Translations under genes and position numbers: made by a program
The notes under the pieces: generated by a model
The model's database searches: none
The model's input: the letters and a program-made list of their open reading frames with translations, nothing else
Told to the model about the DNA's origin: nothing
Source: Bacteroidales bacterium
GTDB taxonomy: Bacteria; Bacteroidota; Bacteroidia; Bacteroidales; UBA932
Assembly: GCA_028724885.1 (NCBI GenBank)
Contig: JAQYTJ010000055.1
Location: 1 to 64,000 of the forward strand
Direction of reading: 5' to 3'
Length of the DNA: 64,000 bases
In this document: piece after piece, positions 1 through 64,000 of the stretch
How positions within the stretch are numbered: the first letter of the stretch is position 1
Layout: each line of letters opens with the position of its first letter

Positions 1-72
1 CATCCTGACCAACCCACCCACCGTCATCCTGCCCAACCCACCCACCGTCATCCTGAACTTGATTCAGGATCT
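1..72 (+). repeat. Modular 24-bp repeat: three units ending in the palindromic unit CATCCTGAACTTGATTCAGGATCT; truncated by window start
   Basis: Units 1-24, 25-48 and 49-72 align: CATCCTGACCAACCCACCCACCGT / CATCCTGCCCAACCCACCCACCGT / CATCCTGAACTTGATTCAGGATCT. Confidence 0.85.
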
Positions 73-410
73 CCTTCCGCCTGGAACTTCAAGTGGGGGT
101 CTACTGGAATATGTTGCGTGGGAGGCGGACTTTGGTATTTCTCAGAAAATTATAAAGACAGCGACGGCCGTCAAGCCTGTCGCGCCCATCTCTATCGCTG
201 GAAAGGCGGCCCGGAGCCGTTCACACGGCTATAAGCCGACATTTGGGCACCTAATATACCTTAGGCGCATTAGCATATCCTCCAATTCGTGATGCGTCAG
301 TTATTTAGCATTTATTGTTGCCAAATTGTAGGAGTATCGTTATCATTGAATCAATCGTATTCGTGCGACGATGAATTTATCGGTCGGTTAATAGTCGTGT
401 CAAATAGTTT

Positions 411-969
411 ATGGTAAGAAAAGATAAAAAGGCAATCTACTTTATAGAAGGAGAGGCTCCTGGTTTGTTTGGCCAGAAATACTCAAGTCGTGACTATAGG
501 TACCAAGATGCTTGGGGGAAGAATCAGTTCAACAGTTCATTTCCTGCGTCTTTGGTTGCCTACATGTGGAGCAAAGGGGTTAAGCCAGTTCTTATTTCGA
601 CTGATAAGAACAACGAAATAATTCATGAATATATCGACTCTGATGCCTTGTTAGGTATTGATCCGCCCTATGCCAAAAGGTTACAAGCTTCAGCCAGGTG
701 ATCCAGTCGACTCTCTTGAAGGAATACGTCCACTTACTACCAAGGAGCGTAGCATGATACAGACGTTTCCCGAAAACTTCGATTTTTCCGGAACCAAAAC
801 GAATATAGATCAGATGATAGGAAATGCAGTGCCTGTAAACCTTGGCTATTTCATAGCCGATGCAATTTGCCGATTCTCTGGCGAGGAAAGACATTTCAAT
901 GTTGAGGAGAGACCAGCTGTCAGGCAACTATCTTTCTTCGACATTCTTGACACATATTCGCTGAAGTAG
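411..969 (+). pseudogene. C-terminal remnant of a C5 cytosine-specific DNA methyltransferase, frameshifted
   Basis: Second frame has RPLTTKERSMIQTFPENFDFSGTKTNIDQMIGNAVPVNLGYFIADAI (motif IX/X region, QxIGNAVP); upstream part in another frame; catalytic PCQ region absent. Confidence 0.7.
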
Positions 970-1163
970 AGTGGTTGCCCAATCGTTCATGAAGAAGAGA
1001 CGGCAGACTCGCAAAAGCTGCTGCCAGTGCACTGTAATTGTATGCCACATGTAGTTCATCGGATGCTTGGGGCCAGGGCGACGCATTGGCTGCTTGTGAG
1101 AGATGGTGTGACACGGGGCGCAGGATCCACGTTGACGGCATAGCCAGCCACGTGCGTTCCTAA

Positions 1164-1390
1164 TCAATATGCTGTGAGCAAGAAGGTTATATATAAGGGC
1201 AACGTCAGCGTTTCATCGCTGCGACCGATGCTATACTTGCCCAGCTTGATGGCTCTGTTCACGTTATAGACGTTCTTTCTCTTCAGGATGGCCTTGGTGC
1301 TTTTGATATTGCCGGTGGCAGACTTGCCCTCTACTAGGGTACGCTGACCTTTGTGGCGCATCAGGAAATCGACTTTCAGTCACGTCCCGC
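1164..1390 (-). pseudogene. C-terminal remnant of an AAA/DUF4143-type ATP-binding protein
   Basis: KVDFLMRHKGQRTLVEGKSATGNIKSTKAILKRKNVYNVNRAIKLGKYSIGRSDETLTLPLYITFLL resembles the C-terminal domain of Bacteroidales DUF4143 ATPases; no N-terminal ATPase present. Confidence 0.6.
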
Positions 1391-1615
1391 CACTTCCTCC
1401 GGCAAAAATCCACAAAAACGCCATCCTGCGGTGCTCCGGCTGGATTTCCCTGGAAGAATGTACGAGAATGAGAAGCACAAGCGATTCCGCATTGAGTGAA
1501 GATGCAGTACGGCGACTGGCGGGCTGAATGCCGCATTCGCTGCACTACATCTCAGGCGAAACTATCAAGACCACAGGCCGGGCTTACCGGCGATGGCGAA
1601 CCGCTGCTCTGTGTG

Positions 1616-2875
1616 CTACTTGTTCTTCTTTGGGACGAGGATTCCGTCGGGCCAGGTGGCCGGCTTGTGGGCCACTGCATCATTGCCGTTGCCGGTCCAG
1701 TCCTTTACCGTGTCGCCGCTCCCTTCATTGAACTTCCAGTAAGCCAGAAGCCCAGGTGTCTTCGGGTCCACGTCGTACATCGAAGCGAAAATCTCCTCCT
1801 GCGTCCGGACGATGCCCCAGACCCGCACCTCGCAGATGTTCCCGTCCAGCTGGCGCGTGTAGTCCTCCGGCTCGCCGTACGAGTGGCCGATTTTGAACAA
1901 GAAGTCCTTCCCTCGCTTCTGCTTCCCGAGGTTCACCGCCTCACCGTTGCCGTAGTCCTCCAGCCGGCTCTGCTCCTGCCCGTCGATGTACAGCACCGCC
2001 ACCCGGTTCTCCGTGTCGTACGTCACCGCCACGTGGTACCACGTCTTGTCCAGCAGGACCTTCGTCTTGTCCGCTTTCGGGAACTTCACGTCCCCTGGGC
2101 TGCAGAACTGCACCTGCGCGCTCGGGAAGCCGCTGTCCCCAAGCCGCAGCAGACAGTACTGCTCGATACCCATCACCGAGTTGATGTTCTGGAAGTTGTT
2201 CACGTAGATGATCGCCTCGAAGGTCATCTTCTCCAGGCCGTTCACCACCTCCGCCGTCGGGCTGCCCGCGTCGAAGCCCGGCACCTCGAAGTAGTTGTCC
2301 TTCAGGCTCACCGCCGTCGTGATCGCCGAAGAGCGGGTCACCACGTACCACAGCGTCGCAGACGACTCTAGAGTCTTCACCCCACCCGTCACGGAGGCGA
2401 TTCGCACCGGGAGCAGGTACTGCGTGTCGATCTCCAGCTCAGTCAGCGACTGGAACGTCACCTGCACCGGGGCAGAGAGTACCTCCCCTTTCTTAATATG
2501 CGCCTGCGTGGTGCCGAGGATCCAGTGCCTGGCATCCAGCATCTTGCAGTCGGTGCCGTGCCGGGCGTTGTACGCCGCCACCAGCGACGCGTCCGCCGTA
2601 AGCTCCACGTCCACATCGGCATCCGCCGGATACGCTAGTTCGACCGTGAGATTCTTCGTGGCCGTCTCCAACGTGTTCTTGAAGGTGAAGTCGCTCTCTG
2701 GGCGCACCTTCGCCGCCTCCAGATAGACCACATTCCCGAACGGGGAATCCACCCCGTTGTCCCGCTCGCCGCAGCCCACGGCTCCCGCTAGCAGAAGGAG
2801 ACCGGAAAGCAGATACGCCCCCCGTCTCGCTGTGCGGGAGGATGACAGTATGATTTTGTTCCGTGTTGTTTTCAT
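1616..2875 (-). CDS. DUF1735-type plus LamG/concanavalin-like domain lipoprotein (PUL surface protein)
   Basis: Lipoprotein signal LLLLAGAVGCGE; C-terminal LamG-like region (FEAIIYVNNFQ...WYHVAVTYDTENRVAVLYIDGQ...CEVRVWGIVRTQEEI). Confidence 0.8.
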   Translation of the reverse strand: MKTTRNKIILSSSRTARRGAYLLSGLLLLAGAVGCGERDNGVDSPFGNVVYLEAAKVRPESDFTFKNTLETATKNLTVELAYPADADVDVELTADASLVAAYNARHGTDCKMLDARHWILGTTQAHIKKGEVLSAPVQVTFQSLTELEIDTQYLLPVRIASVTGGVKTLESSATLWYVVTRSSAITTAVSLKDNYFEVPGFDAGSPTAEVVNGLEKMTFEAIIYVNNFQNINSVMGIEQYCLLRLGDSGFPSAQVQFCSPGDVKFPKADKTKVLLDKTWYHVAVTYDTENRVAVLYIDGQEQSRLEDYGNGEAVNLGKQKRGKDFLFKIGHSYGEPEDYTRQLDGNICEVRVWGIVRTQEEIFASMYDVDPKTPGLLAYWKFNEGSGDTVKDWTGNGNDAVAHKPATWPDGILVPKKNK

Positions 2876-3176
2876 TGAATATTCCGTATTATCCGTTTTC
2901 CGCCGTTTTAAGTTCAGGCCTAAAATCCTTAATGATCCAATTTATTACGCTAAATTATGCTGAATCATGCTAAAATTACAATCCAAACGCGTCGCGGAGT
3001 ACCGCGGCCGGTTCTCAAGAAGCGGAGGAGAGGCTACCCGTGAGGGAAGAGCCCCTCCGTATAGTGTACTGGTGAACCCTTGGCATCAGCGCATCGCGCC
3101 GATGCACTCCAGGTTAAAATAAAAAATTAAGAAATAAATAAATAATTAATTAAGTTAATTTGATAATTCTTGATGA

Positions 3177-4142
3177 TCAATAGTTTTTCGGATGGCTTAC
3201 ACCAGTCCAGCAGACATTCTGCCCCCAAACGTAAGGCGCAAAGTAATTCATGATGCTGGCAGTATTCCACTCACGCATATTGAACATCATTATCGCACCA
3301 TATCCCGTGTAAGTGGCAGCCGAAGAACGAATAAGCGCTGCTGATGGATTCGTTGTGCCGGAATTGTCGATATGAATGGACATTTTCGCCCATTTGTTTG
3401 CCGAGAAGCCGGCAGGGGCAGCATTATTTGCTCCGAAATTCGGCCACATATAGTCAATAACATTCAAAGTGCTTTGAGGAAAAGAAAGAGCATACCCGTA
3501 CCTGAATGCAGTCACCAGTTTACCAGGGAGCAATTGCTTTACCCTTTCCACAAGCGCGCCGTAATTTGCACCGCTCGGAGAAGGAAGGTTGGACGGTGCA
3601 ACCGAATAATTCGCATACTCGTCATCGAAATCCACTCCGTCCAGGCCGTAGGTGTTTACGCAGGAAGCTATCTGCTGCGCAAAGCTTTCACGCATGTCTG
3701 AGGTGAGATTGGCGAAGCCTACGCCAGTCCAGTTTCCCAGAACACCCAGCAAGACTTTGATTCCTTTCTGCTGCAAAGGCTGGATCAACGTGCTGGCGTG
3801 GTTCAGAATGTAGGTCTGATTCGGATTGTGATAGAGAGTCGCGGAATTTGCTGTACCGTTGATATTGGATGCGAAGAGAATAACGTGGTCGATCACTTCT
3901 TCCTGCGGATTGGAGTTGCAGAAGTAGTACTCTTTGGCATTCAACGGGTTTACGTCGTTTGTCTCGATGTAGACCGTCAGTTTTGGGGTCTTGGTCCCCA
4001 CGGCGCGGGTCACGGGCTGGAGTTCTTTCAGTGCATCCCGCTTGTTCATTTCCAGTTTTTCGGAGCTGTTGCAACTTGCAAATGCTACGCTTATCGTTGC
4101 TGCCATCGCAAGCAAGGAAAAGATGTTACTAATTTTAGTCAT
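3177..4142 (-). CDS. GH18 endo-beta-N-acetylglucosaminidase (EndoH/EndoF-like) lipoprotein
   Basis: Intact DGVDFDDEYANY catalytic motif (DxxDxDxE); lipobox AFASC; Met at 4142 (MTKISNIFSLLAMAA) preferred over upstream ORF start. Confidence 0.85.
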   Translation of the reverse strand: MTKISNIFSLLAMAATISVAFASCNSSEKLEMNKRDALKELQPVTRAVGTKTPKLTVYIETNDVNPLNAKEYYFCNSNPQEEVIDHVILFASNINGTANSATLYHNPNQTYILNHASTLIQPLQQKGIKVLLGVLGNWTGVGFANLTSDMRESFAQQIASCVNTYGLDGVDFDDEYANYSVAPSNLPSPSGANYGALVERVKQLLPGKLVTAFRYGYALSFPQSTLNVIDYMWPNFGANNAAPAGFSANKWAKMSIHIDNSGTTNPSAALIRSSAATYTGYGAIMMFNMREWNTASIMNYFAPYVWGQNVCWTGVSHPKNY

Positions 4143-4286
4143 AATAAATTGATAATTAAATACAAAAATAAATTTAGACAAGGACAAAAATTCAACCCGA
4201 ATCTGTGCACCCGGCTGCTCTCGCAGCCTGTGATGCGGAAAACTACCTGTCCATCGGAAACACCTCCATATGTATTCATGTGATCA

Positions 4287-6014
4287 TCACCAATCTTTCT
4301 TATACAATCCATATCCACCTCCTCCATTTTTGTCGGCTATAAAAGGCGTTCGCATGAAGTTTCCGAACATAAACATCCAGTTTCCCAAAAACTCTTGCAT
4401 GAAGCCACCATCGTCTGCAGAAAGATACATGTAAATCCCCAAGGAATTAAGTGGTTCGCCTTCCCATTGTGTCTGCTCATTAGCTGTAAGATCAAAAGAG
4501 AAGACCACCATATTATTTTTCTTTCGCCCCGAATCTCTCCAATCAATGATCCTCTTAGGAAAATCAACAGTCTGCAAATCAGCTCCTCCACCAGTCCCTA
4601 AGCGTGGTACGGAAAAACATCCATATTTTTCAGGAGCGATTCCGGCTATCGGCTTTCTTACAATATCTCCGAAAGGGTGATCAGACTCCCATGGTTCTAC
4701 GATTTGGACATTTTCGTTATCTTTGTAATAGCCACTCCAGGCATAATCGAGATACTTCCCCACCTTGATGCCACCGCAGGCCGCTACATCGTCGAAATGC
4801 GCCGTCGGTTCGTCCTTGTCCACCAAGGTCAGCAGTTTGTCCGGCATCGCTTCGCGCAGGGCCTTGATGAGTTTGGGATAGGAGGTGGTGTTCACGGCGG
4901 GCATGCCCTCCTTACCGTACTTCGCCCCCTCGTCCCAGAGATTCACGCCATCCAGATCGTAGTCGTACACCACCTTCTTGACCTGGGCGGTGAAGTCGGC
5001 GATTTGGGCGTCGCTGAGGTTGCAGAAGCCCAGTCCCTTGCCGCCCCCCTGGATGCAGACGCAGACTTTGCGGCCACGGTTCTGCAAAGGTGAAATGTAT
5101 TTTTCGCGGTGTTCAAATACATAACGCAGATCCGGACTCAAGCTAAAGAGTGTACGACCGGTAGCAGCCTCATAGCCGACTGATGCTGGACGCAGATTGA
5201 CTAAATTGCCGATTGTACAAATCTTTTCAAATATTCCAGACATCATATCCATTCTCGCATAGCCATAGATGTCGGCAATCAAAGGTTGATAATTCTCCGT
5301 GTCAACATAGAAAACGGTGAAAAAGTCATTATCCAATACAACTTCTTGCCCCTGGTCAAATTCATTTATCAATACTTTGATGGCAGTACATGTTGTAATC
5401 ACATATTGCAATGATTGAGAGCCTTGACCACTGTTCTGCGTATAGGTGACCGGGAGAAAATATAGCGTATCCCTGCTCAATCCGACATTCGACACGGAAA
5501 CCTTGACGGTCTCGGAAATTGTCTTCCCGGCCGGTACTGTCAAGTTTTCAGATTCCAGCTGGATATTCTCCGCCGGGAGCAGGGCGGCACCGAATAACTT
5601 CTCTTGTGCAGGAGGGAAACTCCACATCAGCTTGTTGTAGGCTTTCACGCGCTCGTTCTGCCGCTCCACTTCCGCAAGGAATTCCGGGGTAAGTTCGGTG
5701 CCGACGGAGATCGTCACCTTGGTATCGGTCGAGACGGGTTTGGAGAGCTGGTAGAAGATCTCGTCCACCACGACGGTCTGGGGTTCCTCGCCTTCGACGG
5801 GTTCCGCCAGGACAATCTGCCCGCGGCCGGAGATGGATAATTCGCTGCGCATCGTGCTGCCCACGTGGCCGAGCGCGGCCTCGTTGGGAAGATTGCCGAC
5901 AGGCTGGGTGATGAGGCTGTCCCCGCAGGACGTCACAACCAAGCCAAGTGCCATGAAGAGGGTCTGCGAAGCCCGGCTTCCGGCATGCATTATCTTATTT
6001 CTAATCTTATTCAT
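4287..6014 (-). CDS. DUF1735-type domain plus degenerate GH18 domain lipoprotein (putative glycan-binding protein)
   Basis: Lipobox VVTSCGDS; GH18-like region with DLDGVNLWDE in place of DGxDxDxE. Confidence 0.75.
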   Translation of the reverse strand: MNKIRNKIMHAGSRASQTLFMALGLVVTSCGDSLITQPVGNLPNEAALGHVGSTMRSELSISGRGQIVLAEPVEGEEPQTVVVDEIFYQLSKPVSTDTKVTISVGTELTPEFLAEVERQNERVKAYNKLMWSFPPAQEKLFGAALLPAENIQLESENLTVPAGKTISETVKVSVSNVGLSRDTLYFLPVTYTQNSGQGSQSLQYVITTCTAIKVLINEFDQGQEVVLDNDFFTVFYVDTENYQPLIADIYGYARMDMMSGIFEKICTIGNLVNLRPASVGYEAATGRTLFSLSPDLRYVFEHREKYISPLQNRGRKVCVCIQGGGKGLGFCNLSDAQIADFTAQVKKVVYDYDLDGVNLWDEGAKYGKEGMPAVNTTSYPKLIKALREAMPDKLLTLVDKDEPTAHFDDVAACGGIKVGKYLDYAWSGYYKDNENVQIVEPWESDHPFGDIVRKPIAGIAPEKYGCFSVPRLGTGGGADLQTVDFPKRIIDWRDSGRKKNNMVVFSFDLTANEQTQWEGEPLNSLGIYMYLSADDGGFMQEFLGNWMFMFGNFMRTPFIADKNGGGGYGLYKKDW

Positions 6015-6042
6015 TTTTTCTGTTTTTTATCGTTTCTGAATG

Positions 6043-6984
6043 TTACGGGTTCAGTTTCCGGATGAGGCCGCAGATGCGCCCGTAGCTTTTTTCGGGATCG
6101 TAGTAAGCTTTGCCGAGGTCGTATACTGCCAGTCCTGCGAGGGGACCCAGCGAGGCGACCCGTTCGACCAGGTCTTCAAGTGCCTTCTGCTTCACATTTT
6201 CCTCATTCACAAGTTCCCCTTCCGGCGAACCGCAGAGGAGCAGCTTGCCGGGCGTGAGACCATCGTGGGCAAGGGCGAGACCGACCTGGATTTTTAGGTC
6301 CGTGGCGTTGGCGGTCTTCTCGGTGTCAAGCACCAGGTAGTTGAGCTTGGCTAGGTCGGCATCCTCCAGGAAGGCGGGATTGCCTTCGAAGACCAGCAGC
6401 TTGTCCTTCCCCACACCGGCGACCGTGGAAAGTTTCTGGACGATCAGCTTCGCTGCTTCCCGGCGGGCGTTCACTTCCGCCTCCGTGCCATAGGACGGAA
6501 TTCCGGTGAAGGAGAAGCCGTCCAGCTGCAGGGCAGCGGCATCGGAGATGGACTGGTCCAGGTATGCTCCGAGGTTGGCCGCATCGGAGAGTTCAGCGGC
6601 CTGGGCCGCATAGTTCACGCAGTAGAGCACCCGGGTGCCCTTCTCCCGCAGGAGCGGGAGGTCCTCCCGGTCGGCTGCGGACATACGATCCGCATTTGCC
6701 AGCGATACGATGTCCAGGCTGTCGGGCAGCGAGCGCAGCAGCTGGCCTCCGTTGGTGGGTTTCTCCGCACCGTTTGCGAATTTGCCGTAGACCAGGAAGT
6801 GGTCGCCTCGCTTGTAGGCCTGCAGGATTTCCATGTAGTGAGCCCAGATTTCAGGATTCTGCTCCTCTGGTCCTTGCACCTCAATGTCCACGGGTTTGAT
6901 GTCCGTCCATTCCTGACAGGCCGTCGCCAGCGACAGGAGGGCGAGAACTGTGCATCCCCAAAGTATGTGTTTGATTGTTTTCAT
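6043..6984 (-). CDS. GH18-fold lipoprotein lacking the catalytic motif (putative surface glycan-binding protein)
   Basis: Lipobox LATACQEW; GH18-like pattern with LDGFSFTGIPS replacing DGxDxDxE; directly downstream of susD. Confidence 0.65.
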   Translation of the reverse strand: MKTIKHILWGCTVLALLSLATACQEWTDIKPVDIEVQGPEEQNPEIWAHYMEILQAYKRGDHFLVYGKFANGAEKPTNGGQLLRSLPDSLDIVSLANADRMSAADREDLPLLREKGTRVLYCVNYAAQAAELSDAANLGAYLDQSISDAAALQLDGFSFTGIPSYGTEAEVNARREAAKLIVQKLSTVAGVGKDKLLVFEGNPAFLEDADLAKLNYLVLDTEKTANATDLKIQVGLALAHDGLTPGKLLLCGSPEGELVNEENVKQKALEDLVERVASLGPLAGLAVYDLGKAYYDPEKSYGRICGLIRKLNP

Positions 6985-6996
6985 GTAGTTATCTTT

Positions 6997-8592
6997 TTAC
7001 TGATTGTTTTTCTTGTCCCACCACAGACGCGTGGCGCCGTTGTCTGGGCCGCCTAGGGCCGCTACCGCCGCCGCCATGTTGGCGCCGTTCTCCGCATATT
7101 CTATCTGCGGGTACCAAAGCCTCCTGATGCCGGTGTTCGAATCGATTACGCCTCCGCTCTTGTTCTCCACCACCGGCAGCAGTTTCGGGTAGCCCGTCCT
7201 CCGCTGCTCGCTCCACGCCTCTACGCCCAGCGGGAAAATTGCAATCCACTTCTGCGTGATGATGCGCTCGAGGTTCCGCTCGAAGGTGTTCTCCCCCTCC
7301 TCCCATGCGATCGTGATGTCGCTGGCGGGCTGGGTGACGCTGTAGGTCCGCTGCGGGTCTTCGTAGGCCGCGGGCTTGTCCGCGGCGTTCGCGCAGTAGG
7401 CTTCCGCACCGGACACGCCCCGTTGCTCGAACGACAGGGCGATGCCCCGCTCGTACAGATCTTTCGCCGTGCCGCCCATCTCCCAGCCCCGCAGCGCACC
7501 CTCGGCACGCAGGAAGAACACTTCGGAGGCCGTCAGCCACACGAACGGGTCAGAATCCTTGATTATCGGCTTCGAGTAGGAGTTAACGACATTCTCCTTG
7601 TTGACCACGTCGATCCCAATCCGGATTCCCGCGAAGTCGTCCTTCTCCGCAATTTGCCAGTCCGGCGTGAAGTACTGCACCTTCACCTTGGTGAACATCT
7701 TCTCCATCCTGGGATCCTTGTAACCCTGCATGTAGGAGATGATGTCTGCGCCGACCCTGTGATCCCCCCAGTCGTTGTAGATCATCGCCGCACGGTTCTC
7801 CTCCACCGTCAGCAGTGCGTTGTCCGCATTGGACTCTATTACACCGCCTGCGACGGCCTCCTCGGCCTTCGCCTGGGCCTTGGCCGCGTCTGCGTACACG
7901 ATCCGCACCGCCATCCGCAGCTTCAGCGCGTTCACGAACTTCACCCATTTCGAGATGTCCCCGAAATAGACGTTGTCGAACTTCTTGAATGCGTCCGGAC
8001 TGATCCCGGCGTTCTTCGTCAGGACTGCCAGAGCCTCGTCCAGCTCTGCGAACATCCGGTCGTAGACCTGCTCCTGCGAGTCGTAGGCCACCGTCAGCGA
8101 CACCGAACCGTCCTCCGCCAGCACTTTGCTGTACGGGATCGGGCCGTACATGTCCGTCACCCGGTGCATGATCGCCACCTTCAGCACCTTTGCCAGGGCC
8201 AGCGCCACCGGGTCCTCTGTCTTGTCCAGCATGTCGCGGTACAGCGGGTACGTGTCCGTGATCATGTCCCCGAAAGGGGCCTTCTGCCAGGCCACCGGAG
8301 GGTTGTACGTCTCGAACTTGTCCGTCCATGGGACGGTGGCACCCATGTAGCCGGCGAACGGCTGGGCGGCCAGACATTCGACGAACTGGTAGAGGTGTTC
8401 CTCGCTGGGAACCACTAAACCTTGGAGGCCCTTCAGGGTTGAGCCGATGTTGTAACGCTCCCGGCCGAGCTGCTCCTTGGTAATCTCGTAGGGGTTGCGG
8501 TTGATCCTGTCGAAGTCCCCCGTGCACGATGCGAGCAGCAGGAGCAAAGCGCATGGCATCAGGAACTGATTGTATAGAATTTCAGTTTTCAT
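6997..8592 (-). CDS. SusD/RagB-like nutrient-binding outer membrane lipoprotein
   Basis: Lipobox LLASCTGDFD..NRNPYEIT; SusD-like text (WLTASEVFFLRAEGALRGW); immediately after SusC. Confidence 0.9.
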   Translation of the reverse strand: MKTEILYNQFLMPCALLLLLASCTGDFDRINRNPYEITKEQLGRERYNIGSTLKGLQGLVVPSEEHLYQFVECLAAQPFAGYMGATVPWTDKFETYNPPVAWQKAPFGDMITDTYPLYRDMLDKTEDPVALALAKVLKVAIMHRVTDMYGPIPYSKVLAEDGSVSLTVAYDSQEQVYDRMFAELDEALAVLTKNAGISPDAFKKFDNVYFGDISKWVKFVNALKLRMAVRIVYADAAKAQAKAEEAVAGGVIESNADNALLTVEENRAAMIYNDWGDHRVGADIISYMQGYKDPRMEKMFTKVKVQYFTPDWQIAEKDDFAGIRIGIDVVNKENVVNSYSKPIIKDSDPFVWLTASEVFFLRAEGALRGWEMGGTAKDLYERGIALSFEQRGVSGAEAYCANAADKPAAYEDPQRTYSVTQPASDITIAWEEGENTFERNLERIITQKWIAIFPLGVEAWSEQRRTGYPKLLPVVENKSGGVIDSNTGIRRLWYPQIEYAENGANMAAAVAALGGPDNGATRLWWDKKNNQ

Positions 8593-8604
8593 ATTCCTAA
8601 GACG

Positions 8605-11600
8605 TTAGAAGGTGATTTTTACGTTCACGCCGATGTTCCGGGTAGACGGAAGCATGAAATAATCGATGCCCTGGTAATAGTTGCCTGTGCTGGCCACCGC
8701 CTCCGGGTCGAAAGGGGCGTGGTTATAGAGCATCAGCAGGTTGCGGCCGATGAGGGAGGCTTGGATTCCCATTGCGTTCCGGAACCATTTCCTCGGTAGC
8801 TGCCAACTGATGTAGGCCTCTTGCAGGCGTACATTGGTCGCACTGTAGGTATAATACTGAGGCAGACCGCTTGAGGAGCCGATTGCGGCGTACCAGGTCT
8901 GTGGATCCACGTAGAAGGTGTCTTCCACGAGCACCGAACCGCGGTTGCGTGCTTCGGATGAGGCTGCGGACACACCGTATTGGTCAAGGGCTGCCTGGGT
9001 CGCCGAATAGACGATGCCGCCGAGGCGGGCGGACAGTAGGGCCCCGATGGTGAATCCTTTGAACGATAAGTCGTTCCGCCAGGCGAGGTTGGCTTTCGGG
9101 AAAACGCTGCCGAGCTTGATGTCTGGCAGGTTGTCCACGGTCACCAGAGCACCGGCAGGGTCGATCTCTATCTGAGCTTTGTCGTCGCGTTTCAACCCGC
9201 TGTTTGTGTACAGATCTCCGAGTGTGCCGTCTTTCTTGAGAATGAACTTGGCCTTGCCTAGCCCCTTTATTTCGAGGCGGTTCTTCGTAATGAGTTCTCC
9301 GGTCTCGGGATGGACGTAGTTGTCCACGAGGCGGCGGATCTTATTTTTGTTGGTGCTGAGGGTGAAGCCGGAATCCCAGCTGAAATTCCCCCAGGTATGG
9401 TCATAGCCCAGCGTCAGTTCCAGTCCTGTGTTTCTCACCGATCCAGTCTGCACGTATATCGTGGAATAGCCGGAAGAAACAGAAATCTGCGGGTCGAAGG
9501 TCTGGTTGTAAGTGTCAGCTCGATACCAGGTCAGGGCAAGGCTGAAATCCTTCCAGAGCCTGAGGTCGAGTCCAGCTTCCCAGGATTCCGTCCGTTCCGG
9601 ATAGAGATCCCCAATCGGGTAGTGGGTCTTGGGCTTCCAGGTCTGGGTGGTCTCGTCATAGGAGTATGTCAGTGAGGTCAGGTGCCTGGTGTATGGCATT
9701 CCGACGGAGCTGTAGGCCGTGCGAACCTTCATCAGATCAAACTGCTCGGGCATCCGGAACATTTGCGAAAGGACGGCGGAGAGGCCGACCGATGGGTAGA
9801 AGAATGACGACTGTGGGGAGTTCGCAAGCTGGGAAGCCCAGTCGTTGCGTCCAGTGATGGTCAGGTAGAGTATGCTCTTCCAGCCGATTTCCGCACTGGC
9901 GAATACGGATTGCGTCTGCTCCTCCCAGCCAGTCTGTCTGGCTTTTTTCTTGGCGTTGTCCAGGTCGAAGACATTGAACACGTTCGGAATGCCGTTCTCG
10001 CGGATCGGCCCCCTGTAGCTGAGTTCGTCGAAGCGAGTGTCCGTAATGCTTGCGCCGAGGTTGGCCACGATTGACCAGTCCCCAAAGCGTTTGTCCACGT
10101 TCGCAAGCAGGTCGGCGTAGGTCTGTGCTTCTTCCGATTTGGAAACTGTGTAGTGGCCTTGGGTGCTGCCTTCCGTGAGGGTGCTGATGGTGCTGGCATA
10201 GAGCTTCTGCTCGAAGCGGCCTGCGGCGTTATCCACGCGAATGCGGCCGGACAAATCCAGCCAGTCGAGCACCTTCCAGGTTGCGGAGGCGGACAGCATG
10301 TATCGTTTCTTGCCTGCATCCCGGAGGTTCCGGTATGCGATCCAGTATGGGTTCTGCATGCGGAGGTCGCCCTCTCCCTGCGGCCAGTACTGCGTCTTGA
10401 TGAGCCGCGCCGGATCCCAGCGTTCGAAAATTTTGGCGTTTTCGAAGTCGTCCCCGCGCGGGAAAAGATATGCCGGAACCAAAGGGTTCGAATACACTCC
10501 TTGGTTGGTCATGTTCCGGTCGTCCTGAACGATGTAGCTGGCACCTACGTCAAGTTTCACCTTGTCCCTGAAAAAAGATGTCGTGTTGCGGAAGGTGAAG
10601 TTGTAGCGGTTGTAGCGGTTGTTAGGGATGAAGCCCGTAGAGTTGACTGCAGCGGTGGAGAAGAAGGTCTGGTTCCGTTCGGTGCCAGTAGAGAGGGTGA
10701 AGGAGTTTGTGAATACGTTGCCTGTGCGGAAGAAGTCTTCCGGAGTGTAGCCCTTGCGAGCGGCTTCGGGGAGCTTCGGGCCCCAGCTAAGGATCGTGGA
10801 TCCATACGCATTGCCCCGGCTGCCGGTGCCATATTCATTCTGAAAATGCGGTAGCACAAAAGGACGGATCCATTCGGTGTTGCTGGAGAAGGTGATCTGA
10901 GGCTTGCCGGTGAGGCCGCGTTTGGTCGTGATGACGATGGCTCCGTTGGCGGCTGTGCTGCCGTAGAGTGCGGCTGCGGCGGCTCCTGTCAGGACAGACA
11001 CGCTCTCGATGTCGTCCGGGTTCAGGTCAGCGATGGCTTCCGTGAATCCCCGGGAGCCGAATTCCGTGTCACCTCCTCCGCCGAAGTTGTGCATCGGGAT
11101 GCCGTCGATGACGTAGAGGGCGTTGCTGGACTGCTGGATGGATTTCGAGCCGCGCATGATCACTTTGGAGGCACCCCCCACGCCGGCGGAGCTTTGGTTG
11201 ATGGTGACGCCGGCCACCTTGCCGCCCAGGGCGTTGATGAAGTTTGCGTCCTTGATCCGGACGAGATTGTCCGCCTTGACCTGCTGCACGTTGTAGCTTA
11301 GCGCTTTCTCCGCCCGGCGTATGCCGAGGGCGGTGACGACCGTCCCTTCCAGGGCAATGGAGCCTTCGACCAGGACAATTTGCAATGAAGCATGGTTTCC
11401 AACCGCGATTTGCTGGGACTCATATCCAAGACAATTGATTTCCAGCATGCTCCGGGCATCGGTTACTTCCATTGAAAACCGTCCGTCCTGATCGGTCTGG
11501 GTGCCGTTTTCCGTCCCCTGCTCCAGGATTACGGCTCCCGGGACAGGCTGTCCGGCTCGATCCCGGATCGTACCCGAGACCTTGCGGACATCCGCTTTCG

Positions 11601-11931
11601 CCCGGTTGGACAGGTAAATATGGAAGCCCTCGATGGAGTAATGGATGTCGAGGGGCGCAAACAGGGTCTCGCAAACATTTTCCACCGTTTCATTCCGGAC
11701 GGAAATGCTGACTGTCCTAGAGAGATCGACGCCTTGGTTCGCAAAGAGATAATGTGTCTGTTGCTTGATGCTCTCCAACGCTTGAGCGAGCGGGGCATCT
11801 TCCAGATGCATCGTGATCCGCGTACGTTGTTCCTGAGGCCAGGCCTTGACATCCGGGGCGGAAGCGGACAATGCGAGCAAAATACAAAGAAGACTGCAGA
11901 GTGCCTGCAGAATACTCGGAATTTTATTCAT
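8605..11931 (-). CDS. SusC/RagA TonB-linked outer membrane protein with N-terminal STN domain
   Basis: STN region (ITMHLEDAPLAQALESIKQQTHYLF), carboxypeptidase-like domain, plug (ALYVIDGIPMHN, SVLTGAAAAALYGSTAANGAIVITTKRG), beta-barrel. Confidence 0.95.
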   Translation of the reverse strand: MNKIPSILQALCSLLCILLALSASAPDVKAWPQEQRTRITMHLEDAPLAQALESIKQQTHYLFANQGVDLSRTVSISVRNETVENVCETLFAPLDIHYSIEGFHIYLSNRAKADVRKVSGTIRDRAGQPVPGAVILEQGTENGTQTDQDGRFSMEVTDARSMLEINCLGYESQQIAVGNHASLQIVLVEGSIALEGTVVTALGIRRAEKALSYNVQQVKADNLVRIKDANFINALGGKVAGVTINQSSAGVGGASKVIMRGSKSIQQSSNALYVIDGIPMHNFGGGGDTEFGSRGFTEAIADLNPDDIESVSVLTGAAAAALYGSTAANGAIVITTKRGLTGKPQITFSSNTEWIRPFVLPHFQNEYGTGSRGNAYGSTILSWGPKLPEAARKGYTPEDFFRTGNVFTNSFTLSTGTERNQTFFSTAAVNSTGFIPNNRYNRYNFTFRNTTSFFRDKVKLDVGASYIVQDDRNMTNQGVYSNPLVPAYLFPRGDDFENAKIFERWDPARLIKTQYWPQGEGDLRMQNPYWIAYRNLRDAGKKRYMLSASATWKVLDWLDLSGRIRVDNAAGRFEQKLYASTISTLTEGSTQGHYTVSKSEEAQTYADLLANVDKRFGDWSIVANLGASITDTRFDELSYRGPIRENGIPNVFNVFDLDNAKKKARQTGWEEQTQSVFASAEIGWKSILYLTITGRNDWASQLANSPQSSFFYPSVGLSAVLSQMFRMPEQFDLMKVRTAYSSVGMPYTRHLTSLTYSYDETTQTWKPKTHYPIGDLYPERTESWEAGLDLRLWKDFSLALTWYRADTYNQTFDPQISVSSGYSTIYVQTGSVRNTGLELTLGYDHTWGNFSWDSGFTLSTNKNKIRRLVDNYVHPETGELITKNRLEIKGLGKAKFILKKDGTLGDLYTNSGLKRDDKAQIEIDPAGALVTVDNLPDIKLGSVFPKANLAWRNDLSFKGFTIGALLSARLGGIVYSATQAALDQYGVSAASSEARNRGSVLVEDTFYVDPQTWYAAIGSSSGLPQYYTYSATNVRLQEAYISWQLPRKWFRNAMGIQASLIGRNLLMLYNHAPFDPEAVASTGNYYQGIDYFMLPSTRNIGVNVKITF

Positions 11932-11993
11932 ACATTTGTATAATGGTTAGTAATAAGTTTCAATGATGTTCCAGTCATGTGCTTGTTGCTATG

Positions 11994-12028
11994 GCCTGCG
12001 GATATTCACGGTATCCGCAGGCTTTTTT
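11994..12028 (+). terminator. Perfect 11-bp stem hairpin followed by T6 on + strand
   Basis: GCCTGCGGATA-ttcacgg-TATCCGCAGGC-TTTTTT. Confidence 0.65.
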
Positions 12029-12029
12029 A

Positions 12030-13001
12030 TTAGTGGATGTAGAGGGTGTCGCCGTCTCGCTCGTAGCGGAAGTCGGCCAGGTGCTGCAGAACGCGAAGCG
12101 CGTAGTCGATCCCATCGTTGATGCGGATTTCGCCGCTTGTGCAGTGTAGCACGGGAACGTTGGCGCATTCGATGACGATGCGGATGCCAAAGGCATTCTC
12201 GAATTCTCGCATCAATTCTTCGAAGCTCCGTCCGCCAATGTCGAGGATGCCTTGGGTCCAAAGGATATGCTTCCGGACATCCTGCGCCTCTTTCTGCAGG
12301 TGTCCGCCGACGAGGTTCACGGTCTCATCAGGCTTCATCATTAGTTCTTCCGTGCCGTTGCCAACCTTGACGGAGCCTTTGACAAGGGCGACGGAAAAAA
12401 TGCCGGCAGCCGGGTCGGCATCCACGTTGAATTCTGTTCCCAGCACTTCGACATCAGAGGCGAAAGTCTTTACTATGAATGGTTTGTCTGGGTCGTGCGT
12501 CACGGAGAAGTAGGCTTCTCCAGTCAGACTGACGGTTCGGTTCTTCCGGGAGAAAGCCATTGGATAGCGCAGGCTTGCACCCGAATTCAGTTTTACGCTG
12601 GTGCTGTCTGGCAGAATGAAATCCATCTGTTGTCCGGCCGGAACCCGGACTTCCGCCATCGTGTGAGAGAGCTGGCTCTGAACAATGCTGCCTATGATGT
12701 GTACTGCTCCAAACGCAATTGCAAAGGCGGCAGCGACACTTGCGGCGGCTAGGGCGGCGGTGCGCAGGATCGGCTTGCGGCGATTCCGGGCGGCCGGCCG
12801 GAGGCGGTCGGTCTCCGGCCGGATGTCATGCAGGACGAGTGCCTGGTACACGTCGAACGTCCTGCGGAAGCGTTTCCGGTTCGCAGAATCCTCTTTCAGC
12901 CAATCGTTCAGCTGCATTTCCTCTTCCGGAGAAGTATCGCTCCGGAAGTACTTGAACAGCATCTCATCAGAGATTCTTTCATGGTTTTCCCTCTGGGTCA
13001 T
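12030..13001 (-). CDS. FecR family anti-sigma factor
   Basis: FecR pattern (VRVPAGQQMDFILPDSTSVKLNSGASLRYP...RTVSLTGEAYFSVTHDPDKPFIVKT); start MTQRENHERISDE at 13001. Confidence 0.92.
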   Translation of the reverse strand: MTQRENHERISDEMLFKYFRSDTSPEEEMQLNDWLKEDSANRKRFRRTFDVYQALVLHDIRPETDRLRPAARNRRKPILRTAALAAASVAAAFAIAFGAVHIIGSIVQSQLSHTMAEVRVPAGQQMDFILPDSTSVKLNSGASLRYPMAFSRKNRTVSLTGEAYFSVTHDPDKPFIVKTFASDVEVLGTEFNVDADPAAGIFSVALVKGSVKVGNGTEELMMKPDETVNLVGGHLQKEAQDVRKHILWTQGILDIGGRSFEELMREFENAFGIRIVIECANVPVLHCTSGEIRINDGIDYALRVLQHLADFRYERDGDTLYIH

Positions 13002-13147
13002 GGTCGATGTGGTTTGTGGCAGCGTAAGGCGTTTGTTCCTATGTGCTTTACTTATTAAGCGTCTGGGCGAGGAAGTCTGACGCAAAAATTTCGTATAATT
13101 TGTAATCCTGCCAGAAACGTCGTATTTTTAATTGCTGGAAAAAAGAC

Positions 13148-13708
13148 ATGCCTGATGGAAAATCCCATATTTCCGACGATTCACTGATGTCGCTGCATAA
13201 GGAGAGGGAGCGCTTCGTGCTGCTTGCTCTGTCCTTCGTGCGGGATCGTGAGGTTGCGGAGGATTTGGTGCAGGAAAGCCTGCTCTATCTGCTGGAGAAC
13301 CAGGAGCGGATTGCGGACCGGAACTTGGCGGGCTATTTTTCCAAGGTCGTGATGAACAAGTGCTTGGACCTGCTGAGGCGGATGCGCCGTCGGGGCGAGA
13401 TCGAGGGTCAGATCCGTAACGGAGCTCTGCTGGATGAGTCGATCGCCATCCTTTCTGGGAAGGTCTCCGAGGATGCAGCTCTGCAGGTAGACATGAGCGG
13501 CCGGATAGAAGCCTGCCGGAAGGCACTGCCATCCCTGGCTTTCAAGGTGTTCATTGCCAGCCGGGTCGGTGGGATGACGCATCGGGAGATCGCAGAGGAG
13601 TTTGGGATCGCCCCAAGGCGCGTGAACACTGAAGTGCAGCGTGCGCTATCGGTGTTCCGGAAAGAATTTCAGGACTATCTCCAGAACTCGGCTCAGCCGG
13701 TGCCTTGA
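13148..13708 (+). CDS. RNA polymerase ECF-type sigma-70 factor
   Basis: Sigma-70 region 2 (LSFVRDREVAEDLVQESLLYLLEN) and region 4 (VGGMTHREIAEEFGIAPRRVNTEVQRAL); divergent from FecR. Confidence 0.92.
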   Translation: MPDGKSHISDDSLMSLHKERERFVLLALSFVRDREVAEDLVQESLLYLLENQERIADRNLAGYFSKVVMNKCLDLLRRMRRRGEIEGQIRNGALLDESIAILSGKVSEDAALQVDMSGRIEACRKALPSLAFKVFIASRVGGMTHREIAEEFGIAPRRVNTEVQRALSVFRKEFQDYLQNSAQPVP

Positions 13709-13823
13709 CTGGAGCAGCACTGGTCTCAGGCAGCTTGCATCGGGAATATCTCTTTCGTTTGGTCTCTCATATTGCTTCCTGGACGAGAGTGAATGATTCA
13801 TTTGAGAGGCCGTGGAAATGGTA

Positions 13824-14696
13824 CTATTCAATTTTCATGACATCTAGGTCAACTAGGCCTGGAATGCCCATGACCACGGCCTTGTCACTTACCTGCCAGA
13901 TCTTCCATGGCTCGCAGCCTGGCTGCTGCTTCCTGTAATGAGCTACCCAGACGGAATATTCATTGACGATTCCTTCGCAAAGATTGTCCTTGATGAAGGA
14001 CGAACTTGCGTAGACGATAGGTTTTTTCCCATATTCTTTTTCAATCGCCGTCAGCCATTGCAGAACCCTCTGGTTCAGAAGCTCCTTGGAGCAGCCTTGG
14101 TGGATGGTCTCGATGTCTAGTGCCGGTGTCAGGTCATTTGGCCGCAGTTTTCCAACGGTCTCGATGAAGTTCTCGGCCTGAAGCTCTCCGTCTTTAGAAC
14201 TTCGGAAGAAGTGGTAGGCCCCTCGCTTGACGTTTGCCTTTCCAGCTTCTCTCCAATTTGTCTTAAAGTCGCAGTCCTTGAAAGTTGCGCCCTCGGTCGC
14301 CTTGATATAGACGAAACTCACAGGCTTTATATTCATTGCCCTATAAGGGTCCTTGACAGTCCTCCATCTGCGATCGGTCATCACATAGAGCGAGTCCCAT
14401 ATGATCGGCCCATCGTTATTATGGGAGATGTCTATGCCATAATGCCAGTCTCCCTGAGGCACCTTGGCACCATATTCTTTATTGAAACTGAAATGCTGGC
14501 TTAGCAGAATGACGATTAAAGCGGCTACGACTGCTATCGCAGCAGCCTGCCATACAGAAACCTTAACGACCTTCTTCCTACTCTTCCTGGCCATAGGCTT
14601 CCTAGTTCCAGCTTTTTTAGACACCGCCTTTCTTGTGGGAGCTTTCTTTGCAGCTGGCATCGTCTGGAACGTTGAAGGTTTGCTTTTTTTCGTCAT
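13824..14696 (-). CDS. GH25 lysozyme/muramidase with N-terminal membrane anchor
   Basis: YGIDISHNNDGPIIWD, FVYIKATEGATFKDCDFKTNW, GAYHFFR, PALDIET; N-terminal K/R-rich region and TM helix. Confidence 0.9.
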   Translation of the reverse strand: MTKKSKPSTFQTMPAAKKAPTRKAVSKKAGTRKPMARKSRKKVVKVSVWQAAAIAVVAALIVILLSQHFSFNKEYGAKVPQGDWHYGIDISHNNDGPIIWDSLYVMTDRRWRTVKDPYRAMNIKPVSFVYIKATEGATFKDCDFKTNWREAGKANVKRGAYHFFRSSKDGELQAENFIETVGKLRPNDLTPALDIETIHQGCSKELLNQRVLQWLTAIEKEYGKKPIVYASSSFIKDNLCEGIVNEYSVWVAHYRKQQPGCEPWKIWQVSDKAVVMGIPGLVDLDVMKIE

Positions 14697-14777
14697 TGCA
14701 ATTGATTTTTCTGCAAAAATAATTAAATTTGTTGAAGACAATTCAGCGAATTAATTCAATATCTAATATCGTTTATC

Positions 14778-15317
14778 ATGGAACTAAAAGGATCTCAGAC
14801 AGAAAAGAATCTGCACACTGCGTTTGCTGGCGAGAGCCAGGCTCACACAAAGTATCTTTATTACGCATCAAAAGCCGCTAAAGATGGCTACGTTCAGATA
14901 GGCAAGCTTTTTGAAGAAACCGCTCGCAACGAGAAAGAACATGCTAAGATATGGTTCAAGATACTCCATGGCGGTGAGATGCCAACGACGGAGGTGAATC
15001 TCGAGGATGCTGCCACCGGTGAAAATTACGAGTGGACTGACATGTATGCCGGTTTCGCCAAGACTGCAAAAGAAGAAGGCTTCGATGACATTGCCTTCTT
15101 ATTCTCCAGCGTAGGGGCCATAGAGAAAACCCATGAGGAAAGATACAGGAAACTGCTTAAGAATATCCAGGATGCTGTAGTTTTCTCTCGTGATGAAGAT
15201 TGCATATGGGAATGCTCCAATTGCGGCCATATCGTCATTGGCAAGAGGGCTCCAGAGGTCTGCCCTGTCTGCAAACACCCTAAGAGCTATTTCCAATTAA
15301 AAGCCAATAACTATTAA
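14778..15317 (+). CDS. rbr: Rubrerythrin
   Basis: Ferritin-like diiron domain ([16 protein letters not shown]) and C-terminal rubredoxin ([27 protein letters not shown]). Confidence 0.96.
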
Positions 15318-15330
15318 CCATTCTTTATTC

Positions 15331-16518
15331 ATGAAAAAAATATTTGCGCTTGCGTTGCTGGCTTCGATGGTTCTCCCATTGTCAGCCCAAACTAAGAAAG
15401 CCGTTCTTCCAGAGTATAAGTTCACTGTAGTAAAGGAAAACCCTATCACTTCGGTCAAGAATCAGAACCGTTCTAGTACCTGCTGGTGTTTCTCCACCAT
15501 CGGTTACATTGAGTCAGAGATCATTCGTCAGAAAGGCATAAATGACACTACTCAGTATCCAGACCTTTCGGAAATGTTCGTGGTCTCCCATTCCTATAAG
15601 GATAGGGCCGACAAGTATGTGCGTACAGATGGAAACATTGGCTTTTCGGCTGGTTCCGAGTCAGGAGACGTTTTTCATGTCATAGAAGACTACGGCATAG
15701 TGCCTCAAGCTGCCATGCCTGGTCTTCAGTCCCTCCCGATTCATGGTGAGCTGGATGCTACTACGAAGTCCTTCGTGGATGTAATCGTTAAGAATCCTAA
15801 CAAAACCCTTTCACCGAACTGGAAGAAGGCTTTTGACGGCATCGTGGACAGTTTCCTTGGCAAGGTGCCGGAGACTTTCGAGTACAATGGCAAGACTTAC
15901 ACGCCTGCCCAGTATAGGGACGAGCTTGGAATCAAAGTTTCCGATTTCGTATCGCTGACATCGTTCACGCACCACCCATTCTATTCTTCGTACATAATGG
16001 AACTGAGCGATAACTGGAGATGGGACAGCGCATACAATGTTCCTATCGACGAACTCATGGATGTGCTTTATTCCGCAATTAATAATGGCTATACGGTAGC
16101 ATGGGGCACTGATGTAAGCGAGTCGGGCTTTAACAGGGACGGAATCGGCGTCCTGATTGATGACTCTAAAAAGCCTACTGCGGGTTCTGACCAGACTCGC
16201 TGGACCGGAGATGCTGGAGATAAGGCGCAGCCTAAGCAGGAGGAATTTCCTGCAGAGATTGCCGTGACGCAGGAGTCACGCCAGCAGTGGTATGACGAGA
16301 AAAACACTACCGACGATCACGGAATGCAGATTTTCGGCCTTGCGAAGGATCAGAACGGAAAGGATTTCTTCATGGTAAAGAATTCCTGGGGCGAGACGGG
16401 CAAGTATAAGGGAATATGGTACTGCTCTGATGCCTTCGTGCGTGGCAAGACCTTGGAAATCACTGTTCATAAGGATGCTCTGCCAAAGGATCTGAAGAAG
16501 AAGCTTGGGATTAAATGA
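15331..16518 (+). CDS. Secreted C1 family cysteine peptidase (aminopeptidase C/bleomycin hydrolase-like)
   Basis: Signal peptide; VKNQNRSSTCWCFSTIGYIESE (Cys site), DHGMQIFGLAKDQNGKDFFMVKNSWGETG (His/Asn sites). Confidence 0.92.
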   Translation: MKKIFALALLASMVLPLSAQTKKAVLPEYKFTVVKENPITSVKNQNRSSTCWCFSTIGYIESEIIRQKGINDTTQYPDLSEMFVVSHSYKDRADKYVRTDGNIGFSAGSESGDVFHVIEDYGIVPQAAMPGLQSLPIHGELDATTKSFVDVIVKNPNKTLSPNWKKAFDGIVDSFLGKVPETFEYNGKTYTPAQYRDELGIKVSDFVSLTSFTHHPFYSSYIMELSDNWRWDSAYNVPIDELMDVLYSAINNGYTVAWGTDVSESGFNRDGIGVLIDDSKKPTAGSDQTRWTGDAGDKAQPKQEEFPAEIAVTQESRQQWYDEKNTTDDHGMQIFGLAKDQNGKDFFMVKNSWGETGKYKGIWYCSDAFVRGKTLEITVHKDALPKDLKKKLGIK

Positions 16519-17264
16519 GCATTCGCAAATACATACCGAACACCATAACTTGTGCGAACATCCTGTGCGGTGCTGCTGGTATTGTATTTGCGTTCAGCGA
16601 TTCGCTTGAATCATCTTTTATAATGATGCTCGCCGCCGCCGTCTTCGACTTCATGGACGGTCTGGCGGCGAGGTTCTTGAAGGCATATTCAGACTTCGGC
16701 AAGGAGCTGGATTCTTTATGCGACGTGGTGAGCTTCGGGGTTCTGCCTTCGGCTATGCTGTCGCGGCTTTTCATGCCATCCGCTTTGTCTGTTTGCGGCC
16801 ATGTCGGCGGTACGATTCTTGGCCTCATGCCTTTGCTTCTAGCCGCTTTTTCGGCGCTGAGGCTTGCAAAGTTCAACCTTGATGAGCGTCAGCACGATAG
16901 TTTCTTAGGCCTGCCTACCCCTGCAGCCGCAATGCTTTGCGGCTCGCTAGCCGCTTACGTCAGCGTCGCTCCTGGCGGCATCCTGGCCTCTTGGTGCAGG
17001 AATCTTGCATTCATTCCCTTGCTCACGGTGTTGCTGTGTGCATTGCTTGTGAGCGAGATTCCGATGTTCTCTATGAAGTTCGGAACGAGCAAAGAGACTC
17101 CGATGAGAGAGAAAGCCAAACGCTTGGCATTATTGGCAGTCGCTGCATTGTCTGTGGCAGCTGCTGTGACTTTCGGACTTCGCTGGACGGTGATCCCAAT
17201 CATTAGTTTTACGGTCTACATAATCATTAACCTGTTTTTCGTCCTTTTCCCTCAAAGAGCATGA
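16515..17264 (+). CDS. pssA: CDP-diacylglycerol--serine O-phosphatidyltransferase
   Basis: CDP-alcohol phosphatidyltransferase motif DFMDGLAARFLKAYSDFGKELDSLCDVVSFG; multiple TM helices. Confidence 0.93.
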   Translation: MSIRKYIPNTITCANILCGAAGIVFAFSDSLESSFIMMLAAAVFDFMDGLAARFLKAYSDFGKELDSLCDVVSFGVLPSAMLSRLFMPSALSVCGHVGGTILGLMPLLLAAFSALRLAKFNLDERQHDSFLGLPTPAAAMLCGSLAAYVSVAPGGILASWCRNLAFIPLLTVLLCALLVSEIPMFSMKFGTSKETPMREKAKRLALLAVAALSVAAAVTFGLRWTVIPIISFTVYIIINLFFVLFPQRA

Positions 17265-17902
17265 CAGGCGGTAAATATGTGATATTTTATGTCCATGGCA
17301 TGGGTGGGGGCAGAGACAGCCGAATTCCGGCCATTCTGAAAGATAGCCTGGGCTCTAAGTTCGAGGTTTTCATCCGCACTTACGATTTCGACCCTGAGGT
17401 TGCCACTTCACAGCTTGCTCAGTGGGTTTCCGAGGTGCATCCTGATTTGGTGATAGGTGAGAGCATGGGCTGTGTGCATGCCATAGCTTTGAGAGGCTAT
17501 CCTCATCTTTTCGTCTCCCCATCTCTGAATGCTCCGCTATATTTTCAAGCGATGGCTGTTGTAGATAGGATCCCTGGTCTTACGAAATTCTTTGACTGGT
17601 ATTATCGCCCTAAGCCTGGCGACAGACAGAGATTGCATTTTGATCCTTCTCTCTTGAAAAAATGGGCTTCATGCCGGAAGATGGCATTGCAAAACACAAC
17701 TTTTAATGGCAGCAAGGACAGCTTCTATGCCTTCTTCGGAACTAAAGACAAGTTCCGCCGCAGCGGAGTCGTTTCTGTAAGGACTTGGCAGAAATATTTC
17801 GGTGATGGTACTTACGCAATATACGAAGGCACCCATTTCATGGAGGAAGAATATATTCAAGCTCTTCTCATCCCAAAAATCTACGAGGTTTTAGGAATAT
17901 AG
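17261..17902 (+). CDS. YqiA/YcfP family alpha/beta hydrolase
   Basis: YVHGMGGGRDSR and GESMGCVHAIAL nucleophile elbow; short UPF0227-like length. Confidence 0.75.
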   Translation: MTGGKYVIFYVHGMGGGRDSRIPAILKDSLGSKFEVFIRTYDFDPEVATSQLAQWVSEVHPDLVIGESMGCVHAIALRGYPHLFVSPSLNAPLYFQAMAVVDRIPGLTKFFDWYYRPKPGDRQRLHFDPSLLKKWASCRKMALQNTTFNGSKDSFYAFFGTKDKFRRSGVVSVRTWQKYFGDGTYAIYEGTHFMEEEYIQALLIPKIYEVLGI

Positions 17903-17947
17903 CACTTTTCGGTCCATTGCTCTTCGAACCCTGCGAACGCAGTAAAT

Positions 17948-19078
17948 TCAAAATAATTCTAATTCTGTGATAGCTTTTGTTATGTTAGCTTTGGCTATGG
18001 TGGGCTGCATCGCTTTATTAAGCGACATGCCCTCTGGGGTGATTTGAATGACATCCTCGAATCCTGCTTCTAGAAGCTGATCTCTGTCAGATACTTTGCC
18101 TGCTAAGAGGTAGACTTTCGTTTTTCTGCCGCAGCCGCACTCTGCGTCATATTTCTTGGCATATTCAAGAACACCGAAAGGAACTTTACCTTTAAGCGTT
18201 TGAATGTCGGAATGACCCTCACCAGTAATGACAACGCTACAAGAATCAAGCATATTCCCAAACCTGGCAAGATCCAGCACTTTCCAGATGCCGGGAACCA
18301 TGTCTGCCCTGAAACAAGCCCTAAGCGCACCCCCGATGCCACCTGCTGCACCCGAACCTGGAATATTCCTGATGTCTTCTCCCGAAAAATTTGAATAGAC
18401 GTAGCAGAGTTGAGCCATCCAGGAGTCTATTGCATCTGCCATTTCTGGTGTTGCACCCTTCTGAGGAGCGAACATTTTAGCAGCTCCTCCATTTCCGAAA
18501 AATGGCACTGAGACATCGTAGAAGCCAGTAATTCTACAATACGGAATGTTCTTGTTCCTTCTGCTGGATTCTATCTCCAAGATATTCCCCAGCTCGGCCT
18601 GACCAGGTGCCAACATGCCTGAAGGCGTCAAGAATCTATAGCCAAGCGCCTGCAGCATGCCAGTGCCCCCATCGCAAGTTGCAGTGCCTCCTAAACCTAG
18701 CCAGATTTCTTCTACGCCGGAATCCAAGGCATCTGCCATCATTTCCCCGGTGCCGAAAGAACTTGAATATAATGGGTTACGATCTTCTGGCGCAACAAGG
18801 CCCAATCCGCTGGCTGCGGCGGTTTCAATTATCGCAATCGTACCATCCGCAGCCAATCCGTATTCTGCAGTTATGGAGTGTCCTAGGGGGTCAGTGCAAT
18901 TGACTTTTCTGTATATGCCGTCGAGCAGTTCGGTTATTACTTCCGTGAAACCTTCGCCGCCATCTGAGATAGGAACCACAGCCGCCTCCCCAGAAGAAAA
19001 GGCGGCCATCGCTGCTTTTCCGGCTTCCTGCGAGGTCAGACAGCCCTTGAAAGAATCTATGGCGATGATCGCTTTCAA
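17948..19078 (-). CDS. Glycerate kinase
   Basis: MKAIIAIDSFKGCLTSQEAGKAA, PISDGGEGF, GLGGTATCDGGTGMLQALG, GAAGGIGGAL, TGEGHSDIQTLKGKVP. Confidence 0.95.
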   Translation of the reverse strand: MKAIIAIDSFKGCLTSQEAGKAAMAAFSSGEAAVVPISDGGEGFTEVITELLDGIYRKVNCTDPLGHSITAEYGLAADGTIAIIETAAASGLGLVAPEDRNPLYSSSFGTGEMMADALDSGVEEIWLGLGGTATCDGGTGMLQALGYRFLTPSGMLAPGQAELGNILEIESSRRNKNIPYCRITGFYDVSVPFFGNGGAAKMFAPQKGATPEMADAIDSWMAQLCYVYSNFSGEDIRNIPGSGAAGGIGGALRACFRADMVPGIWKVLDLARFGNMLDSCSVVITGEGHSDIQTLKGKVPFGVLEYAKKYDAECGCGRKTKVYLLAGKVSDRDQLLEAGFEDVIQITPEGMSLNKAMQPTIAKANITKAITELELF

Positions 19079-20277
19079 ATCGTCCTTCCAGGGTAGGCCT
19101 TAAGCCCGGCTTCGAGAGCATCCATAGCCTTCTCTAGCTCAGGCACCTCTAGCACGTATGCTAGGCGGATGTGGCTGATGCCGCATCCAGGTGTCCTATA
19201 GAATGACTGGGCTGGAGTGACCATGGTCGTCATTCCATTGTAGCTGAAGTCTGTGAGCATCCATTTGCAGAAGTTCTCGGCATTATCGACAGGAATCTCT
19301 GCAATGGTATAGAACGCTCCGCCTGGAACAGGGGAATATACGCCTTCCATGGCATTTAGTCTCCCCAAAGCATAGTCTCTTCTGGCAATATATTCCTTTT
19401 TAGTAGTTTCGAAATAGGAATCTGGCGTGTCCATTGCACCCAATGTCGCAATCTGTCCATAGACAGGGGCACAGAGCCTCGACTGCCCGAACTTAAGGGC
19501 GGCGGCAATGACATCTTTATTGTGGGAAATGATGCAGCCGATTCTCACGCCGCAAAGATTGTAACGCTTAGATACAGAATCCAATAATATAACGTTCTGC
19601 TCAAGCCCCGGAATATTCATTGCGGAGAAGTGGGGTTCTCCTGAATAGCAGAATTCCCTGTAAACTTCATCGGAAATAAGGAACAGATCGTGCTTTTTGC
19701 AGAAGTTCCCCAAGACCATCATATCCTCTTTAGAGTACAGCGTTCCGGTAGGGTTGCCTGGGTTGCTGACAAGTACGGCCTTAGTGCGAGGAGAGACCAG
19801 TTTCTCGAATTCGTCGATAGAAGGCACTATGAAGCCTGTGCTTATGTCGGTGTGGACTACTTTAAGATTAATATTGTTCAGGTAGCAAAATGTATAATAA
19901 TTAGTGTAGAATGGCTCCATTACGAGAAGCTCATCCCCCTCGTCGCAAGCAATCTGCAAGGCAATGTCTATGCCCTCGCTTCCTCCGGTAGTGACAATAA
20001 TCTCGGAAGGGTCGATATTTATGCCGACCTTGCGATAATATTTTTCGGCGAAGGCTTTCCTCAGCTCCATCATTCCAGCAGAATTCGAGTAAGAAACGTG
20101 ATCAAGGTCGTTGTTCCTCACTGCATCCAGCACGCACTTCGGAGACTTTATGTCCGGAGCGCCTACGTTAAGGTGAAAAACCTTGACGCCTTTACTCTTT
20201 GCCTCGTCGGCAAATGGAACCAGTTTCCTGATGGCGGAAGCTGGCATAAGCTGAGTTTTTTTAGAGATGCTTGCCAT
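19075..20277 (-). CDS. PLP-dependent aminotransferase class I/II
   Basis: VFHLNVGAPDI, SNPGNPTGTLYS, ISDEVYREF, LLDSVSKRYNLCGVRIGC (PLP lysine). Confidence 0.94.
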   Translation of the reverse strand: MASISKKTQLMPASAIRKLVPFADEAKSKGVKVFHLNVGAPDIKSPKCVLDAVRNNDLDHVSYSNSAGMMELRKAFAEKYYRKVGINIDPSEIIVTTGGSEGIDIALQIACDEGDELLVMEPFYTNYYTFCYLNNINLKVVHTDISTGFIVPSIDEFEKLVSPRTKAVLVSNPGNPTGTLYSKEDMMVLGNFCKKHDLFLISDEVYREFCYSGEPHFSAMNIPGLEQNVILLDSVSKRYNLCGVRIGCIISHNKDVIAAALKFGQSRLCAPVYGQIATLGAMDTPDSYFETTKKEYIARRDYALGRLNAMEGVYSPVPGGAFYTIAEIPVDNAENFCKWMLTDFSYNGMTTMVTPAQSFYRTPGCGISHIRLAYVLEVPELEKAMDALEAGLKAYPGRTI

Positions 20278-20345
20278 GTCGTTCTGCTAATAAATAAGTT
20301 AAAGTTTTATATGCATGATATCTTTTCAAAGATAGTGATTTTTTT

Positions 20346-20353
20346 TACCTTTG
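20346..20353 (+). promoter_or_regulatory. Bacteroidota -7 element (TACCTTTG) upstream of GSIII
   Basis: Matches TAnnTTTG; about 30 bp before the glutamine synthetase ATG. Confidence 0.6.
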
Positions 20354-20384
20354 TAGACGTTCTTAACAAATTAATTTAAGTTTT

Positions 20385-22559
20385 ATGTCAACTTTCAGAC
20401 AAAGAGCATTGAATGAAGCTGCAATGCATGGAAACGAGCGTTATTTCGTTGAGGATGGTCCCATCTCATCGTTTTTCGGTGTGAACGTCTTCGATAGGGA
20501 AAAGATGCGCCGCTACATGTCAAAGCCAGCTTATGAGGCTGTGATTTCTGCTAGCGAGTATGGCACCAGCATCGACCGCAGCTTGGCAAATGAAGTTGCC
20601 ACTGGCATGAAAACTTGGGCGATAGAGATGGGCGCTACTCATTACACGCACATCATTGAACCGCTTACTGGTCTTACTGCGGAAAAGCATGAGGCTTTCG
20701 TCACTGTCAAAAATGGTGATGTCTTCGAAAGATTCAGCGGCACTGCTCTTGTCCAGCAGGAACCTGACGGCTCAAGTTTCCCTAGCGGAGGATTGAGGAA
20801 TACGTTCGAGGCCCGCGGTTATTCCGCGTGGGACCCAACTTCCCCTGTTTATATCCTTGGTCAGACGCTCTGCATACCTTCTATCTTTGTTTCCTACAAT
20901 GGAGAAGCGATTGATATGAAGGTGCCGAACCTGAAAGCTTACCAGGCTCTAAACAAGGCTGCCGTCTCGGTGGCAAATCTTTTTGACGATGCGGTCACAA
21001 AGGTGACTGTAAACATAGGTCTCGAACAGGAATATTTTTTGGTCGATGAGGCCCTTTACAAGGCTCGTCCTGACCTTGCCCTCTGTGGCAGGACGGTTCT
21101 TGGGCACACTTCAGCGAAAGATCAGCAGCTCTCTGACCATTATCAGGGTACAATCCCTCAAAGGGCGATGTCTTTCATGAAAGATTTCGAGACGGAGGCT
21201 TATAAGCTTGGCATAGAACTCACTACAAGGCATAACGAGGTGGCTCCTAATCAGTTCGAGAGCGCTCCGAAATTTTGTGAGATGACCAAGGCCATCGATC
21301 AGAACATGCTTCTGATGACTGTGATGCAGCAGGTGGCTGATAAGCATCATCTGAAAGTCATTCTTCACGAGAAACCTTTCGCCGGCGTAAATGGAAGCGG
21401 CAAGCATACGAATTGGTCTATGCAAACAGACACTGGCGTCAATCTGCTCTCACCAGGGACGACTCCAACCACGAACCTTCAATTCCTTGCTTTCTATGCG
21501 TCTGTCCTGAAGGCTGTGCATCAGCATAACACGTTGATAATGACTTCTGCCTGCACTTACAGCAACGGTTTCCGCCTTGGCGGGAACGAGGCTCCGCCAG
21601 CGGTCATGTCAGTATTCTCGGGGTCTACACTTTTTAAAGTCTTTGATTCCATCATGAAGATGAAAACAGACAAGAGTGCAGGTTCGGGCAAAGAGTCAAT
21701 TAAGCTTGTTAATTCCATTCCTGAGATATTCCCAGATAACACGGATCGTAACAGGACATCTCCTTTTGCCTTCACTGGCAACAGGTTCGAGTTCCGCGCA
21801 GTAGGTTCTTCAGTGAACGCTGCATCTGTGACTTATGTGCTTAATGCCGCTGTTGCTGAGGCTCTTGCCGATTTCCGTATGCGCGTGGACAAGAAAATGA
21901 TGGCACGCAGCAAGAAGAACGATGCAGTTATGGAGGTCGTTAAAGAATTCCTAACCGAATCACAGGATGTAATGTTCGAAGGCAATGGCTACAGCGCAGA
22001 GTGGCTTGAAGAGGCTAAGAAGAGAGGGCTGAAGGCCATCACGAATTTCCCTGATGCATATAAGAACTATCTCACGAAAGATTCAGAGGCTCTTTTCGTC
22101 AAGCAAGGCATCCTTTCCAAGGCCGAGATAGAGGCGCGCTACGAGGTTCTGAACGAAACATACGTGAAGAAGCTTCAGATTGAGGCTAGGGTGATAGGCG
22201 ACCTTTGCCTGAATCATGTCATTCCTGCCGCTGTAAGGTATCAGGATTTGCTTATTCAGGATATTACCGGCAGCCAGGCAGTGTTCAAGGCAGAGAGCAA
22301 AGAACTTTGCAAGGCCGAGATTAACACGTACAAGAAAATAGCTGGTTTCATTAATAACTTGCAGGCTGATGTCGAGCAGCTGGTCGAGGCTAGGAAGAAG
22401 GCCAATGCCGTTTCCGACATTGCCAAGAGAGCAAAGCTATACTCTACGGAAGTCATGTCCTGGATGAAGAAAGTGCGTTACAGCGCAGACCATCTGGAGA
22501 TGCTCGTGGATGATGAACTCTGGCCTATGCCGAAGTACAGGGAGCTCCTGTTCTTCTAA
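20385..22559 (+). CDS. glnN: Type III glutamine synthetase
   Basis: 724 aa; MSTFRQRALNEAA...SSFFGVNVFDREKMRRYM; GVNGSGKHTNWSMQTDTGVNLL; NRTSPFAFTGNRFEFRAVGSS. Confidence 0.95.
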   Translation: MSTFRQRALNEAAMHGNERYFVEDGPISSFFGVNVFDREKMRRYMSKPAYEAVISASEYGTSIDRSLANEVATGMKTWAIEMGATHYTHIIEPLTGLTAEKHEAFVTVKNGDVFERFSGTALVQQEPDGSSFPSGGLRNTFEARGYSAWDPTSPVYILGQTLCIPSIFVSYNGEAIDMKVPNLKAYQALNKAAVSVANLFDDAVTKVTVNIGLEQEYFLVDEALYKARPDLALCGRTVLGHTSAKDQQLSDHYQGTIPQRAMSFMKDFETEAYKLGIELTTRHNEVAPNQFESAPKFCEMTKAIDQNMLLMTVMQQVADKHHLKVILHEKPFAGVNGSGKHTNWSMQTDTGVNLLSPGTTPTTNLQFLAFYASVLKAVHQHNTLIMTSACTYSNGFRLGGNEAPPAVMSVFSGSTLFKVFDSIMKMKTDKSAGSGKESIKLVNSIPEIFPDNTDRNRTSPFAFTGNRFEFRAVGSSVNAASVTYVLNAAVAEALADFRMRVDKKMMARSKKNDAVMEVVKEFLTESQDVMFEGNGYSAEWLEEAKKRGLKAITNFPDAYKNYLTKDSEALFVKQGILSKAEIEARYEVLNETYVKKLQIEARVIGDLCLNHVIPAAVRYQDLLIQDITGSQAVFKAESKELCKAEINTYKKIAGFINNLQADVEQLVEARKKANAVSDIAKRAKLYSTEVMSWMKKVRYSADHLEMLVDDELWPMPKYRELLFF

Positions 22560-22576
22560 ATGAATATAATATATTA

Positions 22577-23392
22577 ATGAAGAATCTTTTAAGCATTTTT
22601 TTCATTGCTGTGGTTTTGTCTGGCATTACGTCATGCGCTAGGCACGTAGAAAGCACTTTCGTGGCTATCCCTTTCGTGGATGACCTTCTCGCAGATTCGC
22701 TTCCTGCGTTAAAGTCCTATGCCGCATTATCCGGCAAAACCACTGGCAGCATTGCTCTAGTAGGGGATCCATCCGAATGCCTGAAGGTGAGCGAGGAACT
22801 CATGACTTCGGATAAGTTCGATAATGTGGATGGCCGCAAAGTTTCAGATGGCCTGCCAGATTTCGCTGGCGAGACTTTTGTTTCCATCCTGGACTTGTAC
22901 GACGCACCTTTCGACAGCATAATATTCAAGAGAGATTCTGTGGCATTAAGAGAAATTTCTGTTCGCGACTGCGTTTATGCTCTGGATACTTCTTTCAGTT
23001 TCACTCCGTACGGCGGTCGTGCATCTATCTCGAAAGGCTCCCCGAAAGTGCTGGTGGTTTGCTCTCCATTAGTGACAGAGTGTGCTATAGCCGATATTGA
23101 AGATTTCTTTTCTAAGATAGGGTGCCAGATTCCAATCATCTGTTCAACGGACACCGCATATTCGTATTCAGAATCACTCTATTCCCTTCTTAGGCAAAAG
23201 AATATGTTCACTCACGACATCGCATATCCTTCTGCTGAGGGCTATGTTGTAGTGCCTATGGATGACAGTTCGATGTCACTAAATTCTGTCCTTGTCAGCT
23301 TTGACGAGGGCTTCATCCCAATTGAATACCCAGATTCTGTGTCCATATGGTCAGTTGCTCCAAAAACCGTGGAATCGTATGTTCAAAAATAG
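22577..23392 (+). CDS. Hypothetical lipoprotein
   Basis: 271 aa ORF with signal MKNLLSIFFIAVVLSGITSC; overlaps the exonuclease start. Confidence 0.7.
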   Translation: MKNLLSIFFIAVVLSGITSCARHVESTFVAIPFVDDLLADSLPALKSYAALSGKTTGSIALVGDPSECLKVSEELMTSDKFDNVDGRKVSDGLPDFAGETFVSILDLYDAPFDSIIFKRDSVALREISVRDCVYALDTSFSFTPYGGRASISKGSPKVLVVCSPLVTECAIADIEDFFSKIGCQIPIICSTDTAYSYSESLYSLLRQKNMFTHDIAYPSAEGYVVVPMDDSSMSLNSVLVSFDEGFIPIEYPDSVSIWSVAPKTVESYVQK

Positions 23393-24269
23393 TATTACTC
23401 CGGAAGAAATAGAAAAGCTGCAGCTGGCTAGTTTTAAGGGCAAGATAAAAGTAATCAATAGGTTAGGATTGGATTTCATTCTGGCAGTCAGGTACTTGAA
23501 AAAGCAGAAGATCATCGGTTTCGACACTGAATCTAGGCCATGCTTTTCTCCGAATCAGCATCACTATGGTGTCTCGCTTCTTCAGCTTTCTGGGGAAGAC
23601 GAGGCGTTTCTTTTTAGGATAAAACTTATGGGAGGAATCCCGAAGCCGCTCAGGAATATTCTCTCGAACGAGAAGATCTTGAAGGTCGGTGCAGCTGTGA
23701 ACGATGACGTACACGGGCTGCGGAAGCATCACGATTTCGAGCCTGGTGGTTTCGTGGATTTGCAGAAGGTGGTCTGGGAATATGGCATCAAGGATAAGAG
23801 CGTTAAGAAAATGAGCGCAATCATTTTGGGTTTTCGGATTTCCAAGAGCCAGCAGCTTTCGAATTGGGAAGCGGGCAGACTTTCAGAGTCGCAGAAGCTT
23901 TATGCTGCGACTGATGCTTGGGTCTGCCTGAAGATGTACAAGAAGCTTTTGGCTTCTGAGAAACACCCTCTGACTCCAGAGGAAATGCTTCCGAATCCGC
24001 CGAAACAGCATATAGCTGTTCCTACGGCTAATTCGGTATCTGCGTCAGCCAGCTCAGTTGCGGCGGCGCATAGTTCAGCGCCTGCGGCAGACCCCTCAGT
24101 TTCGACGACTTGCAGTTCGGCTTCTGCGGCAGACCGCCCTGTTTCGACGAAGCGCAGTTCAGCGCCTGCGGCAGACCGCCCTATTTCGACGAAGCGCAGT
24201 TCAGCGCCTGCGGCGCGCAAACAAAAAGGTGCCGTTTCTGCCACCAATCGTTCCGTCAAACATAAATGA
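23379..24269 (+). CDS. 3'-5' exonuclease (RNase D/WRN-like) with repetitive low-complexity C-terminus
   Basis: DEDD motifs (IGFDTESRPCF, VNDDVHGLRKHH, YAATDAWVCLKMY); start MFKNSITPEE at 23379 preferred over 23292. Confidence 0.85.
   Translation: MFKNSITPEEIEKLQLASFKGKIKVINRLGLDFILAVRYLKKQKIIGFDTESRPCFSPNQHHYGVSLLQLSGEDEAFLFRIKLMGGIPKPLRNILSNEKILKVGAAVNDDVHGLRKHHDFEPGGFVDLQKVVWEYGIKDKSVKKMSAIILGFRISKSQQLSNWEAGRLSESQKLYAATDAWVCLKMYKKLLASEKHPLTPEEMLPNPPKQHIAVPTANSVSASASSVAAAHSSAPAADPSVSTTCSSASAADRPVSTKRSSAPAADRPISTKRSSAPAARKQKGAVSATNRSVKHK
24072..24220 (+). repeat. Intragenic 42-bp tandem repeat (about 3.5 copies)
   Basis: AGTTCAGCGCCTGCGGCAGACCGCCCTGTTTCGACGAAGCGC iterated; protein SSAPAADRPVSTKR repeats. 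Confidence 0.85.
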
Positions 24270-25618
24270 ATATGACTAAGATTATTCTGAAAAAGGGTAG
24301 GGAAGAGTCTCTTCGCAGGTTTCATCCATGGGTGTTCTCCGGTGCTATCGCTCAGATCGTGGGTGAGCCAGCGGAAGGTGATATCGTGGGTGTTTTCGCT
24401 TTTGACGGCTCATTCCTAGCATATGGCCATTATCAGATAGGCTCAATAGCCGTCAGGGTGCTCAGTTTCAACGGAGAAAATCCCACGAAGCCGGAATTTT
24501 TTATGCATATGCTGTCGAAGGCTCTGCACCTTCGCATTGCCGCCGGACTGGCAAGTTTTGGTCATCCTGACCTGAGAAACGATAGTCATTCTGAACAAAC
24601 CACCCACCGTAATCCTGAACAAGCCACCTACCGTAATCCTGAACAAACCATCCACCGTCATCCTGAACTTGATTCAGGATCTAATCCTACCAAGAATCCT
24701 GTTACAGGATCTGTCACGAACTGCTATCGCCTAGTGCACGGCGAGGGAGACGGCCTGCCAGGTCTAATCATAGACTTTTACGATGGCGTTTGTGTGATGC
24801 AAGCACACTCCGTAGGTATGTTCAGAGCAAAAGAGGCCATCTGTAATGCGCTAAAACAGATTTACGGAGACTCTTTGAAGGCGGTTTACGACAAAAGTTC
24901 CGGCACAGCCCCTTTTAAGGCGGGACTGGACTTAGTGGATGGATACATTTATAAAACTGATGGTTTTTCTGATGACGAACAGGTCGTTCAGGAAAACGGT
25001 CATGAATTCCTAGTTAACTGGACCGAAGGTCAGAAAACAGGATTTTTCCTAGACCAGAGAGAGAACAGGCTGCTTACGGAAAAATATTCAAAGGGACGCA
25101 ATGTCCTGAACCTTTTCTGCTACACAGGCGGCTTCTCCGTCTATGCCCTTGGCGGCGGCGCCGTTCACGTCGACTCGGTAGACAGCTCTAAGAAAGCCAT
25201 TGACATGGTTTCTAAGAATATGTCGCTGAATGGCTTCGAGAACTCCTCCCACTCGGAGTTCTGCGAAGACGCTATGGAATATCTTGCTAAAGTGCCTGAG
25301 GACAAATATGATCTGATGATAGTGGACCCTCCTGCATTCGCAAAGCACAGGGGCGCTTTGAGCAATGCCCTGAGGGCATATCAGCGACTTAATGCTGCAG
25401 CTATTTCCAAAGTGGCTCCAGGAGGCATCATATTCACTTTTAGCTGTTCTCAAGTAGTTGATAAAGAGGCGTTTGCCCTTGCCGTATTCTCTGCTGCAGC
25501 TCAGACAGGCAGGAGCGTTCGCATTCTGGATCGCCTGAACCAGCCCGCAGATCATGCAGTGAACATCTACCACCCCGAAGGTGAATACCTGAAAGGCCTT
25601 CTTCTTTACGTGGAATAA
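24266..25618 (+). CDS. rlmI: 23S rRNA (cytosine-C5)-methyltransferase RlmI-like SAM-dependent methyltransferase with in-frame repeat insertion
   Basis: PUA-like N-term (RFHPWVFSGAI), NCYRLVHGEGDGLPGLIIDFYDG, TGFFLDQRENRLL, VLNLFCYTGGFSVYA, LMIVDPPAFAKH, FTFSCSQ. Confidence 0.93.
   Translation: MNMTKIILKKGREESLRRFHPWVFSGAIAQIVGEPAEGDIVGVFAFDGSFLAYGHYQIGSIAVRVLSFNGENPTKPEFFMHMLSKALHLRIAAGLASFGHPDLRNDSHSEQTTHRNPEQATYRNPEQTIHRHPELDSGSNPTKNPVTGSVTNCYRLVHGEGDGLPGLIIDFYDGVCVMQAHSVGMFRAKEAICNALKQIYGDSLKAVYDKSSGTAPFKAGLDLVDGYIYKTDGFSDDEQVVQENGHEFLVNWTEGQKTGFFLDQRENRLLTEKYSKGRNVLNLFCYTGGFSVYALGGGAVHVDSVDSSKKAIDMVSKNMSLNGFENSSHSEFCEDAMEYLAKVPEDKYDLMIVDPPAFAKHRGALSNALRAYQRLNAAAISKVAPGGIIFTFSCSQVVDKEAFALAVFSAAAQTGRSVRILDRLNQPADHAVNIYHPEGEYLKGLLLYVE
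24563..24712 (+). repeat. Modular repeat array (five 24-bp units plus one 30-bp unit) inside the rlmI reading frame
   Basis: Units at 24563, 24587, 24611, 24635, 24659 (24 bp each) and 24683-24712; translates HPDLRNDS/HSEQTTHR/NPEQATYR/NPEQTIHR/HPELDSGS/NPTKNPVTGS. Confidence 0.93.
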
Positions 25619-25715
25619 TCGTAAAAGCCTCGCAGGCTTCCACACTATGATTTAATGTTGTCTGCACTTTTAAATTATCTTTCCGAATAAATTTGCGCAA
25701 ACGGGAATTTAATCT

Positions 25716-25723
25716 TAAATTTG
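25716..25723 (+). promoter_or_regulatory. Bacteroidota -7 element (TAAATTTG) upstream of tRNA-Cys; second match at 25688-25695
   Basis: TAnnTTTG matches at 25716-25723 and 25688-25695. Confidence 0.5.
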
Positions 25724-25786
25724 CATTCACGTCAATTGACCAGTGATTTGTGTTGCCGAGTGCAAGTCCATGCGATGTTGATTCAA

Positions 25787-25857
25787 GGTGCCTTGGCCGA
25801 GTGGTTAGGCACAGGTCTGCAAAACCTGGTACAGCGGTTCGAATCTGCTAGGCACCT
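25787..25857 (+). tRNA. tRNA-Cys (anticodon GCA), CCA not encoded
   Basis: Acceptor GGTGCCT/AGGCACC, D arm GCC..GGC, anticodon stem CAGGT-CTGCAAA-ACCTG (GCA), T arm AGCGG-TTCGAAT-CTGCT. Confidence 0.95.
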
Positions 25858-26084
25858 CCTCTTAAGGGTCTCTGACCTTTACTATTCCCCAATAGTCTTT
25901 ACGCCAATAAAGGAGTGTGTGAAAGGCTTTTATAACTATCTTATTATTAATGTTTTCAAAAAAACAATAATGCACACTGTATCGTCATGCAGGCCGTACA
26001 TATGCCTTCCATAAGTTATCGTTTGTGAATGGTGATTTTCAGCAATACCAGTACGGTCTCCGTCCCCCAGAGCGGCCATCCACG

Positions 26085-26108
26085 TCATCCTGAACTTGAT
26101 TCTGTATT
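26085..26108 (+). repeat. Degenerate copy of the palindromic repeat unit
   Basis: CATCCTGAACTTGATTCTGTATTT, preceded by CATCCACGT. Confidence 0.7.
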
Positions 26109-26444
26109 TGTTGTCTGCGAGCATAGATTCCGGGTCGAGCCAGGAATGGCGGGAGAGAATCTATGTGTGCCCACAAAGTCATCCTCGTCCGCACCGATGG
26201 CTCTGGCAGACCCTGCATTTTGTAGTCCCTGATTTCGTCCATCCATGCCGCACCGCCACAGCCAGATTCTCGCCATGTAGGCGAAGGTTGTCCAGTCGCA
26301 AAGTCCACTTTGCAAATCGGTCGGGAGGCAAAGTGCCTCTGAGTGGTCTGCATTGTGGTTATTCTGACTTTAGGCTGCCAGTTGAGGCGGTCAAAAATCG
26401 GTAATTCCCCACTACAGCACCATATAAGCCACATTCACTCCCGA

Positions 26445-26535
26445 GTGAGCTGCAAAGAGGCAGTCGTATGTGGTGTTACTGTGAGCTGCAAAGAGGCACT
26501 TGGCTATGGCGTGATTGTGAGCTGTAAGGCTCGAG
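26445..26535 (+). repeat. 36-bp tandem repeat, about 2.5 copies
   Basis: GTGAGCTGCAAAGAGGC starts at 26445 and 26481, GTGAGCTGTAAGGC at 26517. Confidence 0.8.
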
Positions 26536-26615
26536 GTTTGCCCAACATGCCTTTCGTGAAGGTTACGAACTTTTTTGATGCAAACATGCAATACATAGTC
26601 ATGCCGTTTGCAGGA

Positions 26616-26851
26616 GAGATTGTCTTAATAATAAACTTACCTTCGTTGATGGCTGATTAATTGAACCCGACTTTGTGTAAGAATATTGGCTTCTCAGCTC
26701 TTGCAAAGACTTTTGATGCAGTCGGGAGGGGGGGGAGATTGTCTTAAAAGAGAAGTTGCTCTCTTTGATAGCTGAACAATTGGATCAGACCTCGTAGAGA
26801 GGGTATTGGCTTTTCAACTTTCACATAGACTTTTAAGACAGTCTGGGGGGG
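26616..26851 (+). repeat. Diverged ~118-bp tandem duplication with G-rich ends
   Basis: Copy 1 26616-26734 and copy 2 26735-26851 share GAGATTGTCTTAA..., TTGATrGCTGA..AATTG, TATTGGCTTyTCA, AGACTTTT, CAGTC.GGGGGG. Confidence 0.75.
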
Positions 26852-27215
26852 AATGTAACAGCATAGCCGCTATGTCAGTAACGGAAGACGATTACTACAT
26901 AGTCTGGAACAAGACTGTCTATGCCTCTGGCTCCATCGTGGTCTGCCTGTGGACAACGGAACGGATGCACCGTACTATCTAAGGCCGACGTCTAAATGTT
27001 TGAGGATCGGCTTTAACGGTCGTAGGAAAAGATGTGTACGTGGTTGGAAGCTAATCTCGATAGGTCCACTTATGACTATGTCTTCGTCCCTCACGTATTG
27101 AAGAATGTCGTCGAGCAGGGCATTAACCTGTCCGAAGGGACGACGATCTGGTCTATGACCTCTGCGATAGTGGAAAAACAGCAGTAAGTCGCGTCCGATT
27201 AATTAGTTTCTGGAA

Positions 27216-28355
27216 TCAGCCAAGAGAGGCGATCCAGTCCTTCATCTGCTGGGCTTTGGACATCGCCGACTCGAAGAGACGCATCTGATTGCGAGTTCGC
27301 ACTAGGTTGTGCTCCGGATATTTGATCTTGTAATATGTGTCTCCGTTGATGTAGTCGGCGAAGAAGCGTACAGCCTGCATGAAAGGAAACAGGCATGCAG
27401 CGTACGGCAGATTCTCTTTCTCTATAGGGGTCAGGAAAGGCTTCGTGCCCTTGATGTAGCCCCTTGAAAAGGCCTTGAATATATTCATGTCAAAATCCAC
27501 CTTGTCCAATTCCGGAGAGTCCTCAGCCACTGGATTTGCCGCAGTGCGAAGGAAATCGCCGAAATCAGAGAACACGAAGCTTGGCATGACTGTGTCCAAG
27601 TCAATTACGCACAGTACATTGCCGTCTTTGTCGAACATCATGTTGTTAACTTTCGTGTCACAGTGGCATATTCGTTTTGGAAGCTTGCCTTCACGATGCA
27701 ATTGCTCAGCCTTGCACATCTCCTCTCCATATTTGTCAATTTCGGAAAGAATCTTGTGCAGCTCCTGGCTCTCAGAATGGTCATCCTCGTGAAGCCTTCC
27801 AGCTTTGTCCTCCTGGACTGCCTGCACCAGCTGGCGAAGCCTTAGCTCCATGTTGTGAAAGTCCGGAATGGTCTCTCCCAGTTTGTCGGGGAGATCGGTG
27901 AGCATCGCCTCGAAGTTGCCGAATGCCTCCCCGGCCATCTCTGAGTAATGAGGATCGACAGTCTCGTACGTATAGGCATCTGGGATGAATACGGAAACTC
28001 TCCAGTATTTCTGGCCATCGAAGTAATATGTCTTCGGATTTTCGCTGATGAGCACATCCAATTTCTCTCCCTCGGACTTCAAAGGGATGAATCGCAAGAC
28101 TCTGCGTTTGATGTCTTTCTCGCCACATGCCTCGAGTTTCTTCCGGATGTGCCTCGTGACTGCCTCGATGTTGCTCTGGAGCAAATCTACGTCAGTGAAC
28201 ACCGCATTGTTTATCCTCTGAAGCACATAATCATCGCCATTACCCTTAGTGGTAACTTTATATGTGTCATTTATAAGACCATTTCCTAGAGGCTTGATAT
28301 CTTTAATGTCGCCCTCTATGGCGAATTTTTTCACGATTCCAACGAGATTTTCCAT
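27216..28355 (-). CDS. Phosphotransferase/aminoglycoside-phosphotransferase-fold sugar kinase (N-acetylhexosamine kinase-like)
   Basis: PLGNGLINDTYKV..YVLQRINNAVF, ICHCDTKVNNMMFDKDGNVLCVIDLDTVMPSFVFSDFGDFLR (APH motifs). Confidence 0.85.
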   Translation of the reverse strand: MENLVGIVKKFAIEGDIKDIKPLGNGLINDTYKVTTKGNGDDYVLQRINNAVFTDVDLLQSNIEAVTRHIRKKLEACGEKDIKRRVLRFIPLKSEGEKLDVLISENPKTYYFDGQKYWRVSVFIPDAYTYETVDPHYSEMAGEAFGNFEAMLTDLPDKLGETIPDFHNMELRLRQLVQAVQEDKAGRLHEDDHSESQELHKILSEIDKYGEEMCKAEQLHREGKLPKRICHCDTKVNNMMFDKDGNVLCVIDLDTVMPSFVFSDFGDFLRTAANPVAEDSPELDKVDFDMNIFKAFSRGYIKGTKPFLTPIEKENLPYAACLFPFMQAVRFFADYINGDTYYKIKYPEHNLVRTRNQMRLFESAMSKAQQMKDWIASLG

Positions 28356-28411
28356 ATCTGGTTATATTTTAGCCATCAAATTTACTGATTTTTCTTTAAG
28401 TTTGCGAATAT

Positions 28412-29476
28412 ATGGAATTATATGAATATGCCAGGCCAGCTCTGATGGCAGGCAAGAAGATACTTTATTTGCACGGCTTCGCCTCAAGCGGTGCGACGGG
28501 AAGCGTCGGCACCCTGCGGCTGCTTATGCCGGAATGCCAAGTGATTGCGCCAGATCTGCCCGTGGAACCCTCCGAGGTTATGAATATGCTGAGGGCATTA
28601 GTCGCCTCGGAGAAGCCTAACCTCGTCATCGGGACGTCGATGGGAGGGATGTATGCTGAAATGCTTTATGGAATAGACAGGATTCTGGTGAACCCTGCAT
28701 TCCAGCTTGCGGATACAATTCTTAAGCATAACGGCTTGGGTCGCCAGGATTTTCACAATCCGCGCGCCGACGGACAGATGTCGTTCCTGATAACGAAAGG
28801 TATGATAGAAAGTTTCCGGGAGGTCTCCTCGCATTGTTTCGAAAAGGCTCCAGAAGACTCCGCCAGGGTATATGGGCTTTTCGGCATTCACGACGACTTG
28901 GTGCATACGTTCGATCTTTTCTCTCAGCACTATCCTCAGGCCATTCGCTTCGATGGCGAGCATCACTTGAACGATGATGCCATTCTCCACTCGCTCCTGC
29001 CTGTCGTTCAGTGGATTGACGATCGTCAAAGGGGAGTCTCCCGCAGGGTCATTGTAATTGCCCTAGGCGACAAGATAGTGAATCATTCCAGCGGCTTCCG
29101 AAAAGCAGTGGAGATTTTATCACAGTCCTACGACATTCATATTCAGGCATCTGTGCCTTACAACCATCCGTCTGGGATTTCCGATGCTGCCAATAGGGAT
29201 GACAGGGAGTCATGGGGAAGCATGGGCTGTGCAGATATTTTTTCTTGGTGCGAACGCGAGCTGGGCGTGCCAGTATGGAACAGGGTCACCATAACGAACC
29301 ATAAAGAATTACTCCTCGCGGATTACCTGATTGACGGCGAGCCTGGCGTGAATGGCGGTTGTCCGACCGATGACAGTCCGGCAGGCTTCATGGGCACTCT
29401 CATCGAATACGGCTCCGATGCCTTCAAGTCTTGGGAAGACATCATTGCCTATTTCTCCCGCCTAGGCGGGCAGTAA
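28412..29476 (+). CDS. Fusion: YqiA-like alpha/beta hydrolase plus C-terminal 5'-nucleotidase/HAD-like region
   Basis: N-term YLHGFASSGATGSVGTLR, GTSMGGMYAEML; C-term VTITNHKELLLADYLIDGEP...GFMGTLIEYGSDAFKSWEDIIAYF resembling deoxyribonucleotidase C-terminus. Confidence 0.8.
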   Translation: MELYEYARPALMAGKKILYLHGFASSGATGSVGTLRLLMPECQVIAPDLPVEPSEVMNMLRALVASEKPNLVIGTSMGGMYAEMLYGIDRILVNPAFQLADTILKHNGLGRQDFHNPRADGQMSFLITKGMIESFREVSSHCFEKAPEDSARVYGLFGIHDDLVHTFDLFSQHYPQAIRFDGEHHLNDDAILHSLLPVVQWIDDRQRGVSRRVIVIALGDKIVNHSSGFRKAVEILSQSYDIHIQASVPYNHPSGISDAANRDDRESWGSMGCADIFSWCERELGVPVWNRVTITNHKELLLADYLIDGEPGVNGGCPTDDSPAGFMGTLIEYGSDAFKSWEDIIAYFSRLGGQ

Positions 29477-29502
29477 TGTGCTATAGGATGCTATTTACGA
29501 GG

Positions 29503-31665
29503 TCAGTCGCTCAGCCGTTTGACCGTCTTGGTTATTTCTTTCCTTAGTCTTTCTGTGCAGTTTGACGTTCCAAGATAATCATTTAGCTCGTCTTTGATGG
29601 CTGCTCTAGCGGATGAGCGGTTGTACCAGCCGAGGGTTTCAGCTGCTGCTACCCTGAGTTCTTCAGGCTCATCATTACCCTTTACTATGTCCAGCAGGGG
29701 CCGGGCTGCCTTAATATACCTATTGTTCCTGAATGTCCTTATCGCAGACATGCGTTTCTTGGAAGATGCTGACTCATCGGACAAGGTTTCAACATTGCTG
29801 TCGAAATATTCATAGCCACTGATGATATGCATTGCATCTTCCGCCTGCATCTGAACCCTTGTCAGCTCGGGGTGGGATGCCTTCAGGGTTTCAAGGGATG
29901 AGAAGATTTCATCTCCGCTGCCATATTCGGCACTGAAAAGGCATGCATCCCTGACCACAAGCTCGAAAGGGTCTTTCAACGCCGTCAGAATAGCATCGCT
30001 GGAATTAGCATCGGCAAGGGAGCGCAGTACGTCAAATGCGGTAACCCTTACCGGCCAGGATTGGTCATTCTTGAGCATGTCCAGAGCCTCGTCCGAAATA
30101 GAAGCAGCGTTTTTGCTGCCTTCCAAGGCTGAATATCCCAGATGCGCTATTCCCAGGCCTCTTTCAATGTAGGATGTAACCTCTTCTTTCTTCTTGCCTT
30201 CCTTCAGGTAGTTCCGCCAAGTCTTCTCATTCAGGGCATTCGCCGTAAGGTCGAATGACAGCCTGTCCCTCAGCTGTTCTTCGAACTTGTCGTGCGGAGT
30301 GAACCTGTAGGTAGGGTCTCCGATAAGATGGGCCTCCAGGTAAGGGACTTCCTTGTGCCACTGCCCGATGCGGAGGCCGATTGACAGCATGCCCATCATC
30401 TTGTCTTCAAGCTTGTCCTGAAGCACATTCACCGTGTTCCCCTGTGCCACCACGCAATCGCCGTCTCCAAATACGTGGACTCCTGCCACATAGCCGTCGG
30501 GATTATGGAATGACCCATTGTAGCATGCGTTGAATATCACGAACTTGGGATTGCTTTTTACGTTTATGATTTCTTCCTGTAAGATGTTCGCGTTCCGCTC
30601 CTTTACGGAGTCGGTTGCAGCAATCTCTGCCAGGGACGAGTCCGACAAGACGTTTCTGTTCAGATGAAAGATGGAGTCCAGGGCTTCGTGCAGGAATGCC
30701 TCTTCATCTTCCGTGCCTTTCACCCGCTCGTATTCTCTGGTAAGTACCTGCTTGATAATGAAGAGGTTCGCATCGGCATCTGTTGAGTAGTTTTCCCAAT
30801 TGATATATTGAGTCTCAGGAGCCCCATGTTCGGAGAACTGGAATATGTCGGTTCCTTTTCTCTGAAGTTCGGAAAAGAGCATCCATTTCATCTGCGGATC
30901 CTGATAGTGAGTCATGAAAGTGTTGCCAGAAGAATGCTTGAAAGCATATGGGAAGAATTCCTTGTATTCCACAGCTTTCTGCCTCCAGATGTTCAGGTCG
31001 TCGGAATTGTAGCTGTCTCCGAAGAAGAAAGATATCTTGTCAAGATATTCGGAAGACTTGTGCGCCTCCACCACTTTCCTGAGATATTTCTTCATTAATG
31101 AATATTTCATATTGGCATCCTGCCCTTTTAGCATGATGGCTGGAACCCTCATCCTTGCAGAATAGATGTCTGGCCTTAGATGCTGAGCCCCTTCTTCGGA
31201 GAGTCTGTAGAAGAACCGTCCGGCGCAGGTGGTGTCTTCCCCTATGAAATCGAACTTGAGGTCGAAATCATCGTAGAATCGATCCGAAGCCACGCTTGAT
31301 TCTTGAGGAGGGAAGGTGGATTCGTTCATCTTGAATGCTGTCGTAAGGTGCTGGCCTTCGCGAACCATGACTATCGGGACATCTCCGACAAGAACTATCC
31401 CCTCCAGAGGACATTTCCTGTCGGATGCAAGATCTAATATGGCGGCTTTCACTTCGTCAGGATTCTTCCAGTCCCTGGCTACGATTTTTGCCTGAAGGCC
31501 CTCGGAGATAAGTATGTTGCGATATGCTTCCAGCTCTTTCGTGCATTCCTGAAAAGTTTTATTGTCAGCAATGATTCCGAAAGAAGTCTTGCGCGGTCCG
31601 GCGAATGATGCGATGCAGACCGTCATGGCAAGGAAAAAGAGTATTGTGTTTGCTATAGTTCTCAT
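29503..31665 (-). CDS. C25 (gingipain-like) cysteine peptidase with HEAT-like C-terminal repeats, copy B
   Basis: Signal peptide; VLVGDVPIVM, SDRFYDDFDLKFD, catalytic His FSEHGAPETQYI, catalytic Cys VIFNACYNGSFH; C-terminal alpha-solenoid repeats. Confidence 0.75.
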   Translation of the reverse strand: MRTIANTILFFLAMTVCIASFAGPRKTSFGIIADNKTFQECTKELEAYRNILISEGLQAKIVARDWKNPDEVKAAILDLASDRKCPLEGIVLVGDVPIVMVREGQHLTTAFKMNESTFPPQESSVASDRFYDDFDLKFDFIGEDTTCAGRFFYRLSEEGAQHLRPDIYSARMRVPAIMLKGQDANMKYSLMKKYLRKVVEAHKSSEYLDKISFFFGDSYNSDDLNIWRQKAVEYKEFFPYAFKHSSGNTFMTHYQDPQMKWMLFSELQRKGTDIFQFSEHGAPETQYINWENYSTDADANLFIIKQVLTREYERVKGTEDEEAFLHEALDSIFHLNRNVLSDSSLAEIAATDSVKERNANILQEEIINVKSNPKFVIFNACYNGSFHNPDGYVAGVHVFGDGDCVVAQGNTVNVLQDKLEDKMMGMLSIGLRIGQWHKEVPYLEAHLIGDPTYRFTPHDKFEEQLRDRLSFDLTANALNEKTWRNYLKEGKKKEEVTSYIERGLGIAHLGYSALEGSKNAASISDEALDMLKNDQSWPVRVTAFDVLRSLADANSSDAILTALKDPFELVVRDACLFSAEYGSGDEIFSSLETLKASHPELTRVQMQAEDAMHIISGYEYFDSNVETLSDESASSKKRMSAIRTFRNNRYIKAARPLLDIVKGNDEPEELRVAAAETLGWYNRSSARAAIKDELNDYLGTSNCTERLRKEITKTVKRLSD

Positions 31666-31667
31666 AT

Positions 31668-33875
31668 TCAGTCTTTTCTGTATTCATTCAACCTTGCGAT
31701 AGATTTCCTTATCTCCCAATCTATGGCCCCAGGGTATTTCCCGACCATTTCTTCCAGTCCCGAGACGATTCCAGAGCGGTTCCATGCATGTATGTACCAT
31801 CCCAGAATTTCTGCGCTGCTGATACGCACGTCGTCAGGCAGGCTTTCGTCCGATACAAGCTGGAGAAGGTTGCCTGCATATTCAGGATATGGATAATTCT
31901 TCATCATCTCAATCAGCCTGGCTCTTCTCTTTCCATTCTTATCGAACAGACCGCTAATGATATATTTCTTCATTCCGATAGATTTCAGCACTTTATCTCT
32001 TCCGTACCAGGAGTTGTCGCTGAGTTTCCCTTCCTTCCCTGGAGTCGTGAATATGAAATCTTCCCCAGAACGGACCTTGTCGAATTCTTCAAGGAACAGG
32101 CTGTCTCTGAAGAAAGGAGCGTTGTTCTCTATGTTGAAGGCTATCCTCTTTGCGTTAGCGTCCGCGAAATACTGTCTGGCGAGGAGTTCGGCATCCGAAT
32201 CTTCGCCCCTCATGCCTAGGAATGTGACTACTTTTCTCCTTATGTATTCGTAAGGGTCGTCAAGCGCCACTCTCATTGCCTGAGGCAGCTCTGGCGTGTC
32301 GTAATACTGGAGGAGCTTCAGGCATTGAAGCCTCAGCATGTATGAATCACTGCTTTCGTATGTGTCCAGCAGCAGTTTCGGCATCCCCTCAGCATTCAGC
32401 ATGCTGCATTTTTGTAGAGCCAGCCCACGTATATCCAACGGGTATTTTTCATTTGTATATTCCTTCCAGTAGCCAGGATCGTCGTTGGATAGGTCCGGGC
32501 GATGGAAATCGGAATGGAAATGGAATGTTGGATCGCCCATGACATGTGATTCCAGAATCGCGCTCATCTGATGCCATTCGCCAATCGTGTATCCCAGCGT
32601 CATCATTCCAAGAAGATAGCTGGAATGCTTGTCCTGGAGCACGTTCACGGAATTTCCGATTGCGGCGATGCTGTTGCCTTTGCTGAATATGTAACGGTTG
32701 GCGATGCAGTCGGATTCCCTGAAGTCAGCATTGTAGCAGGCATCGAAGATGGAAACCCTTACTGCAGGATTAGCGACCCTGACATCGCTGAGGACTATGC
32801 CAAGTTTCAGGTCCGTCAGTGAATCGGCGCGGACAACATCCGGGTCGAAAGCATCGACCACCCATGTGGAATCTATCTCAGGATATTTTTTGAGCATGTA
32901 CGCCTTTGCTTCCTCCTCGCTCTCTCCGTATCTGACATGGTTCCTTGCGACTGCCCTGATCGACAATCTTGCGGAATTATAGGCCTCTTCATCGTCATTG
33001 GCTATCGGGGCGCTCTGAATCCATTGACGGTCTGGCGTCCCATGGTGGTGGAACAGAAACAGGTCCAGAGAAGGGTCTGCGGCAGTTCTCAAAAGAGTGT
33101 CCTTGATGTAGGGATATTGATGGAATTGGAAGAACTTTGCGCCGTCGATGCTTTTGAAGGCATCTGGAATCTGCTCGCGAAGCGTTATTCCTTCATCTTT
33201 CCATGCGATCATGCAGTCTGAGAAAGAGCCGGCTCCTGTGTATGAAGCTACCCTGTCAAGAGTGTTCTCCCTGTCTTCGGCCTTGAGTCTTACCACCTTC
33301 CTGAGATATTCAGAGAGCTCCTGATACTTGTCGCCATAGTCTGCGGAAGGTTTTATCCTGCCACTGAATATGTCGCATTGGATTCTCTGCCGGCCTTCCG
33401 GAGACAAATCATAATAGAAAAACCGGGTCTCTACGGAATCCCGCTTCACGAAATCGAATTTCAGGTCGAAATCATCATAAAATCTGTCGGAAGGCACGGA
33501 GGTGTCTCTCCATGGAAAAGATTTGCTGTTTTCATCCATCTTGAAAGCGGAAGTGAGGAACTGCGCTTTCCTGATCATGGGGATTGGAATATCTCCGATG
33601 AAAACCACGCCGGCAAGATTCTTTTGAGCGTACCATTTTCGAATCGAGTCTCGCACCGCCTCTGGCGTAGCCCATGCTTCATGAGCCACGAATGAAGCAA
33701 AACCGTCGGCTTGCACAGACTTGGCATACGCCAAGATTTCTTCTGAACACTTGCCCCAGCTCTCGTCATCGACAATTATCGCAAATCCGTTTCTGCTGTC
33801 AGCGAAGGTGCCGGTTGAGCAAATGGCGAGAAAAAACATAAAAAATAGACGTCTCATGGTAGAATCTGATTTCAA
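31668..33875 (-). CDS. C25 (gingipain-like) cysteine peptidase with HEAT-like C-terminal repeats, copy A
   Basis: Signal peptide; VFIGDIPIPMI, SDRFYDDFDLKFD, LFHHHGTPDRQWI, SIFDACYNADF; start may be Met7 at 33857. Confidence 0.75.
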   Translation of the reverse strand: MKSDSTMRRLFFMFFLAICSTGTFADSRNGFAIIVDDESWGKCSEEILAYAKSVQADGFASFVAHEAWATPEAVRDSIRKWYAQKNLAGVVFIGDIPIPMIRKAQFLTSAFKMDENSKSFPWRDTSVPSDRFYDDFDLKFDFVKRDSVETRFFYYDLSPEGRQRIQCDIFSGRIKPSADYGDKYQELSEYLRKVVRLKAEDRENTLDRVASYTGAGSFSDCMIAWKDEGITLREQIPDAFKSIDGAKFFQFHQYPYIKDTLLRTAADPSLDLFLFHHHGTPDRQWIQSAPIANDDEEAYNSARLSIRAVARNHVRYGESEEEAKAYMLKKYPEIDSTWVVDAFDPDVVRADSLTDLKLGIVLSDVRVANPAVRVSIFDACYNADFRESDCIANRYIFSKGNSIAAIGNSVNVLQDKHSSYLLGMMTLGYTIGEWHQMSAILESHVMGDPTFHFHSDFHRPDLSNDDPGYWKEYTNEKYPLDIRGLALQKCSMLNAEGMPKLLLDTYESSDSYMLRLQCLKLLQYYDTPELPQAMRVALDDPYEYIRRKVVTFLGMRGEDSDAELLARQYFADANAKRIAFNIENNAPFFRDSLFLEEFDKVRSGEDFIFTTPGKEGKLSDNSWYGRDKVLKSIGMKKYIISGLFDKNGKRRARLIEMMKNYPYPEYAGNLLQLVSDESLPDDVRISSAEILGWYIHAWNRSGIVSGLEEMVGKYPGAIDWEIRKSIARLNEYRKD

Positions 33876-34025
33876 ATGTGAAAACTAACCAATCCAATCA
33901 TCACTATCCTAGAAAGGAAGGTTCGTTCAATGAGCCTTGCGGCAAGGAAGGCACAAATAAATGAAATTAAAATGGAAGAATCAAAGCTGTCGTGGGAAAA
34001 TCATTATAAATGGGTATGCCCTTGT

Positions 34026-34982
34026 TCATTCAGGCCTTGCGATGAGGCAGCGGGAAAGTTTCTCGGCATTTTCTGGTTTCAGTATGCCAGCTTTGGAGAG
34101 AGCTTCCACGGACCATTGTTCTGGAGGGGTGTTATTCCTGAATATGACAATGGCATGCGCTGCATATTTGCCGATGTATGGGTGCTTTGCGAGCTGCTCT
34201 TCTGGAAGTTTCCATAATGGGTACGGGGTTGTGGCTGATGGGTTTATGAATATGAGATCTTTCAGGCCGTCGTATTTTTCATGGTCGAAGTGCCAAATGT
34301 CCATCAGTTGCTCTGGATATGAATATCCTCCCAGCTCTTTTCGGTAGCTTACCATTTTGGAAGCGAAATATTTCCCTATTCCTGGCAGAGTCTCGAATGT
34401 GGCTGAGTCGGCTGTATTGAGGTCGATGCGAGGGATGTCGATATATGGTTCAAGGCGCTGATAAACAGAATCTTCTACCACGTAGGACTTCGCAAAGTCG
34501 CTCTTTCGCCTGAAACGTCCGCCCTTTTGGCGATAATTATCGATTGCCTGGGCTTGTTTCTGCGTGAATCCCAACCGCATCAGATCATCGATGCTGGCAG
34601 TGTTCGGATTGAACCTGAAGCTCTCGAAACGTCTTGGCGTGTTTGCCAGTCTTATTGCCTCTGCCTTCTCGCTATGCTCGGAATTTTTCCTCACGTAAGA
34701 TGGTTCTGGAGCTGTTTTGCTGGAATTAGATCCTGAACCAGGTTCTTTACTTTGCTGGACTTGGTCATGCGTCTCCTGACCACTGCCTTCCGGAGGTTCG
34801 GAGTAAACGAAAACCGTGTCCGGATGGTCATGATTTGCGACAATCTTCTCAACGGCAGCATGGTGAATGAATAATGCGATTTGGTAACCAATGATTAGAA
34901 ATACCAGAGCGATGGAACCGATTATGAAAGATGCGGAAGGGGTTCTTTTCTTATCGTCTTGAGATTTATTCGAGCCTTTCAT
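34026..34982 (-). CDS. Helix-hairpin-helix (ComEA-like) domain protein with N-terminal TM helix
   Basis: HhH repeats: FNPNTASIDDLMRLGFTQKQAQAIDNYRQKGG, IDLNTADSATFETLPGIGKYFASKMVSYRKELGG. Confidence 0.88.
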   Translation of the reverse strand: MKGSNKSQDDKKRTPSASFIIGSIALVFLIIGYQIALFIHHAAVEKIVANHDHPDTVFVYSEPPEGSGQETHDQVQQSKEPGSGSNSSKTAPEPSYVRKNSEHSEKAEAIRLANTPRRFESFRFNPNTASIDDLMRLGFTQKQAQAIDNYRQKGGRFRRKSDFAKSYVVEDSVYQRLEPYIDIPRIDLNTADSATFETLPGIGKYFASKMVSYRKELGGYSYPEQLMDIWHFDHEKYDGLKDLIFINPSATTPYPLWKLPEEQLAKHPYIGKYAAHAIVIFRNNTPPEQWSVEALSKAGILKPENAEKLSRCLIARPE

Positions 34983-35041
34983 AGTTTCATGGATCTTGTT
35001 AAGGTAATATATTCAATATAAATTCATTTTTTTTCTTGCAT

Positions 35042-35752
35042 CTAATCATCATCCGGTGACGGGATGCCACCAGAATGCTTCGGATGGCCTGCGACCACGA
35101 TTACGATCTCGCCTTTCGGTTCATGCTCTCTAAACCATGCAGCCACATCTGCGAGCGTCCCACGACGATGTTCTTCGTGAACCTTGGAAATTTCCCGTGC
35201 GACAGAACACTGTCTCTCGCTTCCGAACACCTCGGCGAACTGTTCCAATGTTTTGACTAGCCTGTAAGGTGACTCGTAAAAAATCATAGTCCTAGGCTCT
35301 TCTGCGAGTCCTTTCAGCCGAGTCTGCCTGCCCTTTTTCACAGGAAGGAAACCTTCGAAGCAGAACCTGTCGCATGGAAGACCCGAAGATACGATTGCCG
35401 GAATGCAGGCAGTAGCTCCAGGAAGAGTCTGTATCTCAATGCCTTCGGCAGCGCAAGTGCGAACGAGCAAGAAGCCCGGATCGGAAACCCCCGGCGTTCC
35501 AGCATCGCTGATGAGAGCCACGTTCAAGCCAGCTTCAATCCGTTCTTTAATAAGCTCGGCCGTCTCATGCTCGTTGAACTTGTGATGCGACTGAAGCCTT
35601 GCATGAATGTCAAAGTGTTTTAGCAGAATGCCGCTAGTCCGAGTGTCCTCCGCCAGTACCAAATCTACTTCTTTCAGAACTTGAACTGCCCTGAAAGTCA
35701 TGTCATCTAGGTTGCCTACGGGCGTAGGCACTATGAATAGTTTTCCTGCCAT
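35042..35752 (-). CDS. rsmI: 16S rRNA (cytidine(1402)-2'-O)-methyltransferase
   Basis: LFIVPTPVGNLDDMTFRAVQVLKEVDLVLAEDTRTSGILLKHF; ALISDAGTPGVSDPGFLLVR. Confidence 0.95.
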   Translation of the reverse strand: MAGKLFIVPTPVGNLDDMTFRAVQVLKEVDLVLAEDTRTSGILLKHFDIHARLQSHHKFNEHETAELIKERIEAGLNVALISDAGTPGVSDPGFLLVRTCAAEGIEIQTLPGATACIPAIVSSGLPCDRFCFEGFLPVKKGRQTRLKGLAEEPRTMIFYESPYRLVKTLEQFAEVFGSERQCSVAREISKVHEEHRRGTLADVAAWFREHEPKGEIVIVVAGHPKHSGGIPSPDDD

Positions 35753-35792
35753 GATGGCTAGAATTTACGAGAAGGCCAATGCGATATATTAT

Positions 35793-36395
35793 TTATTGCA
35801 GTTTCCTTCTGGCCGCCATCATTAGCCTGTAGACAGGCTCTGAGTTAAGGTCCCAGTCCTTGAAATTCTCTTTGATGTAATCGATGGCTTCTTGGAACGA
35901 GCCCATTTCATTGAATTTCGCAATTGTGCCTTGGAACAGCACAGGATCTTCTTTGAATAGCGAGTTAATTAGCAGCAGTCTGTCGTTCAAAGAAATGGCG
36001 CTTATTATATTCTTAACCGGGTATCCAGGCCTGTCTGTTCTCCATGCCTCTTTTTCGGCCATGACATCGATGACGGCTTTTTCTGCAGTTTCGGCCTCTA
36101 AAACAGTCTTTTTCTTGCGGCGTTTTTTCTCCGCTGCCGGAGCGGCTTCGGAAGCTTCTGGGAGGTCTTCAGGAACAGGACTCTGCGGTATGTCCCCAAA
36201 TGATGATGCAGAGATATCCGGTACGGAGATGGAAAGGTCAATAGGCTCTTCAGGGAGATCCGCAGTGGGGGCATCCGGCTTCAAAGCCTCTTCTGAAGCG
36301 GCTCCCATCTGCCTGACCTTACTTTCCAGCTCGTTCAATTCTTCTTTGATTTCCTCAATCCTTTTCAGGATTCCTGACAGAATGTTCTCGTCCAT
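35793..36395 (-). CDS. Conserved hypothetical protein with coiled-coil N-terminus
   Basis: ORF with start MDENILSGILKRIEEIKEELNELESKVRQM at 36395; divergent from tdk. Confidence 0.7.
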   Translation of the reverse strand: MDENILSGILKRIEEIKEELNELESKVRQMGAASEEALKPDAPTADLPEEPIDLSISVPDISASSFGDIPQSPVPEDLPEASEAAPAAEKKRRKKKTVLEAETAEKAVIDVMAEKEAWRTDRPGYPVKNIISAISLNDRLLLINSLFKEDPVLFQGTIAKFNEMGSFQEAIDYIKENFKDWDLNSEPVYRLMMAARRKLQ

Positions 36396-36410
36396 AATGC
36401 GATAATTTTG

Positions 36411-36418
36411 TACCTTTG
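36411..36418 (+). promoter_or_regulatory. Bacteroidota -7 element (TACCTTTG) upstream of tdk
   Basis: Exact TAnnTTTG match about 23 bp before the tdk ATG. Confidence 0.6.
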
Positions 36419-36440
36419 TGGTAATCACAAATCTAAGAAA

Positions 36441-37037
36441 ATGTTTTCAGAAAACACAAAAAAAGCAGGCTGTATTGAAGTTATCTGCGGCTCAATGTTC
36501 TCTGGCAAGACTGAGGAGCTGATTCGCAGGATAAGAAGGGCTAAATTTGCCAACCTGAAAATAGAAATATTCAAGCCAACTATAGACACTCGCTTCTCCG
36601 ATGAAGATGTCGTGTCGCATGACTTTCATAAAATCTCTTGCCATGCGGTTAAGGATCCGAAGGAAATGTTGAAAATCGCTGACGACGTTCAGGTCGTAGG
36701 CATTGATGAGGCACAATTCTACGATATGAGCTTAGTGGATGTCGCTCAGGAGCTGGCGAATCGCGGAGTAAGAGTCATAATCGCTGGTCTGGACATGGAC
36801 TATCTAGGCAAGCCGTTCGGTCCTATGCCATACCTCATGGCCATTGCGGAGGAGGTGCGCAAGGTCCATGCTATTTGTGTAAAATGCGGAGCTCTTGCCA
36901 ATTACTCCCACAGACTTGTAAATGACAACGAACTCGTAGTTCTCGGCGAAAAAGAAGCATATGAACCTCTCTGCCGAGATTGCTTCAACAAAGCAATGAA
37001 AAAACAAGAAAATCCTGAATATTCTGGCGACAAATAA
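36441..37037 (+). CDS. tdk: Thymidine kinase
   Basis: GSMFSGKTEELIRRIRRA (P-loop), VVGIDEAQFYD, VIIAGLDMDYLGKPFG, C-terminal zinc cysteines. Confidence 0.97.
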   Translation: MFSENTKKAGCIEVICGSMFSGKTEELIRRIRRAKFANLKIEIFKPTIDTRFSDEDVVSHDFHKISCHAVKDPKEMLKIADDVQVVGIDEAQFYDMSLVDVAQELANRGVRVIIAGLDMDYLGKPFGPMPYLMAIAEEVRKVHAICVKCGALANYSHRLVNDNELVVLGEKEAYEPLCRDCFNKAMKKQENPEYSGDK

Positions 37038-37042
37038 GCATT

Positions 37043-38332
37043 ATGAGGCTTTTTTCAAAATTCGCGCTTCTGGCGACAGTCATCATGGCTTGTTGTACGA
37101 ATCTAGGGGCGCAAGAAAAGATTCTCCAGGGCAAGACTCTCTGGACTCTGTTTGACAGCCTGGGTGATACCAATGACTGGCAGAACCGTTTCAGCGAGTT
37201 GAGTGGATGCACATTCTATTCTAAGCTCAACCGACGTAATCTTTCGTATGGAGGCACGAATTCAGCACCTCAGACCATGAACGGAACCCTCGGCAGGGCG
37301 AAGCTGCTGGTCTCTCTCAAGGACAGCTTGCCCATCGATATCGTTATGATTTCTAACACTAACGATATAGCATTCGCTGATCCGGTAAAGGGAGTCGATG
37401 GAAGCATTGAAGACCGGCCTTGGATGCAAGGGAGCAAGCGAACCGTGCACAAGGGCTGTTTCGCATCGGAGGATGAGGCTAGGCGGTACGGCAAAAAGAA
37501 CCTGCGCAAAATCCTAAGATTTAGCCCTATGGAATCGCGTGCGGCAGGGAACATGCTAGTCTTTCCTTACTTCAATCCAGGTCACATCGGTAACCGCATA
37601 GAAGTAGTCAAGCCATCGGCCAATGGTGGAGATGTAAATTTCCAGATAGGCAAGAATCGCCTTAAAATCAGCATCCCCGGCGGCATGGACTCCGACCGGA
37701 CCAGTATATGGCTGGCATCCCAATTCTACGGCGCTGGCTGGACTGCGGTTGATAATGGGGACGACAGCTTCACCATTTCATATTGTTATGACAAGGACAA
37801 CAAGGTGAGCGTTGACCCTCTTGACACCGGGCTGGAACTCATCGTAAGCGAGACTCCTGAGGTCAAGGAATATATTTTATTCTTTACAGGCAAGGATGCG
37901 TCTGACTGGAGGGATGTCAGATGCTGGACGGAGCATGTCAGCTTATGGTCTTGCTACAAGGGTTTGATGGAGTATCTGCAAAGCAACCTGCCAGATGCTC
38001 AGATATTCTGGTTTCTCCCTTCGTATTACAACTTCGATTTCGATGCCCCAGAGTTTCTTGCACAGGACGGTAAGATTGACAAGGAGGCTTACTGCAGGTC
38101 TGACAGATATCTCAGGTGGAAGAAACTGTCTGAAATGCAGATGGAGATTGCCGCTCACTACGGTGCAGGCATCCTGGATGTCGGCAAACTGTGCGGTATA
38201 AGCCTCGACAACGTAAGGGAATATTACAAGCCCAAGAATCCTCATCCTTTAAAGGCAGGATATGATCGCTGGGCATCTGCATTGTATGAGATTTTCAAGT
38301 CAGGCAGCGTGAATGCGCCAGATGGCAAGTAA
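37043..38332 (+). CDS. SGNH/GDSL-like hydrolase, secreted
   Basis: Signal peptide, TLWTLFDSLGDTNDWQNRFSELSG, NLSYGGTNS, MISNTNDIAF, C-terminal NPHPLKAGYDRWASALYE. Confidence 0.65.
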   Translation: MRLFSKFALLATVIMACCTNLGAQEKILQGKTLWTLFDSLGDTNDWQNRFSELSGCTFYSKLNRRNLSYGGTNSAPQTMNGTLGRAKLLVSLKDSLPIDIVMISNTNDIAFADPVKGVDGSIEDRPWMQGSKRTVHKGCFASEDEARRYGKKNLRKILRFSPMESRAAGNMLVFPYFNPGHIGNRIEVVKPSANGGDVNFQIGKNRLKISIPGGMDSDRTSIWLASQFYGAGWTAVDNGDDSFTISYCYDKDNKVSVDPLDTGLELIVSETPEVKEYILFFTGKDASDWRDVRCWTEHVSLWSCYKGLMEYLQSNLPDAQIFWFLPSYYNFDFDAPEFLAQDGKIDKEAYCRSDRYLRWKKLSEMQMEIAAHYGAGILDVGKLCGISLDNVREYYKPKNPHPLKAGYDRWASALYEIFKSGSVNAPDGK

Positions 38333-38526
38333 GCCCAGCCGCCTTATCCGGAATTTGGAATCTCTCGGATCTTTGCCTCTTTAAAACAAGATTTTGGACT
38401 TGGCTCGATTTTATTGCCGAAGTGAAATATTTTCCTTCGGAAGGTATTGCTTTTAAATTTTATTTTGTTATTTTATAGCAAAATATTTTTGACCACATAT
38501 TTAACAATATTAAAAAATTTAATAAC

Positions 38527-39339
38527 ATGAAAAAGATATATTTTTTTACTGGTAATTGTGGCTATTTGCCCGCTATTTATCAGATGCTCGGATTCAATTG
38601 ACACTGAATTACCTAATAAAGAAAGCAGCAAAGTTCGAGTTTCGTCTTTCGCCTTTTTTGATAACGAAATAGGTCGTTATGTATATGATGATTCTAATGC
38701 TAAAACGAGAGGTGAAATTATTAATGTTGCAGAAAAAGAAGCAATCGAAAGAGAGAATAGGATATTGGATTCACTAGCTCTTTTGCAAAAGAGAACAATT
38801 TGAAATTTTCGGTAAAATATGTCAATATGCAGAATGCAAGTGGGGAATATCCTAGATTCAATTCAGCGGATGATAGCATCGGTACATCGGATCCTTTCTT
38901 CCCTGATGATCCGTCGGATTCGGCAGTTGTCGGGGGAAGTTACTCTGTCGTTAATGCGACTCTTCTGGACGATCGGCAATACCCACCGTTATCCCTTTCC
39001 TATAATGACTACTCTCAAAATTATTTCTCTGCCACGCTTAGTGCTACATTTACGTATAGTTCTAGTGGATTCATATATGCAATTTATCAAACTGTAGTAT
39101 ACCATAATGTATCATGTAGGACACCATCTTCATTAGTAGTATTGAGCGGGATAACGGATCATTCGCCGGAGAATATTCAGAATCAGCGAACTGCGTTTTC
39201 TGAGAGGACTTGTTTTGAAAGGGTTGATGAAGTGGAACTTTATTATTCTTCTTCTGAATTACAAAAACAGAATATAAAATGGCAATGTAATTTTCTATTG
39301 TTCTATTTTGTCGAGGATTTTCAATATGACACAATTTAA
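38527..39339 (+). pseudogene. Putative lipoprotein gene split by two apparent homopolymer indels
   Basis: Removing one T from T7 (38541-38547) gives MKKIYFLLVIVAICPLFIRCSDSIDTELPN; adding one A at 38787-38790 joins the two ORFs as LLQKENNLKFSVKYVNMQ. Confidence 0.65.
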
Positions 39340-40006
39340 GCATGACAATTTTATGATGGTCATGAGATATTCAGGGATCATAATATTTTTTCTTGCTGTA
39401 TGTCTGTCCCATTGTTTTTCATTGAATGGATGGGCTGGGAAACCAGAGTACCCAGCGATTTTCTTTAGTTGCAAAATGGAAACAGGAAGCAACGGGACTC
39501 GTCTGGTCGCTCTGTTGGTGAAGCCTGACTCGGTTGTTTCTAAAAAGATAAATGTTTCAGATGACAAGATTGCCCCGTTTTCAGATTTCCTTTACGAGAA
39601 GGGAGTCTACAATGTCTCTGTAGCAGTATTCAATGCAAAGGATTCACTAATCAATGCTTTCGAAAGGCGCTTTTTCATTTCAGGAGAGGAAACTGGAGTT
39701 CACTGCACCATTCGATATTCAATCAGGGATTACAAATTCAATCTCTTGGAAAAGAATGTTTTTGATAGCAGAGAGTCTCTTATGGGCAGTGAGCATGGCA
39801 TGCTCGTCATAGAAAAACATTATCCTTCGGAACTGAAAGGTAAGTACGATGCGAAGGATGAAGATGTAAGAAGTTCTGAGCCTATGACTTTCCCAGATGA
39901 CTGGACGACTGATGTGCGAAGCCACTATGGAAATGAGCCGATTGAAAATAAAATGAAAAAAAAGAAGGAGATAGACCCTACGCCAGATTATTCCCGGCTT
40001 CTATAG
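39308..40006 (+). CDS. Hypothetical protein with N-terminal signal/TM segment
   Basis: ORF with hydrophobic RYSGIIIFFLAVCLSHCFSL near the N-terminus. Confidence 0.5.
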   Translation: MSRIFNMTQFKHDNFMMVMRYSGIIIFFLAVCLSHCFSLNGWAGKPEYPAIFFSCKMETGSNGTRLVALLVKPDSVVSKKINVSDDKIAPFSDFLYEKGVYNVSVAVFNAKDSLINAFERRFFISGEETGVHCTIRYSIRDYKFNLLEKNVFDSRESLMGSEHGMLVIEKHYPSELKGKYDAKDEDVRSSEPMTFPDDWTTDVRSHYGNEPIENKMKKKKEIDPTPDYSRLL

Positions 40007-40032
40007 CATCCTTTCCGAAAAACGAAAACTAG

Positions 40033-40070
40033 GCCGACTAAAAAGCGATTTTTAAGTCGGTCTCTTTTTT
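40033..40070 (+). terminator. Rho-independent-type terminator
   Basis: GCCGACTAAAAA-GCGA-TTTTTAAGTCGGT stem with one bulge, followed by a T-rich tract (CTCTTTTTT). Confidence 0.65.
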
Positions 40071-40272
40071 ATAGACTACAGAGGCGGAGACAGCTATCCT
40101 TCGGGAGGACTCCGCTTGCGAGCCTTTCAGCTCGCTTCGCTCCCACCGTTTCCTACGTGGTCTGCGACCACTTGTTTCCGGCGGGCCCGATCCCCCTGCC
40201 CCTGTCCTGGGGTGGACAGGCCTCCCGAAGGATACTGCCTTCCGCCTTCCGGCTTGCAGAGAAGAGCGGCCA

Positions 40273-41721
40273 TCATATAGGACGCATGCTTCTGTGGTAT
40301 AGCCCCCTCTCGCTTGTCAGAAGTTCTCTGGCGTGGTCCCGATACTGCCTGCTACGGACATTTACGTCAATGCCCCTGTTTTCCTTTCCCTTTAAGCACA
40401 TTCCGCGAAGAGGATATCCTTCGCAGTTCTGTGCCTTATATAACTTAGAGTATCTCTTGTATCCAAGATCGGAGATCCTGACTTTGTATCCAACGTGTGT
40501 CATGTGCTGGCCCATTGGACACACGAAGTAGTCTTCCTTGGCGTTGTAGTACAGATGCTCCGGTAGGAACGGGTTCTTGAGAGTCTTCCGCTTGAGCTCA
40601 GTGTGGAAGAGAGGATACTTTACATATCCCATTATACCGTTCATTTCCAGATATTCGTAGTTCTCCTCGTTGCCATATCCAGAGTCTGCGACAACTTCAG
40701 AACTGAGTTTACCATACCTCTGCTTAAAGGTGTCCATGTGGTTTATGAACATCCCTCAGTCAGTTGGGCGCCAGGACATCGTGTAATGTGTTATGAACTG
40801 ATTCTCTGTGGATATCTGAACGTTGTAACTGGGCTTGGTCTGCCCGTTATTCATCGCCTCCTCTTTCATACGCATAAAGGTAGCATCGGGATTATCTCGT
40901 TACGTTTTTTCTCCCCTCCCGAAAAGCTTTCATACGCATAAAGGTAGCATCGGGATTAGTCTTGCTGTAACTGTTACGCTTGCCGAGAGTGTCCAGCTTG
41001 TCATTGTACTCCTTCATCTTGGCGGCATGCGCATCTTCCACCTCGGACATGTCCTTGCGCAGGCGCTTGTCGCTGATGCCTCTTCTGCCCATCTCCTTAA
41101 GTATCTTCTACGTGCGTCCCGTCTTCTCTTCCGGAGTCATCACCTCTGTTTTTTCTTCTCCGAGTTCCAAGCCCAGTTCCTTCTCGGCTTCGGCAAGGAT
41201 TGCCTTGACTTTCTTGTCTAGTTTGTCTCGGTTGGTCTGGGTCGCCTTTTTCCATACGAAGGTATACTTGTTCGCATTGGCCTCAATCTTAGTTCCATCC
41301 ACGTACTGCACATCCAGGCTTATGATCTTCTGGTCGACCAACATCTTGACAACCTGGGTGAAGATTTCGTCAATAACTTTCGGAGCCTGTTCTTGCGGAA
41401 CAGGTTGATGGTGTTGAAGTCGGGCGTCTGCATGCCAGACAGCCACATGAAGTTCACGTCACGTCTCAATAGGGACTCCATCTTCCTACCGGAGTATACA
41501 ATCTGGAGGTATGCGTACAACACCACCTTGGTGAGCATCCTGGGGTTGTAGCTGCTCGCACCTCTTCCTTCGTAAGAAGCCTCGATAACGCTCAGGTCAA
41601 GGTTGTCCACCACTGCATTCAGGACTCTGACTGGGTCATTCTCTGCTATGAAATCACCCAGACAAGGTGGAAATAGGAGATTATCGTTTTGATTGTAAGA
41701 TTTAAAGATTACCTTTGCCAT
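40273..41721 (-). pseudogene. Degenerate IS1182-type transposase
   Basis: Fragments: [128 protein letters not shown]; interrupted by frameshift and stops. Confidence 0.88.
40863..40960 (+). repeat. Direct repeat, 65-bp offset, within the transposase remnant
   Basis: CTTTCATACGCATAAAGGTAGCATCGGGATTA occurs twice, about 65 bp apart. Confidence 0.85.
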
Positions 41722-41787
41722 TGCTTGATAGAGGTTTATTTATTTTAATTCGCAAAGACAAGATAGTAATAATCTATCACAAATAAC

Positions 41788-41830
41788 AATAGCTATTCTT
41801 TTGTTAATCAAAGGAATAGCTATTTTTTTA
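41788..41830 (+). terminator. Long stem-loop with T tract
   Basis: AATAGCTATTCTTTTG-TTAAT-CAAAGGAATAGCTATT then T-rich; 16-bp arms with one mismatch. Confidence 0.65.
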
Positions 41831-41847
41831 TCTTTCCCTGATGCCTG

Positions 41848-41955
41848 ATGAGCTACCTGGCAACTCGGGTCGTCACAACAAAAAAGGAGGATGACCTCTA
41901 AGTCCATTTGGACTTTTTAGTCTTTTTTCGCTTTTATTCTATGTCAAACTAATAA
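41848..41955. repeat. ~105-bp dispersed repeat, copy 1, with hairpin core AAGTCC-ATTT-GGACTT
   Basis: Shares ATGAGCTACC..., GTCACAACAAAAAA.GGAGGATGACCTCTAAGTCCATTTGGACTTTTTAGTC... and CAAACTAATAA with 43101-43203. Confidence 0.85.
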
Positions 41956-41972
41956 ATAGGAGGATTGTGGTT

Positions 41973-42059
41973 ATGATGACGAATATGTTGAGACCATTCG
42001 ATAATATGATGGACACACTGTGGAACGAGATGAACAACTGGTCACGCTTCTGGTTCTAA
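41973..42059 (+). CDS. Possible 28-aa small ORF
   Basis: AGGAGG-like sequence then ATG; MMTNMLRPFDNMMDTLWNEMNNWSRFWF*. Confidence 0.3.
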   Translation: MMTNMLRPFDNMMDTLWNEMNNWSRFWF

Positions 42060-42337
42060 AGTTATAGTTTCTACGCCTATGATATCCGGATCTGCGCAAT
42101 CGTAAAATTCGTGGAGAGATGAAACCTTTTGCCATGATTTTACGTTTACTTGTATGCCTTCGGCAATGGGGATGTTTGGGATTTGACAGCATTGATGTCG
42201 GACGGTAAGCACGTGTTTTTAGAAATGGGGCTGGTCAGGGCAGTATATTGTGTTGCGCCTTCTGACGCAAACATGCGTGCCCGACAATTGCAAACGTAGG
42301 AACGGAATCGGCTCTGCATGACGGGGGGTTGGACATC

Positions 42338-42440
42338 AGATCCTGAATCAAGTTCAGGATGACGGGGCGGAACGCTTGGGATGACGGGGTAAATCGTTCT
42401 GGATGACCGGGTTCGCGATGACGGCGTCGGTCGTACAGGA
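42338..42440 (-). repeat. Palindromic repeat unit plus diverged ~22-bp modular units
   Basis: AGATCCTGAATCAAGTTCAGGATG then ACGGGGCGGAACGCTTGGGATG, ACGGGGTAAATCGTTCTGGATG and further degenerate units. Confidence 0.8.
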
Positions 42441-42941
42441 TGAACGTAGTGGAATTTCGCGAAGTGCTGTCGGAGTATGTCCTTCCGGCGGCTCTGCAAG
42501 GGGGTGCCGGTCGACAACGTGGCTCTTGGGAGGCCTCGATGTCGAGACATGCCCTTCCCTACGCACTTCTGAGCAGCCTGCCTCGACATCGTTTTGCGAG
42601 ACACTTCTTCCGGAGGGTTTGAATATACGTATGCAATTCTTTATTGCTTCAGCATCGACAAGGTTTTGTGAAACCTTGAAGAGAGATTTGATTATTCACA
42701 ATCGTGGGCAACGGTGACATTCATTTTAAGTGCCGAGGACACATATTCGCATTGCCGACCCCCGTTCTATGAAACTGGGTGGGCGGCGCAGTCCTTTATT
42801 ACAAGCCAGCCGGTGGCACTATACCGTCGCCCATAAATTCTCGTCCTTCTAATCGAGTTATGCTTTGCGACCACTGCCTCACCGGCAGCCCTGCATTTCA
42901 CGATGACGGTAAAATGAGTTCATTCTTCTTCAGCCATCCGG

Positions 42942-43060
42942 GCTTGACCCGGAATCTGGGCTCGTTTGTCCCCGTCATTCCGGACTCGATCCGGAATCTA
43001 GGCTTGCGAAGAACAGATCCTGAATCAAGTTCAGGATGACGGGGCAGGTCGTTCGGGATG
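42942..43060 (-). repeat. Cluster of palindromic repeats and modular units
   Basis: CCGGGCTTGACCCGG, CCGGACTCGATCCGG and AGATCCTGAATCAAGTTCAGGATG (43015-43038), with GATGACGGGG-type linkers. Confidence 0.8.
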
Positions 43061-43100
43061 ACTTGGTGTATTCTGAAACACAGGGTTTTGGACTTGATCC

Positions 43101-43203
43101 ATGAGCTACCGGGCTGCCCGGGCCGTCACAACAAAAAAAGGAGGATGACCTCTAAGTCCATTTGGACTTTTTAGTCACCCTCTTCTCTATCGCAAACTAA
43201 TAA
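43101..43203. repeat. ~105-bp dispersed repeat, copy 2, directly 3' of recA
   Basis: Aligns with 41848-41955. Confidence 0.85.
43133..43182 (-). terminator. Putative recA terminator formed by the dispersed repeat
   Basis: Minus strand: GAGGGTGAC-taaa-AAGTCC-aaat-GGACTT-agag-GTCATCCTC then CTTTTTTT. Confidence 0.65.
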
Positions 43204-43208
43204 GGACT

Positions 43209-44240
43209 TTAGTCGTCTTTGACGGTCTTGAGGATTTCGCGGATTTTGGCTTCAATCTCATCGCAGACTGCAGGATTGTCCTTGAGATACTGCTTCGCAC
43301 CCTCGCGGCCCTGTGCGAGTTTCTGGTCATTGTAGCTGAACCAAGAGCCGCTCTTTTGGATGATGTTGTATTCTACGCCCAAGTCCACGACTTCTCCAAC
43401 GTGAGATATTCCTTCACCAAACACGATGTCGAACTCGGCTTTCTTGAAAGGAGGAGCCATCTTGTTTTTCACGACCTTCACTCGTGCCCTGTTACCAAGA
43501 GCTTCGTCGCCATCTTTCAGCTGGGTCGTCTTCCTGATGTCCAAGCGGACCGATGCGTAGAATTTTAATGCGTTGCCACCAGTCGTGGTCTCAGGGTTTC
43601 CGAACATGACGCCGATTTTCTCCCTGAGCTGGTTTATGAATATGCAGCAGGTGTTGGTCTTTGCAATGTTTGCCGTGAGCTTGCGGAGTGCCTGGCTCAT
43701 CAGCCTGGCCTGAAGTCCTACCTTGTTGTCGCCCATCTCGCCCTCGATTTCAGCCTTAGGAGTCAGGGCTGCCACCGAGTCAATCACGACGATGTCTACT
43801 GCACCCGATCGAATCAGGTTGTCTGCGATTTCCAGCGCCTGCTCGCCGTTGTCCGGCTGCGAAATAAGGAGCGTGTCCAGATTCACCCCGAGTGCCTTTG
43901 CATATGTCCTGTCGAAAGCGTGCTCGGCATCGATCATCGCTGCGATGCCGCCTAATTTTTGCGCCTGTGCGATGGCGTGAATTGCCAGTGTGGTCTTTCC
44001 GCTTGACTCTGGGCCATAGATTTCAATGATTCTTCCGCGTGGGTAGCCCCCGACTCCCAGCGCATGATCCAGCGCAATGGAACCTGACGGAATCACCTGG
44101 ACATCCCATTGTGGCTGATCTCCCAGCTTCATGATCGTCCCTTTCCCGTAATCTTTCTCAATTTTGTCGATCGTAGCCTGCAGCGCCTTCATTTTCGCGG
44201 CGTTGATTTCTGCAGCCTTATTCTCTCCCTCTCTTGCCAT
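43209..44240 (-). CDS. recA: Recombinase RecA
   Basis: [90 protein letters not shown]. Confidence 0.99.
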
Positions 44241-44335
44241 AATGCTTATTGTTTAAAATTATTTCAAATTGGGCAAAACGTCCTTTGCTTGTTGCAAAGT
44301 TATCAAAATAACTGAGATTCTGCGATTAAATTTAT

Positions 44336-44343
44336 TAAATTTG
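44336..44343 (+). promoter_or_regulatory. Bacteroidota -7 element (TAAATTTG) upstream of rlmN
   Basis: TAnnTTTG match about 26 bp before the rlmN ATG. Confidence 0.55.
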
Positions 44344-44368
44344 CGAAGGTGCATCATAACGCTTTGGA

Positions 44369-45442
44369 ATGAAAGAAAAACTCCTTGGAAAAACCCCTGA
44401 AGAGCTTAAAGAAGTGGCAGTGGGATTAGGCTTGCCAGCATTTGCCAGCCGGCAGGTGGCTCAGTGGCTATATTCAAAAAAAGCCAGGAGCATAGACGCA
44501 ATGACGAACATATCCAGAAATGGGCGTGAGAGGCTGGCTGCCGCTTTCGATCTTGGAGCGGTGCCTCCGTCGGCATGCCAGGCATCTGCGGACGGCACTA
44601 AGAAATACCTATTCCCGGTGCGCTGCCCCAAGTCTTTCAGGCAGACCACGGACAGTAGCGAGCTGTATGAATATGAAGACAGCTCCGTCGAGGCAGTGAT
44701 GATTCCGGAAGACGACAGGAAGACTCTCTGCGTCTCCTCGCAGGCGGGCTGCCGCATGGGTTGCAAATTCTGCATGACGGGACGCCAGGGTTTTCACGGC
44801 AACCTGTCCGTCTCCGACATCCTGAACCAGTTCATTTCGATTGAGGAGTCGGGGGAACTCACGAATGCCGTTTTTATGGGCATGGGCGAGCCTCTGGACA
44901 ACTATGTCAACGTAAAGAAAGCGATAGACGTGCTAACGTCGGACTGGGGCTTCGCCTGGAGTCCTAAGCGCATTACCCTCTCCACGATAGGCATCGTGCC
45001 GGTTTTGAAAAAATATCTTGACGAGACACGCTGCCATCTGGCAGTCAGCATGCACGACCCTTTCGACGATGAAAGGGGCGAGCTAATGCCGATTCAAAAG
45101 AAATATCCCATTGAGGATGTGATAAGACTTATTAAGCAATATGATTTCACGGGCCAGAGACGGGTCAGCTTCGAATATATAATGTTCTCCGGCATGAACG
45201 ATGACAAGCGTCATGCTGATGCATTGTCCAGGATGCTTAGGGGGCTGGAATGCCGCGTGAACCTCATTAGATTCCATAAAATCCCGGATGCTCCGTTCTT
45301 GACTTCCCCGGATTTGATAATGGAAAAATTCAGAGACAGGCTTTCCAACCAAGGAATCACATGCACCATAAGGGCTTCCAGGGGGGAGGACATATCTGCA
45401 GCTTGCGGAATGCTTGCCGGGAAACATAATCAATCCTATTAA
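44369..45442 (+). CDS. rlmN: 23S rRNA (adenine(2503)-C(2))-methyltransferase
   Basis: Radical SAM CRMGCKFCMTG, FMGMGEPLDNY, ITLSTIGIVP, HLAVSMHDPFDDERGELMPIQKKYP. Confidence 0.97.
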   Translation: MKEKLLGKTPEELKEVAVGLGLPAFASRQVAQWLYSKKARSIDAMTNISRNGRERLAAAFDLGAVPPSACQASADGTKKYLFPVRCPKSFRQTTDSSELYEYEDSSVEAVMIPEDDRKTLCVSSQAGCRMGCKFCMTGRQGFHGNLSVSDILNQFISIEESGELTNAVFMGMGEPLDNYVNVKKAIDVLTSDWGFAWSPKRITLSTIGIVPVLKKYLDETRCHLAVSMHDPFDDERGELMPIQKKYPIEDVIRLIKQYDFTGQRRVSFEYIMFSGMNDDKRHADALSRMLRGLECRVNLIRFHKIPDAPFLTSPDLIMEKFRDRLSNQGITCTIRASRGEDISAACGMLAGKHNQSY

Positions 45443-45456
45443 AACGAACCTGACGA

Positions 45457-47880
45457 ATGAATGCGAGATTCATAAAAATGCTGCTCTGTGTCGTTATTTC
45501 ATTGAATGCGATATATTCAGTGAACGCCCAGAATGCGGATGACGAAGCTAGGCTAAAAGAAAGTGTCATTGGTGATTTAAGGCTAGAAGCCATACGCCAG
45601 CACCTAGATTCGGTGAGGCATAACAGGCATCGTCCGACGGTCGCCTTGGTGCTCTGCGGAGGCGGCGCTAAAGGTGCGGCTGAGGTAGGAGCAATGCAAT
45701 ATATGAAAAATGTAGGCATACCGATAGACATGGTTATCGGCACTAGCATCGGCGGACTTATTGGCGGAATATATTCATTGGGATACAGCGAGGATCAGCT
45801 AGATACATTGATTAGTAGCTTGGACTGGAATTATACTCTGAGCGATAAGATACCGCAGGCATATAGTTCATATGCCCAGAGGAAATATAAAGAGAAATAT
45901 GTCCTCTCTTTCCCTTTCTACTATGACAGCACGCCTTATGGAATGAGGTTTGAAGATAATTCGCGAATAGAACGTAAGTCTTTGAACAAGATACGCTTGG
46001 GTGCAGGCAATTCAGACGCTTCATCAATTGTGAAGAATAACCTTCTAGGCAGCCTGCCTTCGGGGATGATTTATGGCCAGAATGTAACCAACATATTCAG
46101 TTCTATTTCTGTCAGTTATCAAGATTCCATTGATTTCTATAAGCTGCCAATTCCTTTCATCTGCGTTGCAACTGATTTGGTCTCAGGCAAGGCGAAGGTG
46201 TGGAATGAGGGGAAATTAAACACTGCGCTCCGTTCAACTATGTCCATTCCTGGAATGTTCACGCCTGTTAAAACAGACGGAATGGTGCTGGTAGATGGGG
46301 GGATGAGGAATAATTTCCCTGCGGACATCGCTAAGGCAGCAGGGGCTGACATAATAATTGGCATAGATCTTTCAGAAGGCTACAAGGGCTACGACGAGAT
46401 TAACAATCTGATGGACATTTTTGGCGCTGGAATTGACATGATGGGGCGTAATTCCTTCGAGAATAACGTGATGATACCGGATGTAACGATCAAGCCGGAC
46501 TTGAAAGACTATAACATGCTCAGTTTTGATTCGCAGAGTATAGACACAATGTATCAAAGAGGATACAAGGCTGCGCTGGCTGTAGCGGACAAGCTGGATT
46601 CACTTAAGGCAGTGATTGGTCCTGACACTACGACTCTTGGCAGAAAACGCGCCGAAGACATTATAAATAAGAAAGTCATGGTGGATTGGGTCGAGGTCAT
46701 CGGGGTAACTGACGCAGAAAGTGCTTACCTGATGAAGCAGCTGAAAATCAAGGCTGGAACCATGATGGACAAGGACGATTTCGAGGATGCTCAGGCAACG
46801 ATTCTTGGCACAGGGGCATTTGATTACGTGAATTACGAGCTAAGCGGGACTTGCGAGCCATACAGGCTGAGATTCATATGCAGGCGCGGACCCATCAACC
46901 AGCTAGGCTTGAGTGGGAGGTTTGACACCGAGGAAATTGTCTCGATGCTGGTTAACGTGGGTTTCGGAGTGCATAAGCTTCAAGGCCACTCGTTGGATTT
47001 CACTGGCAAGGTCGGAACAAATCCATACGTTAATCTCGTGTATTCGTATATCGATCCTAAGGGCATGACACTCAATGCTTTTGCTGGAGTTAGATACACA
47101 GATAGGAATATGTTCAGCATTGGTGACAATAAGTTCAAGATTAACTTCTTGGATGTGCGCCAGGAACTGTATTTCTCGAATATTCGTTGGTCAAATTTCT
47201 TCTTGAAGGTTGGCGCTAGGAATGACTACTATCATGTTAGTTCGATGATGGCAAAGCAGGTCACTGGTGATTATGACATAAATCAGCTCAGCAACGATTA
47301 CATATCGGCATTCGTGGACGCAATCGCTGACTCTTTTGATAATTCCTATACCCCAACGAAGGGACGCTCGCTGAAACTTTCCTACGAATGGGTTTTCGGC
47401 GGCTTCCCTAGCAAGTTCAATAATTTTCACACGTTCCAGTTTAGCGGCAAGTGGTTGTTTGGCGGCGATGCATTCGCAGTTATGCCTTCGATAGATGCCC
47501 GCTATCTTCTGGGTTCAGATGTGCCTGTGCCATATACGAACACTATTGGCGGCAATCTGGCAGGCCGTTATCTCGACCAGCAGATTCCATTCATGGGAAT
47601 AGATAATGCAGCTGCAATGCAGACTATGCTTGCAGTTAGTGGCGTTGACGTGCGCTTCAAGCTATTCAAGAACAATTACTTGTCAGGAGTATTTAACTAT
47701 GCTGCCACCTTCGACGATTTCAAAGATATAAATAGCTGGAGTTCCGAGGTCCACGATTATTTCGGATGTGGGCTACAATACGTTTATAATTCTATCATCG
47801 GACCAGTGAAATGCAATATTCATTGGTCAAGTTATAATCGCAAGGTGGGCGCATACCTTAGCGTTGGATTCGATTTCTGA
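45457..47880 (+). CDS. Patatin-like phospholipase with C-terminal outer-membrane barrel (BamA/D15-like)
   Basis: LVLCGGGAKGAAEVGAMQYM, GTSIGGLIGGIYSLG, VDGGMRNNFPADIAKAAGADIIIGIDLSEG; C-terminal beta-rich region ending VGFDF. Confidence 0.93.
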   Translation: MNARFIKMLLCVVISLNAIYSVNAQNADDEARLKESVIGDLRLEAIRQHLDSVRHNRHRPTVALVLCGGGAKGAAEVGAMQYMKNVGIPIDMVIGTSIGGLIGGIYSLGYSEDQLDTLISSLDWNYTLSDKIPQAYSSYAQRKYKEKYVLSFPFYYDSTPYGMRFEDNSRIERKSLNKIRLGAGNSDASSIVKNNLLGSLPSGMIYGQNVTNIFSSISVSYQDSIDFYKLPIPFICVATDLVSGKAKVWNEGKLNTALRSTMSIPGMFTPVKTDGMVLVDGGMRNNFPADIAKAAGADIIIGIDLSEGYKGYDEINNLMDIFGAGIDMMGRNSFENNVMIPDVTIKPDLKDYNMLSFDSQSIDTMYQRGYKAALAVADKLDSLKAVIGPDTTTLGRKRAEDIINKKVMVDWVEVIGVTDAESAYLMKQLKIKAGTMMDKDDFEDAQATILGTGAFDYVNYELSGTCEPYRLRFICRRGPINQLGLSGRFDTEEIVSMLVNVGFGVHKLQGHSLDFTGKVGTNPYVNLVYSYIDPKGMTLNAFAGVRYTDRNMFSIGDNKFKINFLDVRQELYFSNIRWSNFFLKVGARNDYYHVSSMMAKQVTGDYDINQLSNDYISAFVDAIADSFDNSYTPTKGRSLKLSYEWVFGGFPSKFNNFHTFQFSGKWLFGGDAFAVMPSIDARYLLGSDVPVPYTNTIGGNLAGRYLDQQIPFMGIDNAAAMQTMLAVSGVDVRFKLFKNNYLSGVFNYAATFDDFKDINSWSSEVHDYFGCGLQYVYNSIIGPVKCNIHWSSYNRKVGAYLSVGFDF

Positions 47881-47883
47881 TTC

Positions 47884-48351
47884 ATGGATATGGAATATTC
47901 GAAAATATTGAATAGCCTTCAGCGGCAGTGCGTCAAGAGGGAGTATTGCCAATATGACATATTCGGAAAGGCTCTTAAGGCATTTGAGGGAGACAGGGAT
48001 CTTGCGCAGCGGGCAGTTGCTGCTTTGGCGGCTGACAAGTTCGTCGATGATTCTAGGTACGCCGCTGCCTTTGCTAGGGAAAAGTCTCGCCTGAACGGGT
48101 GGGGACCTGCCAAAATCTCTTTCGCTCTAAAGATGAAAGGCATATCTCGAGCTGCCATTTCAGCCGCTCTTGATGAGGTGGATCCTGATGAGGCTCGCAA
48201 GAAGATGCACTCAGTCATGGAAGTGAAGTGCAAGGCACTGGAAGGTGATCCGGAGAAAAAGCTGAAGCTGCTTAAGTTCGGGCTTGCAAGGGGCTATGGA
48301 TATGATGCCCTGGCTCCAGTCGTGGAGGAACTGATTTCAGGAGCAGAATAA
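47884..48351 (+). CDS. recX: Regulatory protein RecX
   Basis: FVDDSRYAAAFAREKSRLNGWGPAKISFALKMKGIS; KLLKFGLARGYGYDALAPVVEEL. Confidence 0.88.
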   Translation: MDMEYSKILNSLQRQCVKREYCQYDIFGKALKAFEGDRDLAQRAVAALAADKFVDDSRYAAAFAREKSRLNGWGPAKISFALKMKGISRAAISAALDEVDPDEARKKMHSVMEVKCKALEGDPEKKLKLLKFGLARGYGYDALAPVVEELISGAE

Positions 48352-48406
48352 CCTCTGGGAGCTATGATTTGGCAATTCGGAATATAATGCCGACCTTTGC
48401 CACTCT

Positions 48407-49738
48407 ATGAAAATCAGGCTTTCCGATCATTTCTCGTACGGGATTCTTTTCCGTTTCACGATTCCGACAATAGGCATGATGTTATTTGCCTCGGTATACA
48501 ACATCGTGGACGGGCTTTTCGTGTCTAATATGGTCGGGAAAACCCCTTTCGCAGCCCTCAATCTCATATTCCCTTTCATTCAGATGCTGACATCCTTCGG
48601 GTTCATGATAGGAACTGGTGGAACGGCAATGGTTTCAAGGCTTTTAGGACAGAAGGATTATGCCAAGGCCAATAAGGTTTTTTCTATGCTGGTGTATTTT
48701 GCTTTGGCTCTGGGCGTTATTCTGGCTGTCATTGGGATTTTGTTCGTTAGAAAAGTCTCAATCTTCTTTGGCGCCACAGAAGACATGTTGGATCAATGCG
48801 TCCTTTATGGCTCTATATGCTTGTCAGCGTTGCCGGCTGCAATGCTGCAATTTGTATTTCAACCATTGATGATTACTGCAGCCAAGCCAACGATGGGATT
48901 CTGGGTTACCATAGGAGCCGGGCTCATGAATATTTGCATGGATGCCTTATTCATTGGCGTATTTCATTGGGGGTTGGCTGGTGCGGCTGCCGCTACTGGA
49001 CTGAGCCAGTGCGTTGGCGGTTTCGTGCCTCTTGCCTATTTTGCAAGGAAGAATTCTTCGCTGCTGAAACTCGGAAGGCCGGCCAGAAAAGCTGGAATTC
49101 TGCTAAATGCCTGTGCCAACGGCTCTTCTGAGTTATTGTCCAATATCTCAGCCTCTGTCGTCGGGATGCTGTTTAATTACCAGCTGATGAAATATCTTGG
49201 GGAAAATGGAGTAGCGGCCTATGGCGTGCTAATGTACATAAACTTCATATTTCTAGCTATTTTCATTGGATATTCCGTCGGGGTCGGACCAGTGATAGGC
49301 TATAATTTCGGAGCAGAAAATCATGATGAGCTTAAGAATATTTTCTCGAAGAGCATAAAGATTATAGCCATGTTTGCCGTTTTGATGACGTTGTTTGCAG
49401 AACTGCTTGCTGGACCGCTGGCTTCGAGCTTCGTCGGCTATGATCACGAGCTCTGGTTGCTTACTCGTCATGCTTTCCGAATATATTCTGTCGCTTTCCT
49501 GCTGTGCGGATTCAATATTTTTGGCTCGGCTCTCTTCACTGCTCTCAGCAACGGCGTGATTTCGGCTGTCATTTCTTTTTTCAGAACGCTTGTCTGCGAA
49601 GTGGCTGCGATTATGCTGCTGCCTTTGATTTTCGGCATCAATGGAATCTGGGGCTCCGTCATCGCCGCTGAAATCGTCGCCCTGGGACTGACGACCTTCT
49701 TCGTCCTCCGCTTCCGTCCGAAGTACCGCTACTTCTAG
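48407..49738 (+). CDS. MATE family efflux transporter
   Basis: Multi-TM; IPTIGMMLFASVYNIVDGLFVSNMVGKTPFAALNLIFP, GTGGTAMVSRLLGQKDYAKANKVFS. Confidence 0.92.
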   Translation: MKIRLSDHFSYGILFRFTIPTIGMMLFASVYNIVDGLFVSNMVGKTPFAALNLIFPFIQMLTSFGFMIGTGGTAMVSRLLGQKDYAKANKVFSMLVYFALALGVILAVIGILFVRKVSIFFGATEDMLDQCVLYGSICLSALPAAMLQFVFQPLMITAAKPTMGFWVTIGAGLMNICMDALFIGVFHWGLAGAAAATGLSQCVGGFVPLAYFARKNSSLLKLGRPARKAGILLNACANGSSELLSNISASVVGMLFNYQLMKYLGENGVAAYGVLMYINFIFLAIFIGYSVGVGPVIGYNFGAENHDELKNIFSKSIKIIAMFAVLMTLFAELLAGPLASSFVGYDHELWLLTRHAFRIYSVAFLLCGFNIFGSALFTALSNGVISAVISFFRTLVCEVAAIMLLPLIFGINGIWGSVIAAEIVALGLTTFFVLRFRPKYRYF

Positions 49739-49765
49739 CGGCTTTAGGATTTATGCAACACCCTG

Positions 49766-49832
49766 TCATCCTGGACTTGTTTCAGTATTTAGTGCCTGCG
49801 GACCGGATTCTGGGTCAAGCCCGGATGACGTA
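49766..49832 (+). repeat. Degenerate palindromic repeats
   Basis: CATCCTGGACTTGTTTCAGTAT and CCGGATTCTGGGTCAAGCCCGG. Confidence 0.65.
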
Positions 49833-49909
49833 AGGGAATCGATTCTCTCGGTGTAATGATTTGTTGAAAAGTTGTTGGCATATTCCTATGTAAAGAGAGT
49901 GAGAATTGC

Positions 49910-49917
49910 TAATTTTG
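49910..49917 (+). promoter_or_regulatory. Bacteroidota -7 element (TAATTTTG) upstream of purC
   Basis: TAnnTTTG match about 30 bp before the ATG. Confidence 0.5.
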
Positions 49918-49945
49918 TGGGCGGAACTTAATATTCATAAAATAT

Positions 49946-50887
49946 ATGGAAGCAATTGTCAATACCGATTTCAAGCTGCCTGGACAAACAGGGAAGTACG
50001 TCGGGAAAGTTCGTGATGTCTATGACATCGAAGGAAAGTATCTGGTCATGGTCGTGACAGACAGAATCTCGGCCTTTGATGTGGTTTTGCCTAAAGGTAT
50101 ACCTTACAAAGGGCAGGTGCTGAACAGGATAGCAGCTAAGTTCCTGGATGCGACGAAGGACATTCTTCCGAACTGGAAAATCGCAGTTCCGGATCCTTCG
50201 GTGACAATTGGTTACAAATGCGAACCATTCAGAGTCGAGATGGTCATCAGGGGTTACCTCGCCGGCCATGCATGGAGAGAGTACAAGGCGGGAAAGCGCG
50301 AACTCTGCGGCGTGAAACTACCAGACGGCATGGTGGAGAATCAGAGGTTCCCTGAACCCATCATCACTCCGACTTCAAAAGCCATCGAAGGACACGACGA
50401 AGACGTGACCAGAGATGATATCATCTCTAGCGGCCTCGTAGGTAAAGAGGATTACGCTAAGCTGGAGGAATATACAAGGGCGATTTTCGCTCGCGGAACG
50501 GAAATCGCTGCCAAGCAAGGCCTGCTGTTGGTAGACACCAAATACGAATTCGGCAAGAAGGACGGTCAGATTTACCTTATGGATGAGGTGCACACCCCGG
50601 ACTCTTCCCGCTATTTCTATTCCGACGGCTATGAAGAAAGGCTGGCCAAAGGCGAGCATCAGAAACAGCTTTCCAAGGAATTCGTTCGAGAATGGCTGAT
50701 GGCAGGTGGCTTCCAGGGACAGGCGGGGCAGAAGGTTCCGGAAATGACTCCTGAGGTGGTAAACAGCATCACCGACCGCTACATCGAGCTCTTCGAGCAT
50801 ATCACCGGCGACAAATTCCAGAAGACTGAATATACCGCCGGAAGCATTGAAAAGAACGTCCTCGACTGCCTCTCCACGCTGAAATAG
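49946..50887 (+). CDS. purC: Phosphoribosylaminoimidazolesuccinocarboxamide synthase
   Basis: [90 protein letters not shown]. Confidence 0.97.
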
Positions 50888-50916
50888 ATATTCTGGATTT
50901 TAATCCGGGAGGCAGG

Positions 50917-51678
50917 TTATTTTGATTTCTTGGCAGAGGACTTTTCTTTTTTAGATGCAGCGCTCTTGTGATAAATCCAGTCGGGGTAGGCGAGTTTCGG
51001 CTCAAGGGCAGCAATCTGGTTAGCGCGCATCATGAGATAACTCGTCGGGCGGGCAGCATTGCGTCGAAGCGGATTCGGCAGGCATGCGGCAATCAGGCAG
51101 CATTGCTGGCGAGTCATCTTCGCCGCAGTGGTTCCGAACAGCTGCTCTGCGGCAGCCTCGCTCCCATATATTCCTTTACCCATCTCGATGACATTCAGAT
51201 AGACCTCCATTATCCGCTCCTTGCTCCAGAGCGCCTCGATGAGCACCGTGAAATAGGCCTCTAAGCCCTTCCTGCACCATGAACGCGACTGGAACAGGAA
51301 CACATTCTTTGCAGTCTGCTGGGAAATCGTGCTTGCCCCACGTATCCTCTGCCTCTTCCCGGATTCATATTCCTGCCTGGCTTCTTTGATGGCTTTCCAG
51401 TCGAACCCATTGTGCTTGTCGAACAGATTGTCTTCGCTAGCCATCACTGCACGAGCCATCTCTGGCGAAATGTTCTTATATCTTACCCACTTGTAGTGAG
51501 TGTGATATTTTTTGTCGTCACGGAACTGAATCGACCGCTGAATCATCGTGGGGGTGACAAGAATCGGGCACCACTTCAGTACGATGACGCTCACCAGCGA
51601 AAGCGCAATGAGCGCCAGCGGCAGCTTTATCAGAAGCAGCCTCCACAAACGTCCAAGGAATGTCCTCTTCTTTGCCAT
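50917..51678 (-). CDS. mtgA: Monofunctional biosynthetic peptidoglycan transglycosylase
   Basis: GT51 motifs AVMASEDNLFDKHNGFDWKAI, RIRGASTISQQTAKNVFLFQSRSWCRKGLEAYFTVLIEALWSKERIMEVYLNVIEMGKGIYG. Confidence 0.96.
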   Translation of the reverse strand: MAKKRTFLGRLWRLLLIKLPLALIALSLVSVIVLKWCPILVTPTMIQRSIQFRDDKKYHTHYKWVRYKNISPEMARAVMASEDNLFDKHNGFDWKAIKEARQEYESGKRQRIRGASTISQQTAKNVFLFQSRSWCRKGLEAYFTVLIEALWSKERIMEVYLNVIEMGKGIYGSEAAAEQLFGTTAAKMTRQQCCLIAACLPNPLRRNAARPTSYLMMRANQIAALEPKLAYPDWIYHKSAASKKEKSSAKKSK

Positions 51679-51799
51679 AAAGAATATTAAAGGTTGCGAA
51701 ATTAATCATTTTCCGGAAATATTGTCTGTCGGCCTTCTCTGATAGGTTAGAAATATGCCGAATATTGGCTATATTCGCAAAATGCAATATCCTAATGTT

Positions 51800-53197
51800 A
51801 TGAAAGCAAGATTTTTCCTTCTGGCAGCTACTGCTGTGGCGCTCTTCGCCCCCAAAACATTCTCACAGTCAAAGATAGACCCCAAGGGTGGCATCTCCGC
51901 TGATATTCTCTCCGAGATTTCAAAGGGCTATGAGGGCGCAGCATCGGACAAGGCAATACGCAATGCGCTCAATTCCAATTCCATAAGCGTGCTCGCCACA
52001 AATGTGGACAATCTTGCCATGATAGACACCCATTTCTCTGATGAAGTGAAGACCAAGGGCCGCACGAACCAGAAATCCTCCGGCAGGTGCTGGCTGTTCT
52101 CCGGACTTAACGTGCTTAGGTCCAGAATGATCGAGAAGCATGACCTAGGCAGTTTCACTTTCTCGCAAAACTACATATTCTTTTACGATCAGCTGGAGAA
52201 GGCAAACTTGTTCTTGCAGGGCGTGATTGACACGAAAGATCTTCCTTTCGACGATAGGAAAGTTGACTGGCTGTTCAGCAACCCTATCGGCGACGGCGGG
52301 CAGTTCACCGGCGTTGCAAACCTGGTGATGAAGTACGGTCTGGTGCCATCAGATGCCATGCCGGAGACATATTCAGCAAATAACACCTCTGGGATGCGCA
52401 GCCAGATTGCCACTAAACTGAGGGAAGACGGCTTGAAGTTGCGAGATGCTTCTAAGAAAGACTGCCATGAGATGAAGGTCCAGATGTTGAAGGAACTTTA
52501 TAGAATGCTGGTACTCTGTCTCGGTGAGCCACCGAAGGAGTTCGAATGGACAAGATATAATTCGAAGAACGAATTCGTAAGCCGCAAGACCTATTCTCCG
52601 AAGTCGTTCTATGCAGAGTTCATCGGTGAGGATCTTGAAAACAACTACGTCATGCTTATGAACGACCCTTCCCGCGAGTACGGCAAGGTCTATGAAATCG
52701 ATTACGACCGTCACGTCTATGACGGCCAGAACTGGCTGTATGTCAACCTGCCAATAGAACGCATCAAGGAAATAGCAATCGCTTCAATCAAGGCCAACAC
52801 TGCCATGTACTTCTCCTGCGACGTGGGCAAGTTCATGGACAGGACGAAGGGCACTCTGGACCTTCGGAACTACGACTACGGCTCACTCTTCGGAACTACT
52901 TTCGGCATGGACAAGAAGCAGAGGATAATGACCCACGCCAGCGGCTCATCCCACGCAATGACTCTGATTGCGACTGACCTGCGTGACGGCAAGCCCGTCA
53001 AATGGATGGTGGAGAACAGCTGGGGCGAGACATCAGGCTACAAGGGCAACCTCATCATGACCGACGACTGGTTCAATGAATACATGTTCCGTCTCGTCGC
53101 AGAGAAGAGATTCATTCCAGCCGATATCATGGATATGCTGAGTCAGAAACCGATCCTCCTCCCCGCCTGGGACCCGATGTTCCTCCCGGAGGAATAA
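51800..53197 (+). CDS. Secreted C1 family peptidase (aminopeptidase C/bleomycin hydrolase)
   Basis: QKSSGRCWLFSGLNVLR (Cys), THASGSSHAMTLIATDL (His), WMVENSWGETSGYKG (Asn); signal peptide from Met at 51800. Confidence 0.95.
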   Translation: MKARFFLLAATAVALFAPKTFSQSKIDPKGGISADILSEISKGYEGAASDKAIRNALNSNSISVLATNVDNLAMIDTHFSDEVKTKGRTNQKSSGRCWLFSGLNVLRSRMIEKHDLGSFTFSQNYIFFYDQLEKANLFLQGVIDTKDLPFDDRKVDWLFSNPIGDGGQFTGVANLVMKYGLVPSDAMPETYSANNTSGMRSQIATKLREDGLKLRDASKKDCHEMKVQMLKELYRMLVLCLGEPPKEFEWTRYNSKNEFVSRKTYSPKSFYAEFIGEDLENNYVMLMNDPSREYGKVYEIDYDRHVYDGQNWLYVNLPIERIKEIAIASIKANTAMYFSCDVGKFMDRTKGTLDLRNYDYGSLFGTTFGMDKKQRIMTHASGSSHAMTLIATDLRDGKPVKWMVENSWGETSGYKGNLIMTDDWFNEYMFRLVAEKRFIPADIMDMLSQKPILLPAWDPMFLPEE

Positions 53198-53343
53198 TGC
53201 GCTATTCCGTAATTTCCGATGCTTGAAAACTGCAATATCCAGCTAATTCAGGCTATGCAAAACTGCACTGTTCTTCAAAAAAATAGTGTGCGTATTCATT
53301 ACTCCGACAAATAATTTCAGCTACGACGGACGATATATTTAAT

Positions 53344-53371
53344 TAACATTTTGTTAATAACATTTTGTTAA
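53344..53371 (+). repeat. Two perfect 14-bp direct repeats, each nearly palindromic
   Basis: TAACATTTTGTTAA at 53344-53357 and 53358-53371. Confidence 0.95.
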
Positions 53372-53380
53372 TTATATTTG
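53350..53380 (+). promoter_or_regulatory. Bacteroidota-type promoter: TTTG-N19-TATATTTG
   Basis: TTTG at 53350-53353, TATATTTG at 53373-53380, spacing 19 nt. Confidence 0.7.
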
Positions 53381-53393
53381 CTAAAATCAGAAA

Positions 53394-53817
53394 ATGCATA
53401 GACGTGTGCGCCTTGCAAGAGATAACTGATATCTCTAAATTTTTCAGGGCCTCTGGAGGAATAAGACCCCTGATAAGCTACGTTCCGTTTATTTGCCTGC
53501 CGCAGGTTTCCATCACCTGGCAATACGACGAGGAAACTTCCCTGACTTTGAACTCTATGCTGAACTATTTTGAAAGCAGCCAGACAGCTATCCTTGTTGC
53601 AATTGACGAATTGCAACAGATAAGAGAGTTTCGGGACGTGAATATGGAGGCTAAGCTCAGATTGTTTATTCAGCCTCTGGGCAATGTATGCTTCATATTC
53701 ATTGTCAGCAGTATGCATGTCATTAGCGGTATATTCATGGACATGGTGTGCGGCATATCAGACGTATGTCTGCTGAAGTATTGGCAAAATGTGCTGAATG
53801 TCAGCATTTTATGGTAA
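53394..53817 (+). pseudogene. Internal remnant of an AAA-family ATP-binding protein
   Basis: Walker-B-like AILVAIDELQQIREFRDVNMEAKLRLFIQPLGNVCFIFIVSS; no Walker A or C-terminal domain. Confidence 0.6.
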
Positions 53818-53860
53818 AATTTAGGAATGAGAATACAATAAAAGCATATCCCAGAACGCA

Positions 53861-55129
53861 ATGAAAGTACTGATTATTTCCCAGAACCCATTCTCGTCTG
53901 CCGGGAACAACGGCAAGACTCTTGAGTCAATCTTCAAGTGTTTCAAGAAAGATGATCTGGCGCAATTATTTTTCAACGGCTATGAGAGGCCAGATTTCGA
54001 TTACTGCGGGAATTATTTCCGTATCTCCGAGCAAGATGTGCTGCTGCATGCTTTCGATAAGGACCAAGTTGGGCATAAGTGCGAAATGGAAGATGCTAAT
54101 TATGAGGAAACCAAAAGGTCATTCCGATTTCGAGCTCTCAGCCATTTTTTTTGGTCATTCGGCAGGTGGAAATCCAAAGGTCTTATCAGGTGGGTGTCTG
54201 ACTTCAATCCAGACGTGTTTTTCTTTGTGGGAGGAAATGTTCCATACGCTCATGACGTATCGATTTTTTTATCTGAATATTTCCACAGGCCATTGGCATC
54301 CTATTTCACCGATGATTATGTAATATACCCTGAACCAAAAAGCATGAGAGACAGGATCCGCCTTGCTGCTTTGAGAAAGAAGTATAGGAAAACTATCTCG
54401 CATTCCGGGCTTTGTTTTGCGATTTGTGAAGAGATGAGCAGGGAATATGGAAAATATTTCGGCAAAGAATTTTTCCCTATCATGAATATCATTGACAGAC
54501 CAGAAGATACCTCTCGAGTACAGCGGGATCTGATTCCAGATCAAAAGAACTATATAAGCTACTATGGTTCCTTGTATTACGAAAGGTGGAAGATGGTTGC
54601 GGATTTCGCCCATTTAGTGAGACTGACGGATGAAAAGGATGGCTGCGTCGGGAAACACGTAGTCCGCTTATTCACTACTTCCAAGATTGACGACGGGCAG
54701 AAACGGTATCTTGTAGAGGCCGGCGTGCTTATCTGCGATCCGGTGTTCGGGGATTCTTTGGCCGAATCCATGCGGGAATCTGCTTATCTTCTCCATGTGG
54801 AAAGCGATGATGCGTACTATCGTTCCAAGACCAGATTGTCTGTTTCCACAAAGATTCCTGAGTATCTCTTCTCCGGCAGATGCACCATAGCGTACGGGCC
54901 TCTTGAAGTCGCTTCAATGAAGCTACTGCTCGATAACCGGCTTGCCTGCGTGATTTCAAGCGAGTGGCCTCGGACGGAGTGCCTGGCTGTTCTTGGCAAC
55001 CTTTTCCATAATCGGAATCAGTACGACCAGATTACGGAACGGGCCCAGGCGTATTCGCAAAATAAATTCAATGCTAAGAAGATAAGGGAAGAATTCTATG
55101 AAAGATTGTCCTCGATGACGGAAGGATGA
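53861..55129 (+). CDS. Glycosyltransferase (GT4-like) of surface polysaccharide locus
   Basis: MKVLIISQNPFSSAGNNGKTLESIF; C-terminal KIPEYLFSGRCTIAYGPLEVASMKLL. Confidence 0.7.
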   Translation: MKVLIISQNPFSSAGNNGKTLESIFKCFKKDDLAQLFFNGYERPDFDYCGNYFRISEQDVLLHAFDKDQVGHKCEMEDANYEETKRSFRFRALSHFFWSFGRWKSKGLIRWVSDFNPDVFFFVGGNVPYAHDVSIFLSEYFHRPLASYFTDDYVIYPEPKSMRDRIRLAALRKKYRKTISHSGLCFAICEEMSREYGKYFGKEFFPIMNIIDRPEDTSRVQRDLIPDQKNYISYYGSLYYERWKMVADFAHLVRLTDEKDGCVGKHVVRLFTTSKIDDGQKRYLVEAGVLICDPVFGDSLAESMRESAYLLHVESDDAYYRSKTRLSVSTKIPEYLFSGRCTIAYGPLEVASMKLLLDNRLACVISSEWPRTECLAVLGNLFHNRNQYDQITERAQAYSQNKFNAKKIREEFYERLSSMTEG

Positions 55130-55213
55130 AGCGAATCCGAATTTCGGAATATATTAGTATCTTTATAAAATTTTTGACTAGCGGCAATTCTGTTTGAAGG
55201 CAAACGCATTTCG

Positions 55214-56524
55214 ATGGTTGGAGACATTGGCAAAAAGTTTACTTCGACGTGGTTGAAATACAGGCCATATTTTAAGAATATGGTTGAATATTTCGGAGCC
55301 TCGCTGATTCCCATTGCAATCTCGATACTGGCGAACCCAATATTCGCCTCTTTCCTTTCGCCTCGCGACTATGCCATCGTTGGCTTTTTCTCGTCATTCA
55401 ATCCTTTGATATCTCCTTTCGTCATCTTCAATGTCCTGCATTACTATCAGAAGATGTATTTTCAGTTAGGGGAGGATAAGAGTGAAGAGCTTAAGGGGCA
55501 GATTACCCATTCACTGTTCTATTTCTCATTGATACAGGCTGCTATTGCCGGGCTTGGGCTCTTCTTGTACACTGCCGTCATATCCCCGGACGGGGACATG
55601 TCTTTTTTCCCATACGGGGTTCTCGCCCTTCTGCCTCTCTGGTTCGGGAATTTCTATAGCTTCAAGTGCGTTGATCTCAAAATGCAGAGGCAGAGTCGCA
55701 GTTTTCTGAAAATCAACATCCTGAACTCTGTGTTCACCGTTGGTTCGTCCCTCCTCCTGGTAGCGGTATTCCATTTTGGCGCCGCCGGAAAGATGGTTGG
55801 AGCCCTTTTGGGTCCTGCCATTATGTTTTTTATTGTCTTCAAGGACTATAAGAAATATTTGAAAATTCCTGTCGATAAGGGACATTTCAAGGATATGATA
55901 GTATTCTGCGCCCCATTGGTTTTGGCTGCCATGCTTGGGTTTTTTACGAATGGCTATGACAGAGTCTGCCTGCAGAAGGTCGTTCCCATCGAAACTCTTG
56001 GCTATTATTCGGTGGGCTGTACGATTGCCCTCCACCTTCGCGATTTCTCCACAGCCGTGAATAACACATTCGCCCCTGACATTTATCAGTCCATTGTGCA
56101 AAAGCACTATGCGAAAATGCTCAAGATCGTGATGGTGAAACTTGCTCTGGCTTCATTCGTCGCCATCTTGTTTATTTTGTTTTCAAAGGTTTTAATATAT
56201 TTGCTGACGGCTGGAAGGTACATGACTTCGCTGCCGTACATGAGGATAATCGCGCTGGTGAGCATAACTTCTACCATATATTATTCTCTTGAGGATATTT
56301 TCGTGGCATCTGGCTTTACCCGGCTGATGCTGCTAAACAACATAATAGGAGGAGCCTGCTGCATCCTGATTTATAGACTGTTCATCAATGTGTGGCAGGC
56401 AGTGGGAGCGTCATGGGCCTTGGTCTTCAGCTATCTGGTTCTGTCTCTGGCAGGGACAGCCATGCTGGGAATACATAGGATCAAACCTATTATGGCTCAT
56501 CTAAAGAAAGGAAGGAATAATTAA
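55214..56524 (+). CDS. Polysaccharide flippase (Wzx/oligosaccharide exporter)
   Basis: Multi-TM protein with FGASLIPIAISILANPIFASFLSPRDYAIVGFFSS start and Wzx-like topology. Confidence 0.85.
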   Translation: MVGDIGKKFTSTWLKYRPYFKNMVEYFGASLIPIAISILANPIFASFLSPRDYAIVGFFSSFNPLISPFVIFNVLHYYQKMYFQLGEDKSEELKGQITHSLFYFSLIQAAIAGLGLFLYTAVISPDGDMSFFPYGVLALLPLWFGNFYSFKCVDLKMQRQSRSFLKINILNSVFTVGSSLLLVAVFHFGAAGKMVGALLGPAIMFFIVFKDYKKYLKIPVDKGHFKDMIVFCAPLVLAAMLGFFTNGYDRVCLQKVVPIETLGYYSVGCTIALHLRDFSTAVNNTFAPDIYQSIVQKHYAKMLKIVMVKLALASFVAILFILFSKVLIYLLTAGRYMTSLPYMRIIALVSITSTIYYSLEDIFVASGFTRLMLLNNIIGGACCILIYRLFINVWQAVGASWALVFSYLVLSLAGTAMLGIHRIKPIMAHLKKGRNN

Positions 56525-56537
56525 ATTCAAATATACT

Positions 56538-57632
56538 ATGTCAGTATTCAAGGATAAGGTTTTATTGATAACAGGAGGCACGGGGAGCTTCGGGAACGCT
56601 GTCCTTCGTCGTTTTCTGGACAGTGACATCCGGGAGATCAGGATCTTTTCCCGCGATGAGAAGAAGCAGGACGACATGCGGCACATGCTGCAGAGCCCAA
56701 AGGTAAAGTTCTACATCGGCAATGTGCGCGACAAGCAATCGGTAGACATAGCGATGGCCGGGGCGGACTACGTTTTTTCCGCTGCGGCATTGAAACAGGT
56801 ACCTTCCTGCGAGTTCTTTCCGGTGGAGGCAGTTCGGACGAATATCCTAGGAACGAACAATGTCCTTTTGTCGGCGATCGAGCACGGCGTGAGCAATGTG
56901 GTTGTGCTGTCTACGGACAAGGCAGCGTACCCAATTAACGCAATGGGGATGAGCAAGGCTCTGATGGAGAAAGTGGCGATAGCGAAGGGCCGCGAACTGG
57001 GAGACGATGCCAAGACTACCATCTGCTGCACCCGTTACGGCAACGTAATGGCATCGAGGGGGTCGGTGATTCCTTTGTGGGTGGAGCAGATGGTCGATGG
57101 AAAGCCGATCACGATAACCGACCCGAACATGACCCGGTTCATGATGACTCTGGACCAGGCTGTGGACCTGGTGGTGTACGCGTTCACCCACGGCAAGAAC
57201 GGAGACCTGTTCGTGCAAAAGGCTCCGGCGGCGACTCTGGACACTCTTGCTCATGCGCTAATAGACATCTATTGCCACCGTAACGTGGAGGGCACGGGGA
57301 AGCCTTTCATAGCGAAGGAGCCTGAGATAAAGGTCATCGGCACTCGTCATGGCGAGAAGCTCTACGAAACGCTTGTTACGAGGGAGGAGATGGCGCGCGC
57401 CGTGGACATGGGGGACTATTACCGCATCCCTTGCGACACGCGCGACCTGAACTACGATAAATACTTCACGAGCGGAAACCAGGAGATGTCCAGGTCGGAG
57501 GATTACACGTCCCACAATACCCGGCGTCTGGACGTTGAGGGGATGAAGGATCTGCTGATGCAGCTTCGCTTCATCCGCGAGGATATGGGGCTTCTGCCCA
57601 AGGCGAGGTCAAAAGAGATAAGGAGCGAGTGA
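56538..57632 (+). CDS. capE: UDP-GlcNAc 4,6-dehydratase/5-epimerase (CapE/FnlA-like)
   Basis: LLITGGTGSFGNAVLRRFLDSDIREIRIFSRDEKKQDDMR; LSTDKAAYPINAMGMSKALMEKV; TRYGNVMASRGSVIPLW. Confidence 0.93.
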   Translation: MSVFKDKVLLITGGTGSFGNAVLRRFLDSDIREIRIFSRDEKKQDDMRHMLQSPKVKFYIGNVRDKQSVDIAMAGADYVFSAAALKQVPSCEFFPVEAVRTNILGTNNVLLSAIEHGVSNVVVLSTDKAAYPINAMGMSKALMEKVAIAKGRELGDDAKTTICCTRYGNVMASRGSVIPLWVEQMVDGKPITITDPNMTRFMMTLDQAVDLVVYAFTHGKNGDLFVQKAPAATLDTLAHALIDIYCHRNVEGTGKPFIAKEPEIKVIGTRHGEKLYETLVTREEMARAVDMGDYYRIPCDTRDLNYDKYFTSGNQEMSRSEDYTSHNTRRLDVEGMKDLLMQLRFIREDMGLLPKARSKEIRSE

Positions 57633-58831
57633 TGAGGATTCTGGTTACGGGCGCAAAAGGATTCGTCGGGAAGAATCTCGTTGCGCAGCTGAAGAACATA
57701 CGGGACGGAAAAGCAAGATTCTATCCAGGAGTTAAAGTGGACGAGGTTTATGAATATGACATCGATTCCTCTCCCGCCGATCTTGATGTTTACTGCAAGG
57801 ATGCTGATTTCGTATTTAATCTAGCCGGAGTGAACAGGCCGAAGGATCAGGCGGAATTCATGAAGGGTAATTACGGATTTGCCTCGCAACTTTTGGATGC
57901 CTTGAAAAAGCACGGCAATAAATGCCCCGTGATGCTATCCAGCAGCATCCAGGCTACTCTCAAAGGCAGGTTCGAAGGAAGCGAGTACGGAAAGAGCAAA
58001 TTGGCCGGAGAGAAACTATTCTTCGAATATTCTGAAGAGTGCGGCGCCAAGGTACTCGTCTACCGTTTTTCGAATCTCTTCGGGAAATGGTGCAGGCCTG
58101 ATTATAATTCTGTCGTGGCCACTTTCTGCCATAACATCGCCAATGACCTGCCTATAAAAATCAATGACCCATCAGCGCAGGTAAACCTTGTTTACATTGA
58201 TGACCTGGTTGATGAGTTGATAGGAGCGCTGGAGGAGAAGGAGCATCATTGCGATTTTGATGGCGTAACACCCGTGTTCTGCCCGGAAGGAAAATATTGC
58301 GGCGTCCCCATATCGCATTCCGTGACGGTAGGCGAGATAGCCTCCATGCTTCGAAGCTTCGCAGACGAGCCTAAGACGCTGACCATTCCCCAGATTCCGG
58401 AAGGGTCGTTCCAAAAGAAGCTGTATTCTACCTACGTGTCCTATCTGCCTGAGACCAAGATTGCTTTCCCGCTGGCGATGCACGTGGACCAGAGGGGCAG
58501 CTTCACTGAACTCGTGAAAACCATTTCAGGCGGCCAGGTGAGCATAAACATAACAAAGCCGAGGCATGCGAAAGGCCGCCACTGGCATAATTCCAAATGG
58601 GAGTTCTTCATCGTAGTCGCCGGTCACGGGCTTATCCGGGAGCGGGAGATAGGAACAGACAAGGTCATTGAATTCGAGGTTTCCGGGGATAACGTGCAAG
58701 CAGTGCACATGCTGCCAGGTTACACTCATGAATTCATTAACTTGTCCGACACAGAGGATCTCGTGACGGTCATTTGGGCGAACGAGCAATTCAATCCTGA
58801 CCGCCCGGACACATTTGCGGAAGAAGTTTAA
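57629..58831 (+). CDS. capF: Bifunctional SDR reductase/cupin (CapF/FnlB-like) for UDP-FucNAc synthesis
   Basis: MRILVTGAKGFVGKNLVAQL, SDR domain; C-terminal cupin (RGSFTELVKTISGGQVSINITKPRHAKGRHWHNSKWEFFIVVAGHGLIR). Confidence 0.93.
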   Translation: MMRILVTGAKGFVGKNLVAQLKNIRDGKARFYPGVKVDEVYEYDIDSSPADLDVYCKDADFVFNLAGVNRPKDQAEFMKGNYGFASQLLDALKKHGNKCPVMLSSSIQATLKGRFEGSEYGKSKLAGEKLFFEYSEECGAKVLVYRFSNLFGKWCRPDYNSVVATFCHNIANDLPIKINDPSAQVNLVYIDDLVDELIGALEEKEHHCDFDGVTPVFCPEGKYCGVPISHSVTVGEIASMLRSFADEPKTLTIPQIPEGSFQKKLYSTYVSYLPETKIAFPLAMHVDQRGSFTELVKTISGGQVSINITKPRHAKGRHWHNSKWEFFIVVAGHGLIREREIGTDKVIEFEVSGDNVQAVHMLPGYTHEFINLSDTEDLVTVIWANEQFNPDRPDTFAEEV

Positions 58832-58844
58832 TAAACCGAGTACC

Positions 58845-60023
58845 ATGAAAACAGATTTTGGCGACGTGAGGTTCAAGAACGAAGGGAAACTCAAGCTACT
58901 GATCATAGTCGGGACGAGGCCTGAGATCATCAGGCTCTCGGCTGTGATCACCAAGTGCCGTGAATATTTCGACTGCATCCTGGCCCACACCGGCCAGAAT
59001 TACGACTATAACCTTAATGGAATATTCTTTAAGGATTTGAAGCTCGCCGATCCGGATGTCTATCTTGATGCGGTAGGCGAAGATCTTGGCGCCACTATGG
59101 GCAACATTATAGATAGCAGCTACAAACTGATGGTTCAGACGAAACCCGATGCCGTTCTGGTGCTGGGCGACACGAATTCGTGCCTGAGCGTCATCGGTGC
59201 CAAGAGGCTGCATATTCCCATCTTTCACATGGAGGCGGGAAACCGATGTAAGGATGAATGCCTCCCGGAAGAGACTAACCGCAGGATAGTGGACATAATC
59301 AGCGACGTGAATATAGCATATAGCGAACATGCGAGGCGCTACCTCGCTGAGTGCGGCTTGCCGAAGGAAAGGACATTCGTCAGCGGTTCTCCAATGGCAG
59401 AGGTGCTGCTCAAGAATCTCCCCGAGATCGAGGCTTCGGACGTGATCGCGAGGCTCGGTCTGGAGAAAAGGAAATACATTCTGCTGTCCGCCCACTGCGA
59501 GGAGAACATCGACACGGAGAAGAACTTCCTGTCACTGTTCGGCGCCATCAATGCCATGGCTCGGAAATATGACATGCCTGTGCTGTACTCATGTCATCCA
59601 CGTTCCCGCAAGAGGTTGGATGCCAGCGGATTTCAACTTGACACCCGAGTGATGCAGCATGAGCCGCTTGGCTTTCATGACTACAACTGCCTTCAGATGA
59701 ACGCTTTCGCCGTAGTGTCAGATTCTGGGACCCTTCCTGAAGAGAGCAGTTTTTTTACTTCCATCGGGCATCCCTTTCCAGCAGTGTGCATCAGGACTTC
59801 GACTGAAAGGCCCGAGGCCATGGATAAAGGGTGCTTCGTTCTCGCAGGGATAGACGAGCATTCCCTGCTTCAGGCTGTCGATGCTGCCGTGGAGATGAAC
59901 AAGAACGGCGACTATGGCATTCCAGTTCCTGATTACGCAGACAAGAACGTCAGCACAAAGATCGTGAAGATCATCCAGTCCTATACGGGAGTGGTCAATA
60001 AGATGGTCTGGAGAAAATATTAG
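58845..60023 (+). CDS. UDP-N-acetylglucosamine 2-epimerase family (CapG/FnlC-like)
   Basis: LLIIVGTRPEIIRLSAVI, VLGDTNSCLSVIGAKRLHIPIFHMEAGNRCKDECLPEETNRRIVD; start MKTDFGDVRFKNEGK at 58845. Confidence 0.95.
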   Translation: MKTDFGDVRFKNEGKLKLLIIVGTRPEIIRLSAVITKCREYFDCILAHTGQNYDYNLNGIFFKDLKLADPDVYLDAVGEDLGATMGNIIDSSYKLMVQTKPDAVLVLGDTNSCLSVIGAKRLHIPIFHMEAGNRCKDECLPEETNRRIVDIISDVNIAYSEHARRYLAECGLPKERTFVSGSPMAEVLLKNLPEIEASDVIARLGLEKRKYILLSAHCEENIDTEKNFLSLFGAINAMARKYDMPVLYSCHPRSRKRLDASGFQLDTRVMQHEPLGFHDYNCLQMNAFAVVSDSGTLPEESSFFTSIGHPFPAVCIRTSTERPEAMDKGCFVLAGIDEHSLLQAVDAAVEMNKNGDYGIPVPDYADKNVSTKIVKIIQSYTGVVNKMVWRKY

Positions 60024-60025
60024 CG

Positions 60026-61186
60026 ATGCGTATCCTAGCCATTTCAAGCAATGTGGGCGACAATGCCCCTGGAATCGTGGTTGAGCGCTTCCTTTGCGAG
60101 CTTCAGAAGACTCACGTAGTGGACGTGCTTACCTATGATTATCAGAGGTCACCAGACATGCCCGGACTGAAAAACGTCTATTCGAAGGGGTTCTGGATAG
60201 GAAATGAGAAAATTCGTAGGAGATTGACCACCAAGCTGATTGAGGCTCTGGGCTACGACCCTGCTGATGAATTACGCAAAAGGCATGTGCTGAAATCGCT
60301 CAAAGGTGGCTATGATGTGATCCTTGGCTTCTGTTACGGCTTTTATATGTTTGGGCAGACGGCAGGCGTGGTGGCAAAAAAGCGTTTCAGGGCGCCGTTG
60401 GTGGCATATTACTTTGACGCAATTCCATCTCCGGCAGGCTGGGTGAAAGACGGCCTCTACAGGCGAAACCTTGGAAGGTTGGTGAGCCGTGGCTTGGCGG
60501 CGGCTGATGGTATCCTTTCTTCCAATCGGAAGATGCTGGAATACGAACTGGGCTTTCTGCCTGAGGGACACCGGAACATCCCATCGGGCTATGTCTATAC
60601 TCCTTGCGTCAGCTCGACTATATGTCATTTGCTTCATTCAGAGGGAGTTCCTTTCGTATTCCTGTTCGCTGGCTCTGTTTACGGACCGAGAAAAATAAAA
60701 TATTTCATAGGGGCATTCGCTAAATTGCTAATCGATCATCCCGATTGCGAAATCTGGTTTGTGGGCACAAGGAACATAGAGGGAGAGCTTGCGGCATTGA
60801 GGCCGGAGATAGCGAGCAAAATAAAAGTCACGCCCAGAGTAAAAGACCTCGTGCCGTATTATGAAGCATCCGGAGCGTTGGTAGACATAGACGCAGAGCT
60901 TCCTGACGATGTGTTCCTATCCTCGAAAATAACTAATTACATAAGCGTAGACCGCCCTATCATTTCCGAAACTGGGCAGAATTCCGAGTCCAGAAGAATT
61001 TTTGCTGGCCTGGAGACCGTGCTGCAATGCGGCCATGACGAGGATGACCTTTACAAGGCCATGAAATCAGTGGTGGAACGAACCGAAGACTACGATTATT
61101 CGGAGCGGGCAGACCTCATAAAGACTTTCTCCCTGGAGGCGAACACGTCGAAGCTTGTCCATTTCCTGTCTTCTGTCTCAGAGTAA
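60026..61186 (+). CDS. Glycosyltransferase family 4 (WbuB-like FucNAc transferase candidate)
   Basis: GT4-like N-terminus and FLFAGSVYGPRKIKYFIGAFAKLLIDHPDCEIWFVGT; follows capE-capF-capG. Confidence 0.8.
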   Translation: MRILAISSNVGDNAPGIVVERFLCELQKTHVVDVLTYDYQRSPDMPGLKNVYSKGFWIGNEKIRRRLTTKLIEALGYDPADELRKRHVLKSLKGGYDVILGFCYGFYMFGQTAGVVAKKRFRAPLVAYYFDAIPSPAGWVKDGLYRRNLGRLVSRGLAAADGILSSNRKMLEYELGFLPEGHRNIPSGYVYTPCVSSTICHLLHSEGVPFVFLFAGSVYGPRKIKYFIGAFAKLLIDHPDCEIWFVGTRNIEGELAALRPEIASKIKVTPRVKDLVPYYEASGALVDIDAELPDDVFLSSKITNYISVDRPIISETGQNSESRRIFAGLETVLQCGHDEDDLYKAMKSVVERTEDYDYSERADLIKTFSLEANTSKLVHFLSSVSE

Positions 61187-61189
61187 ACA

Positions 61190-61489
61190 TCTATGTTCGC
61201 GTAGATTCCGCAGCATTTGGCTCCTCGGCAGTATATTCATGAAATAAATTTCTATCTACCCTGTTGCAAATGACCTCCTTACGTACAGAGGAATCGATAG
61301 CCCCATCCTTCTCTTCCAAAGCCTTGCTTACGAGTATGTTGCATCCGGCGCCTTTCATGACTCTGCGATTCGGCTTCATGCAGGAAAGGTGATTTCCCCA
61401 TCGGTTTTTGCCTGCTCATTTGCAATGTCAACAAGCATTGCTTCAGCTCCGCCTGTGTTAAAAGTGCTAATGCAGTGAACTATTCTCAT
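61190..61489 (-). pseudogene. N-terminal remnant of a GT4 glycosyltransferase
   Basis: Minus-strand ATG at 61489: MRIVHCISTFNTGGAEAMLVDIANEQAKTDGEITFPA*, then SVRKEVICNRVDRN-type text in the next stretch. Confidence 0.6.
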
Positions 61490-61591
61490 AATAGATTATT
61501 GTTATATTCAATTTATTCTCTCCTATCCCCCATGTATCATGATGGATGCTAATATCATCGCTGAAGAGACTATGATGATACTGACAGCTGA

Positions 61592-62458
61592 TCACTGTAA
61601 ATCTATTTTCTTCCCCATCTCCAGAAGGAATTCCTCGCTGAAGCCGGCATCCATGCCAGGCGTGAAAGTCATTTCGCTGAACTTTACCTTGCCGTCAACT
61701 TCGTAAAGATCGACTCTGACGAATTTAATGCCTTCGGACAGTTTTGCGGCAATGCTCTTCATCTCTTCAAATGCTGAAGGGCGAGGAATCTCGGCCAGTC
61801 TTGATGAGTCTATGAAACTCGATCGCAAAGGCGTCCAATCCATGTCGTACATCATCAGCTGAATTTTGTGGGTGTTTAGAATCCGGTTCTTCGTGATGAA
61901 GCAATATGTAGGCACTCCATCGAAGCAGTAGAACTTGTAGTCGTCCAGAGCTGCGTTGGGGTGAGAATGGTCTACGAGATATTCCTCGGCAATGATTTTA
62001 GGCCTGATCTTGCAATAATGCCTTTCGCCTGAGAGTGCGCCGTAAGGATATTTCAGATACTTCGCCATCTGCTTCCGGATTAGTTCCAAGTCAGTCTTAT
62101 CCTTGTCTTTCACGAAACAGTTCGATGCGCATCCGTTGTTGGTTTTGATCACGAAGCTTTTCGGAAGAGCGTCAAAATCTATCTCATTGGCAGAATCATA
62201 AACCCCATAAAGCTTTGCCAGAAGGCCTTCTCCGCAACGCTCGGTGACATATTCCCTGACCAGGCATTTGTCAGCGAGCCTTGCCCATAAAGGGTTGTCT
62301 TGGTTGAGGCTCATCCAATAGACTTTGTCATAAAATGACACAGGAGGGTTCTGAAGCTTCCTGTGATAGAATTTTCTGAAATGGAGCGTCAGGACCTGTT
62401 TGGGAAAATGCTTCATCAGGCCTGCGAAAGGGGGCATTATTTTATAGAATAGACTCAT
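61592..62458 (-). CDS. TupA-like ATP-grasp family protein (polysaccharide biosynthesis)
   Basis: PPVSFYDKVYWMSLNQDNPLWARLADKCLVREYVTERCGEG; FVIKTNNGCASNCFVKDK; IIAEEYLVD; DYKFYCFDGVP. Confidence 0.88.
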   Translation of the reverse strand: MSLFYKIMPPFAGLMKHFPKQVLTLHFRKFYHRKLQNPPVSFYDKVYWMSLNQDNPLWARLADKCLVREYVTERCGEGLLAKLYGVYDSANEIDFDALPKSFVIKTNNGCASNCFVKDKDKTDLELIRKQMAKYLKYPYGALSGERHYCKIRPKIIAEEYLVDHSHPNAALDDYKFYCFDGVPTYCFITKNRILNTHKIQLMMYDMDWTPLRSSFIDSSRLAEIPRPSAFEEMKSIAAKLSEGIKFVRVDLYEVDGKVKFSEMTFTPGMDAGFSEEFLLEMGKKIDLQ

Positions 62459-63510
62459 ATCTTGGATAGTTCTGAATATAATATATTCAAATGGCTTTCA
62501 ACATTTTTAGGCAGGTATGGCTGGACGATTTCAATCGAGCGCCGGCCCATGTCGTACCGGCAGGCTTTGTCTTCAGCAAGCTTAAGGATGGCATTGGACA
62601 GGGCCTCGGTATCACCAGGCGCTATCAGAATACCATTCTCATTCTGGCGCACGATCTCAGGGATGCCGCCGACAGGGGTCGAGATTATAGCCATCCCGTA
62701 TGTCATTGCTTCCAGGATAGAGATAGGAAGGCCTTCTGCATAGGAAGGCAAAATGTAAATGTTAGCCATGGACATCAAAGAGGCTTTTCTCTCGCCTGCC
62801 ACCCAGCCATCGTAGAAAACAATGTCGCCGAGGCCATTTTCAGCGATGATATTCATCAATCTGTTTTCCTCACCCTTGCCACCGATGTGAAGGAAAAATT
62901 TTCCGCGAAGCTCTTCTTTGTGCGAAGCTATTGCGGCGACAAGGTCGAATATTCCTTTAGGCTCATTAATGTTTCCCAGGAATATGCCTACGGCGCTTTC
63001 TGCCTTTTCTGTCAATTTCATGGGCTCTTCCACTATGTTCGGCAGCACTGTAACCTTCTTCGGGCTGAAAGTCCTTTCGAAATATTCCTTCCAAGAAGAA
63101 GAAAGAGCGGCGATGACATCGGCTCTCCTTATTATTCTGCTAACTGCTTTTTGGTGGACTTTGGCGAATTGCTCGAACCCTCCTCCATGAATGTGTAGGA
63201 TGACCTTCTTCCCGAATGCCTTCCCTGTACAAACGAATAAGCTTTTGCGCCAGAAACTATTGTTTGAGCAGCAATGAATATGTATGATTCTTACTCCGCC
63301 GAACATGCAGAGATAGCTGAATTTCAGCCATGACCACCCAAGCAGCAAGAGCTGAGAAAGGGGATTCGAGCCTTGCCGATAGGTTTTTACGAAACGGAAA
63401 GGGGATATTATCCTGGAATACGAGTCAAGGACTTTGGCAATACCACCCTTAGGCGGGTCGTATTCCGGCCCGACTGTAAGCACTTTCTTAGATATTCCCC
63501 TATCAATCAT
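62455..63510 (-). CDS. Glycosyltransferase family 4
   Basis: KVLTVGPEYDPPKGGIAKVLDSYSRI; IYILPSYAEGLPISILEAMTYGMAIISTPVGGIPEIV. Confidence 0.93.
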   Translation of the reverse strand: MIDRGISKKVLTVGPEYDPPKGGIAKVLDSYSRIISPFRFVKTYRQGSNPLSQLLLLGWSWLKFSYLCMFGGVRIIHIHCCSNNSFWRKSLFVCTGKAFGKKVILHIHGGGFEQFAKVHQKAVSRIIRRADVIAALSSSWKEYFERTFSPKKVTVLPNIVEEPMKLTEKAESAVGIFLGNINEPKGIFDLVAAIASHKEELRGKFFLHIGGKGEENRLMNIIAENGLGDIVFYDGWVAGERKASLMSMANIYILPSYAEGLPISILEAMTYGMAIISTPVGGIPEIVRQNENGILIAPGDTEALSNAILKLAEDKACRYDMGRRSIEIVQPYLPKNVESHLNILYSELSKI

Positions 63511-63908
63511 ATTCGGCTTAGTTTGTCAAATATAATGCTTTTCGAGCGATAATTAGTTGTTTGTGGATGGGCTTTGATTGCATTGGACTGTCCGTCCATT
63601 ATTTCGTGCTGGTCACTCTTTGTCCTTTGTTGCATTCACCATTGGACATTGACATCTCTTGGATAAGATTTAGGCGTATGTTAGAATTGGGAAAATAATA
63701 TCCTGTTGAATGAGACAGGATATGGTTTTGGTTGATGTGTGGAAATGAAGCTGCCTGCCTTCTTGCAATGACGCTGTCATGCCAGGCATAGGCGGTTCTT
63801 TAAATGTTTTAGGCATATAATAGCTTTATTTCCAAATTATTAATATATTTCCCATTGAGACTGATGCAATGAAAATGAGTCTTGAAACTTATACATTTGA
63901 ACAAGCCG

Positions 63909-64000
63909 ATGAAGAAGTCTTATTGCTATATAGACCTGCAGCAGCCGATTTCCATTGAGGAAATTCCTTATGCAATTGACCTTCTGGCTCTTTTTGCGTA
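63909..64000 (+). CDS. Start of an unidentified CDS running off the window
   Basis: ATG then open frame to the end: MKKSYCYIDLQQPISIEEIPYAIDLLALFA; TACATTTG (-7-like) about 20 bp upstream. Confidence 0.35.
   Translation, partial: MKKSYCYIDLQQPISIEEIPYAIDLLALFA

Follow-up and report, generated by a model that had tools for sequence, protein, structure and literature searches.

The Gene Pair at the Locus

The window analyzed here is a stretch of 64,000 nucleotides from a Bacteroidales bacterium (contig JAQYTJ010000055.1). Two adjacent genes, 2 bp apart and each encoding a protein of ~720 aa, were found on its minus strand, where the first-pass annotation had placed both ORFs. The pair and its flanks are as follows.

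29503..31665, minus strand: protein A, predicted C25-HEAT protease of the D2 type; ORF of 720 aa with an ATG start
31668..33857, minus strand: protein B, predicted C25-HEAT protease of the D1 type; 729 aa from the ATG at 33857
28412..29476, plus strand: UPF0227/abhydrolase-like protein, 354 aa, downstream and convergent; a conserved flank that does not belong to the system
34026..34982, minus strand: helix-hairpin-helix protein, 318 aa, upstream; it also flanks the operon in relatives and lies outside the system

The coordinates originally given for A (29503–31665) and for the limit of the B ORF (33875) were retained, with a small correction to the start of B. The B ORF comprises 735 aa from a TTG at 33875, and the ATG at 33857 gives 729 aa; the ATG appears the likelier start, because relatives start there. 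A and B aligned over their full length with 29% identity (E 1e-90), consistent with their description as paralogues, and both carry a plain signal peptide, as expected for the secreted proteins that they were said to be. The strong divergence reported between the dyad residues was also recovered, with 12% identity over B residues 286–370 (735-aa numbering) compared with 37% on the N-terminal side of the His and 42% on the C-terminal side of the Cys. The segments SDRFYDDFDLKFDF and GN[S/T]VNVLQDK are indeed common to A and B, and proved to be signatures of the whole family rather than marks of the pair. The dN/dS values were 0.06–0.11 for B and 0.13–0.16 for A, showing that both genes are under purifying selection. 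This range (0.06–0.16 for the pair), together with two intact dyads, rules out an artefact or pseudogene.

Predicted Fold and Catalytic Dyad

Structure prediction with AlphaFold (AF2) gave confident models for both proteins (pLDDT 91.7 for B and 92.2 for A), each with a gingipain-like core followed by a HEAT solenoid. In the Foldseek search, the best PDB match of the B model was Kgp (4rbm, E 7.5e-7, TM-score on target 0.50), and that of the A model was RgpB (1cvr, E 1.3e-5, TM-score on target 0.54). The predicted domains and residues are listed below.

32517..33788, minus strand: B gingipain-like catalytic core, residues 24–447 (AF2 secondary structure; Foldseek, Kgp)
33042..33044, minus strand: B predicted catalytic His272 (HG), directly after predicted strand 266–270 (DSSP)
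32736..32738, minus strand: B predicted catalytic Cys374 (ACYN), directly after predicted strand 368–371 (DSSP)
31683..32477, minus strand: B HEAT solenoid, residues 461–725 (HEAT_2; AF2 paired helices; alphaRep/HEAT profile matches)
30316..31587, minus strand: A gingipain-like catalytic core, residues 27–450 (AF2; Foldseek)
30826..30828, minus strand: A predicted catalytic His280, invariant in A3, after strand 274–278
30523..30525, minus strand: A predicted catalytic Cys381, invariant in A3, after strand 375–378
29509..30288, minus strand: A HEAT solenoid, residues 460–719 (HEAT_2; AF2)

The motifs originally read around the dyad, HHHGTPDRQW and SEHGAPETQY for the His and DACYNADF and NACYNGSF for the Cys, were exact; the order HG ... 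(A)C is present, and in both models the His and Cys stand at strand ends. Among family sequences, mostly 30–45% identical to B, the His and the Gly were conserved in 205/205 and the Cys in 204/205. The two models, the gingipains as best match, and this near-invariant dyad thus bear out the earlier reading of a C25-like core with a HEAT solenoid. The profile searches agreed in part: HEAT_2 was detected in both A and B as well as in 66/67 and 39/41 members, marking a tandem helical solenoid, whereas Peptidase_C25 was only just detected in B (25.9 bits against a cut-off of 23) and was not detected in A. Across the family, this profile matched 4/41 members at E ≤ 0.01 (B of the window included) and 1/67 at E ≤ 0.1. 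A sequence search of solved structures matched only HEAT and alphaRep proteins and did not find gingipains; the evidence for the C25 assignment is therefore the fold, the dyad, and the marginal Pfam match. No long N-terminal propeptide was seen in the models, in which the predicted core starts at residue 24 (B) or 27 (A). As the first-pass annotation had noted, there is no obvious T9SS C-terminal domain, with no match to Por_Secre_tail or another such domain in A, B, and the relatives scanned. Judged by the models, A and B are cysteine proteases of the gingipain type that end in a helical tail, their protease activity being predicted.

A Three-clade Family Linked to a TonB Receptor Module

Sequence comparison indicates that the C25-HEAT proteins form an ancient family with three paralogues, which is widely distributed among Bacteroidales and extends to other Bacteroidota. 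The tree resolved three clades (support 98–100), each bound to one operon position, with B in D1 and A in D2. Most members are annotated as "hypothetical" or "HEAT repeat" proteins and most are missed by the Pfam C25 profile; rumen and digester organisms are among the carriers, and no relatives of A or B were found in the viral collection searched. The suggestion of two related proteases with separate targets holds for the relationship, and separate targets would be compatible with ancient, separately conserved clades. The other suggestion, that one protease acts on the other, found no support, since conservation extends to both dyads and the family includes a third clade.

Neighborhood analysis revealed a conserved operon context in relatives, which had been missed before. 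The operon partners are a TonB-dependent receptor carrying a CarboxypepD_reg domain, a DUF4876 lipoprotein, and a DUF6850 outer-membrane protein. The full module was present in 52 of the 53 testable loci of relatives, the exception being L063; four loci had apparently lacked part of it, and three of these were ORF-calling errors, whereas L063 is real. In the order-wide sample, DUF6850 occurred in 15/15 family-positive genomes compared with 54/294 overall (p about 1.5e-12), and in 13 of those 15 genomes the protease and DUF6850 genes were directly adjacent. Members outside the class show the same gene order; long genes beside C25-HEAT genes there, considered as further proteases, were BNR propeller proteins with T9SS tails. 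HmuY-like lipoproteins were encoded in several loci, including a second, intact operon of the window's genome on contig C36. In place of C25-HEAT, the sister DUF6850 loci encode peptidases of the M16, S46, C69, or met-zincin type, and M16 peptidases also adjoin C25-HEAT genes outside the class; some DUF6850 loci, including ones with fimbrillin-like proteins, have no adjoining peptidase. A protease–receptor pairing of the C25-HEAT kind was not found described in the open-licence literature.

Published expression data link such loci to iron. In Bacteroides thetaiotaomicron, BT1933-39, consisting of hypothetical proteins, a HEAT repeat protein, DUF4876, and a TonB receptor, is upregulated 3.5–7.4-fold in low iron, and PG1019-22 of Porphyromonas gingivalis (DUF4876, TonB receptor) is upregulated 21–215-fold (PMC10434189). 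The RefSeq labels of the C25-HEAT operon in Bacteroides finegoldii are the same as those of BT1933-39, which is apparently homologous to the C25-HEAT operon, BT1934-36 being putatively matched by gene order and annotation. In a promoter scan, the matches did not exceed the chance level.

Loss of the Receptor Genes in the Window

At the locus in the window, the receptor genes have been replaced by a short junction.

33807..34033, minus strand: replacement junction, about 230 bp, 38% GC (blastn of the window against L045–L047)

At this site, the relatives L045 and L047 carry about 5.8 kb encoding the TonB receptor, the DUF4876 lipoprotein, and the DUF6850 protein, and the gene order in L045–L047 is 236-318-TBDT... 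The flanks of the junction are 92–98% identical to L045–L047 by blastn, and the start of the signal-peptide coding sequence of B was also replaced. No close copy of the lost receptor was found in the genome, where the best match had 32% identity. For this reason, and because no DNA similarity could be detected between the C36 operon and the lost genes, we think it unlikely that an assembly collapse between the two operons explains the missing receptor. Linkage of the proteases to a TonB receptor gene was observed in relatives and not for the pair in the window, and it is from the relatives that we infer it. With their own receptor genes gone, A and B would either serve the C36 operon or have recently been orphaned.

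Proposed Role and Alternative Explanations

Because the family almost always lies beside outer-membrane uptake genes induced by iron shortage, we propose that A and B probably cut something that the bacterium imports. The fuller reading, to which we give a little less than even confidence, is iron-responsive, protease-coupled TonB uptake in which A and B, probably periplasmic, process imported cargo; in this reading, activity, location, cargo, and solenoid function are our inferences. A and B would form the processing arm of a receptor/DUF4876/DUF6850 module used under iron scarcity. The receptor complex would capture and then import a protein or peptide that carries iron or haem. In the periplasm, this cargo would meet the proteases, which have ordinary signal peptides for export and no surface-sorting tails. 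The HEAT solenoid might grip the extended chain or dock on the receptor complex. Cleavage of the cargo at the active sites, which are conserved separately, would free the metal or cofactor together with peptides and render import irreversible. Here, the pair would either serve the C36 operon or be recently orphaned. YddB, which we take to be PqqU, belongs to this discussion. The published case for protein import is weaker than before (PMC12124388), so that a protease beside a receptor is no proof of protein import.

Where the proteases reside bears on the main alternative, namely, that surface or outer-leaflet proteases cut host or dietary proteins, as the gingipains of P. gingivalis do for HmuY/HmuR, and the receptor complex then takes up peptides or stripped haem. 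The gingipain-like fold, the HmuY-like lipoproteins in several loci, and the lipobox of some U-clade members (e.g., L040 and L044) would fit such an arrangement. However, A, B, and the majority of relatives carry a plain signal peptide and neither a lipobox nor a T9SS tail (a lipobox was present in 72/78 DUF4876 proteins), and the T9SS translocon SprA was not found in a scan of the genome, a weak result because the scan lacked a positive control and its controls were silent too. A and B are, by these sequence features, probably periplasmic, and we consider the surface explanation unlikely.

The tight linkage to DUF6850 and the separate retention of three clades could also mean that A and B trim the receptor, DUF4876, or DUF6850 proteins during complex assembly instead of cutting cargo. 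This is improbable, as A and B are intact here despite the loss of all three genes, and many DUF6850 modules have other peptidases and no C25-HEAT, which looks like cargo processing. A low probability likewise attaches to general peptide nutrition in the periplasm, with oligopeptides imported for amino acids and the iron link incidental: S46 dipeptidyl-peptidases and C69 dipeptidases in sister modules and the rumen and digester members would suit it, but the iron regulation of the B. thetaiotaomicron locus and of the P. gingivalis DUF4876 loci, and HmuY in several loci, speak against it. A protease adjoining a TonB receptor would fit defence as well, by destroying bacteriocins that parasitize the receptor; yet iron regulation and the repeated swap for M16, S46, or C69 peptidases suggest a nutritional role, genes of an immunity type were not seen, and we regard this explanation as very unlikely.

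A wider form of the proposed import of cargo is phylum-wide iron or haem piracy by protein import in Bacteroidota. It would be a functional counterpart of FusABC, with an ancient set of two or three gingipain-fold HEAT proteases as the periplasmic cutting and pulling engine of the receptor/DUF4876/DUF6850 complex, interchangeable with M16 or S46 peptidases. We put this forward only as a tentative possibility, more doubtful than not.

Comparison with Known Systems

A and B resemble the gingipains RgpB and Kgp (MEROPS C25, clan CD) in their predicted core fold and in a His-Gly and Ala-Cys dyad at strand ends. They differ in having a HEAT solenoid where gingipains have an Ig-like domain and a T9SS tail, in leaving no room for a long propeptide (the core directly follows the signal peptide), and in a His–Cys spacing of about 101 residues with a helical insert, compared with about 33 residues in gingipains. 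The HmuY/HmuR system of P. gingivalis with its gingipains shares an HmuY-like lipoprotein (in several loci), iron control, and a gingipain-like protease, whereas the receptor operon is different and A and B are probably periplasmic, not T9SS-secreted.

In FusABC ferredoxin uptake, the receptor FusA is paired with the M16 protease FusC (PMC6071955, PMC6793856). Similarly, C25-HEAT relatives are encoded with a TonB receptor and are apparently iron-regulated in one related Bacteroides, and M16 peptidases, the family of FusC (PMC6071955), are found both in sister DUF6850 modules and, outside the class, next to C25-HEAT genes. In contrast, the C25-HEAT proteins are cysteine proteases from a different clan, and a locus encodes two or three of them; the window's locus has no FusC-type M16 protease. 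To our knowledge, the Fus system has no counterpart of DUF4876 or DUF6850. The Bacteroidota receptor also differs in its CarboxypepD_reg domain, and protein import by the C25-HEAT loci is hypothetical. If true, proteolysis-coupled import of proteins or peptides would be a common strategy in a gut-dominating phylum; proteolysis-coupled protein import is known from the plant-pathogenic Pectobacterium.

The iron-stimulon loci PG1019-22, BT1933-39, and BT3631-33 contain the same DUF4876 and receptor genes, and BT1933-39 is annotated like the C25-HEAT operon; the published lists, however, call the neighbors hypothetical or HEAT repeat proteins, their protease nature being unrecognized (PMC10434189). 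Our analysis unites proteins scattered under the labels "hypothetical" and "HEAT repeat" in Bacteroidota from the gut, the rumen, and the environment as one defined protease family whose genomic role is conserved. It also yields a testable proposal for what the iron-induced DUF4876/DUF6850 receptors of Bacteroides and Porphyromonas import. The apparently homologous operon in B. thetaiotaomicron VPI-5482 makes this reading directly testable.

Paralogous gingipain-like proteases with HEAT solenoids

Two adjacent genes of the window, A and B, encode secreted paralogues with a gingipain-like (C25) His-Cys core and a C-terminal HEAT solenoid (C25-HEAT proteins):

29503-31665, minus strand, ORF A, 720 aa
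31668-33875, minus strand, ORF B, 735 aa as first called

The ORFs are separated by 2 bp, and the start of B is probably the ATG at 33857 (729 aa), as in its relatives. A full-length alignment of A and B gave 29% identity (E 1e-90). By region, identity was 37% N-terminal of the catalytic His, 12% between the dyad residues (B residues 286-370), 42% between the Cys and the solenoid, and 23% in the HEAT solenoid itself. In Pfam, HEAT_2 was matched in both proteins and Peptidase_C25 in B alone of the two (25.9 bits versus a cut-off of 23), and NCBIfam gave no name for either. The first-pass annotation, which had proposed tandem C25 proteases with HEAT-like C-termini, was borne out because the ORF positions, full-length paralogy, Pfam domains, and divergence of the dyad interval all agreed with it.

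AlphaFold2 models, with input alignments of 70 and 67 relatives, reached a pLDDT of 91.7 and pTM of 0.90 for B and a pLDDT of 92.2 and pTM of 0.88 for A. The closest PDB structures were gingipain K for B (4rbm, E 7.5e-7) and gingipain R RgpB for A (1cvr, E 1.3e-5); the remaining top-ranked matches of both models were mostly HEAT, alphaRep, or armadillo proteins. In clan CD, the catalytic His and Cys are placed just after strand ends, and the predicted dyads have the same arrangement, directly following strands 266-270 and 368-371 in B and 274-278 and 375-378 in A. The structure prediction for which the first-pass annotation had called thus returned a gingipain-like core in both models, and on these models the core fold is almost certainly gingipain-like. 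Neither an N-terminus of propeptide size nor a T9SS tail was found in A or B.

Across 205 relatives, the His and its adjoining Gly were present in all 205 and the Cys in 204, and the dN/dS between the window and its closest relatives was 0.06-0.16. The His-to-Cys spacing in the family had a median of 101 residues, with a helical insert within. A and B are likely to be catalytically active. Pfam C25 detected just 4/41 and 1/67 members in the two sets scanned, and RefSeq names the three Bacteroides finegoldii copies "hypothetical", "HEAT repeat domain-containing", and "hypothetical"; existing annotation therefore mostly misses the protease nature of the family. A tree built from the 205 sequences resolved three clades, D1 (including B), D2 (including A), and U/D3, with supports of 100, 99, and 98. 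These clades correspond to operon position, indicating that the duplications came before the family spread through Bacteroidales. In five loci, adjacent copies are fused into a single ORF of 1230-1452 residues (layout alike in four), which fits joint action of the copies.

Linkage to a TonB receptor module

At least 563 stretches in the species-representative collection encode C25-HEAT proteins. In an order-wide sample of 294 genomes, all 15 genomes with C25-HEAT were among the 54 with the outer-membrane protein DUF6850 (p ~1.5e-12), and the two genes adjoin in 13 of the 15. Genes for a TonB receptor, a DUF4876 protein, and DUF6850 accompanied the proteases in 52 of the 53 loci with sufficient flank (49 by ORF calling and 3 by a six-frame check). 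The sole exception, L063, has five C25-HEAT genes in tandem and no receptor module within the fetched stretch. The family also occurs outside the class, where the receptor-DUF4876-DUF6850 order was present in 4 of 5 fetched loci. A lipobox was found in 72/78 DUF4876 proteins and is absent from most C25-HEAT proteases. The function of A and B is very likely tied to the receptor module.

Two gene orders were common. One is [U]-receptor-DUF4876-DUF6850-D1-D2[-D3]; the other, receptor-DUF4876-DUF6850-D1-D2, continues with an unnamed ~490-aa protein and often an HmuY-like lipoprotein. The exported ~490-aa family (e.g., L035:8626-10116 and L049:14274-15752) lies between the proteases and HmuY in many loci, and the single member scanned had no Pfam match.

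Loss of the module in the window

In three comparison loci (L045-L047), the flanking genes of the window surround receptor-DUF4876-DUF6850-B-A, with flanks and A/B 92-98% identical. At 33807-34033, the window carries ~230 unrelated bases in place of the ~5.8 kb with the receptor, DUF4876, and DUF6850 genes, and this replacement also changes the start of the signal peptide of B. The most similar receptor elsewhere in the genome (98.5% complete) has 32% identity and lies on contig C36 in a second, intact operon (receptor-DUF4876-DUF6850-C25-HEAT-490 aa-HmuY). Because L045-L047 and the C36 operon are intact and both operons are complete in the relative G212, the loss beside A/B is local and probably recent.

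Repeats elsewhere in the window

Four exact copies of CATCCTGAACTTGATTCAGG occur at 49-68, 24659-24678, 42342-42361, and 43019-43038, with zero expected by chance; two adjoin 24-bp tandem units (1-56 and 24591-24668). A methyltransferase-like ORF (24266-25618) contains a copy in frame together with the tandem, contributing THRNPEQ...HPELDSGS to the protein. A 3'-5' exonuclease-like ORF (23292-24269) has a Ser/Ala-rich C-terminus encoded by 3.4 tandem copies of a 42-bp unit (24072-24214).

Iron response and proposed role

Published low-iron transcriptomics recorded a 3.5-7.4-fold rise for BT1933-39 of B. thetaiotaomicron, whose annotations are a transposase, hypothetical proteins, a HEAT repeat protein, DUF4876, and a TonB receptor, and a 21-215-fold rise for PG1019-22 of P. 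gingivalis (DUF4876, TonB receptor, hypothetical) (PMC10434189). Matched by gene annotation, BT1934-39 would be equivalent to the six-gene operon of B. finegoldii and other Bacteroides. Between hemin conditions, a P. gingivalis DUF4876 gene adjoining HmuY was among the strongest expression changes (PMC10470040). The C25-HEAT module is thus probably linked to iron or haem. Fer4_5 iron-sulphur proteins of 640-670 aa adjoin DUF6850 modules in L173, L188, and L193, a further hint at iron handling.

Most likely, the module would carry out protease-coupled TonB import of a protein or peptide that carries iron or haem, with A and B working in the periplasm; that they cut the imported cargo there has an even chance at best. 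Rival explanations place proteolysis by A and B at the cell surface, have them mature the receptor complex, or assign the module to general peptide feeding or to defence against bacteriocins.

Comparison with known receptor-protease systems

DUF6850 modules without C25-HEAT have M16, S46, C69, or met-zincin peptidases in several cases, and others encode fimbrillin-like proteins or lack a peptidase altogether. In loci outside the class, M16 genes adjoin C25-HEAT genes. The genome of the window has a second protease-linked module of a different kind on contig C53 (L129:5059-15863), where M16 and S46 peptidases follow receptor-DUF4876-DUF6850 and a C69 peptidase lies upstream. A third, on contig C1 (L128:7073-13371), comprises a receptor, a 137-aa protein, DUF6850, and a BACON-containing DUF4876 protein, with no recognised peptidase adjoining. 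In L166, L168, L169, L171, and L173, all without C25-HEAT, ~520-aa proteins in which Mfa_like_1 (fimbrillin) and Fib_succ_major domains are joined directly follow DUF6850. In L174-L178, outside the class, YCF48/BNR propeller proteins with T9SS tails lie between DUF6850 and the protease, with M16 genes nearby in some.

No description of the C25-HEAT/receptor combination, the three ancient paralogues, or the HEAT solenoid was found in the open-licence literature searched. The receptor-protease import reading calls for caution in view of the E. coli protein YddB, once grouped with FusA and also named PqqU. PqqU has since been reported to import PQQ (PMC12124388). The gingipain fold family and the concept of receptor-linked proteases are already known: such pairs have been published as "protease-associated import systems" (PMC6793856), and the M16 peptidase FusC of Pectobacterium frees iron from imported ferredoxin (PMC6071955).
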